Shown here one piece after another: positions 1 through 49,769 of a stretch of DNA of 49,769 nucleotides; within the stretch, counting starts at the first letter, position 1, and each line of letters opens with the position of its first letter. The translations under genes and the position numbers were made by a program. Below the pieces are notes generated by a model. That model had not been told where the DNA came from. It did no database searches and saw nothing but the letters and a program-made list of their open reading frames with translations. Source of the DNA: Ignavibacteria bacterium (GTDB lineage Bacteria > Bacteroidota > Ignavibacteria > Kapaibacteriales > Kapaibacteriaceae); assembly GCA_947495975.1 (NCBI GenBank), contig CANMBE010000017.1, positions 1 through 49,769 of the forward strand. Direction: 5' to 3'.

Positions 1-111
1 AGCGATAGCGTAAAGCCTTACGCTAGTCAATTACGTAATCTTCGCTTGAGTGCCGGCGAACATCATAAAGCCCAGGCTAGCGAAAACTTGATGACGATAA
101 CTACAAAGTAA
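1..111 (+). CDS. possible 3' end of an upstream gene (partial)
   Basis: Frame 1 is open from the first base to a TAA at 109-111 and would give 36 residues ending in MTITTK. It could be the tail of a gene that begins before the window, placed 72 nt upstream of the first secreted-protein gene on the same strand. I recognise no domain. The stretch also contains a perfect hairpin and a palindrome, which is more typical of non-coding DNA, so this reading frame may be accidental. Confidence 0.25.
   Translation, partial: SDSVKPYASQLRNLRLSAGEHHKAQASENLMTITTK
6..39. repeat. hairpin plus adjacent palindrome
   Basis: TAGCGTAA (6-13) and TTACGCTA (18-25) form a perfect 8-bp stem with a 4-nt loop. Five bases later comes the perfect 10-bp palindrome ATTACGTAAT (30-39). 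No T-tract follows on the plus strand, so this is a weak terminator candidate. It could instead be an operator. No function can be assigned from sequence alone. Confidence 0.4.
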
Positions 112-183
112 CGGGCCGAGGCGTGTCACGTTTATGCAGGCTGACGGCACGAGGAGGTCAACAAGACTTCCACAGTTACCGTC

Positions 184-909
184 ATGCGCTCCACACTCAT
201 CCTCTTCCTTTTGGCCGTAGCATCCGGCGCTGCCCAGGTGTCCTCAACTGTAGAGGTTCGTCTCTTCCTTGGCGACGCTCAAACGCCAGATGGTCAATAT
301 TCGCTAGTTGTACGGTGGTATGACGCGCCGGTAGGGGGCTCGCCGTTTGCGTTGGAAATGCTCAACGTTGAGATTCTTAGTGGATCGTGCTCCGTGGTAT
401 TAGGGAACACTAGCCCCTTACCGCTCATAATGTTGCAAAGAGGAACGGCCTTCTTAGGTGTTGAGGTAGGCGGAACGCCGGAGCGTTTACCAAGAGTGGC
501 AATTGTGCCTCAAACATTTGCCCGTGTTGCAGCGAGAGCAGAGATCGCAAATGCACTCGCACCTGAAGTAACAGGGATTGTTACATCAATAAATGAAATA
601 GCCGGCAATGTAAAGGTCGTAGGTGAGTCAGGCATTCGCGTGGTTCGCGACGGTACTATACTCCGTATCAACAGAACACCAATCATCATTGAACGCGGAG
701 CTATTGAAGGCGACGGCTTCACGTTTCAGTTCCGCGTTTTGCCTAGTACATCGCTCACCAGCGATGTAGATGTCACGTTCCGAGTCAATGCAGGCACTAC
801 AACCATATCTGCGGGCATCTCAATTGACGCTATGACGAACACGATTGTGTTTGTGACTTCAGCACCACTTCTATCATCTGAGAAGTTGGAGTGGGAGATA
901 CGACGCTAA
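184..909 (+). CDS. hypothetical secreted protein
   Basis: A 241-residue protein of unknown function. The first ~18 residues (MRSTLILFLLAVASGAAQ) form a signal peptide with an Ala-rich cleavage region, so the protein is probably exported. The rest is rich in beta-branched residues, with no Cys pattern or catalytic motif that I recognise. The last ~60 residues resemble the C-terminal end of the next gene product: both have a TTI..GIS core, a run of Thr/Val and a closing DRIAW/EKLEW-type motif. This suggests a shared beta-sandwich module. The ATG at 184 is chosen because it opens directly on the signal peptide. An AGGAGG at 152-157 lies too far upstream for a normal ribosome-binding site. It is the first gene of a four-gene same-strand run of secreted proteins. 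Confidence 0.7.
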   Translation: MRSTLILFLLAVASGAAQVSSTVEVRLFLGDAQTPDGQYSLVVRWYDAPVGGSPFALEMLNVEILSGSCSVVLGNTSPLPLIMLQRGTAFLGVEVGGTPERLPRVAIVPQTFARVAARAEIANALAPEVTGIVTSINEIAGNVKVVGESGIRVVRDGTILRINRTPIIIERGAIEGDGFTFQFRVLPSTSLTSDVDVTFRVNAGTTTISAGISIDAMTNTIVFVTSAPLLSSEKLEWEIRR

Positions 910-951
910 CAACCTCAGTTCACTTGTTTCATTTCACATTTAGGATGTCCT

Positions 952-1857
952 ATGACAACGCGTATTACGATCTGCATGGCAGTGGCCGCTTTCATGTTTG
1001 CAGTAGGATCACAATCAGCTTTTGCTCAAAGCCAGACTATGGGCACACTTAACCTACGTAACACACAGCCCGCAACAGTCTCCCTATCGCTACCAACAAC
1101 CGGTGTTACTGCGTATACGATGCTCTTACCGTCTACGGTAGGCGCAGCGGGTCAAGCATTGACTATTCAAAACGTTACTGGATCAACTGCAACGATGAAC
1201 TGGACAAATGCATCCTTCTGGAAGCTCGACGGCACTGCTATCACAACGGGGGGTACAGCAACAAATCAACAGTATCTTGGAACAAACAATGCACAAGATC
1301 TCGTGCTTGCATCTAATGCTAGCGAAGCACTCAGAGTTATTGGTGTAGCAGGACCCCGTCAAGGCTTCATCGGTATTGGTACAACAACGCCCTCGGCGCC
1401 GGTAGACATTGCCAAGACAGTCCTATTGTCAAATACTGGCCTGGCTACGGAACTACGTTTTGCTGAGCCCTTAGCAAGTGGCTCCAACTTCACGTCCTTT
1501 CGTGCAGCAGTACAGACGGCAGATATCACATACACATTACCTGATGTGGCACCCACGAGCGATGGTCTTGTGCTCACAAGTACAACAGGCGGAACATTGT
1601 CATGGACTCGGCCGTTGCGAGATATGATACGTGGCATCTTTACGCCCGTCGTTGGAAATTACGTGCACGTCATTGCGATCGGCGCAAACATCACATCTGG
1701 CACAATTCCAATTGTGACTATGGTAAATCCCCCGGGTACCACGATTGGTATTAGTGTAACCGGCATCAATGACATCAATGACACGATGACTGTTGAAACA
1801 TCAATTCCACTAGGAACTGCTGATCGCATTGCATGGATCATGGTCCAACCAAATTGA
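952..1857 (+). CDS. hypothetical secreted surface protein, fibre-like
   Basis: A 301-residue protein with a clear signal peptide (residues 1-25, ending SAFAQ). The mature part is rich in Thr, Gly, Asn and Ser. It contains phrases common in tail-fibre or adhesin-like proteins of Bacteroidota, such as an IGIGTTTPSAPVDI stretch near residues 138-153, as well as a TYTLPD repeat-like segment and a GTLSWT segment. These resemble the region before an intramolecular chaperone domain in phage-like fibres, but I see no peptidase S74 domain. The C-terminal ~65 residues look paralogous to the end of the preceding protein. The gene starts 42 nt after its neighbour and ends 9 nt before the next gene, so co-transcription is likely. 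The role is probably cell-surface structure or adhesion; this is inference. Confidence 0.7.
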   Translation: MTTRITICMAVAAFMFAVGSQSAFAQSQTMGTLNLRNTQPATVSLSLPTTGVTAYTMLLPSTVGAAGQALTIQNVTGSTATMNWTNASFWKLDGTAITTGGTATNQQYLGTNNAQDLVLASNASEALRVIGVAGPRQGFIGIGTTTPSAPVDIAKTVLLSNTGLATELRFAEPLASGSNFTSFRAAVQTADITYTLPDVAPTSDGLVLTSTTGGTLSWTRPLRDMIRGIFTPVVGNYVHVIAIGANITSGTIPIVTMVNPPGTTIGISVTGINDINDTMTVETSIPLGTADRIAWIMVQPN

Positions 1858-1866
1858 TAGACATCA

Positions 1867-3288
1867 ATGTATTGCTTCTTAGCATTCTTCATTCTGGTCT
1901 CATGCAGCATGCGACTGTCTGCACAGGGGTTCAGTACATCCAGGCTTGAGTCATCAGCTAATATGCCGCTACTCATAGCTCAACGCGCGCCGGCGGGACA
2001 ACCAATACGGTTTCTCGCCGGCGATGGCGGGTCGATTCGGGCGTTAGAGATTGACGCTGTGGGAACAACGTGGATTCGAGGACCTCTGAGCATCGGGTCA
2101 CTTGTAGGAGCAAACTCTAACGAACAAATCCGTGTAGGTTCGGTTCAACCAATTGGAGGAAGAGGAATTGTTGTTTCACTTCTTGGTACATCAACCAGTA
2201 CAGGTTTACTTGTTCGTGACGTAGGAGTAAGCGGTGTTGATGAAGCAGGGATTGTTGTACAAAGCAGTGCCAATGGAATGGGAACGGGAATACGAATTGG
2301 TGGACCGATTGGTATGCTGCGACCGGTACTATCAACTGGAATCGACATTACAGGCGGTACTGGAATTCGATATAACGCACTCACTTCTGGTAGTGGCACG
2401 GCATTGGAAATTGGCGGAACCATCGCGCCCCGTAGAGGAATTGAGATTGTTGCAACGGGCACGTCTCACATAGGATTGCTTGCACTTGCAAATACAAACG
2501 GCGCAGGTGTCATTGGTATATCGCAGTCATCGTCCTATACCACGGTTCCCGCAACAGAGAGAATTGGCGTTCGTGGACATGCAGCTACAAACTCACCAAC
2601 AATCAGCGACACGATTGTTGGCACTATGGGAAGTAGCGTACGCGGAGGAAGCGGTGGCACACTCACAACATCAATCGGGATCGTTGGACAGTCAACGTCA
2701 ACCGGCTCATCACACGCAGGTACATCCATCGGAGTGCTTGGCCGCGCAATAGCACAAGCACCAGGGAGAGCTGTTGCAATAGGCGGATGTTTTATTACTG
2801 ATACAACCAACTTGTCGCTGTGTGCCCTTGGTGGTGATATTTACCTCGGCAGCAGTGATGAAGAGCGTCCGCCTCAACTTGCCTTGTCAACATTTGCTGA
2901 ACATGACGGTCGTACGAGAACACACGTGTATGACTTGGTTGCAAGCGGTATCATCGGTGTTTCAATGTTTACGATGAAAGGGGCTACTAGTCGCGTGTTG
3001 GGACCGGGAACAGTTGATGATTTGCCAACGGATCTCGTTTCTGTCCTTCGTGTTGCCGCAGACGTCAATGCAACAACACTTTCAGGTTGTGCGGGCGTGA
3101 TGCGCGATAGAACATTGATTGTTGTAGTAACAGCAGGCACTTTACGGCTTGGACACAATCATATAGGATCAAAAGCAGAACATCGATTTCACTTGAGTGG
3201 AGGCAATGATCTACTCGTAGATGCAGACGATGCCCTTTTCCTGTGGTATGATGAGGAGATTGCCCGATGGCGCGTCATTGGCTCATAG
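1867..3288 (+). CDS. hypothetical secreted repeat protein
   Basis: A 473-residue protein with an N-terminal hydrophobic signal segment (residues 1-20, ending RLSAQ). Residues ~75-300 consist of short Gly/Ile/Thr-rich units such as GTGIRIGG, GIDITGG, GTALEIGG and RRGIEIVATG, spaced as expected for a beta-helix or fibre shaft. The ~130-residue C-terminal part has mixed composition and ends in an LWYDEEIARWRVIGS motif, like the closing strand of some phage-type receptor-binding domains. No enzyme motif was seen. The gene overlaps the next one by 22 nt in another frame, which suggests translational coupling. A surface fibre or adhesin is the most plausible role, by composition only. Confidence 0.65.
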   Translation: MYCFLAFFILVSCSMRLSAQGFSTSRLESSANMPLLIAQRAPAGQPIRFLAGDGGSIRALEIDAVGTTWIRGPLSIGSLVGANSNEQIRVGSVQPIGGRGIVVSLLGTSTSTGLLVRDVGVSGVDEAGIVVQSSANGMGTGIRIGGPIGMLRPVLSTGIDITGGTGIRYNALTSGSGTALEIGGTIAPRRGIEIVATGTSHIGLLALANTNGAGVIGISQSSSYTTVPATERIGVRGHAATNSPTISDTIVGTMGSSVRGGSGGTLTTSIGIVGQSTSTGSSHAGTSIGVLGRAIAQAPGRAVAIGGCFITDTTNLSLCALGGDIYLGSSDEERPPQLALSTFAEHDGRTRTHVYDLVASGIIGVSMFTMKGATSRVLGPGTVDDLPTDLVSVLRVAADVNATTLSGCAGVMRDRTLIVVVTAGTLRLGHNHIGSKAEHRFHLSGGNDLLVDADDALFLWYDEEIARWRVIGS

Positions 3289-5333
3289 TTGTAATTGTGT
3301 CCTCATTTCTTATTCAAGTCTTGCCGTGTAAAACGCAAGTACAATGGTCGGGTTATGCATCTCGCTCAACAGCTGTCATTGCTGTTGATTCCTGCAGACG
3401 TACGATAACGATCCTAGACCCATCATTCTTTCGCTCGGGAGATCACCTCTTATTGCACCAAACAGTAAATAGTAACAAAGGCATAGCTGGTCTCTGCGAA
3501 TGGAGTATTGTTGATACGATTATTGGTCATGTAGTCTACCTCAAAACGTCTCGTATGCATCAATATGATGCGCTACATGGACTGCAGGCAATTCAAGTCC
3601 TACATGCAATGTCAGGCGTGATTGTTGACACGCTCCGGACGTTATTGTGGAACGGATATCACGGCGGGGTCATTGCTATTGACTGCGTAGACAGTCTAAC
3701 GATCAATGGCGTGATAGATGTCTATGGTGCCGGTTGCCGCGGAGGTAGAGCGAGTCTCAATACGTTAGATACTGCCTCTTCCTCAGACACGAATGCTTCA
3801 CTGCTGCGATTACCAACCGATGGCGAAGGTCGCGGTTTAGCAAGAGGTGGTTCAGCACGAAACGCTGGTGGCGGGGGAGGTGCGCTCTTTGGAAGCGGCG
3901 GACGGGGCGGTTTTCAAACTTCTGCCTATGGGATTCAAAAGCGAGGAGGAGCAGGAGGAATTGCTTTACTTGATAATACAAACCCACCTCTGGTGTTGAT
4001 TGGAAGTGGTGGAGGGAGCGGCCATCAAAATGATTTCAATGGATCTTCAGGTGGGCGTGGTGGTGGAATAATAGTTGTGAGAGCACCACTAATCATTGTA
4101 GGTACAAATGCACGTGCGAAACTTGGAGGGGAACATGCACAGGACGCCAGAGAGGACGGCGCAGGTGGTGGTGGCAGTGGCGGAACACTCGTGATACTTA
4201 CAGATTCGATTAATGGTCTACTTCCTATTGACATTTCAGGTGGAAATGGGGGAAGCGTACGAGGAATAATTTATCACTACGGTCCAGGCGGAGGAGGAGG
4301 TGGTGGAATAGTTGCCTTTCAATCTCAGAGACTCATGCTGCAAAAAACGATATCACTTCGTGGTGGAGGTGGCGGACATTCAATACGAGTTGAGATACTG
4401 GACACAAGTACATATGGAGCGTTAGATGGCATGCCAGGGGGGACAATCTCCGGCGCTATGATCTCTACGGGTCAAATCCGTCGTGATCGTATTTCATTGC
4501 GCGCAAAAGATTCTCTCGTGGATGATGGTATGAGTACAATCCTCATTGCAAGTGGGGGAGTGTCATATCGATGGCCAACGAACGTAAGCGTTACGTCACC
4601 CCTAGGAGATTCGGCAGAAACCACAGCTCTCTTTTTGCCAACATGGTTCGTTGTAGAGATCACTACTCTTGATGGCTGTGTTGTTCTTGATAGTGTATTG
4701 GTTCGACCAAGACTCTCTGCACTGCCCAAGCTCACGATTAGTGTTGATGATGCCAAAGCAGCTCCAGGTGATACTGTTGACCTCTACGTTCGCATCAAAT
4801 CAGAACCAACAAATGTGAGAACGATTACGGGAACGGTGTTTGTATCGATGAGGTCCACAACCCTCATCCCTGTTCGTAGCGCCAAACACACAAGTGACAG
4901 CACAATTCAGATGGCCTTTCCACTGCGTCTCGATGCTCGCTCAGGAAGTAGCTATCGTAGAGCAACTGCTATTGCGGCACTTGGTGACTCATTAAAGATC
5001 GTGCTCGCGATTGATAGTGTTCGCCTAGACACGACAGTCCGTGATCTACGATTGATCTATGGGACTTTTACACTTGAAGGAGTTTGTGTTGACAACGGCA
5101 GACCCCGTCTCATCACTCGCGATTCATCAAAATTTTTCATTCAAGGGCAAACGATATCAGCCGACGCCGATGAGCTTTTGCTCTTTGACCTTACTGGCAA
5201 AAGAGTAGTAATTGAAACCGTGCGAACAGGTAGTATGCTACGTGCAGTAGTTCCAGACCTTGCTACTGGTGCATTCTTCATGACATTGATTAAGAACGGA
5301 CGAAGTCAGACGTATGGCATCGTGATTGAATAG
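3267..5333 (+). CDS. secreted glycine-rich protein with probable T9SS sorting domain
   Basis: A 688-residue protein. Residues 1-24 are a signal peptide. Residues ~150-400 form a Gly-rich beta-helix-like region with many GGGGG, GSGG and GGRGG tracts. A SYRW-containing Ig/PKD-like module follows at ~425-475, then a beta-sandwich region. The last ~80 residues contain LLLFDLTGKRV, an AVVPDLATGAFFMTLI stretch and a terminal strand (QTYGIVIE). This matches the general form of type IX secretion C-terminal sorting domains: a 'DLTGK' turn, then 'L..G.Y.v.i...g......v'. If so, it is exported across the outer membrane and attached to the cell surface. It is the last gene of the secreted-protein run and ends 13 nt from a convergent gene. 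Confidence 0.7.
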   Translation: MARHWLIVVIVSSFLIQVLPCKTQVQWSGYASRSTAVIAVDSCRRTITILDPSFFRSGDHLLLHQTVNSNKGIAGLCEWSIVDTIIGHVVYLKTSRMHQYDALHGLQAIQVLHAMSGVIVDTLRTLLWNGYHGGVIAIDCVDSLTINGVIDVYGAGCRGGRASLNTLDTASSSDTNASLLRLPTDGEGRGLARGGSARNAGGGGGALFGSGGRGGFQTSAYGIQKRGGAGGIALLDNTNPPLVLIGSGGGSGHQNDFNGSSGGRGGGIIVVRAPLIIVGTNARAKLGGEHAQDAREDGAGGGGSGGTLVILTDSINGLLPIDISGGNGGSVRGIIYHYGPGGGGGGGIVAFQSQRLMLQKTISLRGGGGGHSIRVEILDTSTYGALDGMPGGTISGAMISTGQIRRDRISLRAKDSLVDDGMSTILIASGGVSYRWPTNVSVTSPLGDSAETTALFLPTWFVVEITTLDGCVVLDSVLVRPRLSALPKLTISVDDAKAAPGDTVDLYVRIKSEPTNVRTITGTVFVSMRSTTLIPVRSAKHTSDSTIQMAFPLRLDARSGSSYRRATAIAALGDSLKIVLAIDSVRLDTTVRDLRLIYGTFTLEGVCVDNGRPRLITRDSSKFFIQGQTISADADELLLFDLTGKRVVIETVRTGSMLRAVVPDLATGAFFMTLIKNGRSQTYGIVIE

Positions 5334-5346
5334 TGATCACTACCAA

Positions 5347-6846
5347 TCACTTTTGACTGTTTCGCAAGTAGAGTGCAACTATTCGACTTCCCATCCAACG
5401 CCGCGCTATAGTATCTGGAACTATGCCGGGTCCAATCGAAACATTTCCAAGGAGAATGTCTTGATCTCCATCACCATCTACGTCTCCTACATCTGTAACA
5501 AGCCATCGACCTCGTTCAGCACCTTGAACGCGCCACGATGTTACATCAGCTTTTCCATACCTCGAGTCGTACCGTACGAGGTCAATATCACCTCGGTCAA
5601 ATCGAGGGAAATACGAAAATGATAACATGTCACGATTGCCATCACCATCAAAATCCTGAATGTGTGCACCGTATGCCCCATCGAGATGCTGAAACTGCGA
5701 TTGCATAAACGTGCCCTTGCCATTTGATGTAAAGGTGTAGACACCGTGATACGGCTTATATGGCGGATTATCATAGTCGCCATTATCACCAGTGGTCACA
5801 ATAATTTCCTCTTTACCATCACCATCCACGTCAACAAATGCGAAGGACGATGAGCCATAAGACGGAGGAAAGGTTATCAACTCTTGAGCAGCATAGCGGC
5901 CCTTTCCTTTGTTAATGTATGCAACAAGCCCCTCACGTGCTTGGGCCATTTGGACCACGATATCTGGTCTCTTGTCGCCGTTTACATCGCGAACTACTGC
6001 GCGAATTGCACCAGGTGTTGGTGAAAGAAGATGGTATTTCACTTTGTTGAATGCGTCAATTTCATACCATCCAAATCTTCCTACGAGGTTCCCATATTCG
6101 CATACAAGGAAGTCTCGTCGTTTATCACCATTCAAGTCTATTGCAATAACATGGGTTGGTCTGCGCAGCGAATCCAGAATCACGGTAGTTGTAGGAGTGT
6201 CCCGATTCCACGTGACCTTTACTAGCTTCCCAATTGCAGAATCATGAGGAAGTAACATCCCCATGTCCGTCACATACCACGCATCTGGTTGAATCTCAAC
6301 ACACGAGGGCGGACCAGACAACTGAACCGAGGCGATTGCGACACCCTGACGATCAGTAACGTGAATCGCATTACCCATGCCATCACCTATGACGAACCTA
6401 CCACGTTGCGCATCGAGTCTTACAAGCGTTGTCATCGGCATTTCAACATCACGCATAATTGCTGTTGAAACAAATTGCGGAGTGATTCCAGATATCACAA
6501 TTGGCGGCGGCTCTGGCAAGCTGATGGGAGCTCTATCGATGTACCACTGTGCAACAGTATACCATTCGTCTTCCGTCATCGTTGGAAAAGATGGAAAGAA
6601 TGCTGCTAGGTCATGTGGCAGTTGTTCGCGCTTGGGTAGCGGATCCATGCCCATGTATTGACGCATCATGGGAAACACCTTAGCAACCCACGTGGCTTTG
6701 TTGAGGTGTTCGGGAAGGGGCTTAACATGACACGATGCGCAATACTGGTCGGAAAGGATTTTTCCTTCGTCCTTCTCTGCATCTACAATTGCGAACCCGC
6801 CACAGATGGAGGCTAGAATAACTATGCAAAGAAAGATCGCACGCAT
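5347..6846 (-). CDS. cytochrome c / FG-GAP (VCBS) repeat protein
   Basis: A 499-residue exported protein. Residues 1-23 are a signal peptide. A CASCH heme-c motif follows at about residue 36, in an ~85-residue monoheme cytochrome-like domain (conserved Trp/Met residues and a WYTVAQWYI helix). The rest is a beta-propeller of calcium-binding FG-GAP/VCBS units, seen as repeated DxNGDxxxD and DxDGDGxxD motifs (for example DLNGDKRRD, DVDGDGKEE, DFDGDGNRD, DVDGDGDQD). A periplasmic or surface location is expected. The electron partner is unknown. The start at 6846 is chosen because it begins on the signal peptide and leaves 2 nt after the purB stop; a start at 6864 would overlap purB. It is likely co-transcribed with purB. 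Confidence 0.75.
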   Translation of the reverse strand: MRAIFLCIVILASICGGFAIVDAEKDEGKILSDQYCASCHVKPLPEHLNKATWVAKVFPMMRQYMGMDPLPKREQLPHDLAAFFPSFPTMTEDEWYTVAQWYIDRAPISLPEPPPIVISGITPQFVSTAIMRDVEMPMTTLVRLDAQRGRFVIGDGMGNAIHVTDRQGVAIASVQLSGPPSCVEIQPDAWYVTDMGMLLPHDSAIGKLVKVTWNRDTPTTTVILDSLRRPTHVIAIDLNGDKRRDFLVCEYGNLVGRFGWYEIDAFNKVKYHLLSPTPGAIRAVVRDVNGDKRPDIVVQMAQAREGLVAYINKGKGRYAAQELITFPPSYGSSSFAFVDVDGDGKEEIIVTTGDNGDYDNPPYKPYHGVYTFTSNGKGTFMQSQFQHLDGAYGAHIQDFDGDGNRDMLSFSYFPRFDRGDIDLVRYDSRYGKADVTSWRVQGAERGRWLVTDVGDVDGDGDQDILLGNVSIGPGIVPDTIARRWMGSRIVALYLRNSQK

Positions 6847-6848
6847 CG

Positions 6849-8144
6849 TCAGTTTAGACCACAACGCTGAAATATCGCGTCTACGTTTTTCAACATACGA
6901 GTGTCGTCAAATATTGCATCGAGTTCATCATCCGAAAACAGCGCCATAATCTCTTGATCTTCACGAAGTGTCTGACGAAAAGGGATTTTGGTTTCCCAAG
7001 TACGCATTGCATTTCGCTGTACCATCTTATATGCATCTTCTCGTGATACTTCTTTACGGACTAAGGCCAACAGAACCGATTGTGAGAATGGCAGTCCATG
7101 TGTGAGCGCTAGATTCTTGAGCATCGCTTCGGGGTAGACCAAGAGCTTATCGATAAGCCCTATAGCAAGATGTAGCATGTAGTGGAGCGCTATGGTGGAG
7201 TCTGGGCAGATTACTCTTTCTACGGAACTATGCGAGATGTCGCGCTCATGCCAGAGTGCGTTATTTTCAATCGCGGCCAAAGCATTACCACGAAGAATGC
7301 GTGCCATCCCACAAATACGTTCGCTTAAGATTGGATTACGCTTGTGTGGCATCGCCGATGAACCTTTTTGTCCCGCTGAAAAGAACTCTTCGGCTTCAAG
7401 AACTTCCGTTCTCTGTAAATGGCGAACCTCTGTTGCGATTTTCTCGAGAAATGCACCGATGATTGCAAGTGTCGTTAGATACTCCGCATGACGATCCCGC
7501 TGAATGACTTGTGTGCTAACGGGAGCTGGCTTAAGACCTAACTTCTCACATACATATGCTTCAACCTCGGGCGAAAGATGTTCAAATGTTCCAACGGCAC
7601 CCGAGATCATTCCAACGCTAATTGACTCTATCGCCCGCTCCATACGAACAATGCTTCTCTTGCATTCTTCGTGCCACAAGGCAAGTTTCAATCCAAAAGT
7701 AGTTGGTTCTGCATGTATGCCATGCGAGCGTCCGATGCATACAGTATGCTTGAACTCCTTGGCGCGGCGCGCAAGAATGTCACGAAGTATCCTGAGGTTG
7801 GCAAGCATCAATTCACCGGCTTGCTTAAGCTGAACACCGAGACAGGTATCGAGGACATCGCTTGAGGTCATTCCCAAGTGTATGAAGCGAGAAGCCGGAC
7901 CTACGTATTCAGCAACATTGGTCGTAAATGCAATCACATCGTGTTTCGTGATTTCTTCAATCTCGAGAATTCGTTCTACGTTAAACGCAGCCTTTGCACG
8001 AATCTCTACAACAGCCTCACGCGGTATAACGCCGAGTTCTGCTTGGGCTTCGCATGCAAGAACTTCTATCTCTAACCAGATGGCATATTTATTCTCATCT
8101 GACCAAATAGCACCCATATCGGGCCGTGTGTATCGAGTAATCAT
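6849..8144 (-). CDS. purB: adenylosuccinate lyase
   Basis: A 431-residue member of the fumarase/aspartase superfamily. PurB splits adenylosuccinate to AMP and SAICAR to AICAR, each with release of fumarate, in cytosolic purine synthesis. The N-terminus ([19 protein letters not shown]) is typical of the short bacterial PurB type. The superfamily signature [11 protein letters not shown] lies near residue 257. The TSSDVLDT segment near residue 92 and the [14 protein letters not shown] segment (residues ~139-152) carry the other substrate-site residues. The length is normal for the family. The 91-nt gap upstream separates it from tsaB, and the next gene downstream follows after 2 nt. Confidence 0.95.
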
Positions 8145-8235
8145 TGGTAGGGGGCGTTACAGGGAAAAACATGAAAATACGAAATAGGGCGTCGGGATTG
8201 GGGCTTAGGGCAGACGAATTGGCAGAGTTTCATTT

Positions 8236-8886
8236 CTAAAGCGGTGTAAATTCTTGTCCGTAGTCTGGAACAAACGTGGCAGCTTCATAAAAAGGGCAGT
8301 TGGCGTTGAGCAAGTACCATGCTGCGTATGAGACAAATCGGGCTGATAATCTTGTTAATCCGCTTATTGGTGCCGGAGCAAACAACGGTGCAGCTGGACC
8401 AACGACCAGTGTTTCTGGAAGAATGCGAACACTAACATCTTCTGCCGTTAGGAGTTCAACGGTAGGATTGAACATATCATCGTCTATAGCACAATTTGCT
8501 ACGTAATAGAGGTCTCTATGTGAAGCCACAATTGCAGTGATCCATTTCATACTGCCAAGTGTGGCTACTTCCTTGCTGGCATACATGAGCGACGTCAATG
8601 TAGGAACAGGCAAGAACTTTGGTGAATCATTAAAACACAGCCCCTTAACAAATGACGCGCCGATACGAAGACCAGTGAAAGAGCCAGGTCCGGACGATAG
8701 TGCAACAATATCAATGTCATTGATTGTTGCCCCGGCATGTTCGAGAGCATCGCGAACACATCGTGACAACATTGCATCATGAACATTCGCTTTCAATATC
8801 TCAATCGAAGAAAGCAATGCACCATCAACAGAAACGGCAGCACTACACACTGATCCACTTGTTTCAACAGCGAGAAGACGGGTCAT
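8236..8886 (-). CDS. tsaB: tRNA threonylcarbamoyladenosine biosynthesis protein TsaB
   Basis: A 216-residue ASKHA-fold protein of the YeaZ/TsaB family. TsaB is the inactive partner that scaffolds TsaD in making t6A37 on ANN-decoding tRNAs. The sequence opens with LLAVETSGSVCSAAV (phosphate-binding-loop-like) and contains the family hallmark SSGPGSFTGLRIG near residues 66-78. The C-terminal half is short and divergent, as usual for this family. The ATG overlaps the mfd stop (ATGA at 8883-8886), so translation is probably coupled to mfd. tsaD and tsaE are not in this window. Confidence 0.92.
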   Translation of the reverse strand: MTRLLAVETSGSVCSAAVSVDGALLSSIEILKANVHDAMLSRCVRDALEHAGATINDIDIVALSSGPGSFTGLRIGASFVKGLCFNDSPKFLPVPTLTSLMYASKEVATLGSMKWITAIVASHRDLYYVANCAIDDDMFNPTVELLTAEDVSVRILPETLVVGPAAPLFAPAPISGLTRLSARFVSYAAWYLLNANCPFYEAATFVPDYGQEFTPL

Positions 8887-11800
8887 GATTGATCCTGGAG
8901 AGTATCATCGATCTGTAAAACAGACGCAGAAGCGGAGAACTGCTCTAGTATCCTCACTGCATCTTCACGACGTCCAAGCAGCACTTCAACGAGCAACCGT
9001 TTACCATTCTGCACAAATCGTGTATTCGGAATTGTAGTTATAAGTGGCAGAATCGACTTGAATACTTTATCGTACCAACGAAGATCAGTTTCAGCTGGCA
9101 ATTCAATGAGCAGGCGAGCATCACGTACATTGACACGCATAAATCCGCTTGGCAATGCTGCAATACGAAGACGAACGGCAAACAATAACTCCTCTGCTTC
9201 AGGTGGAAGCGTTCCAAACCTGTCTCGAAGTTCATTATAAACGAGGTCTACATCTTGTTGCTCGTGCGCACTATAGAGGCGTTTGTACACATCATAACGA
9301 TCCGTGTCGCCCGGGATGTATGCCTTTGGCAGAAGTGCATCGGCATCAACTTCTACGGCAATGTCTTCATTCGTGAAGTTATATGCAAGCTTCTTTGTAC
9401 CAGCAAACAGCTCAGAGAATTCTTCGTGGCGCAGCTCCGTTACTGCCTCGTCGAGAATCTTCTGGTACAACTCAAAGCCCATGTCCATGATAAAACCACT
9501 TTGCTCTCCACCAAGCAGATTTCCTGCTCCACGGATTTCAAGATCTCGCATAGCTAGCTGAAATCCAGATCCAAGATCTGTGTATTCTTCGAGTGCTTGA
9601 AGTCTTCGCAGAGCCGTGCGTGAAAGTGTATGAGGAGGAGGTATGAGCAGGTAGCAATATGCCTGAGAGTTTGAGCGGCCAACTCTACCTCGTAGTTGAT
9701 ACAATTCGGCGAGTCCAAAGTTGTCGGCATTCTCTATGATCATTGTATTCGCATTTGGGATGTCTAGCCCCGACTCAATAATCTTTGTAGCGATAAGCAC
9801 ATCAAACTTGCGCTCAAGAAAACCCTCCATCACGTCCTCTAGCAGACTCGTCTCCATCTGTCCATGCGCCATTGCAATGCGTAGAGTTGGCACTAACATC
9901 TTGATCTTCATCAAGAGTTTATCCATATCTGTAATGCGATCTGTAACGATGAATGCCTGGCCTCCACGCTCTAGTTCACGCAGCAAGCCCTCTCTCAGAA
10001 CACTATCTGTCCACTGCAATATTTCAGTACGAATTGGGAGTCTGTTGCGAGGAGGCGTTTCAATCACGGAAAGGTCTCGCGCTCCCATAAGAGAGAAGTT
10101 GAGCGTTCGAGGAATTGGTGTAGCAGTCAACGTCAACGTATCTATGTGTGTTCGGAGTTGCCGAAGTTTCTCTTTTGCTCCAACTCCAAAACGGTGTTCC
10201 TCATCAATGATGAGTAGACCAAGATTCTGAAAGTCTACATCCTTGCTCAAGATTCTGTGTGTTCCAATAATGATGTCTGCTCGACCAGTTTTTACTCGTT
10301 CGAGTATGTCCTTCTGTTCTTGTTTGGTTCTGAAACGAGAGAGAACTTCAATTGTCACAGGGTAGCGGTGTAAACGATCCCGAAAGGTCACACCATGTTG
10401 TTCTGCAAGAATCGTAGTAGGAACCAGGATGGCAACCTGGCGTCCGGCTTGAGCCGCTTTAAATGCGGCTCTTACAGCCACTTCCGTTTTACCAAACCCA
10501 ACGTCCCCACAGATAAGACGATCCATTGGAGTTGGTTGCTCCATATCATACTTCACTTCAGACGTAGCCTTGGCTTGATCAGGAGTATCCTCATACTGAA
10601 ATGAGGCTTCAAATTCTTTCTGCCAAATAGTGTCGGCCGCGAATGCAAATCCAGGTTGTGATTTACGCAGTGCATAGAGTTTGATAAGGTCTCGAGCAAT
10701 ATCCTTGATGCGCTTCTTGGCTTTTGCTTTTTTACGATCCCATTCAACGGATCCAAGTTTGCTCAGCTTAGGAACTGCGCCTTCTTCACTTGCGTACTTC
10801 GAGAGCTTGTGTACATAGTTGAGGTGGACGTAAAGATTGTCTCCACCATGAAAAGCCAACTTTACACATTCCACGGTTGACCCATTGATGACAATCGTAT
10901 CGAGGCCTTCAAATTTGCCAATACCTTTGTCAGCATGAACAACATAATCACCGCGGTGCAACTGTTGCAGGTCTCGGAGTGAGAAGCCTCCTTCTTGCTT
11001 TTTTGACCTTCTCTGAGCTCGCTGCCTACCAAATACTTGATGTTCTGTTAGGCACGCAAGTCCAAGCTCTTCCCACAGAAATCCTTCGCTAAGGGCTACG
11101 CTGGCCCATCGCATTGAGTCGATTGTTCGGTGGTACGCTGCGCCGTCAGACTCGTTATCCTCTTCAATCTGATCTGCAAGTGAATCGCAGAGTTCACGAA
11201 TTCGTTTCACGTTCTGCCGACCGTCAGCACCAAGTGTTACAGATACCTTGCGCGAATGAAGCTGAGTTGCCGAACGTAACAACATCTCTATCGTGGCGCT
11301 ATATGTTGGCTGTACTGCCGTCTTAACAACAACGTCCGTTTCACCCAACGGATTGATTCGAAGTGTAGGCCACTGCCAATCAGAACTTTCTAACTGGATA
11401 TCATTACGATGCATCTCCGCATCAATCGCCTCAGGTCCGTCGAGGACTAGGATGCATTGACTCGGCACGTGATCCATAACGCCACTTGTTAACGTTGCGT
11501 CGTCCTCATGGTATACTTTACCCAGAAAGGAAACATCTCCGTGCTCGCGAATAGACCGTTGAGAAAGGGGCTCAAATTCTCGTATAGAATCAATGGTGTT
11601 TCCCCAAAACTCTAGGCGTAATGGATTGTCCCAACCACCAGGAAATACATCTACAATTCCACCTCGCACTGCAATCTCGCCTGGCTTTGCAACAAAATCA
11701 GTGCGTTCAAAACCGGCAAGAACAAGCCCTGTAACAAACTCTTCAAAGTCAATTTCCTCACCGCGAGTAATCTTCATTTTCGCAGAATTGAGTTCGGTGC

Positions 11801-12206
11801 CTGCAGGAAGTCTCAGTGCTAAAGCTGCGGCTGAGGCAACAACGATGAACCGCTCTTTGTCTTTGAGTCGTGTGAGCGCATCAACCTGTTCGTGATGAAT
11901 CATGCCGCCCGTGGCAAGCGCGCTATGACGAACGGCTCCTCGTATCCCGGCAACTTTGTCTGAACCAATAAAGGCAACAAGATCGTGTACAATGTCGTCC
12001 ACGTCTTTATCGTCCGACGTAAGCACGAGAAACGGCATTGATCCCACTGACCACAGTGCTGCAACGACTGCAGCCCGTGACGAGCCCACAAGTGTCTTTA
12101 CAGAAACAGACGCCGAGCGGGTTAGTGCCTTGGCTACCTGCAAGACAGGTTCCGAAGATGCTAAGCGCTCAAGGACCGCAGAATAGTCTGACTGAATTGA
12201 TTGCAT
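8883..12206 (-). CDS. mfd: transcription-repair coupling factor Mfd
   Basis: A 1107-residue protein. Mfd is an ATP-dependent translocase that removes RNA polymerase stalled at lesions and recruits UvrA. The visible parts, in order, are: a degenerate UvrB-like N-terminal region with GEIAVRGGIVDVFP near residue 180; the RNA-polymerase-interaction module with GDYVVHADKGIGKFEGL near ~415; Walker A GDVGFGKTE near ~567; the DEEH box near ~668; TATPIPRTL; ESGLDIPNANT; QLRGRVGRS; and a C-terminal TRCF domain. The length is close to the family norm of 1100-1200. It is the first gene of the mfd-tsaB pair, and an unrelated forward gene starts 75 nt away. UvrA, its repair partner, is encoded about 9 kb away in this window. 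Confidence 0.96.
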   Translation of the reverse strand: MQSIQSDYSAVLERLASSEPVLQVAKALTRSASVSVKTLVGSSRAAVVAALWSVGSMPFLVLTSDDKDVDDIVHDLVAFIGSDKVAGIRGAVRHSALATGGMIHHEQVDALTRLKDKERFIVVASAAALALRLPAGTELNSAKMKITRGEEIDFEEFVTGLVLAGFERTDFVAKPGEIAVRGGIVDVFPGGWDNPLRLEFWGNTIDSIREFEPLSQRSIREHGDVSFLGKVYHEDDATLTSGVMDHVPSQCILVLDGPEAIDAEMHRNDIQLESSDWQWPTLRINPLGETDVVVKTAVQPTYSATIEMLLRSATQLHSRKVSVTLGADGRQNVKRIRELCDSLADQIEEDNESDGAAYHRTIDSMRWASVALSEGFLWEELGLACLTEHQVFGRQRAQRRSKKQEGGFSLRDLQQLHRGDYVVHADKGIGKFEGLDTIVINGSTVECVKLAFHGGDNLYVHLNYVHKLSKYASEEGAVPKLSKLGSVEWDRKKAKAKKRIKDIARDLIKLYALRKSQPGFAFAADTIWQKEFEASFQYEDTPDQAKATSEVKYDMEQPTPMDRLICGDVGFGKTEVAVRAAFKAAQAGRQVAILVPTTILAEQHGVTFRDRLHRYPVTIEVLSRFRTKQEQKDILERVKTGRADIIIGTHRILSKDVDFQNLGLLIIDEEHRFGVGAKEKLRQLRTHIDTLTLTATPIPRTLNFSLMGARDLSVIETPPRNRLPIRTEILQWTDSVLREGLLRELERGGQAFIVTDRITDMDKLLMKIKMLVPTLRIAMAHGQMETSLLEDVMEGFLERKFDVLIATKIIESGLDIPNANTMIIENADNFGLAELYQLRGRVGRSNSQAYCYLLIPPPHTLSRTALRRLQALEEYTDLGSGFQLAMRDLEIRGAGNLLGGEQSGFIMDMGFELYQKILDEAVTELRHEEFSELFAGTKKLAYNFTNEDIAVEVDADALLPKAYIPGDTDRYDVYKRLYSAHEQQDVDLVYNELRDRFGTLPPEAEELLFAVRLRIAALPSGFMRVNVRDARLLIELPAETDLRWYDKVFKSILPLITTIPNTRFVQNGKRLLVEVLLGRREDAVRILEQFSASASVLQIDDTLQDQS

Positions 12207-12281
12207 TCAAAGATGAAGAGTTCGTGGTGCTACGAAGTTAGCCACTTCGTAGTTTTGCATCGGATCATACTCGATAACAAC

Positions 12282-12686
12282 ATGTACAGAATCAAATTTA
12301 TACTCGGATTGGTGGTAACGGCGTGTAGTGTTGCCTACTTCGCCTTAGGTGTTGTAGGCTGGCTCAGTGGCCAGGCACAGTTCCTTCACATTCTTGCATG
12401 CTTTGTTATTGGCTCAATCCATGTAGCAATTGGAGGTTGGTTGCTTCTGAGCAGTTTGAGAGGCTATCGTGCTGAAACGAAGCGTGTTGATGCGATTATG
12501 CGTCATTTAATTCGAACAAATGCTGGTAGGGTAGTAGTAACCGACCTAGCGCGATATGCTGAAATTCCTGTAGAAGATGCCCGGGCTTACCTCGAGCGCA
12601 GATCACAGACCGACGTGGTCTTTTTTATTGAAGGCCGCAGTGGCCACGATACGTTTTTCTTTGGTCAGCAGTATTGGAATAACTAG
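12282..12686 (+). CDS. small membrane protein with cytosolic winged-helix-like tail
   Basis: A 134-residue hypothetical protein. Two hydrophobic segments (residues ~5-28 and ~35-60) are followed by a charged linker (RGYRAETKRVD). A ~70-residue tail contains a helix-turn-helix-like stretch, ALARYAEIPVEDARAYLERR-like in form, seen here as TDLARYAEIPVEDARAYLER at ~92-111. This arrangement resembles membrane proteins with a small PCI or winged-helix-type domain, but I cannot name a family. The ATG at 12282 is preferred because the upstream in-frame extension to 12201 is polar, overlaps the start of mfd and would precede the membrane segment. The gene ends only 7 nt from a convergent small ORF. 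Confidence 0.6.
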   Translation: MYRIKFILGLVVTACSVAYFALGVVGWLSGQAQFLHILACFVIGSIHVAIGGWLLLSSLRGYRAETKRVDAIMRHLIRTNAGRVVVTDLARYAEIPVEDARAYLERRSQTDVVFFIEGRSGHDTFFFGQQYWNN

Positions 12687-12692
12687 ACGCCC

Positions 12693-12863
12693 TCAGCGCT
12701 TTCGCATCGAGTCGAGATAGTCCTGCATCATATGCTGTCTCTGCATACGGCGCTCATATCGTTCGCACATTCCGCCGTTAAGCACAATGAGTATGAGGAC
12801 AGAGCCAAAGACAATCCCAAGAACGATCGGGATCCATTCATTTCGTTTTTGCGGCTCACTCAT
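12693..12863 (-). CDS. small single-span membrane protein
   Basis: A 56-residue ORF. Its ATG overlaps the prmA stop codon (ATGA at 12860-12863), which is typical of translational coupling. The N-terminus is charged (MSEPQKRNEW). One strongly hydrophobic helix follows (residues ~11-30, IPIVLGIVFGSVLILIVLNG), then an Arg/Met/Gln-rich tail with repeated MQRQHMMQDYLDSMRK-type basic residues. This is the expected plan for a small inner-membrane protein with a cytosolic or periplasmic coiled tail. No family is recognised. The coupled start, the helix and the tight fit between neighbours argue that it is real; homologues would be needed to settle it. Confidence 0.55.
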   Translation of the reverse strand: MSEPQKRNEWIPIVLGIVFGSVLILIVLNGGMCERYERRMQRQHMMQDYLDSMRKR

Positions 12864-13720
12864 GAAGACGCTTCAGGAGTGCGGAAAGCAATTGCACACC
12901 ACTCGGTTTCTGCAAGACTTTCAACAATGGTGCATCCGTGCGATAGAAAAGGGGCTGAAACATCATCCTTGTCATATTTCAATATTCCAGACACGAGAAT
13001 TGTGCCGCCTGGTTCTACTGCACGAATAAATGCAGATGCAAAAGGAATAACGAGGTGGCGGTAGAGGTTTGCTGCCAGTCCGTTGCACGATGGAAGCGCC
13101 ACGTCCTGCAACTCTACATGCTCAACACGAACGATGTTATGAACATTGTTGCGCGTTACGTTCTCTATGCTGTTGGCAATTGACCATTCATTGTTGTCAA
13201 ATGCAAAGACATCCGTTGCGCCTAGCTTGGCAGCCAAAATGGCGAGTACTCCAGTGCCTGTTCCAACGTCAACCCAAACATCGTCTACATCCACATGTTT
13301 TTCCATAAGGATGCACATCATGCGAGTGGTTGCATGGTGCCCCGTTCCAAAAGACATTTTCGGTGTAATGATGAGCGTGAGTGGATGATCAAACTCTGCG
13401 GCTCTCCATTCGGGGACAATAACGATTCGATCATTCACAATCACAGGGTCAATGCTTGCTTCCCATTCAGCATTCCAGTTTTGGTCTTCTTCTGTTTTTA
13501 GACCTGCAAACACAACAGAGAGCCCCATATCAATCATTTCTGCAACTATGGTCTCAGCATAATCAGCTTGCCAGTCATTTTGCTCAAAGCAGATCGTGAA
13601 TTCATCTGTCCCTTGCTCTATGCCAATGAGAGGGTAACCAGAGAGGACACCGAGAGCTAGGTCCATTTCTTCTTCTGGAAGTGAGAGGGTAAGCAGAACA
13701 TAACGCGTTGCCATGAGCAT
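12860..13720 (-). CDS. prmA: ribosomal protein L11 methyltransferase
   Basis: A 286-residue class I SAM-dependent methyltransferase. PrmA trimethylates several amino groups of ribosomal protein L11. The N-terminal substrate-recognition domain (residues 1-~100) is followed by the PrmA-type segment MSFGTGHHATTRMM near residue ~122. The SAM-binding motif VDVGTGTGVLAILAAKLGA lies near ~151. A GLAANLYRHLV segment, corresponding to the family's 'NPPY-like' N-(I/L) motif, is seen near ~215. The start is ATG 13720 or ATG 13714; both precede the same conserved N-terminus. It is divergent from kdsC across a 68-nt gap with inverted repeats, and its stop overlaps the start of a small membrane ORF. Confidence 0.9.
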   Translation of the reverse strand: MLMATRYVLLTLSLPEEEMDLALGVLSGYPLIGIEQGTDEFTICFEQNDWQADYAETIVAEMIDMGLSVVFAGLKTEEDQNWNAEWEASIDPVIVNDRIVIVPEWRAAEFDHPLTLIITPKMSFGTGHHATTRMMCILMEKHVDVDDVWVDVGTGTGVLAILAAKLGATDVFAFDNNEWSIANSIENVTRNNVHNIVRVEHVELQDVALPSCNGLAANLYRHLVIPFASAFIRAVEPGGTILVSGILKYDKDDVSAPFLSHGCTIVESLAETEWCAIAFRTPEASS

Positions 13721-13722
13721 CC

Positions 13723-13768
13723 AGTGTAGATTTGTGATGCGAAACTACACTAGCATATTTAGATCACA
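13723..13768. promoter_or_regulatory. interlocking inverted repeats in the prmA-kdsC divergent gap
   Basis: Two 7-bp inverted repeats interlock in the 68-nt divergent intergenic region: AGTGTAG (13723-13729) with CTACACT (13745-13751), and TTGTGAT (13732-13738) with ATCACAA (13762-13768). Their position between two divergent starts fits an operator or a pair of overlapping promoters. No protein can be assigned, and the arms are short enough to arise by chance. Confidence 0.3.
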
Positions 13769-13788
13769 ACGCACTAATAGGTATAGCC

Positions 13789-14304
13789 GTGACAAACACC
13801 GAGCGAGCACAGCGCATAAAACTCCTTGTGATGGATGTTGACGGCACTCTAACAGATGGGGCTATGTATTTCTCAGAGAGGGGAGAAGAACTCAAAAGAT
13901 TTAGCACTCGAGACGGAATGGGTATAACTCTTTTACACAGAGCGGGCATTCAGACAGCCATCATAACGAGCGAGAATTCTCCGATCGTTTCGCGTAGGGC
14001 CGAAAAGCTTCGTATATCCGAGGTGATGTTAGGTTGTAGGGATAAGACCACAACATTGCTTGAACTGGCACGTCGGATGGACCTGGCTGCACAGGACATT
14101 GCGTATATTGGTGACGATATCAATGATCTTCACGTTATGCAATTGTGTGGACTAACGGCTTGCCCGTCAGACGCAGTGGATGCTATAAAGGAACACGCTA
14201 ACATCACGTGTTGTGCGTTGGGTGGCAACGGTGCGGTCCGCGAATTTGCGGAGTTCATCTTAGTTGCTCAGAATAAGCCAATAACGCTTCCTGAACAATG
14301 GTAA
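13789..14304 (+). CDS. kdsC: KdsC-like HAD phosphatase (Kdo-8-phosphate phosphatase)
   Basis: A 171-residue HAD-superfamily phosphatase of the short, cap-less KdsC type. KdsC removes phosphate from 3-deoxy-D-manno-octulosonate-8-phosphate in lipopolysaccharide Kdo synthesis. The motifs are MDVDGTLTDG (Asp nucleophile at residue ~16), TSEN for motif II, and GDDINDLHVM for motif IV. The FSTRDGMGI segment is typical of KdsC. The start is a GTG at 13789, placed so that motif I sits at the usual distance from the N-terminus. The gene overlaps the following YtxH gene by 7 nt (ATGGTAA), suggesting coupled translation. Other C0-type HAD phosphatases acting on sialic-acid precursors look similar, so the exact substrate is inferred. 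Confidence 0.88.
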   Translation: MTNTERAQRIKLLVMDVDGTLTDGAMYFSERGEELKRFSTRDGMGITLLHRAGIQTAIITSENSPIVSRRAEKLRISEVMLGCRDKTTTLLELARRMDLAAQDIAYIGDDINDLHVMQLCGLTACPSDAVDAIKEHANITCCALGGNGAVREFAEFILVAQNKPITLPEQW

Positions 14305-14708
14305 CGACAACTTTGGAGGACACAGTGGAAGACAGCACAAAATCGTATTCAAAAGGATTACTCATCGGCGCGCTTCTTGGCGGTGCCGCTGGAGCTATAG
14401 CAGCATTACTGTTGGCTCCAAAGAGTGGCCGTGAACTTCGGCGAGACATAGCCGATAGAACCGAAGACGTTGTAGACAAGGCCCAACAGATGTTTGGCAA
14501 TGCAACGAATGGTTTTGAAGATGGTATCGACGATGTTGTTAATGAGGGCCGTCTTGCTTCCGAGCGCATTGTTTCCTCGGCTCGTCATCAAGCAGAAAAC
14601 CTCATGTCAAATGCAGAGCAGGTTCTTCGCGACGCAAAGAGCCGTTCCCATAAAATAAGTGATGCAGCCAAAGCGGGTTCAGAAGCTTTTCGTTCAGAGA
14701 TTCAGTAA
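14298..14708 (+). CDS. YtxH domain-containing protein
   Basis: A 136-residue YtxH-family protein. A short polar N-terminus is followed by a Gly/Ala-rich membrane-inserting helix (GLLIGALLGGAAGAIAALLL, residues ~19-38) and the family signature APKSGRELRRDI. A long amphipathic helix region full of Ala, Asp and Lys follows. Members are associated with envelope stress in Firmicutes, but their biochemical role is unknown. The ATG at 14298 overlaps the kdsC stop; an in-frame GTG further on is possible but less likely. The DUF948-like gene begins 3 nt downstream, and YtxH and DUF948 proteins are commonly neighbours in bacterial genomes. Confidence 0.85.
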   Translation: MVTTTLEDTVEDSTKSYSKGLLIGALLGGAAGAIAALLLAPKSGRELRRDIADRTEDVVDKAQQMFGNATNGFEDGIDDVVNEGRLASERIVSSARHQAENLMSNAEQVLRDAKSRSHKISDAAKAGSEAFRSEIQ

Positions 14709-14711
14709 TCA

Positions 14712-15122
14712 ATGGATACCACACTTCTCATATTCATTTGCATTGCACTTGCTTCAGCCACGATTTTATTTGTCGTGTGTGCGCAGCTTGCGATGAAAGC
14801 AGGCAAAAATCTTGATAGAATGACGGTTGTTGTGGAATTGATCCAGCGAGATGTTCATGAGCTGAAGGTTTCTGCCAAACCAGTCATTGAGAAGGCAGGA
14901 CTTGTTCTTGATCTGACGCAGCAAACACTTAGCCGACTCGAGAGTGATCTCGAAGTGCTATCAAGTGGTGCAAAAAGCATCGCTGGCATTGCCGAAGATG
15001 TTCGTTTGTTGGAGCAGAATCTATTGGCCCGCGTAAAGCCCTCGCTCGAAGATTTAGCTTCAATTGTTAGTGGTGTGGCGCGCGGCGTTACAACATTTGC
15101 TCGGAAATTGACAGCTCGTTGA
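14712..15122 (+). CDS. DUF948-like membrane protein
   Basis: A 136-residue protein with one N-terminal transmembrane helix (residues ~4-28). A long soluble tail is predicted to be mostly helical, with heptad-like Leu/Val spacing (RMTVVVELIQRDVHELKVSA, then QTLSRLESDLEVL). This is the layout of DUF948 proteins, which usually sit beside YtxH genes as here. The function is unknown; envelope stress or scaffolding is the usual suggestion. It is the third gene of the kdsC-ytxH-DUF948 run, and its stop lies 1 nt from the stop of the convergent phnD gene. Confidence 0.7.
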   Translation: MDTTLLIFICIALASATILFVVCAQLAMKAGKNLDRMTVVVELIQRDVHELKVSAKPVIEKAGLVLDLTQQTLSRLESDLEVLSSGAKSIAGIAEDVRLLEQNLLARVKPSLEDLASIVSGVARGVTTFARKLTAR

Positions 15123-15123
15123 G

Positions 15124-16062
15124 TTAGCGTTTTTTCTTTCGTAGGGTAGTCTCAACATCAATGCCATATTGGGCTACAAGCTTTCTGACTTGTTCATACT
15201 GTTGATCGTCAGTACGCACAAAACCTTCAACGCTGGCAATGGTCATCAATGACTTTCTGCCTTGCGGTGTTTCCTGAAACGTAAGAAGGGCAGCAATAAG
15301 CTTATCTGCAACGTCCTTTGGGAGCCCCTTACGAATGACTACTGGATCGTTTGGGATCTCGTCTGTTAGTGCAATCACTTTTACCACGCTGTAGACGTTG
15401 GGGTGCTCTGTTGCAATTTTTGCCCGCGCATCTAACTTCTCACCAGTTGCACTGTCAGGGCGAGAATAGAAAACGGCACCGGCATCAACATCACCTTGGT
15501 AGACCTTTGTAACTACTTGGTTATGACCATTAGCAAAAACCTCTTGCTTAGGGACCACGCCTCGCTGTCGGAGCATCTCTTTGGGATAAATGTATCCAGA
15601 CGTAGACGATGGATCTACGTAGGCAATGGTCTTGCCTTGTAGCTGATGCAGTGAATCGATTCCACTGTTTGAGCGAACGATAAACTCGCCTCTATAGGTG
15701 AGCTCTCCATAACGCCTTGCTACTCTGAGCACTGCCTTAGAGCCATATTTGGCATGGGCCAATAGGTAGGAGAACGTGTTCATGATGGCCATATCTGCCC
15801 GATCGGTTCCAAATGCCTCAACAACCGTGATATAGTAGTTTGGCACGGCCACTTTTACGTGCAGACCTGTCTTTTCATAGAGGTATTGTGCTAATACGTC
15901 GCCATCGCGAATAATAGCCTGGGCGTCGGTTGATGGGGTAAGCATCAGCCTGATTGGATTTTTCACACTACCGGGTGACATGTCCTTGACCAAGAAGGGG
16001 CGCACGGTAAGCCAGCCTAAAATGGCTACTATCACCAAAAGATAAATACGGGTAATTCGCAT
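15124..16062 (-). CDS. phnD: phosphate/phosphonate ABC transporter substrate-binding protein
   Basis: A 312-residue periplasmic binding protein of the PhnD/PtxB/PhnD-like family, which binds phosphonates, phosphite or phosphate for ABC import. A signal or anchor helix spans residues ~5-20. The family motif DPSSTSGYIYP lies in the middle, and LMLTPSTDAQAI opens the mature domain. The AFGTDRADMAIMNTFSYLLAHA segment lines the ligand site in this fold. The ATG at 16062 is preferred over the ORF's upstream start at 16143, because the extra 27 residues are basic and not signal-like. The matching ATPase and permease genes (phnC, phnE) lie about 32 kb away in this window. The gene is divergent from sucC with a 91-nt gap. 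Confidence 0.88.
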   Translation of the reverse strand: MRITRIYLLVIVAILGWLTVRPFLVKDMSPGSVKNPIRLMLTPSTDAQAIIRDGDVLAQYLYEKTGLHVKVAVPNYYITVVEAFGTDRADMAIMNTFSYLLAHAKYGSKAVLRVARRYGELTYRGEFIVRSNSGIDSLHQLQGKTIAYVDPSSTSGYIYPKEMLRQRGVVPKQEVFANGHNQVVTKVYQGDVDAGAVFYSRPDSATGEKLDARAKIATEHPNVYSVVKVIALTDEIPNDPVVIRKGLPKDVADKLIAALLTFQETPQGRKSLMTIASVEGFVRTDDQQYEQVRKLVAQYGIDVETTLRKKKR

Positions 16063-16153
16063 GTTGATGAAGCTTCTTCGCAAATACCGAAGTGGTTCCG
16101 TAAATTCGTACCTCAACAAGATACGACGCGAACTTTTCAACATTGAGGATCAC

Positions 16154-17407
16154 ATGAACATTCACGAATATCAAGCCAAAGACCTCCTTAAACAGTACGG
16201 AGTACCAGTTCTCCGCAATAAGGTTGTGTTCTCGGCTGTTGACGCAGGGGCCGTAGCATTTACGGACTTCGTTGCCCAAGGCGTCTCCGTGATCGTCGTT
16301 AAAGCGCAGATCCATGCTGGTGGACGAGGCAAAGGGATTGTACATCACCCGGCAACCAATCAAGTGATTGAAATTAATGGCAAACCACTCCGCGGTGTTA
16401 CCGTGGTAACCGAGGGTAACCTTGCAGATAGGGCATTTCAGATTTCAAATGGACTGATCAACAACAAGCTGGTTACCATCCAAACAGGCGAAGAAGGCAA
16501 AATTGTTCGACGGGTACTGATCGAAGAAGGGTGCAAGATCGAGCACGAGTATTATTGCTCAATCTTGCTTGACCGTAGCGTAGGCAAAAATGTTATCATG
16601 GTCTCAACAGAGGGGGGCGTAGAGATTGAAACTGTAGCAGAGGAAACCCCGGAAAAGTTGATCAAGGTACACGTTGACCCAACTGCTGGGTTTATGCCTT
16701 TTCAAGCTCGTGAACTTGCTTTTGGACTTGGGCTTAGCGGAGCGCCATTAAAAAGTTTTGTGAGCTTTATCACAACTCTCTATGCGGCCTATGAAACGAT
16801 GGATTGCAGCATGTTGGAGGTAAACCCACTGGTCGTCAACTCAGATGGTGCCTTTATTGCCCTAGATGCTAAGGTCAACTTTGACGATAACGCTGAATAT
16901 CGTCACCCAGAGTGGGCTGCACTGCGTGATATCGAAGAAGAAGACATGCTTGAAGTTGAAGCCGGCAAATACAATTTGAACTATATCAAGCTTGATGGCA
17001 ACGTGGGGTGCATGGTAAACGGCGCAGGACTAGCCATGGGAACAATGGACATCATTCAGTTGGCTGGCGGAAGACCAGCAAACTTTCTGGACGTGGGCGG
17101 TGGGGCCGATACGGAGCGTATCTCCAATGCCTTCCGCATTATGATGAGCGACCCACACGTTGAAGCTGTTCTTATCAACATCTTTGGCGGAATTGTGCGT
17201 TGCGACAGGGTGGCAAATGGTATCCTTCAAGCGCTCAAACAAGTAGATGTGAAGGTGCCACTTATCGTGAGACTCGACGGAACAAACGCCGAAGAAGCAC
17301 GCGAAATTCTGCGCAAATCTGGTCTTAATTTCCTCGTAGCGGCTACTTTACAAGAAGCTGCAGAGAAAGTGACTGAAGCATTGACACTTAAAGCAGTTAC
17401 GGCTTAA
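16154..17407 (+). CDS. sucC: succinyl-CoA ligase (ADP-forming) subunit beta
   Basis: A 417-residue ATP-grasp subunit. With SucD it interconverts succinyl-CoA and succinate, making ATP, in the TCA cycle. The start MNIHEYQAKDLLKQYGVPV is the textbook SucC N-terminus, so ATG 16154 (with GAGG just upstream) is chosen over an upstream ORF start at 16061. The motif KAQIHAGGRGKG lies near residue ~50, the Mg-nucleotide region contains DCSMLEVNPL, and the C-terminal ligase domain begins near ~285 with a VGCMVNGAGLAMGTMD stretch and FGGIVRCDRVANGI. It is about 30 residues longer than the E. coli protein. sucD is not next to it; a DUF6580-type gene follows instead. Confidence 0.95.
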   Translation: MNIHEYQAKDLLKQYGVPVLRNKVVFSAVDAGAVAFTDFVAQGVSVIVVKAQIHAGGRGKGIVHHPATNQVIEINGKPLRGVTVVTEGNLADRAFQISNGLINNKLVTIQTGEEGKIVRRVLIEEGCKIEHEYYCSILLDRSVGKNVIMVSTEGGVEIETVAEETPEKLIKVHVDPTAGFMPFQARELAFGLGLSGAPLKSFVSFITTLYAAYETMDCSMLEVNPLVVNSDGAFIALDAKVNFDDNAEYRHPEWAALRDIEEEDMLEVEAGKYNLNYIKLDGNVGCMVNGAGLAMGTMDIIQLAGGRPANFLDVGGGADTERISNAFRIMMSDPHVEAVLINIFGGIVRCDRVANGILQALKQVDVKVPLIVRLDGTNAEEAREILRKSGLNFLVAATLQEAAEKVTEALTLKAVTA

Positions 17408-17513
17408 GTAACCTACCATTTTCATCAGTACACCCTCATACATAAGAAGTATAATCTACATTATGTAAACTAGATGTGGTGCAGTATTCCCCTTGTTATT
17501 GAAAGATTCACAT

Positions 17514-18074
17514 ATGAAAAATCAGCGCCTGTTTGACGCAGCCACCATCGCAACAATTGGATTGGTGGCCCTAAGCCGTCTGTTACCGCATTGGCCAAAC
17601 TTTACACCTGTCATGGCAATTGCACTTATGGGCGGTGTTATGTTTTCGGATCGGGTTCGCTCGCTGCTTGTCCCTGTGCTTTCCATGATAATCAGCGACT
17701 TGGCTTTAGGAGTTGTTTTGGGGCAAGAATACGCCCTGCACAGCGCCCAGCCGTGGGTTTATGGCTGCGTGGTTGCCATTGCACTCTTTGGACATGCAGC
17801 ACGCTCATGGAAACCAGTGTCACTGGTTCTAGGCGGCGGATCAATTGCAGCGATTGTGTTCTTCTTAGCAACCAACTTCGCAGTATGGGTAAGCGGATCT
17901 ATGTATCCACATAGTCTTGAAGGACTTATCGCCTGTTATGCCGCTGGTCTGGCTTTTTATCGTGACGGAGGCAACTTCCTCATCAACGGAATTGTCTCAA
18001 CATGGCTCTTTGCATCCGTCATCGCTGTTGCACCGCGCATGTTCACGTGGTTGACGCCTGTAAAGGCGCGATAA
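17514..18074 (+). CDS. DUF6580 family membrane protein
   Basis: A 186-residue integral membrane protein with about five hydrophobic helices. The N-terminal third contains SRLLPHWPNFTPVMAIALMG, the signature segment of the DUF6580 family, members of which look like the substrate-binding (S) units of ECF-type vitamin or metal importers. The substrate is unknown. The ATG at 17514 is preferred to an upstream in-frame ATG at 17493, since the family N-terminus begins just before the first helix. It lies 106 nt after sucC in a gap with no clear terminator, and is convergent with the GH113-like gene (9 nt apart). No riboswitch is apparent upstream. Confidence 0.72.
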   Translation: MKNQRLFDAATIATIGLVALSRLLPHWPNFTPVMAIALMGGVMFSDRVRSLLVPVLSMIISDLALGVVLGQEYALHSAQPWVYGCVVAIALFGHAARSWKPVSLVLGGGSIAAIVFFLATNFAVWVSGSMYPHSLEGLIACYAAGLAFYRDGGNFLINGIVSTWLFASVIAVAPRMFTWLTPVKAR

Positions 18075-18083
18075 TATTCTCAA

Positions 18084-19130
18084 TCACGGTTGTAGATCTC
18101 GATACATCTGCTTCCACGCCGATTTCCCTTGGGGCGAGAATCCATCTCGCCCTTCGTTTTTTTTACGAGGATCGGTAAACATCTTCCACCAAAAGATGCC
18201 ACCGTACCACGGCTTGCCATAGCAAGCATGCGCAAGAGAGGCGTAGGCCTGACGCTGATGTTCGTCATTTACTGGACGAGGACGATGTTCAGGCCATTCC
18301 CATGGCTTTTCATAGGCTCGCTCCACGCTTCTAAAGCCCGCTTCTGTAAGTATAATTTTGAGCTTCGTCTTCGTATGAAGACCTTCAAGGCGTTTTGTAA
18401 ATGGTATCCATCCATTTTGCAGGTCATCTTCGGTTGGATGGTCATCCCTGCTGAGCGTAGGATAGATGTTTACACCCACTACGTCTAAGTAGTCCCAGAA
18501 TGTAATCGACTCAGCCTCATCGAGTCCGTGTGATGCATACGTTAACGCACCCGGGAACACCGCCCGCACTGCGTCAATCAACGATGTCCATTCGTGGGTG
18601 TATGGCGTTAGGTTTGGTAGCTCCAGGCCGACACAGAATAACTCTGCACCACCGATTCGTGCATATGCAGCGCACTGCAGAATCCACGTTGTATAGGATT
18701 GAAACCATGCGTTGCGACTTGTTGAGTCTGCAAATGCGATGTCGCCCGTCCAGCGTTTTTTTGTCCAGAAATCCATAGACCATACGTAAGGCTTCACCAT
18801 GACCTTCATGCCATGATTAATAGCATTGCGTATGCCAGCTGAATAATCTCGTCGAGACCAAGCAGTCCAGCCAATGCTCGTATCAAAGGTGCTATCAATA
18901 AAACCGCATGGCGTGATTGCAACCCACTCAATCCCGGCAGCCTTTAGTGAATCATACAAGCGTCCAGCATCTTCTGATGTATAGTCTGGAAAGTCATCTG
19001 CAACGGTAGCCCCCTTCAATGGATATGTTAAGGGGCTTTTCAGTTGTGAAGGCTTTGGCGTCTCTCCGCGTGTTGAATTTTGTTGACAACCCACAGAGAA
19101 TATCACAATGAAGGTGATCAGGACCATCAT
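18084..19130 (-). CDS. GH113-like glycoside hydrolase lipoprotein
   Basis: A 348-residue TIM-barrel protein resembling glycoside hydrolase family 113 and related GH-like lipoproteins. Residues 1-15 (ending IFSVGC) form a lipoprotein signal, so the protein is anchored in a membrane. Landmarks are GMKVMVKPYVWSMD near ~100-115, GAELFCVGLELPNLT near ~165 (Glu at the usual acid/base strand) and LKIILTEAGFRSVE near ~265 (TEAG, the usual nucleophile strand). Mannan or other beta-glycan cleavage is plausible but not proven. The ATG at 19130 is selected because it begins the lipoprotein signal and follows the upstream gene's stop by 1 nt. A GH113 assignment rests on motif recall only. Confidence 0.68.
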   Translation of the reverse strand: MMVLITFIVIFSVGCQQNSTRGETPKPSQLKSPLTYPLKGATVADDFPDYTSEDAGRLYDSLKAAGIEWVAITPCGFIDSTFDTSIGWTAWSRRDYSAGIRNAINHGMKVMVKPYVWSMDFWTKKRWTGDIAFADSTSRNAWFQSYTTWILQCAAYARIGGAELFCVGLELPNLTPYTHEWTSLIDAVRAVFPGALTYASHGLDEAESITFWDYLDVVGVNIYPTLSRDDHPTEDDLQNGWIPFTKRLEGLHTKTKLKIILTEAGFRSVERAYEKPWEWPEHRPRPVNDEHQRQAYASLAHACYGKPWYGGIFWWKMFTDPRKKNEGRDGFSPQGKSAWKQMYRDLQP

Positions 19131-19131
19131 T

Positions 19132-20136
19132 CTACAAGGTACCAACACCCGTAACAGTTGTGTATTTGATAACATGTTTTTTCTCAGGGTGTTGGCGCTG
19201 ATATTCATAATTCAATGCCATCGCAGCTTCATGAAACCCACACAAAATAAGTTTGAGCTTGTTTGGATATTCGGCAATGTCGCCAACAGCGTAGATTCCT
19301 TCAACACTCGTTTGAAATGTTAGTGGATCAACATTTATTGCACTTTTGTGCAGTGAAAGTCCCCATTCGGCAATTGGACCAAGTTTTGGAGACAGTCCAA
19401 AGAGTGGAATGAAATGGTCTGTTTTCAAACCCTTTGTGGACTCATCATTATGCGTGATTGTCACAGACTGAAGAGCACCTGCTCCATGAAGAGCCGTCAC
19501 TTGTGCATCGGTGATCATGGTGATCCGTCCTGCATCAGCTAATGCTTGAGCCTTGCTTACAGAATCAGGTGCGGCGCGAAACTGTGCGCTTCTGTGAATC
19601 AATGTCACTTCACGTGCAATATCTGCAAGCACAATGGTCCAATCCAATGCCGAGTCTCCCCCACCACCTATAACCACGCTCTTCCCACGATAAAACTCTG
19701 GATCTTTGATGATGTATTCAACACCATGATCTTCGTATGAAACAATGTTGGAGATGGTTGGTTTTCTCGGCTCAAAACAACCTAGACCGCCTGCCAAGAA
19801 GACGGTTTTACCGTTGATAACAGTCCCACGTGATGTTGTAAGTCTGAACGATCCATCGTCGAGTTTTTCAAGTTGTTCCGCGCGCTCTCCAAGTGTGAAA
19901 TCAGGATGAAATGGAGCCCCTTGCTTCAAAAGGTTTTCTATAAGATCACCTGCCATTACTGATGGAAAACCAGGAATGTCGTAGATCGGTTTCTTCGGAT
20001 AAATCTCCGAGCACTGGCCGCCTGGAATAGGCAAATAGTCAACAAGGTGACATTTCCATTTTAGCAATCCTGCTTCGAAAACGGTGAAGAGTCCACATGG
20101 GCCTGCCCCGATTATGATGACATCTGTTTGATACAT
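19132..20136 (-). CDS. ferredoxin--NADP(+) reductase, thioredoxin-reductase type
   Basis: A 334-residue flavoprotein with FAD-binding GAGPCG at residues ~10-15 and an NADPH-binding GGGGDSALD near ~160. The C-terminal FAD motif GIYAVGDIAEYPNKLKLI is at ~290. Thioredoxin reductases carry a redox CXXC between the two domains; here the corresponding region lacks it. That identifies the homodimeric TrxR-like ferredoxin-NADP reductases found in green sulfur bacteria and Bacillus (YumC). It would exchange electrons between ferredoxin and NADP(H) in the cytosol. The gene is followed after 1 nt by the GH113-like lipoprotein gene, and the flippase-like gene lies 52 nt upstream. Confidence 0.9.
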   Translation of the reverse strand: MYQTDVIIIGAGPCGLFTVFEAGLLKWKCHLVDYLPIPGGQCSEIYPKKPIYDIPGFPSVMAGDLIENLLKQGAPFHPDFTLGERAEQLEKLDDGSFRLTTSRGTVINGKTVFLAGGLGCFEPRKPTISNIVSYEDHGVEYIIKDPEFYRGKSVVIGGGGDSALDWTIVLADIAREVTLIHRSAQFRAAPDSVSKAQALADAGRITMITDAQVTALHGAGALQSVTITHNDESTKGLKTDHFIPLFGLSPKLGPIAEWGLSLHKSAINVDPLTFQTSVEGIYAVGDIAEYPNKLKLILCGFHEAAMALNYEYQRQHPEKKHVIKYTTVTGVGTL

Positions 20137-20188
20137 GATCTACACTAAAAAGTAATGTTTGTGTTTAAAACTGTTGAGTTGGCACAAG

Positions 20189-21214
20189 TCAATCTGACGA
20201 CGTACGTATTGCACGCAGCGAGATTCCATTGCGCGACTCGATTATCCAACAAATTGCTCCAACAATCAACGCCACTCCGTAGTTCACCAGCCATGTAAGA
20301 ATGCCAAACGCTAGACCTTCCGTTTGAGTGGCGCCTGCTAGGACAACAAGCGCTACTTGTGCAAATGACTGATATACTCCAAGCGCTCCTGGAGTTGGAG
20401 CAATCGTAACGCCAACTGCAATGATCACAAGAATAATTGAAGCATCCATTAGACTCAATGTATTTGCCGATAAAAATGGCAGAGACATAGCAACCATCCA
20501 TAGCGGAATGATGTACAGCGTCCACAATATCACTGTCTCACTAGCTAATCGCACATAGAGACGAGGCTCCCCTAATGCGCGCATACCTGTGTTGACTGTA
20601 GTAAGAAGTAACTCCAACTTTGCTGCAAACCCAACGTGTATTCTGGCTACTAAACGGCGAGCAGCAACAACACCAAGTGGTGTGAACACTAACAAGGTTA
20701 TAAGCGCCACAATAATTGCCATCGGCAAGGCAAGTCTGAGTGCAACAACGGTGGGAGTAAATCCAGGCAACATCTCTGCGAAACGTGAAGGTGTGATAAA
20801 CATCACCAGACATATTCCAAAAAGTAAGGTCAATACATCAAGCACACGCTCAACCAGCACGCTACTGAGTGAGGTTCCGAGTGGAATATTCTCTCTCCGA
20901 GCAAAAACCCATGGACGTATAAACTCTCCAGATCGTGGCACGATGGTATTTGAGGCGTATCCAATCATCACAGCCTTAAATGCTCTTCCAAGGTGAGTAG
21001 GATGATTCGATGGCAGAAGAAGTGTTTGCCAGCGTCGCGCACGAACGACGTGCGACGCGATAATGATTGGCAACGTAAGGAAGAGCAAATACGGGTTTGA
21101 TTGACGGATGATTTCAACCATAGAATCAAGATTCACCCCCTTCTGCATATACCATAGCGCAAAGATGAGAATGGAAGCACCGAGTAAAACTCGAACTATT
21201 GTTCGGCCTTTCAT
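20189..21214 (-). CDS. lysylphosphatidylglycerol synthase TM region / flippase family protein
   Basis: A 341-residue polytopic protein with about eight transmembrane helices. It matches the UPF0104/AglD-type 'LPG synthase transmembrane region' family. The landmarks are RARRWQTLL near residue ~60, AFKAVMIGYASNTIVPRSGEFIRPW at ~80-105 (the most conserved family segment) and PGALGVYQSFAQ near ~275. Such proteins without a catalytic domain are thought to move lipids or lipid-linked precursors; the substrate here is unknown. The start is ATG 21214, whose A overlaps the uvrA stop (TGATG); a GTG at 21217 is equally possible. Tight linkage suggests coupled translation with uvrA. Confidence 0.8.
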   Translation of the reverse strand: MKGRTIVRVLLGASILIFALWYMQKGVNLDSMVEIIRQSNPYLLFLTLPIIIASHVVRARRWQTLLLPSNHPTHLGRAFKAVMIGYASNTIVPRSGEFIRPWVFARRENIPLGTSLSSVLVERVLDVLTLLFGICLVMFITPSRFAEMLPGFTPTVVALRLALPMAIIVALITLLVFTPLGVVAARRLVARIHVGFAAKLELLLTTVNTGMRALGEPRLYVRLASETVILWTLYIIPLWMVAMSLPFLSANTLSLMDASIILVIIAVGVTIAPTPGALGVYQSFAQVALVVLAGATQTEGLAFGILTWLVNYGVALIVGAICWIIESRNGISLRAIRTSSD

Positions 21215-24069
21215 CACGTTGATTTATTCAACTTTTTTTTCACTGCGACCATACCAGAATCTGCATAGAATTCTGCGAGAGCTCGGCCAGTGTGTGATTC
21301 GTTGTTAGAAGCTACTGACTGTGGTGTGCCTGTTGCCACAACACGACCTCCTCGGTCGCCACCCTCTGGTCCAAGATCTATGATCCAATCTGCAGCTGCC
21401 ATAACGTGCACATTGTGCTCTATGACGATAAGTGTATGTCCGCGATTAACGAGAGAGTCAAAGGCTGCCATCAGTGCGGAAACATCGTGAACATGTAGTC
21501 CAGTTGTAGGTTCATCAAAAACGAACAACATCGAACCACCGTTCTGAGTATCGAGGTGTGATGCAAGTTTTATGCGCTGAGCTTCACCACCACTTAAGTG
21601 CGTGGATGGTTGACCTAATCGGATATAACCCAAACCTACATCTCGCAAAATTGTGAGCTTCTGAACGATGCGCGGATAGGCTTCAAAGTGAACGATTGCC
21701 TCTTCAACTGTCATCCCGAGCACATCAATAATCGACCTACCCTTGTACAGAATATGTTGTGCATCACGCTTGTATCGGGTTCCGTTGCATACTTCACACG
21801 GTAACTCGATATCTGGCAGGAACTGCATTTCAATTGTCACCGTGCCAGCCCCCTCACATACATCGCACCTACCGCCTGCAACATTGAAAGAGAAGTGACC
21901 GGGTTTCCAACCAAGTTGCTTTGCAACCTGAGTAGAAGCGTATACATCGCGAATGTTATCGAACATCTTGGTGTACGTTGCAGGTGTAGACCTACTCGAT
22001 CTGCCAATTGGCGCCTGATCGATCATCTCAATGCCGGTGATGTGTTCCAACCCTTCCATCCGTTCATAGTGCCCTATCTCACCGGAATAGCCCCCTAACA
22101 TTCGTTGAATTCCAGCATAGATCACATCATGTACCAACGAACTTTTACCAGAGCCCGAAACTCCTGTTACCACAGTCATGGTACCTAGTGGAACCGTAAC
22201 ATCATCGCCAATGAGATTGTGATGAATGGGTTTGCGAATGATGAGGGATGAACCAGTACCCTCTCGGTAGGAGGTTTTAACACTGACTCGTTTTCTTTCC
22301 GTAAGATAGTCGGCCGTCAGAGACGTACCACTTTCAATCAAGCCTGCAAGGGTTCCGCTGTAGACCACTTCTCCACCCAGCTCACCGGCTTGTGGGCCTA
22401 TATCAATAACGTGATCAGCAGTGCGAATCACATCTAGATCGTGCTCAACAATTACAACCGTATTACCGAGACCTCTAAGTTTTCGGAGTATGCTCAACAA
22501 GCGGTCTGTATCACGCGGATGCAAACCAATGCTTGGTTCATCAAGGACGTAGAGCGTTCCAACAAGTGCTGAACCTAATGACGTAGCAAGATTGATGCGC
22601 TGTGATTCGCCCCCTGACAATGTATGTGACAATCGATCGAGCGAGAGATAGTCCAGACCGATTTCGCAGAGTAAGTGAAGCCTTCTGCGAATTTCTATCA
22701 GTATTTGCCCAACAATCTTTTCTTCATGAGGTGTTAGAATGAGTGTATCAAAATGATCACGTGCATCACGAAGAGTGAGCGAAACAATGTGCGGAATGTT
22801 CTTACCATGAACAAAGGCCTGACGAGCAGCGGTACGGATTCGAGAGCCTTGACATTTCACACACGTTGTGTATCCGCGATATCGGCTAAGCATTACACGG
22901 AAGTGCGTCTTATAGGATTTATCTTCAAGCATCCGAAAGAATCCATCAACACCTATGTATTTCCCAAATCCTGCAAATACAACAGCAATCTGTTCTGCTG
23001 TTAGTGCATGAAACGGAACATCCAGAGGGATATCCTCAAGGGGCGCCTCCGAGATTAACACTTTGAGATGTGCACCAAACGTTTCTCCGCGAAACGGATG
23101 CAGTGCGCCACGTCGGAGACTTAGACTCTTGTCGGGAATGACAAGGTTCAGGTCAACGCCTACGCTTCTACCGAACCCTTGGCACGTTGGACATGCACCG
23201 AATGGACTATTGAAAGAGAAGAGCCGTGGCTCAGGCTCGATGTACAGCGTCTTTGTACGATTACTCTCAAAGAGCGAAGAAAAATGCATGTCGCGTCCAT
23301 CACCAAGATTGCGGACGAGCACTCTTCCACTGCCATTATCGAATGCCTGTTCAACAGAATCTGTAATGCGTGTGATAGTCTCGCTGTCACTATTGACTAC
23401 GATTCGATCTACAAGTACATAGACCGGCGTTTCATCTGCTGGTAGCTCAGTAAGATTTGCTACTTCAATGAGCTCTGTAGAGGCGCCGATCACCACTCTT
23501 GTAAAACCCTTTGCAGATAGTCCTTCTCTTACTATCTCTACAATGGCATGCTCCGAAGGTAGTTCGTACATGATGTAAAGCCGAGAACCTTCAGGGCAAG
23601 AAAGAATTTCAGCAGCTACTGACTGTGGGTTGTCTTTCTTTACAATCTCGCCTGAGTCCTTGTCTATGACTATGCCAATTCTTCCATAAAGCAAACGGAG
23701 ATGGTCATAAATTTCTGTTGTGGTTCCAACGGTTGATCGTGGGTTTTTTGCAAATGCTTGCTGTTCAATTGCAACTGCTGGCGGCAGTCCACTAATGCTA
23801 TCCACATCAGGTTTGTTCATTCTGTCCAGGAACTGTCTGGCATAAGCGCTCAGGGATTCAACAAACCGGCGTTGACCCTCTGCATAAAGCGTATCAAAAG
23901 CCAAAGACGATTTCCCTGAGCCAGAAAGCCCCGTAATGACCGTAAGTGCATTGCGAGGTATATCAACGTCGATATTCTTGAGATTATTTACCCTAGCACC
24001 GCGAATCGCGATAACACGTTTCGGTTTAGGGGCTGGTGCGGGGAGTGCTGAGGACGGTTCCAGGGACAA
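21214..24069 (-). CDS. uvrA: excinuclease ABC subunit A
   Basis: A 951-residue ABC-type ATPase that finds DNA damage for nucleotide excision repair and loads UvrB. It has two nucleotide-binding domains: Walker A GLSGSGKS near residue ~47 and GVSGSGKS near ~636, with signatures LSGGESQR (~485) and LSGGEAQR (~823). Cys pairs of the zinc modules are visible, CPTCQGFG and CVKCQG in the first half and CDVCEGAG with CEVCNGTR in the second. The length is normal. The N-terminal ~17 residues are a Pro/Ala-rich extension before [14 protein letters not shown]. Mfd, which hands lesions to UvrA, is in this window. The gene is divergent from rpmB across 154 nt, where I see no clear LexA-type box. Confidence 0.97.
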
Positions 24070-24223
24070 AAGGGACTTTACAATGTCTGGCGATGAGGAT
24101 TATCAGCAAAAATAGCTTGAAATCACATCTTAAGATATTGATGGCACGGGACTTGCTTTACATACCACACATTCCGTAGTTTAGTGGTCTGTACTAAAAT
24201 GAACCCCAATCTGGAGTTAAATC

Positions 24224-24445
24224 ATGGCCCGTCGCTGTGAACTGACTGGTGTAGGTCCGATGTCCGGTAACAATGTTTCGCACGCGAACAATAAGACCCG
24301 TCGTCGCTTCCTTCCTAATATTCAAAAGAAGCGTATCTGGGTGCCTGAAGAAGGTCGCTGGGTTACGGTGAAGGTAACTGCACGAGCAATCAAAACGCTC
24401 GATAAGATCGGTTATCTTGCTATGGCAAAACGCGCTGCAAAGTAA
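24224..24445 (+). CDS. rpmB: 50S ribosomal protein L28
   Basis: A 73-residue bL28. The sequence opens [20 protein letters not shown] and contains [14 protein letters not shown] and an [11 protein letters not shown] segment, all standard for L28 of the Bacteroidota type. It binds 23S rRNA near the exit region of the large subunit. It is divergent from uvrA with a 154-nt gap that should contain its promoter. The downstream TPR gene follows after about 50 nt. In many genomes rpmG (L33) follows rpmB; here it does not. Confidence 0.97.
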
Positions 24446-24495
24446 GGTTGCCTGCAGAAGCCATTAAACCACCACTTTGTTCGTCCCATACGCTG

Positions 24496-26100
24496 ATGAA
24501 CACTCTGGCATTACGGTCGCGACTACTTGCCGCCTTATTACTCCCCACGATACTTATGGGATCACTGGGGAGCATTTCTTGCAGTGCACAACAGGATGAT
24601 GCTGCGCTCCGCAGCCGGAAAGCGCGGGAATATTTCATTAATGGCACAACCTTGCAGATACAAGGTAATCGCCATGCAGAGGCAATCCTCGAATTTCAGC
24701 AGGCACTGAGGTCTGATACCTCATCGGTCACACTTGCAGCAATCGCGCGAAGTTACCTTGAGCTTCGCAAGCTTGATATGGCAAGTGAGTATGCAGAGTT
24801 GGCAATACAGCGCGATTCTAATTCGCGCGACACCTGGGAGCTAATCGCAGAAATCGAGGTTCTTAGGGGGCAATACGATGAAGGCATTGCTGCATACGAA
24901 CGGATACTAGAGCTCAATCCTACCCGCAGACAGCTCTATACGTTAGGCAGGCTGTACGAGCCCCGCAATGCGGCAAGAGCCATTGAAGTATTCGAGCGGC
25001 TTTGTGAAAAAGAACCAGATGAAACCGTGTTACTCCGGTTGGCTGATTTATATGAACGCAAGCGTGACATCAAGGGAGTTTTACGTTCTCTTGAACGTGC
25101 TAGGTTCATTGATCCAATAGATCCACAGATTGCCTCTCGCACTGCGGAGATTTATGTGCACGAAGGTATGTTCCCTGAGCTACGCGTATTGCTTTCGATG
25201 TGGCGAGGCCGAGATCTCGATCTTGATCGTAGCGCTCGAGTATGGGGAGTAGCACTTTCGAGTATCCTTGAAGACACCTTGGTTACCGGGATGTATCAGG
25301 AAGACATCATAATTATTCTTGACGAAGCGAAAGAGTATTTTCCGCAAGTATGGCCAGTGATGGCTCTTGGTGGAACGCTAAGCATGCTACTTCGAGACAC
25401 CATAAGGGCTGCAGTCTTTTTTGATCTGACGATCAAAAGTCCAGGAACTCGACCAGAAAGCTATCTCGAGATTTCGCGCATCTACCTTGTTAATGACTAT
25501 CCCCTCTATGCAGAAAAGTATTTGCTGTTGGGTAGACGACGTTATGAAAAAGATCCGCGATTCCTTTTTCTTCTTGGCAGCGCTTCCTATGATTTAGGTA
25601 GGGATAATCAAGCTCTCTCCTATTACAAGCAAACTTTGGAGTTGGACTCCACAATAGTTGATGCCTGGGTGCAGCTGGGTCTGCTCTATGATCAACATGG
25701 TGCATTGGACAGTTCAGACCATGCCTATGAGCGGGCTCTCAATATTGATATAGACCACGCTTTAGCAAATAACAACTATGGATACTCCCTTGCAGGTAGG
25801 GGGCTTAACCTAGATCGCGCTCGATTAATGTCATGGAAAGCAGTACAAGCAGAACCAATGAATGCCGCGTATCTTGATACGTATGCATGGATACTTTTTC
25901 AGTCAGAAGAACTCGAAAAAGCTAAATCGTTCATTGAGCGTGCAATTACCAATGGTGGCAATGCAACACATTATGAACATTATGGTGACATTCTAGAAGC
26001 GCTTGGCGATATTGATGGGGCTATTCGTGCGTGGCAAAACAGCTTGCTGCGAGATGCACTACGATCACCAACACAATCAAAGATTAATAAATACCGATAA
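24496..26100 (+). CDS. exported tetratricopeptide-repeat protein
   Basis: A 534-residue protein. The first ~26 residues are a signal sequence ending near GSISCSAQ; the Cys makes a lipoprotein possible, but the lipobox is poor. The rest is helical TPR solenoid from about residue 35 to the end. Typical unit cores are visible, such as AILEFQQAL, AIARSYLELRKLDMASEYAELA, YERILELNPTRRQLY, ALSYYKQTLELD and ALANNNYGYSLAGRG near the C-terminus. TPRs mediate protein-protein contacts; family members in this phylum often act in envelope assembly, but no partner can be named. ATG 24496 is selected over a start at 24448 because it starts directly on the signal sequence. It heads a forward run of five genes. 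Confidence 0.8.
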   Translation: MNTLALRSRLLAALLLPTILMGSLGSISCSAQQDDAALRSRKAREYFINGTTLQIQGNRHAEAILEFQQALRSDTSSVTLAAIARSYLELRKLDMASEYAELAIQRDSNSRDTWELIAEIEVLRGQYDEGIAAYERILELNPTRRQLYTLGRLYEPRNAARAIEVFERLCEKEPDETVLLRLADLYERKRDIKGVLRSLERARFIDPIDPQIASRTAEIYVHEGMFPELRVLLSMWRGRDLDLDRSARVWGVALSSILEDTLVTGMYQEDIIIILDEAKEYFPQVWPVMALGGTLSMLLRDTIRAAVFFDLTIKSPGTRPESYLEISRIYLVNDYPLYAEKYLLLGRRRYEKDPRFLFLLGSASYDLGRDNQALSYYKQTLELDSTIVDAWVQLGLLYDQHGALDSSDHAYERALNIDIDHALANNNYGYSLAGRGLNLDRARLMSWKAVQAEPMNAAYLDTYAWILFQSEELEKAKSFIERAITNGGNATHYEHYGDILEALGDIDGAIRAWQNSLLRDALRSPTQSKINKYR

Positions 26101-26118
26101 CTTTCTGGTGCCGTACAA

Positions 26119-26316
26119 ATGAAAATGCCTACTAGTACCGACCCGAATGACTATGAGATACTCATACGCCGCCGTGGTGAATCAGACTATGCGTCGTATT
26201 GCACTCAATTAGCCCACATGATTAAGGGGCAAGCACACGAGGAAGTTGAAGATGCAATGAAGGAGTTCGTAATGAACTACATCGCGTCTGTAAAACAGAC
26301 CACCACGCAGGATTAA
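26119..26316 (+). CDS. small conserved-looking hypothetical protein
   Basis: A 65-residue soluble protein, acidic in the centre, with no signal peptide or membrane helix. Its sequence (DYEILIRRRGESDYASYCTQ, then HEEVEDAMKEFV) suggests an N-terminal beta strand followed by two helices. Small proteins of similar shape are common in Bacteroidota, but I cannot name a family. It lies 18 nt after the TPR gene and 7 nt before the next membrane-protein gene, so it is almost certainly co-transcribed. The spacing supports a real gene. Confidence 0.65.
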   Translation: MKMPTSTDPNDYEILIRRRGESDYASYCTQLAHMIKGQAHEEVEDAMKEFVMNYIASVKQTTTQD

Positions 26317-26323
26317 CCCGCGA

Positions 26324-26842
26324 ATGATTGAGTCCCCTACCACAGGTATGGGTAGGTATTTGGCGGCTCTTCGTTGGGAGTCTCGTCTCGTTGTTACACT
26401 TCTCGTCGCTACACCTGTAGCATACGTCGTGGCGTTACGAGATGGCCACAAAACTGTGTTGCTCACTACCATCTTGGTAGCCCTGATTGGTACTCTATTG
26501 GCCTATGGCCTTCGACGTACCCTTCGTAAAGACTATCTCCATATCGGTGGTGTATGGCTTGTCTTGGGAATCTTGCCTCCGTTCTGTTTCGGTGCAATTA
26601 TTTTCGGAATGGTACAAACATGGATGCAGCGCGTGGGCTTTGGGATGAAAATGCGAATAGGTGTTGTGACGACTCTTGCCACACTTCTCTCTGCAATGAT
26701 GATTTCAGATAGCACTGCGCTCATTGCTGTCTTTCTATTAGTCAACTTCGTGTCAGCTCTTGTGCGTGAACGAGCCGAACAAAATTGGTATCTCGTTCCG
26801 TGCAGTGTTCTCATACTCGTCATGATGGCGTTTTCGTGGTGA
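26324..26842 (+). CDS. polytopic membrane protein
   Basis: A 172-residue hypothetical membrane protein with about five hydrophobic helices (near residues 20-40, 44-62, 75-98, 110-130 and 133-170), separated by short basic loops such as YGLRRTLRKDY. No catalytic motif was seen. Its stop codon overlaps the GTG start of the following CPBP protease gene (GTGA at 26839-26842), so the two are probably translated together and may act together in the inner membrane. The resemblance to accessory membrane genes next to CPBP proteases is only positional. Confidence 0.7.
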   Translation: MIESPTTGMGRYLAALRWESRLVVTLLVATPVAYVVALRDGHKTVLLTTILVALIGTLLAYGLRRTLRKDYLHIGGVWLVLGILPPFCFGAIIFGMVQTWMQRVGFGMKMRIGVVTTLATLLSAMMISDSTALIAVFLLVNFVSALVRERAEQNWYLVPCSVLILVMMAFSW

Positions 26843-27684
26843 GATCTGCGCTGAATATCTGGTGGGTACGCATTTGCATCATGCTTGCAACCTTTGCTCT
26901 TTCTATGATAGGCATTGATGATCTTGACATTTATTCTCACGTAGCTCTACCTGTGCAGGAAATTGCTTACGGAATATGTCTTGTGGCCATGATCACAATG
27001 GAAGCTCAACGACCTTTTGGAAGTGTGATGGCTTCAGGCATTATGCCTACATCTCGTAGTCCATTACTTCTACTGATTGGCATGTGCTGGGCTTTTGTGT
27101 CAGTAATGGTCATTTATTTTTTTGCTAAATCGTTAGGTGGAACCTTTACGGCACTTCCACTGTCCATCGAGGTCTCAACAATTTTTGCAGTTATCATTTT
27201 TGCAGTCGGTGAAGAGGTGTTGTTTCGAGGTACGATTTTCCGTGCATTGGAAGAAAGATTTGGATCGACTGCAGCAGTGCTTGTAACGAGTGTTCCCTTC
27301 GCACTTGTTCATATCTATAATCCCGGCTCCTCGTTAACGAGTGCTATCAACGTATTTTTAGCCGGAGCAGCGCTTGGTATTTCTGTTGCAGTTACTCGCT
27401 CGTTGTGGATGGCAATTGGATTCCATGTTCTTTGGAATGTTGGGGTTGCGCTGGTGTTCGGAATTGTTAGCGGAATGGATCTTCCGCTCAACTTCACCTC
27501 ACTAGACACAGCTGCCATAGCTCAATCCACACGGTGGCTCGTGGAGGGTCCATTCGGTGTTGAGGACGGACTTGTTACGTCGATACTATTGGTTGTTTCC
27601 ATGATTATGATGACGAAACTCGATACGTTCGATCCCTATGTACAAGCAGCACGCAATCGTCAACGCTACTTTATCCCTTCCTAG
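26839..27684 (+). CDS. CPBP family intramembrane metalloprotease
   Basis: A 281-residue membrane protein of the CPBP/ABI (Rce1-like) family. The three conserved motifs are present: EEVLFRG (EExxxR), FALVHI (FxxxH) and HVLWN (HxxxN), each on a hydrophobic helix, with about eight helices in total. Family members are glutamate-type intramembrane proteases or CAAX-like peptidases; substrates in this phylum are mostly unknown. I prefer the GTG start at 26839, overlapping the upstream stop (GTGA), over the ATG at 26785, which would add 18 polar residues inside the upstream gene. The next gene begins after 27 nt. Confidence 0.85.
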   Translation: MRSALNIWWVRICIMLATFALSMIGIDDLDIYSHVALPVQEIAYGICLVAMITMEAQRPFGSVMASGIMPTSRSPLLLLIGMCWAFVSVMVIYFFAKSLGGTFTALPLSIEVSTIFAVIIFAVGEEVLFRGTIFRALEERFGSTAAVLVTSVPFALVHIYNPGSSLTSAINVFLAGAALGISVAVTRSLWMAIGFHVLWNVGVALVFGIVSGMDLPLNFTSLDTAAIAQSTRWLVEGPFGVEDGLVTSILLVVSMIMMTKLDTFDPYVQAARNRQRYFIPS

Positions 27685-27711
27685 ATGTTTTCAAATATTG
27701 GTCAACGCAGT

Positions 27712-28860
27712 ATGAAACAACTATCACTAGCCGTCATCTGCATGATTGCAGCCACAACGATTTCTCGTGCTCAATGGATACTCATAAAGGCAGATGGAGA
27801 TACCATTCTTCAGCGCGGGATCAACCACGTATATAATGTGGAGTTTGAATCTGCTCATGAAGACTTTAAAAAGGTAATTGCGCTTTATCCAAATCATCCA
27901 TCCGGATATTTTCTAGATGCAATGGTTGATTGGTGGAAGATCTATTTGGATAGGCGAAATAGTTCAGGGAATGCACAGTTCCTGAAGAAAATTGATAAGG
28001 TTATCTCCGTCTGTGATCAAATGCTGGACTCCTCTGCCCACAATATCACGGCTTTATTCTTCAAGGGAGGTGCTATTGGATTTCGTGGTAGATATCACGC
28101 GATGCGTGATAACATGTTTAGTGCAGCAGAAGATGGTCGTATTGCTCTAGACATAATCCAAGAATGTCAAAAAGTAGCACCTGGGAACCACGATATCATG
28201 CTTGGTACGGGGCTCTACAATTATTACGCGGCTGCCCTGCCTGAGAAATATCCGGCACTAAACACCATAATGGTGTTTTTGCCAAGGGGTGATAAGATTT
28301 TAGGTCTTGCTCAACTCAAGGCGGCAGCAAGAAATGGCAAGTATGCGGCTAATGAAGCAAAAAACATATTGATTCAAGCATATTTTGATTTCGAGAAAAA
28401 CCCTCTTGAGGCCATGGAATATGCACGAGACTTACATCATCAGTACCCGATGAACCCTGCCTTTCAACGCGCGTTTGGACGATGCCTTATCTCGCTTGGA
28501 CCATTGGATTCGATGGAGGCGTGTTGGCGTAATGTGCTTATACGTTACATAGAGAAAAGAACTGGATATGACAAACTTGCTGCAAGAGAGGCGCTCTATT
28601 ACATTGGTGTCGCTAGAATGACGAGAAGGGATCTTGACATTTCACTGAAGTATTTCTATAAGTGTGATGAAGCCAGCAGGGTATTGGATGAAGACCCGTC
28701 AGGATTTATGGTAAAGACTAATCTGAAGATTGGTCAGATATATGACGTACAAGGCAAGCGAAAACTGGCTCTCGCACAGTATAAGAAGGTCCTTGATTGG
28801 GACGACAGCGGCGGCAGTCATGAAGAAGCAACACGTTATCAGCAGAACCCATATAGATAG
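27712..28860 (+). CDS. exported TPR-like protein
   Basis: A 382-residue protein with a signal peptide (residues 1-20, MKQLSLAVICMIAATTISRA). The mature part is helical and contains TPR-like segments: VEFESAHEDFKKVIALYPNH near ~45-65, a GFRGRYHAMRDNMFSAAEDG segment near ~125 and QIYDVQGKRKLALAQYKKVL near the end. The central third (GTGLYNYYAAALPEKYPALN) has motifs I associate with a conserved family of periplasmic TPR proteins, without a known function. ATG 27712 is chosen because it starts on the signal peptide; the ORF is open from 27685. It ends the rpmB-TPR-CPBP forward run. Confidence 0.75.
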   Translation: MKQLSLAVICMIAATTISRAQWILIKADGDTILQRGINHVYNVEFESAHEDFKKVIALYPNHPSGYFLDAMVDWWKIYLDRRNSSGNAQFLKKIDKVISVCDQMLDSSAHNITALFFKGGAIGFRGRYHAMRDNMFSAAEDGRIALDIIQECQKVAPGNHDIMLGTGLYNYYAAALPEKYPALNTIMVFLPRGDKILGLAQLKAAARNGKYAANEAKNILIQAYFDFEKNPLEAMEYARDLHHQYPMNPAFQRAFGRCLISLGPLDSMEACWRNVLIRYIEKRTGYDKLAAREALYYIGVARMTRRDLDISLKYFYKCDEASRVLDEDPSGFMVKTNLKIGQIYDVQGKRKLALAQYKKVLDWDDSGGSHEEATRYQQNPYR

Positions 28861-29010
28861 CGAATGCAGGGAACAATTGCGCATTTGCGGAGGCCACCGG
28901 CAAAAACTGACAAGGGATTTTTCATTCTGCTGGATGCTATCATTCGGAACTCCGGAAGCAAAAGCCCCGAGCCAAGCAGGTTGAGCTGGCTGCGCCAATC
29001 CACGTTATAG

Positions 29011-29118
29011 AGTAAACGTAGACAATTCAACCCTAAGAAGGGTTCAAAGGATCAAATTGAAGCTGTTCGCAAGCAAAACCGTCGTATTGCCGTGCGCGTA
29101 GTTGCGACGTATAAATAG
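29011..29118 (+). pseudogene. possible 3' remnant of an OmpA-like gene
   Basis: 35 codons ending in TAG, with no start codon in the open stretch. The protein end, NPKKGSKDQIEAVRKQNRRI, looks like the closing helix-strand of OmpA/MotB domains, where an Arg-Arg pair follows a KN/QN dipeptide. The upstream part of such a domain is not found in any of the three plus frames, so this would be a decayed or truncated copy. The resemblance is short and could be chance. Confidence 0.28.
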
Positions 29119-29141
29119 ACAGTCAGCGCACATAGTAAATT

Positions 29142-29180
29142 CAGAGGGGGCTCCACACGGGCCCCTTCTGTATTTTTGGG
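29142..29180 (+). terminator. intrinsic terminator
   Basis: CAGAGGGGGC (29142-29151) pairs with GCCCCTTCTG (29161-29170) to form a 10-bp stem with one G-U pair and a 9-nt loop. TATTTTT follows immediately. This is the best intrinsic terminator seen in the window. It would end transcription arriving from the rpmB-TPR-CPBP run or from the remnant just upstream. The stem contains one copy of the AGGGGGCT motif variant. Confidence 0.75.
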
Positions 29181-29207
29181 CTCTACGCAATTGAGACCCA
29201 TTTTGAT

Positions 29208-31349
29208 ATGAAAATTGATATCACGCCATGGCTTGAGTTGGCTCAGAAGGAATTAGGTGCCCGGCCCCTTGATTCTCTTACGACGGCATCAGCTGAAGGT
29301 ATCCCAATTAAGCCCCTTTATACATCAAATGATGTGATTTCTATTGAGGACGGTGATGCCCTTCCCGGGCAATTCCCCTATACGCGTGGACCGTATGCAA
29401 CCATGTATACCAACCGACCGTGGACCATTCGGCAATACGCAGGATTTTCTACTGCTGAAGAGTCAAACGCTTTTTACCGGAAGGCTCTTGCTTCGGGTCA
29501 AAAGGGGCTGTCTGTTGCATTTGATTTAGCCACACACCGTGGATATGACAGCGATCATCCTCGCGTTGTTGGTGATGTTGGCAAAGCAGGAGTTGCTATT
29601 GATTCCGTTGAGGATATGAAAATTCTCTTTGACCAGATTCCATTGGAGTCGATGAGTGTTTCCATGACAATGAACGGAGCTGTGATTCCCATTCTTGCAA
29701 TGTTTATCGTTGCGGCAGAGGAGCAAGGAGTTTCCCGTGAGAAATTGAATGGCACCATTCAGAACGATATCCTCAAAGAATTTATGGTGCGTAATACCTA
29801 TATCTACCCGCCAGAACCATCAATGCGAATCGTGGCCGATATCATTGAGTTTACAAGTAAGGAAATGCCACGCTTCAACTCGATATCAATCAGTGGGTAT
29901 CACATGCACGAAGCAGGTGCCACAGCTGTTCAAGAGCTTGCCTATACCATTGCAGATGGGCTTGAATATGTGAGAACTGCAATTGCACGCGGAATGATAA
30001 TAGATGCTTTTGCACCACGACTTTCATTCTTCTTTGGTATCGGAATGAACTTCTTTATGGAAGTAGCAAAACTGCGGGCGGCACGTGTCTTGTGGGCAGT
30101 TGCAATGCAGAAGTACGCCCCAGTAAAAAAAGACTCGCTCATTCTACGAACGCATTGTCAGACATCTGGTTGGTCATTATCCGCACAGGATCCATTTAAC
30201 AACGTTGCGCGCACAACTATTGAAGCACTTGCTGCGGTCTTGGGCGGAACACAATCTCTCCATACAAATTCATACGATGAAGCTCTCGGGTTACCAACAG
30301 AAGCATCATCACGCGCTGCACGAAATACGCAGCTCATCCTAGCCGAGGAAACCCACGTAACAGAGGTTGTTGACCCGCTAGGTGGATCATATTACGTTGA
30401 ATCACTCACTGCAGCACTTGTACGAGATGCTTCTGCAGTTATCGCGGAAGTAGAGTTAATGGGTGGGATGACCCAGGCAATAAATGCAGGCGTTCCGAAG
30501 ATGCGAATTGAAGAATCTGCCGCGCGTAGGCAGGCGCGGATTGATCAAGGGAAAGAAGTGATTGTTGGAGTAAATAAATACCGGCTAGATGTTGAACCTG
30601 AGATTGATGTACTAGACATTGACAATACATCAGTGCGTGAATCACAAATAGCACGTCTTGCTTCCATTCGTGCTACACGCAATGAATTTGACGTACAACG
30701 CACACTCGATGTGCTTACAGAAGCTGCTCGTAGCGAGTCTGGAAATCTTCTTGCATTGGCAATTGATTCGGCGCGAGCACGATGCACGGTTGGTGAAATC
30801 TCCGATGCTCTAGCAAAAGTATTCACACGATTTGAGGCACAGACCGTGGCAATTGAAGGAGTCTATGGTGCGCAATACGCGCACGATCCTGAGTATGCAT
30901 CTCTCCGTGCGAATGTTGATGAATTTGCCAAAGAATTTGGCCGACGTCCACGGATTCTTGTTGCAAAACTTGGACAAGATGGGCATGATCGAGGCGCCAA
31001 GGTGATTGCCACGTCCTTTGCAGACATCGGCTTTGACGTTGACATTGGTCCCCTTTTTTCAACTCCTGATGAAGCAGCACGTCAGGCATCGGACAACGAT
31101 GTGCATGTGGTTGGTGTTTCCAGTCAAGCGGCTGGGCACAAAACTCTTATACCCCAGCTCATTGCTGCTCTAAAGCAAGAAGGGGCTCAAGATATTCTAG
31201 TTGTTGTTGGTGGTGTTATACCACCCAAGGATTATGATATGCTCACTAAAGCAGGAGTGTCGGCGATATTTGGACCTGGAACGAACATTCTTGTTGCAGC
31301 ACGCGAGGTGGTTGAGGCAATTCGCAAGCACTTACGAGCAACACAATGA
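29208..31349 (+). CDS. mutB: methylmalonyl-CoA mutase, large (catalytic) subunit
   Basis: A 713-residue adenosylcobalamin enzyme. It interconverts (R)-methylmalonyl-CoA and succinyl-CoA, linking propionate metabolism to the TCA cycle. The N-terminal TIM barrel carries [23 protein letters not shown] near residues 60-82 and [17 protein letters not shown] near ~105. The [20 protein letters not shown] segment is at ~345. The C-terminal B12-binding domain has the lower-ligand motif DGHDRG near ~592 and the GVSSQAAGH and [10 protein letters not shown] segments. No small subunit (MutA) gene is adjacent, so the enzyme is either a single-subunit homodimer-type mutase or has its partner elsewhere. Its stop overlaps the ppx start (ATGA at 31346-31349). 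Confidence 0.96.
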
Positions 31350-32275
31350 TCATCGCTGGTGTCGATATTGGAACCAATACGGCTTTGATGGTTGTGGCTG
31401 AAAAACATTCTGATGGATCGTTCAGCATTTTGAAAGATGAGCATAGCGTGCCCCGGCTTGGTGAAGGTATTGATTTCCATGGCTTCATCAATGATAATGC
31501 ATGTGCACGCGGAGTACTCTCTCTTCAACAATTTGGCGCAATTCTGCATGAACTACGAGTTGAGTCAGTCAGGGCCGTTGCTACAAGTGCAATGCGAGAA
31601 GCAACGAATGGTAGAGACGTCCTAGCCTTGTTGCAGAGCGCTCTAGGCTGGCCTATTGAGATCATCTCTGGAGCAGACGAGGCACGATTGACATTCCTTG
31701 GTTCAGTTGGCTCTGCGCAGGAGCCCACCCTCATGATCGATATCGGCGGTGGTTCAACAGAGTACGCATTGGGCGTCAATGGAAACGTTTCCATTGCCGT
31801 TAGTGCGTCTATAGGAGCTGTTCGCTTTACTGAACGATTTGCTACTGAGAAACCAATTCCTGATAAACAGATTATTGCTGCTCGAGATTTGATTGGGGAC
31901 CAAATAGCCCTCTACCGAAAGGATTTTCGCAACTCAACGATGTGTGTAGGTGTTGCTGGAACTCCAATAGCTCTTGCTATGATTGATAAGGGGCTTAACA
32001 CCTATGACGCTCTTGCTCTTGAAGGACATGTTTTGAGCGTAGATCGTGTGCATGAATTGTCCGCCTGGCTATGTTCATTGACAATCGATGAATTACGTTC
32101 AATCCCTGGAATTCATGAACGCAGGGCCGATATTGTGCCTATGGGGTCAGTGATACTCGCTGAATCTATGAGAATATTCATGTGTCCTACTCTTCGCATC
32201 ACCACGCGTGGCCTGCGATTTGGTGCTATGTTCACAGCAGAAAATACTGAGCAGTCTTTACGAATCATCGATTGA
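31346..32275 (+). CDS. ppx: Ppx/GppA family phosphatase
   Basis: A 309-residue exopolyphosphatase/pppGpp phosphohydrolase family protein of the short two-domain form. The ASKHA phosphate motifs are visible: [14 protein letters not shown] at residues ~4-17, [11 protein letters not shown] near ~75, and [12 protein letters not shown] near ~132. The C-terminal HD-like helical domain of long E. coli Ppx is absent, as in many Bacteroidota. It acts on polyphosphate or pppGpp, or both. The ATG overlaps the stop of methylmalonyl-CoA mutase (ATGA), an unusual pairing that implies translational coupling. A 138-nt gap follows before the convergent Kgd gene. Confidence 0.9.
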
Positions 32276-32413
32276 CGTATCTCATCATATTACTCACAGC
32301 TGTTCTTCGGCGACATTCACCGATGATACACTAACCACAACTCAGCATTTGATTGGCAATCGTTTGGTACGGTGGCTTTACAACTGTGATCGAAAAGAGC
32401 GTTGCGGTTGCAC

Positions 32414-35400
32414 TTATTCAGCCGTAGTATCGATAGCAAACCTACACGCATCAGTGAGAAGCTCGTCTTGCTGACGAGCATGTGTGCTTGGTGATCCTGT
32501 TGCAGGGCTTGCAGCGGCGGCCCTTCCGGCATAGTGCAGACTTTGTCCAGGCAACAATAGCTCAAGCAAATACGGTTGCACAAATGTCCAGGCTCCCATG
32601 TTCTTGGGTTCTTCCTGGCACCAAACAATGTCTTGTATATTCTTGTACTGACCCAACAGCTCTTGCATCTTTTGGCTATGAAATGGGTGAATCTGCTCCA
32701 AGCGAATCAATGCCACGTTGTATGTACCTAGGTCGCTACGCTTCTTGAGGAGTTCGTTATAAACCTTCCCCGTAGAAATCACCACGCGGGTAATGCCTGA
32801 TTTATCTTCTACTGTAGAATCGTCAATGATTTCCTGATACGCCCCGTGATACAGCTCATCAACATTTGACTGAAAGATGCGCAGATATCCCTTGGGAGTC
32901 ATAACGATAAGGGGCTTACGCCACTGCGCTTTTACTTGTCTACGCAGCGCGTGAAAGTAGTTTGCTGGTGAAGTAAAGTTGCAGACTATCATGTTGTCTT
33001 GCGCGCAAAGCTGAAGGAAACGTTCAAGACGTGCACTAGAATGTTCTGGACCCTGACCATCGTATCCATGTGGCAACAAGATTGTTACGTTGCTACGCTG
33101 ATTCCACTTTTCTTCTGCACTCGAGATAAATTGATCGAACACGATCTGTGCGCCGTTTGCAAAGTCTCCAAACTGGGCTTCCCAAATTGTGAGACCTGTC
33201 TTTGAAACGGTGCTATACCCGTATTCAAATCCAAGCACTGCATATTCAGAAAGTGGTGAATCATAGATGTGCAGTGATTGCGGTGCTCCGATTTCATTTA
33301 GCGGAACGTGGCGAGTGTCATTCGTAATGTCGCGATGAACTGCCTGCCTATGATTAAACGTACCGCGTCCAGTGTCTTGACCTGTGATGCGAACCAGGTG
33401 GTCTTCTCGTAACAACGATCCAAACGCCAGAGCCTCAGCCATTCCCCACTGTACGGTTCCTGCATCAAAAGCCGTTTTACGCTTTATTGCTTCTGCATTC
33501 ACTTTCGCATGGATTGAAAACGTATCGGGTACGGTTGTAACCGCATTGGCAATAAATGCTAGCTCTTCATGCGAAACATCTGTCTTGACATCTGCAAACA
33601 TGTCTACATCAATAGCTTGTGGATGCAATGCTACTGCTGCTGCTCTATTATCATACGCACGAACGAGCACCGATTGCTCTTCATCAACGATTGTCTGCAA
33701 TGATTCTGCATTGCTGATTCCCTCAGCAATGAGTAGGGCCTCGTAAACGCGGCGCACAGGAACCATATTGCGAATCTTCTTATAGAGCAATGGTTGTGTT
33801 GCCGTAGGATCATCTTGTTCGTTATGGCCATACTTGCGATAGCAATACATATCAATCACTACATCATCGCCAAACTTTTCGCGATAAGCGAATGAGAACT
33901 TCGCAGCAGCTCTGCATGCCTCTGGATCATTTCCATCTACATGGAGAATTGGAACCTGAAGCATTTTGGCAATACCGGTAGCATAGTGTGTTGACCGCGA
34001 ATCTTCAGGTGAGGTAGTAAAACCAATCTGGTTATTGATGATAATGTGAATTGTTCCACCCGTAGCGTATCCAGACAGACGGGCCATGTTCAGGGTTTCT
34101 GGCACAACACCCTGACCGGCGAACGCTGCGTCTCCGTGAATCAGAATTGGCATCACTCTACTGTACGTCTCGTCATTGATGTTATCATCGAGCGCCCTGG
34201 CAATTCCCTCAACAACAGGATTAACCGCCTCTAGGTGACTTGGATTTGGTGCCAACACCATGTGAATGGACTTGCCGTCGCTCGAACGGTATGTCCCCTT
34301 TGCCCCAAGGTGATACTTTACATCACCGGAACCTTGGTAGGACAACGGGTCTATCTTCCCTTCAAACTCATTGAAGATTTTTTCAAGGGGCTTACCCATC
34401 ATATTGGCAAGCACATTGAGTCTACCGCGGTGCGTCATTCCTAGAACAACACCCGCTAGATCATTGGTGGCGGCATCCTGAAGAATTTGATCAAGGATGA
34501 TAAGGGCGCTTTCGCCTCCTTCCAATGAAAAGCGTTTTGCGCCGAGAAACTTTGTGTGAAGAAAGTTTTCAAGATTTTCTGCTCGTGCAAGCTTTCTAAA
34601 GGTCTCAAGTTTCTCTTCGTTTGAAGGAGCCACCTTTAGATGCGTTGACTCAACATTGTCACGAATCCACTGCTTTTGATCAGGATCCTGAATATGCATG
34701 TACTCGATGCCAACATGGTCACAATACGTGTCTCGCAACAGGTCAATAATATCACGAAGTGTTGCTCGCCTTACACCACCAAGGCCTCCCGTATCGAAAG
34801 CTCTATCGAGATCCCAAATCGTGAAATTGTAATGTGCGGGATCAAGCTCAGGATAGTGATATGCTTCTAAGCCCAGAGGATTGATGTCGGCAAGGAGGTG
34901 ACCTCGAACGCGGTATGCATTTATCATTTGCACCACGCGTCCCTCTTTATCGATTATCTCTGGCTGATCTTGAGGAAGGAAAGGATTAGCCCCCTTCTCA
35001 ACTGTCCAGCGCATTGGCTCAAATGGAATTCCAAGGGCGGCAAAGATCTGCTCATAAAAACGATGTTCGCCAATCAAGAGCTGATGGATGTGTTGTAGAA
35101 ATTCACCTGATTCAGCACCCTGTATAACCCGGTGGTCATACGTGGATGTGATCGTCACAACTTTTGAGATAGCAAGTGTTGAGAGAACATCTGGCATCAT
35201 TGCCTGAAACTCAGCAGGATATTCAATAGCGCCTGTAGCAACAATGGTCCCCTGGCCATCCATGAGACGAGGAACCGACATCACCGTGCCAATGCCACCT
35301 GGATTCGTGAGGGTAATATTAGCACCCGATAGATCTTCTGGCGTGAGTTTGTTTGTGCGGGCACGCACAATGATCTCATCGTAGGCTCGTGCAAAGGCAT

Positions 35401-35989
35401 CGAATGATAACTTCTCAGCGTGTTTGATGCTTGGCACTAACAGAATGCGACTTCCATCTTTACGCGTTGTATCTACAGCCAAACCAAGATTGATGCCTCC
35501 ACGCTCAACACGCACAGGGACCCCCTCATGGAGGCCGTATGAATTCTTCATGTTTGGATATTTTTCCGCCGCCTTCACAATTGCCCAAGCCAAGATGTGT
35601 GTGAAGGAAAGTTTAGACCTTCTCTTCTTTGTCAACACCGTGTTTGCGATTCGTCGGTTTTCTTCAAGTGCCTTCACTGGAGCATTCCGTACACTTGTTG
35701 CCGTAGGAACGCGTAGTGACGCCTCCATGTTTTCGGCAATCTTGCCACCGATGGAAGAGAGTGGTACCAGAGTATCGTCAGGACCAAGAGCAGGAAGTCT
35801 ATTCACATTGGATGGCGTAACAACTTCTGAGGTTGCCTGACCCTTCGCTCCAGTACGCGGAGGGACGGAAAGCGGTTTTTCCGGCGTATAGTTTTGGAAG
35901 AATGATTTCCACTCTGGAGAAATCGACTCCGCATCTCTGAGGTAGTCGAAATACAATTCTTCAACGTAGGCGCTATTCATCGACATCAT
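32414..35989 (-). CDS. kgd: multifunctional 2-oxoglutarate dehydrogenase (E2-E1 fusion, Kgd/OdhA type)
   Basis: A ~1191-residue protein that oxidatively decarboxylates 2-oxoglutarate in the TCA cycle. The N-terminal ~35 residues (NSAYVEELYFDYLRD) match the E1o start helix. After a linker, residues ~75-300 are an acyltransferase (E2) catalytic domain with LTNPGGIGTVMSVPRLM and the active-site TYDHRVIQGAESGEFL. Residues ~345-1190 are the thiamine-diphosphate E1 with GMTHRGRLNVLANMMGKPL, NPSHLEAVNPVVEG, GDAAFAGQG and HGYDGQGPEHSSARLERFLQL. No lipoyl domain is present, as in the mycobacterial Kgd and corynebacterial OdhA enzymes. Start choices are 36028, 35989, 35986 or 35980; I prefer 35989. It lies 54 nt downstream of pgeF. 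Confidence 0.94.
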   Translation of the reverse strand: MMSMNSAYVEELYFDYLRDAESISPEWKSFFQNYTPEKPLSVPPRTGAKGQATSEVVTPSNVNRLPALGPDDTLVPLSSIGGKIAENMEASLRVPTATSVRNAPVKALEENRRIANTVLTKKRRSKLSFTHILAWAIVKAAEKYPNMKNSYGLHEGVPVRVERGGINLGLAVDTTRKDGSRILLVPSIKHAEKLSFDAFARAYDEIIVRARTNKLTPEDLSGANITLTNPGGIGTVMSVPRLMDGQGTIVATGAIEYPAEFQAMMPDVLSTLAISKVVTITSTYDHRVIQGAESGEFLQHIHQLLIGEHRFYEQIFAALGIPFEPMRWTVEKGANPFLPQDQPEIIDKEGRVVQMINAYRVRGHLLADINPLGLEAYHYPELDPAHYNFTIWDLDRAFDTGGLGGVRRATLRDIIDLLRDTYCDHVGIEYMHIQDPDQKQWIRDNVESTHLKVAPSNEEKLETFRKLARAENLENFLHTKFLGAKRFSLEGGESALIILDQILQDAATNDLAGVVLGMTHRGRLNVLANMMGKPLEKIFNEFEGKIDPLSYQGSGDVKYHLGAKGTYRSSDGKSIHMVLAPNPSHLEAVNPVVEGIARALDDNINDETYSRVMPILIHGDAAFAGQGVVPETLNMARLSGYATGGTIHIIINNQIGFTTSPEDSRSTHYATGIAKMLQVPILHVDGNDPEACRAAAKFSFAYREKFGDDVVIDMYCYRKYGHNEQDDPTATQPLLYKKIRNMVPVRRVYEALLIAEGISNAESLQTIVDEEQSVLVRAYDNRAAAVALHPQAIDVDMFADVKTDVSHEELAFIANAVTTVPDTFSIHAKVNAEAIKRKTAFDAGTVQWGMAEALAFGSLLREDHLVRITGQDTGRGTFNHRQAVHRDITNDTRHVPLNEIGAPQSLHIYDSPLSEYAVLGFEYGYSTVSKTGLTIWEAQFGDFANGAQIVFDQFISSAEEKWNQRSNVTILLPHGYDGQGPEHSSARLERFLQLCAQDNMIVCNFTSPANYFHALRRQVKAQWRKPLIVMTPKGYLRIFQSNVDELYHGAYQEIIDDSTVEDKSGITRVVISTGKVYNELLKKRSDLGTYNVALIRLEQIHPFHSQKMQELLGQYKNIQDIVWCQEEPKNMGAWTFVQPYLLELLLPGQSLHYAGRAAAASPATGSPSTHARQQDELLTDACRFAIDTTAE

Positions 35990-36042
35990 GGCCGAACACT
36001 TTCTCGTGTCATTAAAACGTGATTGCAAAACTAACCACTTTC

Positions 36043-36762
36043 CTACGGCTTGCTGCGCAACCCTATGAACGCCAACATTCTACCTGATAGTTCCTTGTCT
36101 CGCCGGTATGAATGCCAAAGTTCATGTGTCATTGTGCACGAGCCAAACACGGCAACGTTCTCCCTCGTCACACCTGCATATACACACTGGTCCGTGATAG
36201 CCTGAGTGTTATCAAACAGCCATTTTTGTCCTTTGGGCATGCAGTATCCGGGAAGTGCGTTAAAGACGTCCTCACCAACTTCATAGTGCTCACCAGAGGC
36301 ACATGGTGATAGCCAAACGCGTAAATCTTGGGCATTGCTTCCTGCGTATGAATTCATGCTCTGAATAGCATTTCCTACAATGTTTGATGCCGTTCCGCGC
36401 CAGCCGCTATGAATGGCGGCCACTGCGCCTCTCACTGGGTCGTGTACCAGTACACCACAACAATCAGCAACCTTTACGCCAATAACAATGCCTGGTGTGG
36501 TGGTGATCAGGCCATCGGCTACTTCAGTCGTATTCGCTTGAGCAACGATTATTCTTGAACCATGCACTTGTTGGACAGTAACGATGTTCTCTCTATCAAT
36601 GCCAAGGTGATGTGCTAGCTCAATATATGATTGCTCAACCTGTTCAATACTTGTTGAAGGTGAAGACGAAAATGTATACCCTGGCCATTGCAGTGTTGAA
36701 GTATCAACAGTGGTGATACCACTCCACAGTCGACTATCGTCTAGAGCGTCTTGAATCTTCAT
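36043..36762 (-). CDS. pgeF: peptidoglycan editing factor / laccase-domain purine nucleosidase family
   Basis: A 239-residue YfiH/PgeF (Cu-oxidase_4) protein. The metal-site motifs are VQQVHGSRI near residue ~65, KVADCCGVLVHDP near ~103 and AIHSGWRGTASNIV near ~120 (Cys and two His ligands). Members have been shown to act as purine nucleoside phosphorylases/adenosine deaminases and, in E. coli, to prevent misincorporation of serine into peptidoglycan. The length is normal. The ATG overlaps the 3' end of comEC by 29 nt in another frame. Order on the reverse strand is comEC-pgeF-kgd. Confidence 0.9.
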   Translation of the reverse strand: MKIQDALDDSRLWSGITTVDTSTLQWPGYTFSSSPSTSIEQVEQSYIELAHHLGIDRENIVTVQQVHGSRIIVAQANTTEVADGLITTTPGIVIGVKVADCCGVLVHDPVRGAVAAIHSGWRGTASNIVGNAIQSMNSYAGSNAQDLRVWLSPCASGEHYEVGEDVFNALPGYCMPKGQKWLFDNTQAITDQCVYAGVTRENVAVFGSCTMTHELWHSYRRDKELSGRMLAFIGLRSKP

Positions 36763-38566
36763 AAATCGAACCTACGAGTTTGCTTCGAATTCCTCCACTC
36801 ATTCGTCTGCCCCATAATCCTACGCCCTCGCACGCAAGGGGTATGCGTTGTTGCGCACACCACTGATGCAATCGTACATCGCTCCCCGTATACAGTTGTC
36901 CACGAAGTAAAACATTCATTGTATCTCGGTATCGATAGGCGAAAACAACTCCTTCTCGTCTCTGCGCAACCACGTGGTATGGGTCTTCGCTAGAAGTATT
37001 CCAGATCAAAAGTATCACAACGGTAATACCACATGCGACTCTTACAAGTGCACCCAACATTGACTTTGCAACAGTGGGCCACAGTAGCACAATGATGAAC
37101 AACACAACAACAATCCATCGCAATGTTATTGGCACCGAATCCAGACTATGATCAGCACCAGCAAGGGCAAGTGCATCTGCCGCTTTGATAACAACTGTTG
37201 CGCACCATGCAATCGGATATGCAATGCCAACTGCTGATACAGCGCAAACTACCAAGCTTAACACAAGCGCTACACTTAGCAGTGGCACAACAACTAAATT
37301 AACGATTGGTGCCGTAAGTGACGTGGATGAAAAGTATGCGACAGAAGGAATACTTACGCCAATCGTTGCAGCAATGCTCGTTGCTAGGGTCATTACAATT
37401 GCTACCTTCCACGGTCGAGGCCGATGAACGAGTTGCATTATTCTTTGTAACCATAGTGGTGCTACAATAAGGATGGATGCCATTGCAATTACCGAAAGCA
37501 CCATTCCAGGCTGAAGCAAGGATATTGGATCAAAACAAATCATAAGGATCACAACTCCACAGAGAATATTGACAAGATCAACATCTCGTTCGCCCCTTTT
37601 AATAATCAATGCCACAATTCCCATCATGCCGGCTCGAATGGCAGGGGGCTCTGCACCACTTACAAAGACATATACTGCGATGAACAATGAAATCACCACT
37701 ACTCGCCACCATGACGGTGACCGGCCGATAAGAAGGAAGAGAACACCAAGGATCACGCCTACATGTGAGCCACTCACTGAGAACATATGCGCCGTTCCGC
37801 TTGCTGCATATGCCTGCATTGATGTGAATTCCAATCCTGATTTATCACCTATGACTACGGCCACTGCAATCCACGCTTCATTGCGAGGCAAATAGTGTGA
37901 TAGTGTTGTGGTAATCCAGTTTCGAAGGATATCTCTACTTCTATACAACCATGGTTGCTCGTGAGTTACCACAGACCGCGCGCGTTCGGCGATGAATGAT
38001 GCACAGACACTTCTACATAATGCCACTTCAGGAAACTCACTAGGAAGTGTAGCAGGATCAGGTCGATGTATTTCTGCGAATACAATTCGGTACTCACCAA
38101 CTCGAGGTAATGGGATCGTTGAATCTCTGACGCGTTCATTGATGATACACCGAGTAAGGACACACGGAAGCAGTGCAGCGTCAACCTCACCATCGATGAC
38201 ATATTTTCTAACGGTTGGCGTGCATCGCCGCACGTTAACGACTCTTCCCTCGATTCGGGCGCGAAGTTTTGGACCAAAATCGATACCGGAGCTCACAGAC
38301 CGCTCTACTAATTGCCCCGACGTACAGCAACCAATTGCTAGGCATCCTAACCACATTGCCATGCTGTTCTTACCGCGCACCAGTCCGAGAATTGCTCCCA
38401 AACTGCATACACTGCTCCCCCATTGTAAAAACGTAACTGGAACGTCCCCTGAAGCCAACAAGAGCGTCAAAAGAAGCACCCATAGTGAAATCAGGAGGAG
38501 TGGTTGGCGTTGTTCCACCGCTATCTGTGCTCCCGAACCTTTTGAACGTGACTTCCTTGGTGTCAA
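36734..38566 (-). CDS. comEC: ComEC/Rec2 family DNA uptake channel
   Basis: A 610-residue inner-membrane protein, the channel that brings single-stranded DNA into the cytosol during natural transformation. Two to three N-terminal helices are followed by a soluble OB-like DUF4131 region (residues ~75-190, RIEGRVVNVRR). The Competence domain has the conserved segment GTAHMFSVSGSHVGVILGVLF near ~255 and PPAIRAGMMGIVALI near ~305. The metallo-beta-lactamase domain found at the C-terminus of Bacillus ComEC is absent; only ~70 residues follow the last helix. It is divergent from recA with a 125-nt gap, which puts DNA uptake and recombination functions back to back. Confidence 0.9.
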   Translation of the reverse strand: MTPRKSRSKGSGAQIAVEQRQPLLLISLWVLLLTLLLASGDVPVTFLQWGSSVCSLGAILGLVRGKNSMAMWLGCLAIGCCTSGQLVERSVSSGIDFGPKLRARIEGRVVNVRRCTPTVRKYVIDGEVDAALLPCVLTRCIINERVRDSTIPLPRVGEYRIVFAEIHRPDPATLPSEFPEVALCRSVCASFIAERARSVVTHEQPWLYRSRDILRNWITTTLSHYLPRNEAWIAVAVVIGDKSGLEFTSMQAYAASGTAHMFSVSGSHVGVILGVLFLLIGRSPSWWRVVVISLFIAVYVFVSGAEPPAIRAGMMGIVALIIKRGERDVDLVNILCGVVILMICFDPISLLQPGMVLSVIAMASILIVAPLWLQRIMQLVHRPRPWKVAIVMTLATSIAATIGVSIPSVAYFSSTSLTAPIVNLVVVPLLSVALVLSLVVCAVSAVGIAYPIAWCATVVIKAADALALAGADHSLDSVPITLRWIVVVLFIIVLLWPTVAKSMLGALVRVACGITVVILLIWNTSSEDPYHVVAQRREGVVFAYRYRDTMNVLLRGQLYTGSDVRLHQWCAQQRIPLACEGVGLWGRRMSGGIRSKLVGSIYEDSRRSRR

Positions 38567-38691
38567 TGTTGAAAACTTACTCCGTTAAGGGGCTCCAACA
38601 ACGCGGTATTTTGCGGCTCGCGTCACGCTTAGCAACCTTCAGCGCACGATGCTATTAATGAGCAAATGATCACTTACACCAGGATGTTAGC

Positions 38692-39798
38692 ATGAGCACA
38701 GAAGCGAAGGCACCCAAAGAGCCAAAGGAAGTAAAAGAAGTAAAGGAGCCTAAGGAGGTCAAGGAATCAACCTCTTTGAAACCACCAGAAGCCAAGATAA
38801 AAGCAGCCCAGTTGGCGATGGAGCAAATCGAGAAAGCTTTTGGCAAAGGCTCTATCATGCGCCTTAGTGATGAGAGTTCCGTTGATATTGAATCAATCTC
38901 TACGGGATGTCTTTCACTCGATGCTGCTATTGGAATAGGCGGCGTACCACGAGGTCGTATTGTTGAGATCTATGGACCTGAATCTTCAGGAAAGACAACA
39001 GTGTGTCTTCAGGTCATTTCTGAAGCACAAAAAAATGGTGGGCTTGCTGCATTTGTAGATACTGAGCATGCCTTAGATGTCAAGTACGCTCAAAGACTCG
39101 GCGTTGATCTTAACAACCTCTTGCTTTCACAACCAGAGTTCGGTGAGCAAGCGCTAGAGATTGTAGAGACGTTGGTTCGCTCAGGTGCCATTGATGTGGT
39201 TGTAATTGACTCTGTTGCTGCACTTACTCCTCGAGTTGAAATTGAAGGTGACATGGGAGACGCACAAATGGGCTCTCAGGCACGCCTCATGAGTCAGGCA
39301 ATGCGTAAGCTGAATGCTGCAATTGGGCGATCAAATACCACCGTTATCTTTACCAATCAATTGCGTTCAAAGATTGGTGTTGTCTACGGTAATCCAGAGA
39401 CAACAACTGGCGGCAATGCGCTCAAGTACTACGCGTCTGTTCGCATTGATGTGAGACGCAAGGACGTTATTAAAGACGGTCAAGAAATCGTTGGAAACCG
39501 CGTTCGTGCCAAGATCGTGAAGAACAAAGTAGCTCCTCCATTCCGCGAAGCAGAATTCGACATCATGTATAACGAGGGCATTTCGCGGCTGGGTGATATG
39601 ATCGACGTTGCTGTTGAGAGTGGCATCATTGTAAAATCTGGTTCGTGGTTCTCGTTCAATGATGAGCGAGTTCAAGGCCGTGATGGTATGCGTAAACTCT
39701 TGACAGAAAATGCGCCACTCTATGCAGCACTTGAAAGTGTTGTACGAGAGGCACTCCATCTTCCTACTCCTGGTGTGGTTCCAAACAAGAAAAAGTAA
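38692..39798 (+). CDS. recA: recombinase RecA with charged N-terminal extension
   Basis: A 368-residue RecA. It forms the ATP-dependent filament for homologous recombination and triggers SOS responses. Walker [10 protein letters not shown] lies near residue ~95, the [11 protein letters not shown] Walker B strand near ~173, and loop regions [15 protein letters not shown] and TGGNALKYY follow. The first ~30 residues are unusual: repeats of the type [18 protein letters not shown] precede the normal start ([21 protein letters not shown]). The extension is coded from the ATG at 38692; no better in-frame start precedes the conserved helix. The recX fusion gene begins 3 nt after the stop. I saw no LexA-type operator upstream. 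Confidence 0.97.
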
Positions 39799-39801
39799 TT
39801 C

Positions 39802-41964
39802 ATGGGCATCATCACGTCAATCCGTCGCAACGTAAAGGACGGTGGGCGTTGCTCGGTGTTTGTTAACGAAGCATTCTTTGCGGCGTGTCCGATTGATGTG
39901 GCAACATCACTCGGGCTCCGCAAAGGTCTTGAAATGTCGGATGAACTTGAACGTAATCTTCGCAAGGAGGATAGGCGTATCGTTCTGAGACAAAAGACAT
40001 ATCATTACGCCACATACAAGCCACGCACCGAGAAACAAGTGCGCGTGTATCTTGCTGGACGCAAAGCTGTTGATGAAGAGATTGACGATGTAATGAAGTG
40101 GCTCATTGATTTTCATTTGCTTGACGATCGCAAGTATGCTGAACGTTTTCTTGAGGCAGCCCGCGATCAGAAGCCCCTTTCACGATCAGCAGCCAAGCGC
40201 ACGTTGAAGCTCAAAGGAGTTCCCGAAATGCTCATTGATGATGTACTTGAAGAGCATTATTTGGTTGAACACGCACTTGATGCTGCACGACGAGTAGCGC
40301 AAAAAAAGATTCGAATGTTAACGGCATCAACAGACAAAGAGCGCAACGATAAGCTTATGCGTTTTTTGCAGTATCGGGGCTATGCCTGGGATGTCATTCG
40401 GACCGTGCTCGATGAGCTTCGCTCTGGGTCACTTGCACTTGCAATCACATCGTGCATCATCTTGGCATCGAGTGCGTTGTCTATGTCTGCTCAAGCTGTT
40501 ACAACATGCAAGCGCGACCGTCTTCCTGATGCAATCAATCGATTTCAAACAACAACGCAGCCTGTTATCTCACCAAACGGCACGTTGTTTGTTGACCGTA
40601 AACAGCATCCCAATAATGCCGATGGTGGTGTAAAAGATCCAGATGATGTCTGGATGTCGAGACACGATGTGTCGTGGAAATGGATCGAGGTGGTACGAGA
40701 GCAGTTCACGACATTCACAAGGCCTGATGTTGTTTTTTCTTTCACAAGTGATGGCCTTGCTGCGCTTGTTGTTGGACGATATCGAATCTTCAACGGAGAT
40801 TCAGTTCCATCGTTGGCCATTATATCACGCAGATCCAAGCGCGACCTTTTTACCCACGTCGAGACTGTGGTTTTGCCGGGTGTAGATGAATTAGGTCGCA
40901 ATTTTTATGGCGTCATGAGCGATGATCGCCAGTCGATCATCGTTGCACTCGAAAGACCTGGTGGCGTTGGCGGCCTTGATCTGTATCATACATCATATTG
41001 TCAGAAATCTTGGTCAGCACTTGTGAATCTTGGATCTAGTGTCAACACTGTAGCTTTTGAAGGGGCACCATGGCTCGCACCTGATGGTGTTACCTTGTAC
41101 TTTGCCTCTAGTGGACGCGACGATCGAAGGGGCAAAGCAGATCTCTACATGACGCGTAGACGTGATGACTCGTGGCAACAGTGGTCAACGCCAGTAAATC
41201 TTGGATCATGCATCAATACGATTGAAGACGAAACAGCGTTTTCCCTCATTGGGCGCGGCGATAGCGCGTTGATCTACTCTTGGGATCCGGATTCTGACCG
41301 GCCCGGAATTTATCTCGTTGAGCTATCTGAGGATATTCGTCCTCTGCCAACATGCCGATTCGCAGGACAAGTTGTTGATGCGGTAACCAATGCGCCCCTT
41401 ACCCTTGCTACGCTCATCATTCAGGACACTGCAGCTACATGCATTCCATTCGTTCTGCCGCTAGACTCCTCAGACAATACATTCGCAATTACATTACCAT
41501 TACGACATCAATGTAAGATCGTAACACGCGCTTCTCATTATGTTGATCATCATCACGTGATTGGTGAAGGTACACTCGATAGTAACACCACGATTCGTGT
41601 TACCACGCGTTTGTTTGACACGCGCAAACCACTCGCATCAATCTATTTTGACCGCGGAGTTGCTCAACTCAACAGTGAGAACGCAGCACTCTTGCAGAAC
41701 CTTGTGCAGCAATACGATGTGCGGCAGATTGACTTTGAGGTTGTTGGGTATACAGACGCGGTGGGCACGCCCCCGCGTAACAATACGCTGTCTCAACAGC
41801 GTGCTCGATCGGTTTTTGAGAAGCTCCTACTTCTAGGACTTCTGCCTGATCGAATTCGTCCAATTGGGCGTGGAATAGAGAATCCAGGCACATTGCTGGG
41901 GCTTAAAGAGAATCCTCAGAGTAGACGCGTAGACATCTTCCCTACAAACGAGTTACCGCGCTGA
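39802..41964 (+). CDS. recX: RecX regulator fused in frame to a PD40/OmpA envelope protein
   Basis: A 720-codon ORF with no internal stop. Residues 1-~205 are a complete RecX: the three-helix repeats include KPRTEKQVRVYLAGR, DDRKYAERFLEAAR and the closing RFLQYRGYAWDVIRTVLDEL; RecX restrains RecA filaments in the cytosol. Directly after this comes a signal-peptide-like segment (residues ~206-232, LALAITSCIILASSALSMSAQA). A PD40-type beta-propeller (~250-515), a carboxypeptidase-regulatory-like domain (~520-605) and an OmpA domain (~615-715, GYTDAVG and RRVDIF peptidoglycan-binding residues) follow. A GTG at 40405 (residue 202) could start a separate 519-residue exported protein. The pairing is either a true fusion, overlapping genes in the same frame, or a lost stop. 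It follows recA after 3 nt. Confidence 0.88.
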   Translation: MGIITSIRRNVKDGGRCSVFVNEAFFAACPIDVATSLGLRKGLEMSDELERNLRKEDRRIVLRQKTYHYATYKPRTEKQVRVYLAGRKAVDEEIDDVMKWLIDFHLLDDRKYAERFLEAARDQKPLSRSAAKRTLKLKGVPEMLIDDVLEEHYLVEHALDAARRVAQKKIRMLTASTDKERNDKLMRFLQYRGYAWDVIRTVLDELRSGSLALAITSCIILASSALSMSAQAVTTCKRDRLPDAINRFQTTTQPVISPNGTLFVDRKQHPNNADGGVKDPDDVWMSRHDVSWKWIEVVREQFTTFTRPDVVFSFTSDGLAALVVGRYRIFNGDSVPSLAIISRRSKRDLFTHVETVVLPGVDELGRNFYGVMSDDRQSIIVALERPGGVGGLDLYHTSYCQKSWSALVNLGSSVNTVAFEGAPWLAPDGVTLYFASSGRDDRRGKADLYMTRRRDDSWQQWSTPVNLGSCINTIEDETAFSLIGRGDSALIYSWDPDSDRPGIYLVELSEDIRPLPTCRFAGQVVDAVTNAPLTLATLIIQDTAATCIPFVLPLDSSDNTFAITLPLRHQCKIVTRASHYVDHHHVIGEGTLDSNTTIRVTTRLFDTRKPLASIYFDRGVAQLNSENAALLQNLVQQYDVRQIDFEVVGYTDAVGTPPRNNTLSQQRARSVFEKLLLLGLLPDRIRPIGRGIENPGTLLGLKENPQSRRVDIFPTNELPR
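40405..41964 (+). CDS. alternative product: OmpA/PD40 protein from an internal GTG
   Basis: Alternative reading of the 3' part of the RecX fusion ORF, in the same frame. Translation from GTG 40405 gives a 519-residue protein whose first ~30 residues form a good signal peptide: a short basic start (LDELRSGS), a hydrophobic core and a cleavage site after SMSAQA. The mature part is the PD40 propeller plus OmpA domain, which would be expected in the periplasm bound to peptidoglycan. No convincing Shine-Dalgarno precedes the GTG, but that is usual in this phylum. Whether it is made separately cannot be told from sequence. Confidence 0.4.
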   Translation: MLDELRSGSLALAITSCIILASSALSMSAQAVTTCKRDRLPDAINRFQTTTQPVISPNGTLFVDRKQHPNNADGGVKDPDDVWMSRHDVSWKWIEVVREQFTTFTRPDVVFSFTSDGLAALVVGRYRIFNGDSVPSLAIISRRSKRDLFTHVETVVLPGVDELGRNFYGVMSDDRQSIIVALERPGGVGGLDLYHTSYCQKSWSALVNLGSSVNTVAFEGAPWLAPDGVTLYFASSGRDDRRGKADLYMTRRRDDSWQQWSTPVNLGSCINTIEDETAFSLIGRGDSALIYSWDPDSDRPGIYLVELSEDIRPLPTCRFAGQVVDAVTNAPLTLATLIIQDTAATCIPFVLPLDSSDNTFAITLPLRHQCKIVTRASHYVDHHHVIGEGTLDSNTTIRVTTRLFDTRKPLASIYFDRGVAQLNSENAALLQNLVQQYDVRQIDFEVVGYTDAVGTPPRNNTLSQQRARSVFEKLLLLGLLPDRIRPIGRGIENPGTLLGLKENPQSRRVDIFPTNELPR

Positions 41965-43914
41965 TAGATTAACGATGGCTGTAGCACGACCTTCATTTGG
42001 GCGCTCTTCCATGATCTTGAGCGTCCACATGTGATGCGTGTGCAAATACAGTGCTACCATATTTTCGGCGAGCCATTCAAATCCTTCATCGTGATGGGGT
42101 GATCTCCACAAGAGTTCGTCGCTTACAATCAGACATGCGCGCTCAAAGCCATCCTGTCCTGCAATCTGTATAATAATCTCTTCTAACTCTGAAGGCCGTC
42201 GTTCAAGACGAATTGTTATGCGTTGCCAGTCTTCGTGATTCTCAATGGATACATCGCGCACCAAGGCCCTTGCACGGTGCATTGCAGCTGTTCCGAATAT
42301 CACGGGAACACGGATTGGGTCACTCGTCATAACAACCTCCTGAAGTGGTCGGGATAGATCCACCGGAGGTGAAATCCCGCATGCCTCAAACATTGTTGAA
42401 AGGTGGCCACGAAAGATAGAATCAAAATTGGATTTATGGGTTGCCATGTGCCGGTCATCATACCACCAGAACCAATCTGATGCCTCTACGGTCTCCATTG
42501 CAGTTGCAACCTCTTCTGGAGTCTTTCCAGCCCCCTCCAATGCTAATTTGGCGTCTCTGAGGAGTGACCACGCCAAATTCTTCAGTGGCGACCCTATCCA
42601 AATGTCAAAGGTTCCATTTATCCAGGATCCGGCTGTGAAATGGTGAAGCCTGCGCTTGCCAGGTGAATCTGCAGCTTCAGAGCACGTGAGCGACGTGAAC
42701 AGGGCTGGATTCGAACACCGCTGCATGAGGGCATTGAGGAATTCTTCTCCATTACCATCGTAAAACTCCCAACAGTTTTCGCCGTCAAGAATAATTGGAA
42801 CAACGGCTGAAGCAAGAGCCTCCTCGCCAAACTGCGAAATGATCATGAGCCTGCGTTCGTGAAGTCGGCGAACAAAGTCATCTGCCGCTACGTTTGCGTC
42901 CCATCGTGCATATTCAAAACCAATTGCGTCACTTAACCCGTGGTCTCTAAATAAGACAGTTATTGGTCCAAACGACGTCTCTACTTCATGCGGAAAATAT
43001 TTCTCTGCAGGATGCCACAATTCGCCCAATGATTTTTGAAGCACATCTTCGTCGGTGGCCGTCCATACTACACCATGTTCTGCCAACATTGCAAGCGACG
43101 CGGTAGACAAACTACCCTCTGCAGACCACATGCCCTTTGGGCGATGACCGCTTCGGTGCTGCCAGTCATCCAGGGCTCTGCATACATGTCTGCGTGCATG
43201 CTCCGGTGCGCAATACGCAGGATACGGTAGTTCAACATCCGGCATACTCTCATGTGCTACATCTGAATCTATCAACAAGGGCAGGATAGGGTGATGATAT
43301 GGCGTAACACTAATCTCAAACATGCCAGATGCTTCATATTCAAGCAACGTTGGAACAACATCTTCCATGATTTCGTGATGCAGGGCAATCAATGCATGAA
43401 TCTGTTCTTCATGAAAGTTGCGTTCTTGAATAATCATCTCAACTGCTAGCGCAGATGTACGTCGCACTTCCGGACCAAGCCAAGCAAGGTTCACAAGTGC
43501 CTGCACGTCGCGCCATGTCTGATTGTCATACCCCTCAAATTTGCGCGCAACAAGCGAGTCAAACAATTCCTCGTATCGTGGCAAGGGGCTAACCATGGTA
43601 CCTCGCTGCACAGTTGTTGCCCAGCCCGCCAAAGCCAGCTTCTGCTCATCAGTGAGGTCAATGGCAGAGGTCAGAGTAAGTGTCTCAAGTTCATCCATGC
43701 GCCCCGTTGCGTAACCATCGAGCTGCATAAGCATAGATGGCACAACATTGATTGTATGCTTTACAGGGTGTTGCCCAAGGATTTTACAAATATCTCTATA
43801 GTCCTTTGTTGCATGGAGCCGAACCCATGGCAAAAAGTATCCATCACCGGATCGGTAGTCGGGTTGATGTTGATGCCAGAGAAAACAGATCCGTAGCGGC
43901 AGTGATGTGCTCAC
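41953..43914 (-). CDS. glycoside hydrolase family 57 protein
   Basis: A 653-residue GH57 enzyme, acting on alpha-glucans (amylase, amylopullulanase, branching or transferase activities occur in the family). Conserved region 1 is HQHQPDY at residues ~14-20. The nucleophile segment GMWSAEGSLS lies near ~260, and the acid/base region LDGENCWEFYDGNG near ~375. A helical region follows, and the last ~100 residues form a beta-rich domain. It has no signal peptide, so it is probably cytosolic and involved in glycogen or storage glucan metabolism. The gene end overlaps that of the convergent RecX-OmpA gene by 12 nt. The exact specificity cannot be set by sequence reading. Confidence 0.9.
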   Translation of the reverse strand: MSTSLPLRICFLWHQHQPDYRSGDGYFLPWVRLHATKDYRDICKILGQHPVKHTINVVPSMLMQLDGYATGRMDELETLTLTSAIDLTDEQKLALAGWATTVQRGTMVSPLPRYEELFDSLVARKFEGYDNQTWRDVQALVNLAWLGPEVRRTSALAVEMIIQERNFHEEQIHALIALHHEIMEDVVPTLLEYEASGMFEISVTPYHHPILPLLIDSDVAHESMPDVELPYPAYCAPEHARRHVCRALDDWQHRSGHRPKGMWSAEGSLSTASLAMLAEHGVVWTATDEDVLQKSLGELWHPAEKYFPHEVETSFGPITVLFRDHGLSDAIGFEYARWDANVAADDFVRRLHERRLMIISQFGEEALASAVVPIILDGENCWEFYDGNGEEFLNALMQRCSNPALFTSLTCSEAADSPGKRRLHHFTAGSWINGTFDIWIGSPLKNLAWSLLRDAKLALEGAGKTPEEVATAMETVEASDWFWWYDDRHMATHKSNFDSIFRGHLSTMFEACGISPPVDLSRPLQEVVMTSDPIRVPVIFGTAAMHRARALVRDVSIENHEDWQRITIRLERRPSELEEIIIQIAGQDGFERACLIVSDELLWRSPHHDEGFEWLAENMVALYLHTHHMWTLKIMEERPNEGRATAIVNLSAR

Positions 43915-43918
43915 GTCG

Positions 43919-44935
43919 CTACGCGAAGGTTGCTCGTTGACGTTGCGCTACTTTTACAAGGAGGAGCATAACTGGTACTTCTATCATGGGGCCTATCACT
44001 GCGGCGAATGCTTGACCTGAATTCAAACCGAATACGGCAATCGCAACTGCGATGGCTAGCTCAAAGTTGTTTGAAGCCGCGGTGAACGACAATGTTGTTG
44101 TTCGGGCATAATCGGTACCCATCAACTTGCTCAAAAACCAGCTTATAGCGAACATCAAAATGAAATAGAGCGTCAGCGGAATCGAAACACGAACTACATC
44201 CATTGGCAAGGCAATAATTGTTGTAGCCTTTAAGCTGAACATGATTGTGATAGTTATGAAAAGTGCAAAGAGTGTCAGTTTCCCAATATTGGGAGAGAAG
44301 CTATTCTCATACCACGTATCCCCCATACGCTTGCGCAAGACAATGCGAGTTACGTAGCCTGCAATCAACGGGATTCCGAGATAGATCAGTACGCTCTGAG
44401 CAATCTGCCACATTGATACGTCAATGCTAGCCGCTTGCAGCCCTAACATGGGTGGCAACACCGTTAAAAATATCCAGGCATAGACACTATAAAACACTAC
44501 TTGAAAAATGCTGTTGAATGCAACCAAACCAGCAGCGTATTCGCGGTTGCCACCGGCTAGTTCATTCCAGATCATGACCATTGCAATGCAACGAGCCAGG
44601 CCAATCATGATGAGGCCCTGAACATATTCAGGCTTGTCAGGTAGTAAGAGTATCGCTAATCCGAACATCAAAACTGGACCAATAATCCAGTTCTGCACGA
44701 GAGAGAGTACAAGCACCTTTGTATCACGGAATGCAAGTCCAAGCAACTCATATTTCACCTTTGTAAAAGGTGGATACATCATGAGAATAAGACCAATAGC
44801 CAAAGGAATGTTCGTAGAACCCGATTGCATTCCCTCAATTAGCAATGGCACAGAGGGGAATGCATAACCGATAAGAATCCCTATCACCATTGCGCACACA
44901 ATCAAGAGCGTGAGGTATCTATCAAGTACGTTCAT
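43919..44935 (-). CDS. acr3: arsenite efflux transporter of the ACR3 family
   Basis: A 338-residue polytopic membrane protein with about ten helices. It belongs to the ACR3 (bile/arsenite/riboflavin transporter superfamily) group that exports As(III). The key Cys is in the helix [20 protein letters not shown] (near residue ~115), followed by the family segment [20 protein letters not shown]. The C-terminal half has [20 protein letters not shown] (near ~290), also conserved in ACR3. The gene starts with ATG overlapping the arsC stop (ATGA at 44932-44935), forming an arsC-acr3 unit. No arsR is next to it. Confidence 0.93.
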
Positions 44936-45366
44936 GCTGTTTCAGTGATAGGCGAAAAATACTTTGGCAAGGCAACCACAAATTCCTTTATCTCATCTCT
45001 TACATTACGATACACATTAAGCGTATCAATTTCTGAAAGTCCGATTGACGCTGCTGGTGGGTCAATGAACGAATGGTGGATTGTGATGGCTACACCAGGC
45101 AAATACGGACAACTTTCGCGAGCTGCGTCACATACCGTAACAACAAGGTCCCACGCGATATTAGGAAGCTCAGCAACAGTTTGCGAAAGCTGTGTTGTGA
45201 TATCAACGCCAGATTCTGCCATCACGCGAATAGCCGTCGTGTTGAGACCGTGGGCTTCTAATCCAGCGGAATACGCAACACACGAGTCAGACAGAAGCGT
45301 CCTAGCCCATCCCTCCGCAATCTGTGACCGGCAGGAATTGCCGGTACATAGGAAAAGCACATTCAT
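44932..45366 (-). CDS. arsC: arsenate reductase, low-molecular-weight phosphatase type
   Basis: A 144-residue thioredoxin-coupled ArsC. It reduces arsenate to arsenite for export by the neighbouring ACR3. The start [15 protein letters not shown] carries the phosphatase-like CX5R loop (Cys7 and Arg13), and [16 protein letters not shown] near residue ~80 gives the redox Cys pair used in the disulfide cascade. The ATG at 45366 is chosen because it sits just before this loop; an upstream in-frame ORF to 45588 is a false extension that runs into the tmRNA gene. It is transcribed from a 137-nt gap with repeated GTAACG sites. Confidence 0.94.
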
Positions 45367-45389
45367 TTTGCGGCCAATTGATATCATGA

Positions 45390-45455
45390 GTAACGGTGGT
45401 AACGTGGTTAAACACACTGCAAAGATTGCGTGATGTTGGCTATCACCCACGTTAC
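45390..45455. promoter_or_regulatory. repeated GTAACG half-sites upstream of arsC
   Basis: Upstream of arsC, GTAACG occurs twice as a direct repeat (45390-45395 and 45399-45404) and once inverted (CGTTAC at 45450-45455). The second and third copies form a 9-bp perfect inverted repeat, GTAACGTGG (45399-45407) with CCACGTTAC (45447-45455), 39 nt apart. The position, directly upstream of the arsC start, suggests an operator for the arsC-acr3 unit. No ArsR gene is seen in the window, so the binding protein is unknown. Confidence 0.4.
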
Positions 45456-45468
45456 GATTCCTTAACTG

Positions 45469-45495
45469 AGCGGGAACACCTGAGCTATTCCCGCT
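45469..45495 (-). terminator. hairpin downstream of tmRNA (possible terminator)
   Basis: AGCGGGAA (45469-45476) pairs perfectly with TTCCCGCT (45488-45495), with an 11-nt loop. It lies 8 nt beyond the mature tmRNA 3' end in the direction of tmRNA transcription. A T-rich tract is not seen after it, so it may be a processing or weak termination signal, or may also serve as a regulatory site before arsC. Confidence 0.4.
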
Positions 45496-45503
45496 AGTCA
45501 AAG

Positions 45504-45864
45504 TGGAGATGCCGGGAGTCGAACCCGGGTCCGAAGTGGACTCTCCGAAGCTTACCACGTGTGTCTTCGATCTACGTTTTCTCGCCAAATGGGTAACCGA
45601 TCGATAGGTCCCTCTCAGCCAGTCTCAGTGTTTTCTCGCGCTATGCCCTGATACTCAGCTGCACGCCAGCTTGTTTGAAGCGTCACCGGAGAGGAAGGCA
45701 ACAAGCAACCATCCGTCCGATGGCATAACTACTTAATTAAGCAGCCATGCGATAACCGAAGTTATCTGCATTTGTGTTTCGCCGGTTGTATTAACGAGCT
45801 CCACCAGCGTAGCTCGACACGCATCTTCGTGATCGCCTCACCCCGTCGAGACCGTTACATCCCC
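45504..45864 (-). ncRNA. ssrA: transfer-messenger RNA (tmRNA)
   Basis: A 361-nt tmRNA on the reverse strand. The 5' end GGGGATGTAACGGTCTCGACGGGG is a classic tmRNA start, shown here in part as GGGGATGTAACGG. The 3' end has a T-arm with GGGTTCGACTCCC, and CATCTCC closes the acceptor stem against GGGGATG with one G-U pair. The terminal CCA is not encoded: after the A discriminator come CTT. The tag frame is read at 45769-45737 as GCA GAT AAC TTC GGT TAT CGC ATG GCT GCT TAA, giving ADNFGYRMAA, after an initial Ala from charged tmRNA. The resume codon is inferred. tmRNA with SmpB rescues stalled ribosomes. Confidence 0.95.
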
Positions 45865-45888
45865 AAGGGTAGCCATCAAAAATACGAA

Positions 45889-46788
45889 TTACTCGTTCGA
45901 CATCATCTCAACAAAGTTTCTTACTTCTTCCATATACCACTGCGGTGTGCTTGTAGCACCTGAGATGCCCACCGTCTCTGCACCCTCAAGCCACTCTGAT
46001 TGCAATTCATCGGTGTTTTCAATGAAGTATGTCTTCTGATTTGCTTTCCTTGCAACATTGAAAAGAACCTTTCCATTCGACGAAGCATGGCCTGCTACAA
46101 AGAGGATTACATCATTATCAGCAGCAAACTTTGAGAGCTGACCTTCCCTACCGCTCACTTGACCACAGATAGTGTCCTTGGCGTGAAACTCTGTTGCAAT
46201 GTCTTCCATGGTGTCTACAACAAGCTCTGAAATCCGCGTCTTGAGTACATCTCGCACAGCTAAAAACGTGGGCCTGTCCATGGTGGTCTGTGAAAACAAA
46301 ACAGTCTTGCTCTCCAACTCCACCAATTCATTTGCTTCTTCTACTGACGTAACTACAACGCACTGATCACGTACAACACCTCGTACACCTAGCACCTCTG
46401 CATGATCCTTTTTGCCAAAAACAACAATCTGATAGCCTTGGTCCCAGAACTTGCGAACGCGCTCTTGCAGTTTTGTCACAACCGGACACGTTGCATCAAC
46501 AATCTCAATACCATGTTCCCACGCAAGACGGTAGGTCTCAGGAGGCTCTCCATGTGCTCGGATAATGACTTTTGCGCCAGAATGCGCAAGACGCGGAAAA
46601 TCAACCACAGAAATTGTGGTAAGCCCTTTGTCCTCTAATCGTTGAGTTTCTTTTGGGTTGTGTATGATGTGACCGAGCACATACACATTGCGACTAGCAC
46701 GTGCGGCTGCGAGTTGGTCTTCGGCAATCTGCACTGTGCGAACTACGCCCCAGCAAAAGCCACTGTATTTGTCGATTGATACGATCAT
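45889..46788 (-). CDS. ispH: 4-hydroxy-3-methylbut-2-enyl diphosphate reductase
   Basis: A 299-residue iron-sulfur enzyme, the last step of the MEP pathway, giving IPP and DMAPP. The three cluster Cys residues are visible: FCWGV (Cys12), DATCPVV (near residue ~95) and the KDTICGQV segment (near ~195). The catalytic-site His/Glu segments HIIHNP, RAHGEP and the GATSTPQW motif near the end are also present. ATG 46788 is chosen because it puts Cys12 at the usual position; a start at 46809 would add 7 residues. It sits between cmk (24 nt away) and the tmRNA gene. ispH next to cmk is a common arrangement. Confidence 0.95.
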   Translation of the reverse strand: MIVSIDKYSGFCWGVVRTVQIAEDQLAAARASRNVYVLGHIIHNPKETQRLEDKGLTTISVVDFPRLAHSGAKVIIRAHGEPPETYRLAWEHGIEIVDATCPVVTKLQERVRKFWDQGYQIVVFGKKDHAEVLGVRGVVRDQCVVVTSVEEANELVELESKTVLFSQTTMDRPTFLAVRDVLKTRISELVVDTMEDIATEFHAKDTICGQVSGREGQLSKFAADNDVILFVAGHASSNGKVLFNVARKANQKTYFIENTDELQSEWLEGAETVGISGATSTPQWYMEEVRNFVEMMSNE

Positions 46789-46812
46789 TCGTGCCTCAAC
46801 ACATTTCAAATG

Positions 46813-47484
46813 TTAGAAGTTTGCACACTGCGATACAAGTTCAAGGATGCGCTCAACTTGCTCATCCATAGTAAGACGTGTTGTGTCCACCTCTGTTGCC
46901 CCCGCAGGTTTTACGAGGGGGCTCTCCTCTCGCTCACTGTCAATTTTATCGCGTCCAAGGATCTGCTGGCGAACCTCGTCTTCCGCTATCGATTCGCCCC
47001 GTTCTATGGCTTCAGAGAGCCGCCTCTTAATTCTTTCTTCTGTGTCGGCTGTAAAAAACACCTTTACCTCGGCATTCGGGAATACCACGCTGCCGATGTC
47101 TCGCCCATCCATTACAACCCCCCCCAGCAGACCAAGACTGCGCTGGCGCTGAACAAGTGCGCGTCGCACTCGTGGAAAGGCACTCACTTGGCTTACGCTT
47201 CCCGTTACGTTGGATTGGCGGATAGCCAACGAAACGTCCTCTCCATTGAGGAACACAGCCTGACTCTCATAGCCTGGCTCCATATGGATGTCGCACCGAT
47301 TTGCTAGCTCACCTAGAGACTCATCATCTAGTGACGTGCTTTCGCGTAGGGCCGCAAGAGTTACTGCTCGGTACATTGCACCGGAATCAATGTAGAGATA
47401 CCCAAGGCGGTGGGCAACTCTACGCGCCGTTGTACTCTTACCAGCGCCTGCCGGCCCATCAATTGTAACAATGATCTTTTTCAT
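46813..47484 (-). CDS. cmk: cytidylate kinase
   Basis: A 223-residue nucleoside monophosphate kinase that phosphorylates CMP and dCMP. The P-loop IDGPAGAGKSTTARRVA is at residues ~8-24. The substrate-binding YIDSGAMYRAVTL segment is at ~33-45, and VMDGRDIGSVVFPNAEVKVFF lies in the centre near ~130. ATG 47484 precedes the P-loop at the usual distance; an ORF start at 47568 is a false extension. The gene is first in the reverse cmk-ispH pair and is divergent from phnC over 198 nt, which must contain promoters for both. Confidence 0.95.
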   Translation of the reverse strand: MKKIIVTIDGPAGAGKSTTARRVAHRLGYLYIDSGAMYRAVTLAALRESTSLDDESLGELANRCDIHMEPGYESQAVFLNGEDVSLAIRQSNVTGSVSQVSAFPRVRRALVQRQRSLGLLGGVVMDGRDIGSVVFPNAEVKVFFTADTEERIKRRLSEAIERGESIAEDEVRQQILGRDKIDSEREESPLVKPAGATEVDTTRLTMDEQVERILELVSQCANF

Positions 47485-47682
47485 AGGCACAACAAATCTA
47501 CACGAAACCCTGAACCACTCATGCTGTCTCAATGGGAAATTCCATACTTCAACATGTAGCCAGTGCACAACATTCGCAATGCCTCCTGTGAGTGGGTCTG
47601 TTTCTCTCCGGGGAATAGCCTTTGCGTCATTGATTGCACGTGGAGTGTGGCCAATGGAGACTGCGTAGCCGTATCTTGCGGT

Positions 47683-48447
47683 ATGGCATTGTTATCGGTT
47701 CGGGATCTAACCCATACGTATCCAAACGGATTTCAGGCGCTCAAAGGCGTTTCCTTTGACGTGGAAGCCGGAGAGTTTCTTGTTGTCATTGGTCTATCTG
47801 GGTCTGGTAAAAGCACCCTGCTGCGATGTATCAACCGACTCATTGAGCCAACGAGTGGCACAATTACATTTGACAGCGCAGACGTAACACACATCACTTC
47901 GAACGCCCTACGTGCTCATCGAGCACAAATCGGAATGATCTTTCAGCATTTCAATCTCATTCCTCGGCACAACGTGTTGAATAATGTGATGTATGGGGCT
48001 TTGGGGTACACGCCAACATTTGCTTCCCTCGTAGGAAAATTCTCTGATGAGCTTCATGCACGTGCGTTAGATGCATTGCGTGTAGTTGGGATTGCAGAGA
48101 AATCCTCAGTGCGCGCAGACACTCTTTCTGGAGGACAACAACAACGTGTTGCAATTGCGCGTGCGTTAATGCAACACCCACGGATGCTGCTCGCGGATGA
48201 GCCCGTTGCGTCACTCGATCCATCAACATCGCATTCGGTTATGTCCTACCTTGATCGCATCAACAAGGATATGAACACCACGGTTATCTGCAACCTGCAC
48301 TTCCTCTCGCTTGTGCGTCAATACGCTACCCGCGTTGTCGCACTTAAGGCAGGCGAACTTGTGTTCAATGGTTCGCCACACGAGATTACAGAGGAATGGT
48401 TTGCAACCATCTACGGTGAAGATGCAGTTGAGGTGGAGATCCGCTAG
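47683..48447 (+). CDS. phnC: phosphonate ABC transporter ATP-binding protein
   Basis: A 254-residue ABC ATPase of the PhnC type, energising import of phosphonate, phosphite or phosphate. Walker [10 protein letters not shown] is at residues 37-45, the Q-loop lies in IFQHFNLIPRHNVLNNV, the signature LSGGQQQRVAIARAL is near ~150, and Walker B MLLADEPVASLDP follows. The NVMYGALGYTPTFASL stretch after the Q-loop is typical of PhnC. ATG 47683 matches the family start; the upstream ORF to 47563 shows no protein-like features. The stop codon's G is the first base of the phnE GTG start, so the two are coupled. The cognate binding protein (phnD) is encoded ~32 kb away. Confidence 0.93.
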   Translation: MALLSVRDLTHTYPNGFQALKGVSFDVEAGEFLVVIGLSGSGKSTLLRCINRLIEPTSGTITFDSADVTHITSNALRAHRAQIGMIFQHFNLIPRHNVLNNVMYGALGYTPTFASLVGKFSDELHARALDALRVVGIAEKSSVRADTLSGGQQQRVAIARALMQHPRMLLADEPVASLDPSTSHSVMSYLDRINKDMNTTVICNLHFLSLVRQYATRVVALKAGELVFNGSPHEITEEWFATIYGEDAVEVEIR

Positions 48448-49448
48448 TGAAAAAACTTCTTTCCATCGTTATAGACATAGTACTTGGAGCCGCAGTTGCT
48501 GCGCTTCTCGAACGTGTTATCGCTCCATCATTAGCAGATGTTCAACCGTGGATGTTTAGCTGGCCCTCAATTGCCTTCATTGGCTCTGCCTCTGTGTGCT
48601 GGATGCTGTTAGGTTTAGTTTTCGGTGCTTCGCTCGGAAGACTCTACATAGGCCTTGAGGTAAAGGAAGGTACAGCTCGTACTATAGCAACTCATCTTGG
48701 ATTGTTTGCTCTCTCAACATTTATTATTGGTGGATGGATTGTCACAGACATTTCGCCCATTGAATTTCTATCAGGCGAGGGTCTGCAAGGGGCTGGGCGG
48801 ATCTTCGGAGCATTATTAACGCCTGAATTTGATGTTATTGGCGAGGCATTGTCTGCCATGGTTGTCACAATCTTTACAGCGTTCATGGCAACAGTTGTTG
48901 CTGTACCACTCAGCTTTGTTCTGAGTTTTCCGGCCGCACGAAACATGTTAGGTACGGGACTACTTGCCAAAACGATCTACATAGTGCTTCGCGCCATCCT
49001 CAACATTATGCGTTCAATGGAACCCATTATATGGGCTATCATTTTTAGCGTGTGGGTAGGCATTGGACCATTCGCAGGAATGTTGGCTCTTGTTATTCAT
49101 ACTATTGCTTCGTTAACAAAGCAATACAGTGAACAGATTGAAGATGTAAATGAAGGTCCGATTGAGGCAATCTCGGCAACAGGTGCAAACAGACTTCAAG
49201 TTTTATGGTTCGCAGTGGTTCCACAGTGCGTTATCCCATTTTTGTCTTTTACAATCTATCGCTGGGACATAAACGTCCGCATGGCAACCATCATAGGCTT
49301 TGTTGGTGGAGGTGGAATCGGTACGCTCCTCACGCAATATCAAGGCCTTGCACGTTATCACGAAGTTGGCACGCTTGTGATTCTCATTACTGCCGTAGTC
49401 TGGCTGCTCGATGTGGTTAGTTCAAGGATACGCGAAGCGCTGAGGTAA
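48447..49448 (+). CDS. phnE: phosphonate ABC transporter permease
   Basis: A 333-residue inner-membrane permease of the PhnE type with about six transmembrane helices. The EAA-type loop (GPIEAISATGANRLQVLWFAVVPQ, near residues ~235-258) docks onto PhnC; only its core 'EAISATGANRLQ' is characteristic. The ATIIGFVGGGGIG segment near ~280 is the typical ending of PhnE permeases. The N-terminal ~110 residues contain two helices more than the smallest PhnE forms. It begins at GTG 48447, overlapping the phnC stop by one base. It ends 106 nt before a convergent gene. Confidence 0.92.
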   Translation: MKKLLSIVIDIVLGAAVAALLERVIAPSLADVQPWMFSWPSIAFIGSASVCWMLLGLVFGASLGRLYIGLEVKEGTARTIATHLGLFALSTFIIGGWIVTDISPIEFLSGEGLQGAGRIFGALLTPEFDVIGEALSAMVVTIFTAFMATVVAVPLSFVLSFPAARNMLGTGLLAKTIYIVLRAILNIMRSMEPIIWAIIFSVWVGIGPFAGMLALVIHTIASLTKQYSEQIEDVNEGPIEAISATGANRLQVLWFAVVPQCVIPFLSFTIYRWDINVRMATIIGFVGGGGIGTLLTQYQGLARYHEVGTLVILITAVVWLLDVVSSRIREALR

Positions 49449-49554
49449 GAGGCTGGTTCTCGTGTGACTCGTCCATCGAGCAATGTATCGACAGTGCTGT
49501 CAATTGCGTTCCCGATGCGTTGAACAGCCCCCTTAATTGTGCCATAGTATGCAA

Positions 49555-49769
49555 TCACTGCGCTCCCACCCTAAACACCTTCATCACTTCATCTCCGAGA
49601 TGGTTGATGACCTTTACCGCAATCCTGCCGCTGTTGGGCTTATCGAATGGTCGTGATGTATCACTGTGCAAAGTAGCCCAAGCTGTTTCGTCGATCTCTG
49701 CTTTAAGCGTAGTCTTAAGTGCGCTGTAAGGATCGTTGGCGCCAAGGAAGTAGGCGTGACGTACAAAGA
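49555..49769 (-). CDS. C-terminal end of a probable DNA methyltransferase (partial)
   Basis: The reverse strand is open from the window edge to a TGA at 49555-49557, giving the last ~70 residues of a larger protein. The segment DETAWATLHSDTSRPF followed by SGRIAVKVINHLGDEVMKVF resembles the end of Mod-type site-specific DNA-methyltransferases associated with type III-like restriction-modification genes; this is motif recall and could instead be an associated helicase. A GTG at 49558 overlaps the stop (GTGA) and opens a 66-codon ORF that runs into phnE; I do not call it. The gene continues beyond base 49769. Confidence 0.5.
   Translation of the reverse strand, partial: FVRHAYFLGANDPYSALKTTLKAEIDETAWATLHSDTSRPFDKPNSGRIAVKVINHLGDEVMKVFRVGAQ

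Follow-up and report, generated by a model that had tools for sequence, protein, structure and literature searches.

The window, by which we mean the whole stretch of 49,769 nucleotides that was analyzed, comes from an Ignavibacteria genome of the family Kapaibacteriaceae (G000 in our sample) and carries next to recA a single open reading frame in which a RecX regulator runs into a hydrophobic stretch, a propeller, a beta domain and an OmpA-type domain (Table 1). RecX is a recA-linked regulator of RecA filaments, and this linkage is present here, with the fused frame starting 3 bases after recA. The Pfam matches in the 720-residue product all exceed the curated cut-offs and comprise RecX_HTH1 (residues 64 to 101), RecX_HTH2 (108 to 149), RecX_HTH3 (159 to 203), PD40 (411 to 450), and OmpA (615 to 697), with scores of 35.6, 28.0, and 46.3 bits for the three RecX domains (cut-off of 26 each) and 47.7 bits for OmpA (cut-off of 27.2).

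Table 1. Features of the fused gene and its immediate neighbors (positions in the window)
Feature	Position	Strand	Description
recA	38692..39798	+	Immediately upstream, 3-base gap; Pfam RecA, E = 1.8e-134; same operon inferred by position
Fused recX::PD40-OmpA frame	39802..41964	+	720 residues; ATG start; stop at 41962-41964, no internal stop (open reading frame list)
RecX part	39802..40416	+	Residues 1-205; complete, all three HTH domains present (Pfam; alignment of predicted model to RecX 3d5l)
In-frame GTG, proposed internal start	40405..40407	+	Codon 202, Val of the last helix of RecX
Hydrophobic core LALAITSCIILA	40432..40467	+	Residues 211-222; h-region of the signal-like sequence (hydropathy scan)
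Putative signal peptidase I region	40468..40509	+	Residues 223-236; motif scan and 15-row alignment
Beta-propeller with PD40 repeat	40504..41343	+	Residues 235-514; Pfam PD40, fold alignments
Beta domain between propeller and OmpA	41350..41616	+	Residues 517-605; secondary structure of the predicted model
OmpA/Pal-like domain	41617..41949	+	Residues 606-716; Pfam OmpA, fold match to OmpA/Pal
Convergent GH57-family gene	41953..43914	-	Shares its last 12 bases with the fused gene; Pfam GH57, E = 3.6e-41; not part of the fusion

An AlphaFold2 model of the whole protein has a mean pLDDT of 84.6 and a pTM of 0.62, with residues 211 to 235 below a pLDDT of 50. Residues 1 to 205 of this model align with the solved structure 3d5l over the full length of the RecX fold (Z = 18.7, rmsd = 3.1, 203 aligned residues), and, because Pfam also gives all three HTH domains, the RecX part is complete as judged from the predicted fold. 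None of the NCBIfam RecX models among the best 25 of 33 matches reaches its own cut-off, the two best equivalog models scoring 98 against 240 bits and 97.9 against 194 bits over residues 1 to 207. The last helix of RecX (residues 196 to 223) leads into the hydrophobic stretch in the model, with low confidence from residue 211 on.

With respect to the remainder of the protein, residues of about 235 to 514 of the predicted structure align with GH43-type and related chains, which we take to be of the five-bladed propeller fold; these matches are read as a shared fold, with no indication of function. The beta domain (517 to 605) has no Pfam family match of its own, and residues 604 to 716 align with an OmpA domain. 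OmpA-type domains carry a conserved Asp/Arg pair with a functional role, and the corresponding Asp652 and Arg667 are invariant in all 15 complete fusions that we describe below; the domain would be expected to bind peptidoglycan. The earlier note had read a complete RecX, a signal-peptide-like helix, a PD40 propeller, and an OmpA domain in one stop-free frame, a description that the open reading frame, the Pfam matches, and the fold alignments all bear out.

Distribution, phylogeny and selection of the fusion

The family of the window genome is represented by 23 genomes, and we observe RecX in frame with an exported part in 17 of them, 15 with the complete fusion (G000 to G004, G006 to G009, G011, G013, G018, and G020 to G022) and 2 without the propeller (G014 and G019). 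The full-length, stop-free homologs in the 14 other genomes with a complete fusion show 44 to 69% identity; a stop flagged by the searches in G021 is the natural end of the protein, whose 695-codon frame has none inside. For the rest of the family, recX and the propeller-OmpA gene are adjacent, separate, and in different frames in G012 and G017, RecX stands alone in G015 (ending in DELVSVR, with no exported part beside it), the loci of G005 and G010 are broken by contig ends, and the search of the family genomes found no RecX match in G016. The earlier note had suggested looking for the architecture in relatives and had allowed that the two genes might be separate in every one of them, which is not the case, given 17 fused and 2 separate cases among the 23 family genomes. 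Furthermore, a single RecX match is seen in G000 and likewise in every other fused genome (18 in all, with G051, introduced below), and therefore the RecX of the cell must come from the fused frame.

In G014 and G019, RecX and the hydrophobic stretch are followed by a shortened exported part (stop-to-stop frames of 436 and 442 codons), which is matched by a profile of the complete exported part (E = 1.7e-12 and 8e-21, respectively) and in which Pfam OmpA is not found at an E value of 0.01. G014 is also without the equivalent of Asp652 and gives no HTH2 match. At these two loci (L032 and L033), the partner appears diverged and decaying, with the fusion to RecX kept.

RecX is matched at E = 1e-6 in 111 of the 123 genomes that represent the order. 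Its frame exceeds 400 codons in G051 and the 17 fused family genomes alone, the rest measuring 66 to 330 codons from stop to stop, fragments included. G051 belongs to another family and holds RecX, the hydrophobic stretch, and propeller-OmpA in one 695-codon frame, with both HTH2 (22.1 bits) and OmpA (21.9 bits) below the Pfam cut-offs. Because its tree neighbors carry separate genes, this is probably a second, independent origin of the fusion, seen on one contig and on a long branch that joins G052 at a support of 64 and is unsure in its place. Among 395 genomes drawn evenly from the phylum, full-length fused matches are confined to the family of the window genome, in a search that scored two candidates per genome and listed matches to E = 1e-70, so that a more distant fusion could be missed. 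Outside the phylum, the fusion search consisted of two RecX patterns.

Separate neighbors are found in 10 of 28 loci, in which recX is followed by a propeller-OmpA gene of its own (G012, G017, G026, G035, G050, G052, G070, and G097 to G099), and coordinates indicate five further such pairs (G040 to G043 and G100); in a set of 20 loci, 13 showed no RecX beside the propeller gene. Going by presumed, plausible upstream ATG starts, on which all figures for the ten neighbors rest, the two genes would overlap in six (G097, G098, and G099 by 4 bases, G026 and G035 by 11, and G052 by 29). They would be spaced by 8 bases in G012, at least 47 in G017, and 63 in G050, and G070, whose first start is GTG, would have a gap of 96 bases. 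The genes share a frame, with stops between them, in G050 and G070, and differ in frame in the other eight. We infer that a small change at such an overlapping or close junction would yield a fusion, which makes for an easy route.

In a 29-row tree, the separate pair G012/G017 stands beside G000, G002, and G004 (support of 100), with deeper family nodes at supports of 26 to 32, and in a 26-row tree (without G014, G019, and G015) the pair takes no firm position. Constraining the 26-row tree to unite all 15 complete fusions in a single clade costs 0.22 log units (p-AU = 0.508). Because this constraint costs little and the deeper support is low, we prefer neither of two histories that fit equally: the genes may have fused once, after the divergence of G012/G017, or may have fused and later separated again.

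As to selection, dN/dS values in the two closest pairs (G018/G022 and G006/G009, in this order) are 0.26 and 0.10 for RecX, 0.13 and 0.12 for the propeller, and 0.09 and 0.12 for OmpA. By these ratios (0.08 to 0.26 outside the junction), all three parts are under purifying selection in both pairs. The junction, which is short (25 to 27 codons) and the most diverged part, gives 0.23 and 0.25. Six further pairs have synonymous sites near or beyond saturation, and in these the junction reaches 0.50 (G002/G004) and 1.10 (G001/G007), which indicates weak constraint on the junction itself.

These data bear on whether a missed base or stop in sequencing or assembly could have produced the frame. The records of the fused loci are MAGs and the genes are separate in several relatives, yet the stop-free junction is conserved in 17 family genomes from several different projects, and in close pairs the sequences that flank it have dN/dS values far below 1. 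We thus rejected such an artefact for the family as hardly credible; for G051 alone, with its one contig, it is possible. Because so many related species share the stop-free junction, the in-frame fusion in the window protein is, on this comparative sequence evidence, real and no sequencing error, and its occurrence in several genera speaks for its being at least harmless.

The junction between RecX and the exported part

The hydrophobic core starts 11 residues past the RecX end motif and is of a strength similar to that of the separate orthologs, with a best 12-residue mean hydropathy of 2.66 in the 18 fused genes versus 2.56 in 23 separate orthologs (P = 0.49) and a best 19-residue mean of 1.97 versus 1.86 (P = 0.23). 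Uncharged spans at the junction of the fused genes measure 15 to 35 residues, many of them long enough for membrane crossing. After the core, the motif [AVLITSGM]-x-[AGS]-Q is found in 14 of the 18 fused genes, where other stretches of the same proteins would lead one to expect 1.3; the scan is a rule of thumb that allows Met at -3, not a trained signal-peptide predictor. Since four fused genes lack this signal-peptidase-like motif (G022, G018, G001, and G051) and 9 of the 23 separate orthologs have it, it is not a fixed mark of the protein family.

Candidate cuts in the window protein lie after Ala230, with Met at -3, or after Ala232, where Ala-Gln-Ala fits. Cys236 is invariant in the complete fusions (15/15); under the lipobox rule for lipoprotein signals, no lipobox was found before it in the window protein, where the residues read VTT. 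Overall, the region has the appearance of a cleavable signal peptide, and its position would leave RecX in the cytosol and the OmpA domain outside. This is the orientation given in the earlier note, which had further pictured RecX as anchored at the inner face of the membrane. That lasting joint anchor is the less likely part: because the hydropathy is not above that of separate orthologs and the site occurs well beyond expectation, cleavage into two proteins appears more likely than RecX staying joined to an envelope anchor.

We also scanned the 18 fused genes for every ATG, GTG, and TTG in a stretch that opens 30 codons ahead of the end of the RecX end motif and reaches 5 codons into the core. 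Some in-frame start codon lies within the 30 codons before the core in 14 genes (a single TTG each in G022 and G003) and none is found there in the other four (G004, G008, G018, and G051), with position and codon of the candidates varying from species to species. The near-cognate codons ATT, ATC, ATA, and CTG are present near the core in 18 of 18. GTG is not significantly enriched among the Val codons of the junction (14 of 37 versus 274 of 908 elsewhere; Fisher, P = 0.36).

With neither a conserved start nor a significant GTG excess, we rejected an internal start as a general mechanism; in single species, that of the window included, it is possible. The GTG from which the earlier note would have had the envelope protein made separately does exist in frame at codon 202; its conservation as a start is what the comparison fails to show. 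An arrangement of two overlapping genes in one frame, in which this GTG or another start would yield the exported protein and recX would read through, could draw on the candidates before the core in most fused genes and on the near-cognate codons in all of them. It nevertheless seems unlikely to us, as the candidates differ by species, four genes have none of the three codons, and RecX, with no stop at its end, would always carry an extension.

Proposed processing and comparison with known systems

The fused gene is probably, though far from certainly, a polyprotein gene, the end of RecX acting as the n-region of a signal peptide and signal peptidase I separating RecX from an exported PorE-like protein. 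Under this proposal, recX and a downstream PorE-like gene (propeller, beta domain, and OmpA), which are close neighbors in several lineages of the order, would have merged into one frame. The ribosome would make RecX, whose last, C-terminal helix would enter the signal sequence directly and serve as its n-region, with RecX remaining in the cytosol. The remainder would then be exported via Sec, and signal peptidase I would cleave on the C-terminal side of a small residue. The products would be a mature protein that binds peptidoglycan in the periplasm and a RecX with the signal peptide still attached as a tail in the membrane, which might be trimmed at a later stage. One translation product would thereby give two proteins in a fixed ratio, with recA just upstream.

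Alternatively, the product could stay in one piece as a transmembrane protein, with RecX inside, propeller and OmpA in the periplasm on peptidoglycan, and RecX tethered and possibly controlled from the outside. Selection on one frame without stops agrees with this, as do the long uncharged spans, the RecX that is still joined to an exported part after propeller loss in G014 and G019, and the invariant Asp652 and Arg667 of the complete fusions. We consider it quite unlikely all the same, since 14 of the 18 fused genes carry a signal-peptidase-like site and their hydropathy is not measurably above that of separate orthologs. More doubtful still is a transmembrane recombination regulator in which a signal sequence, either uncut or trimmed, would keep RecX tied to the membrane and the propeller-OmpA part would sense the cell wall, so that the state of the envelope, or DNA entering at the membrane, would directly control RecA filaments. 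Because the propeller is lost in G014 and G019 and G015 has no partner beside RecX, we lean toward a tolerated polyprotein rather than a sensor; these cases suggest that RecX does not need the exported partner.

In its set of three HTH domains, its fold, its recA neighbor, and its being the only RecX match in the genome, the RecX part resembles other RecX proteins; it differs in that the fused gene has no stop at the RecX end and continues in frame into signal-like sequence and an exported-type protein. Among the matches listed for the literature on RecX, titles and abstract openings contained no report of a fusion to an envelope protein.

The exported part is nearest to PorE, its best NCBIfam match being T9SS_PorE. 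The excerpt of PMC5053529 on PorE/PG1058, a protein of type IX secretion, gives the order TPR, propeller, carboxypeptidase-regulatory-like domain (CRD), and OmpA; the exported part shares the order of propeller, beta domain, and OmpA, its beta domain sitting where PG1058/PorE has the CRD in that excerpt. The model cut-off of 600 bits is not reached (92.3 bits for the whole frame and 93.9 for the exported part), and no match to TPR, which PorE has at its N terminus, was found in the 720 residues at an E value of 0.1. The same model gives higher scores elsewhere in G000, at three places (196.9, 194.2, and 111.2 bits), all below the cut-off, and it produces below-cut-off matches in 6 of 14 control genomes. 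PorE proper was rejected as an identification, since no place in G000 reaches the cut-off and the protein shows no TPR and no lipobox.

With respect to the arrangement as a whole, FbcH, the cytochrome b/c1 polyprotein of Bradyrhizobium, yields two proteins from one frame by way of an internal cleavable signal sequence. The fused gene is similar in having, in one frame, a cytosolic-type part, an internal signal-like sequence, and an exported-type part, with cleavage predicted here; the parts of FbcH, in contrast, are subunits of one membrane complex, whereas here a recombination regulator is combined with an envelope protein. We know of no joint function of RecX and a propeller-OmpA envelope protein. 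MotB-like and FecR/RsgI-like proteins have a cytosolic N-terminal part, one uncleaved span, and a periplasmic C-terminal part, which in MotB includes an OmpA-type domain. They follow the same topology plan as the fused protein, but contain no RecX, and their span is uncleaved.

With the only RecX of the cell joined in one conserved frame to an exported cell-wall protein, RecX would be synthesized as the leading part of an exported polypeptide, in a fusion that seems to have arisen in two families. The case would test how Sec and signal peptidase handle a folded n-region of 200 residues and whether RecX works at the membrane. In addition, automatic annotation could mislabel the envelope protein as RecX, or the reverse.

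Elsewhere in the window, we looked for signs of SOS control of the recA operon, for which CTGT-N8-ACAG and GAAC-N4-GTTC are known forms of the SOS box. CTGT-N8-ACAG is not found in the window (1.1 expected). GAAC-N4-GTTC occurs four times (at 7400, 21193, 21533, and 48355) against 0.87 expected, with as many in 2 of 100 shuffles, and is absent from positions 38540 to 38760 around the start of recA. SOS control of the operon was rejected on the absence of the one form from the window and of the other from the start of recA. A 688-residue frame at 3267-5333 (+) has no Pfam match at an E value of 1e-6. Divergent to recA-recX, a ComEC-type competence gene (36734-38566, minus strand; Pfam Competence, E = 1.5e-45) places a DNA-uptake gene beside recombination genes. 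In a 1,204-residue frame (32414-36028, minus strand), 2-oxoglutarate dehydrogenase E1 domains share one chain with the catalytic domain of a 2-oxoacid dehydrogenase acyltransferase; such a fusion of E2 and E1 is known from actinobacterial OdhA/Kgd.
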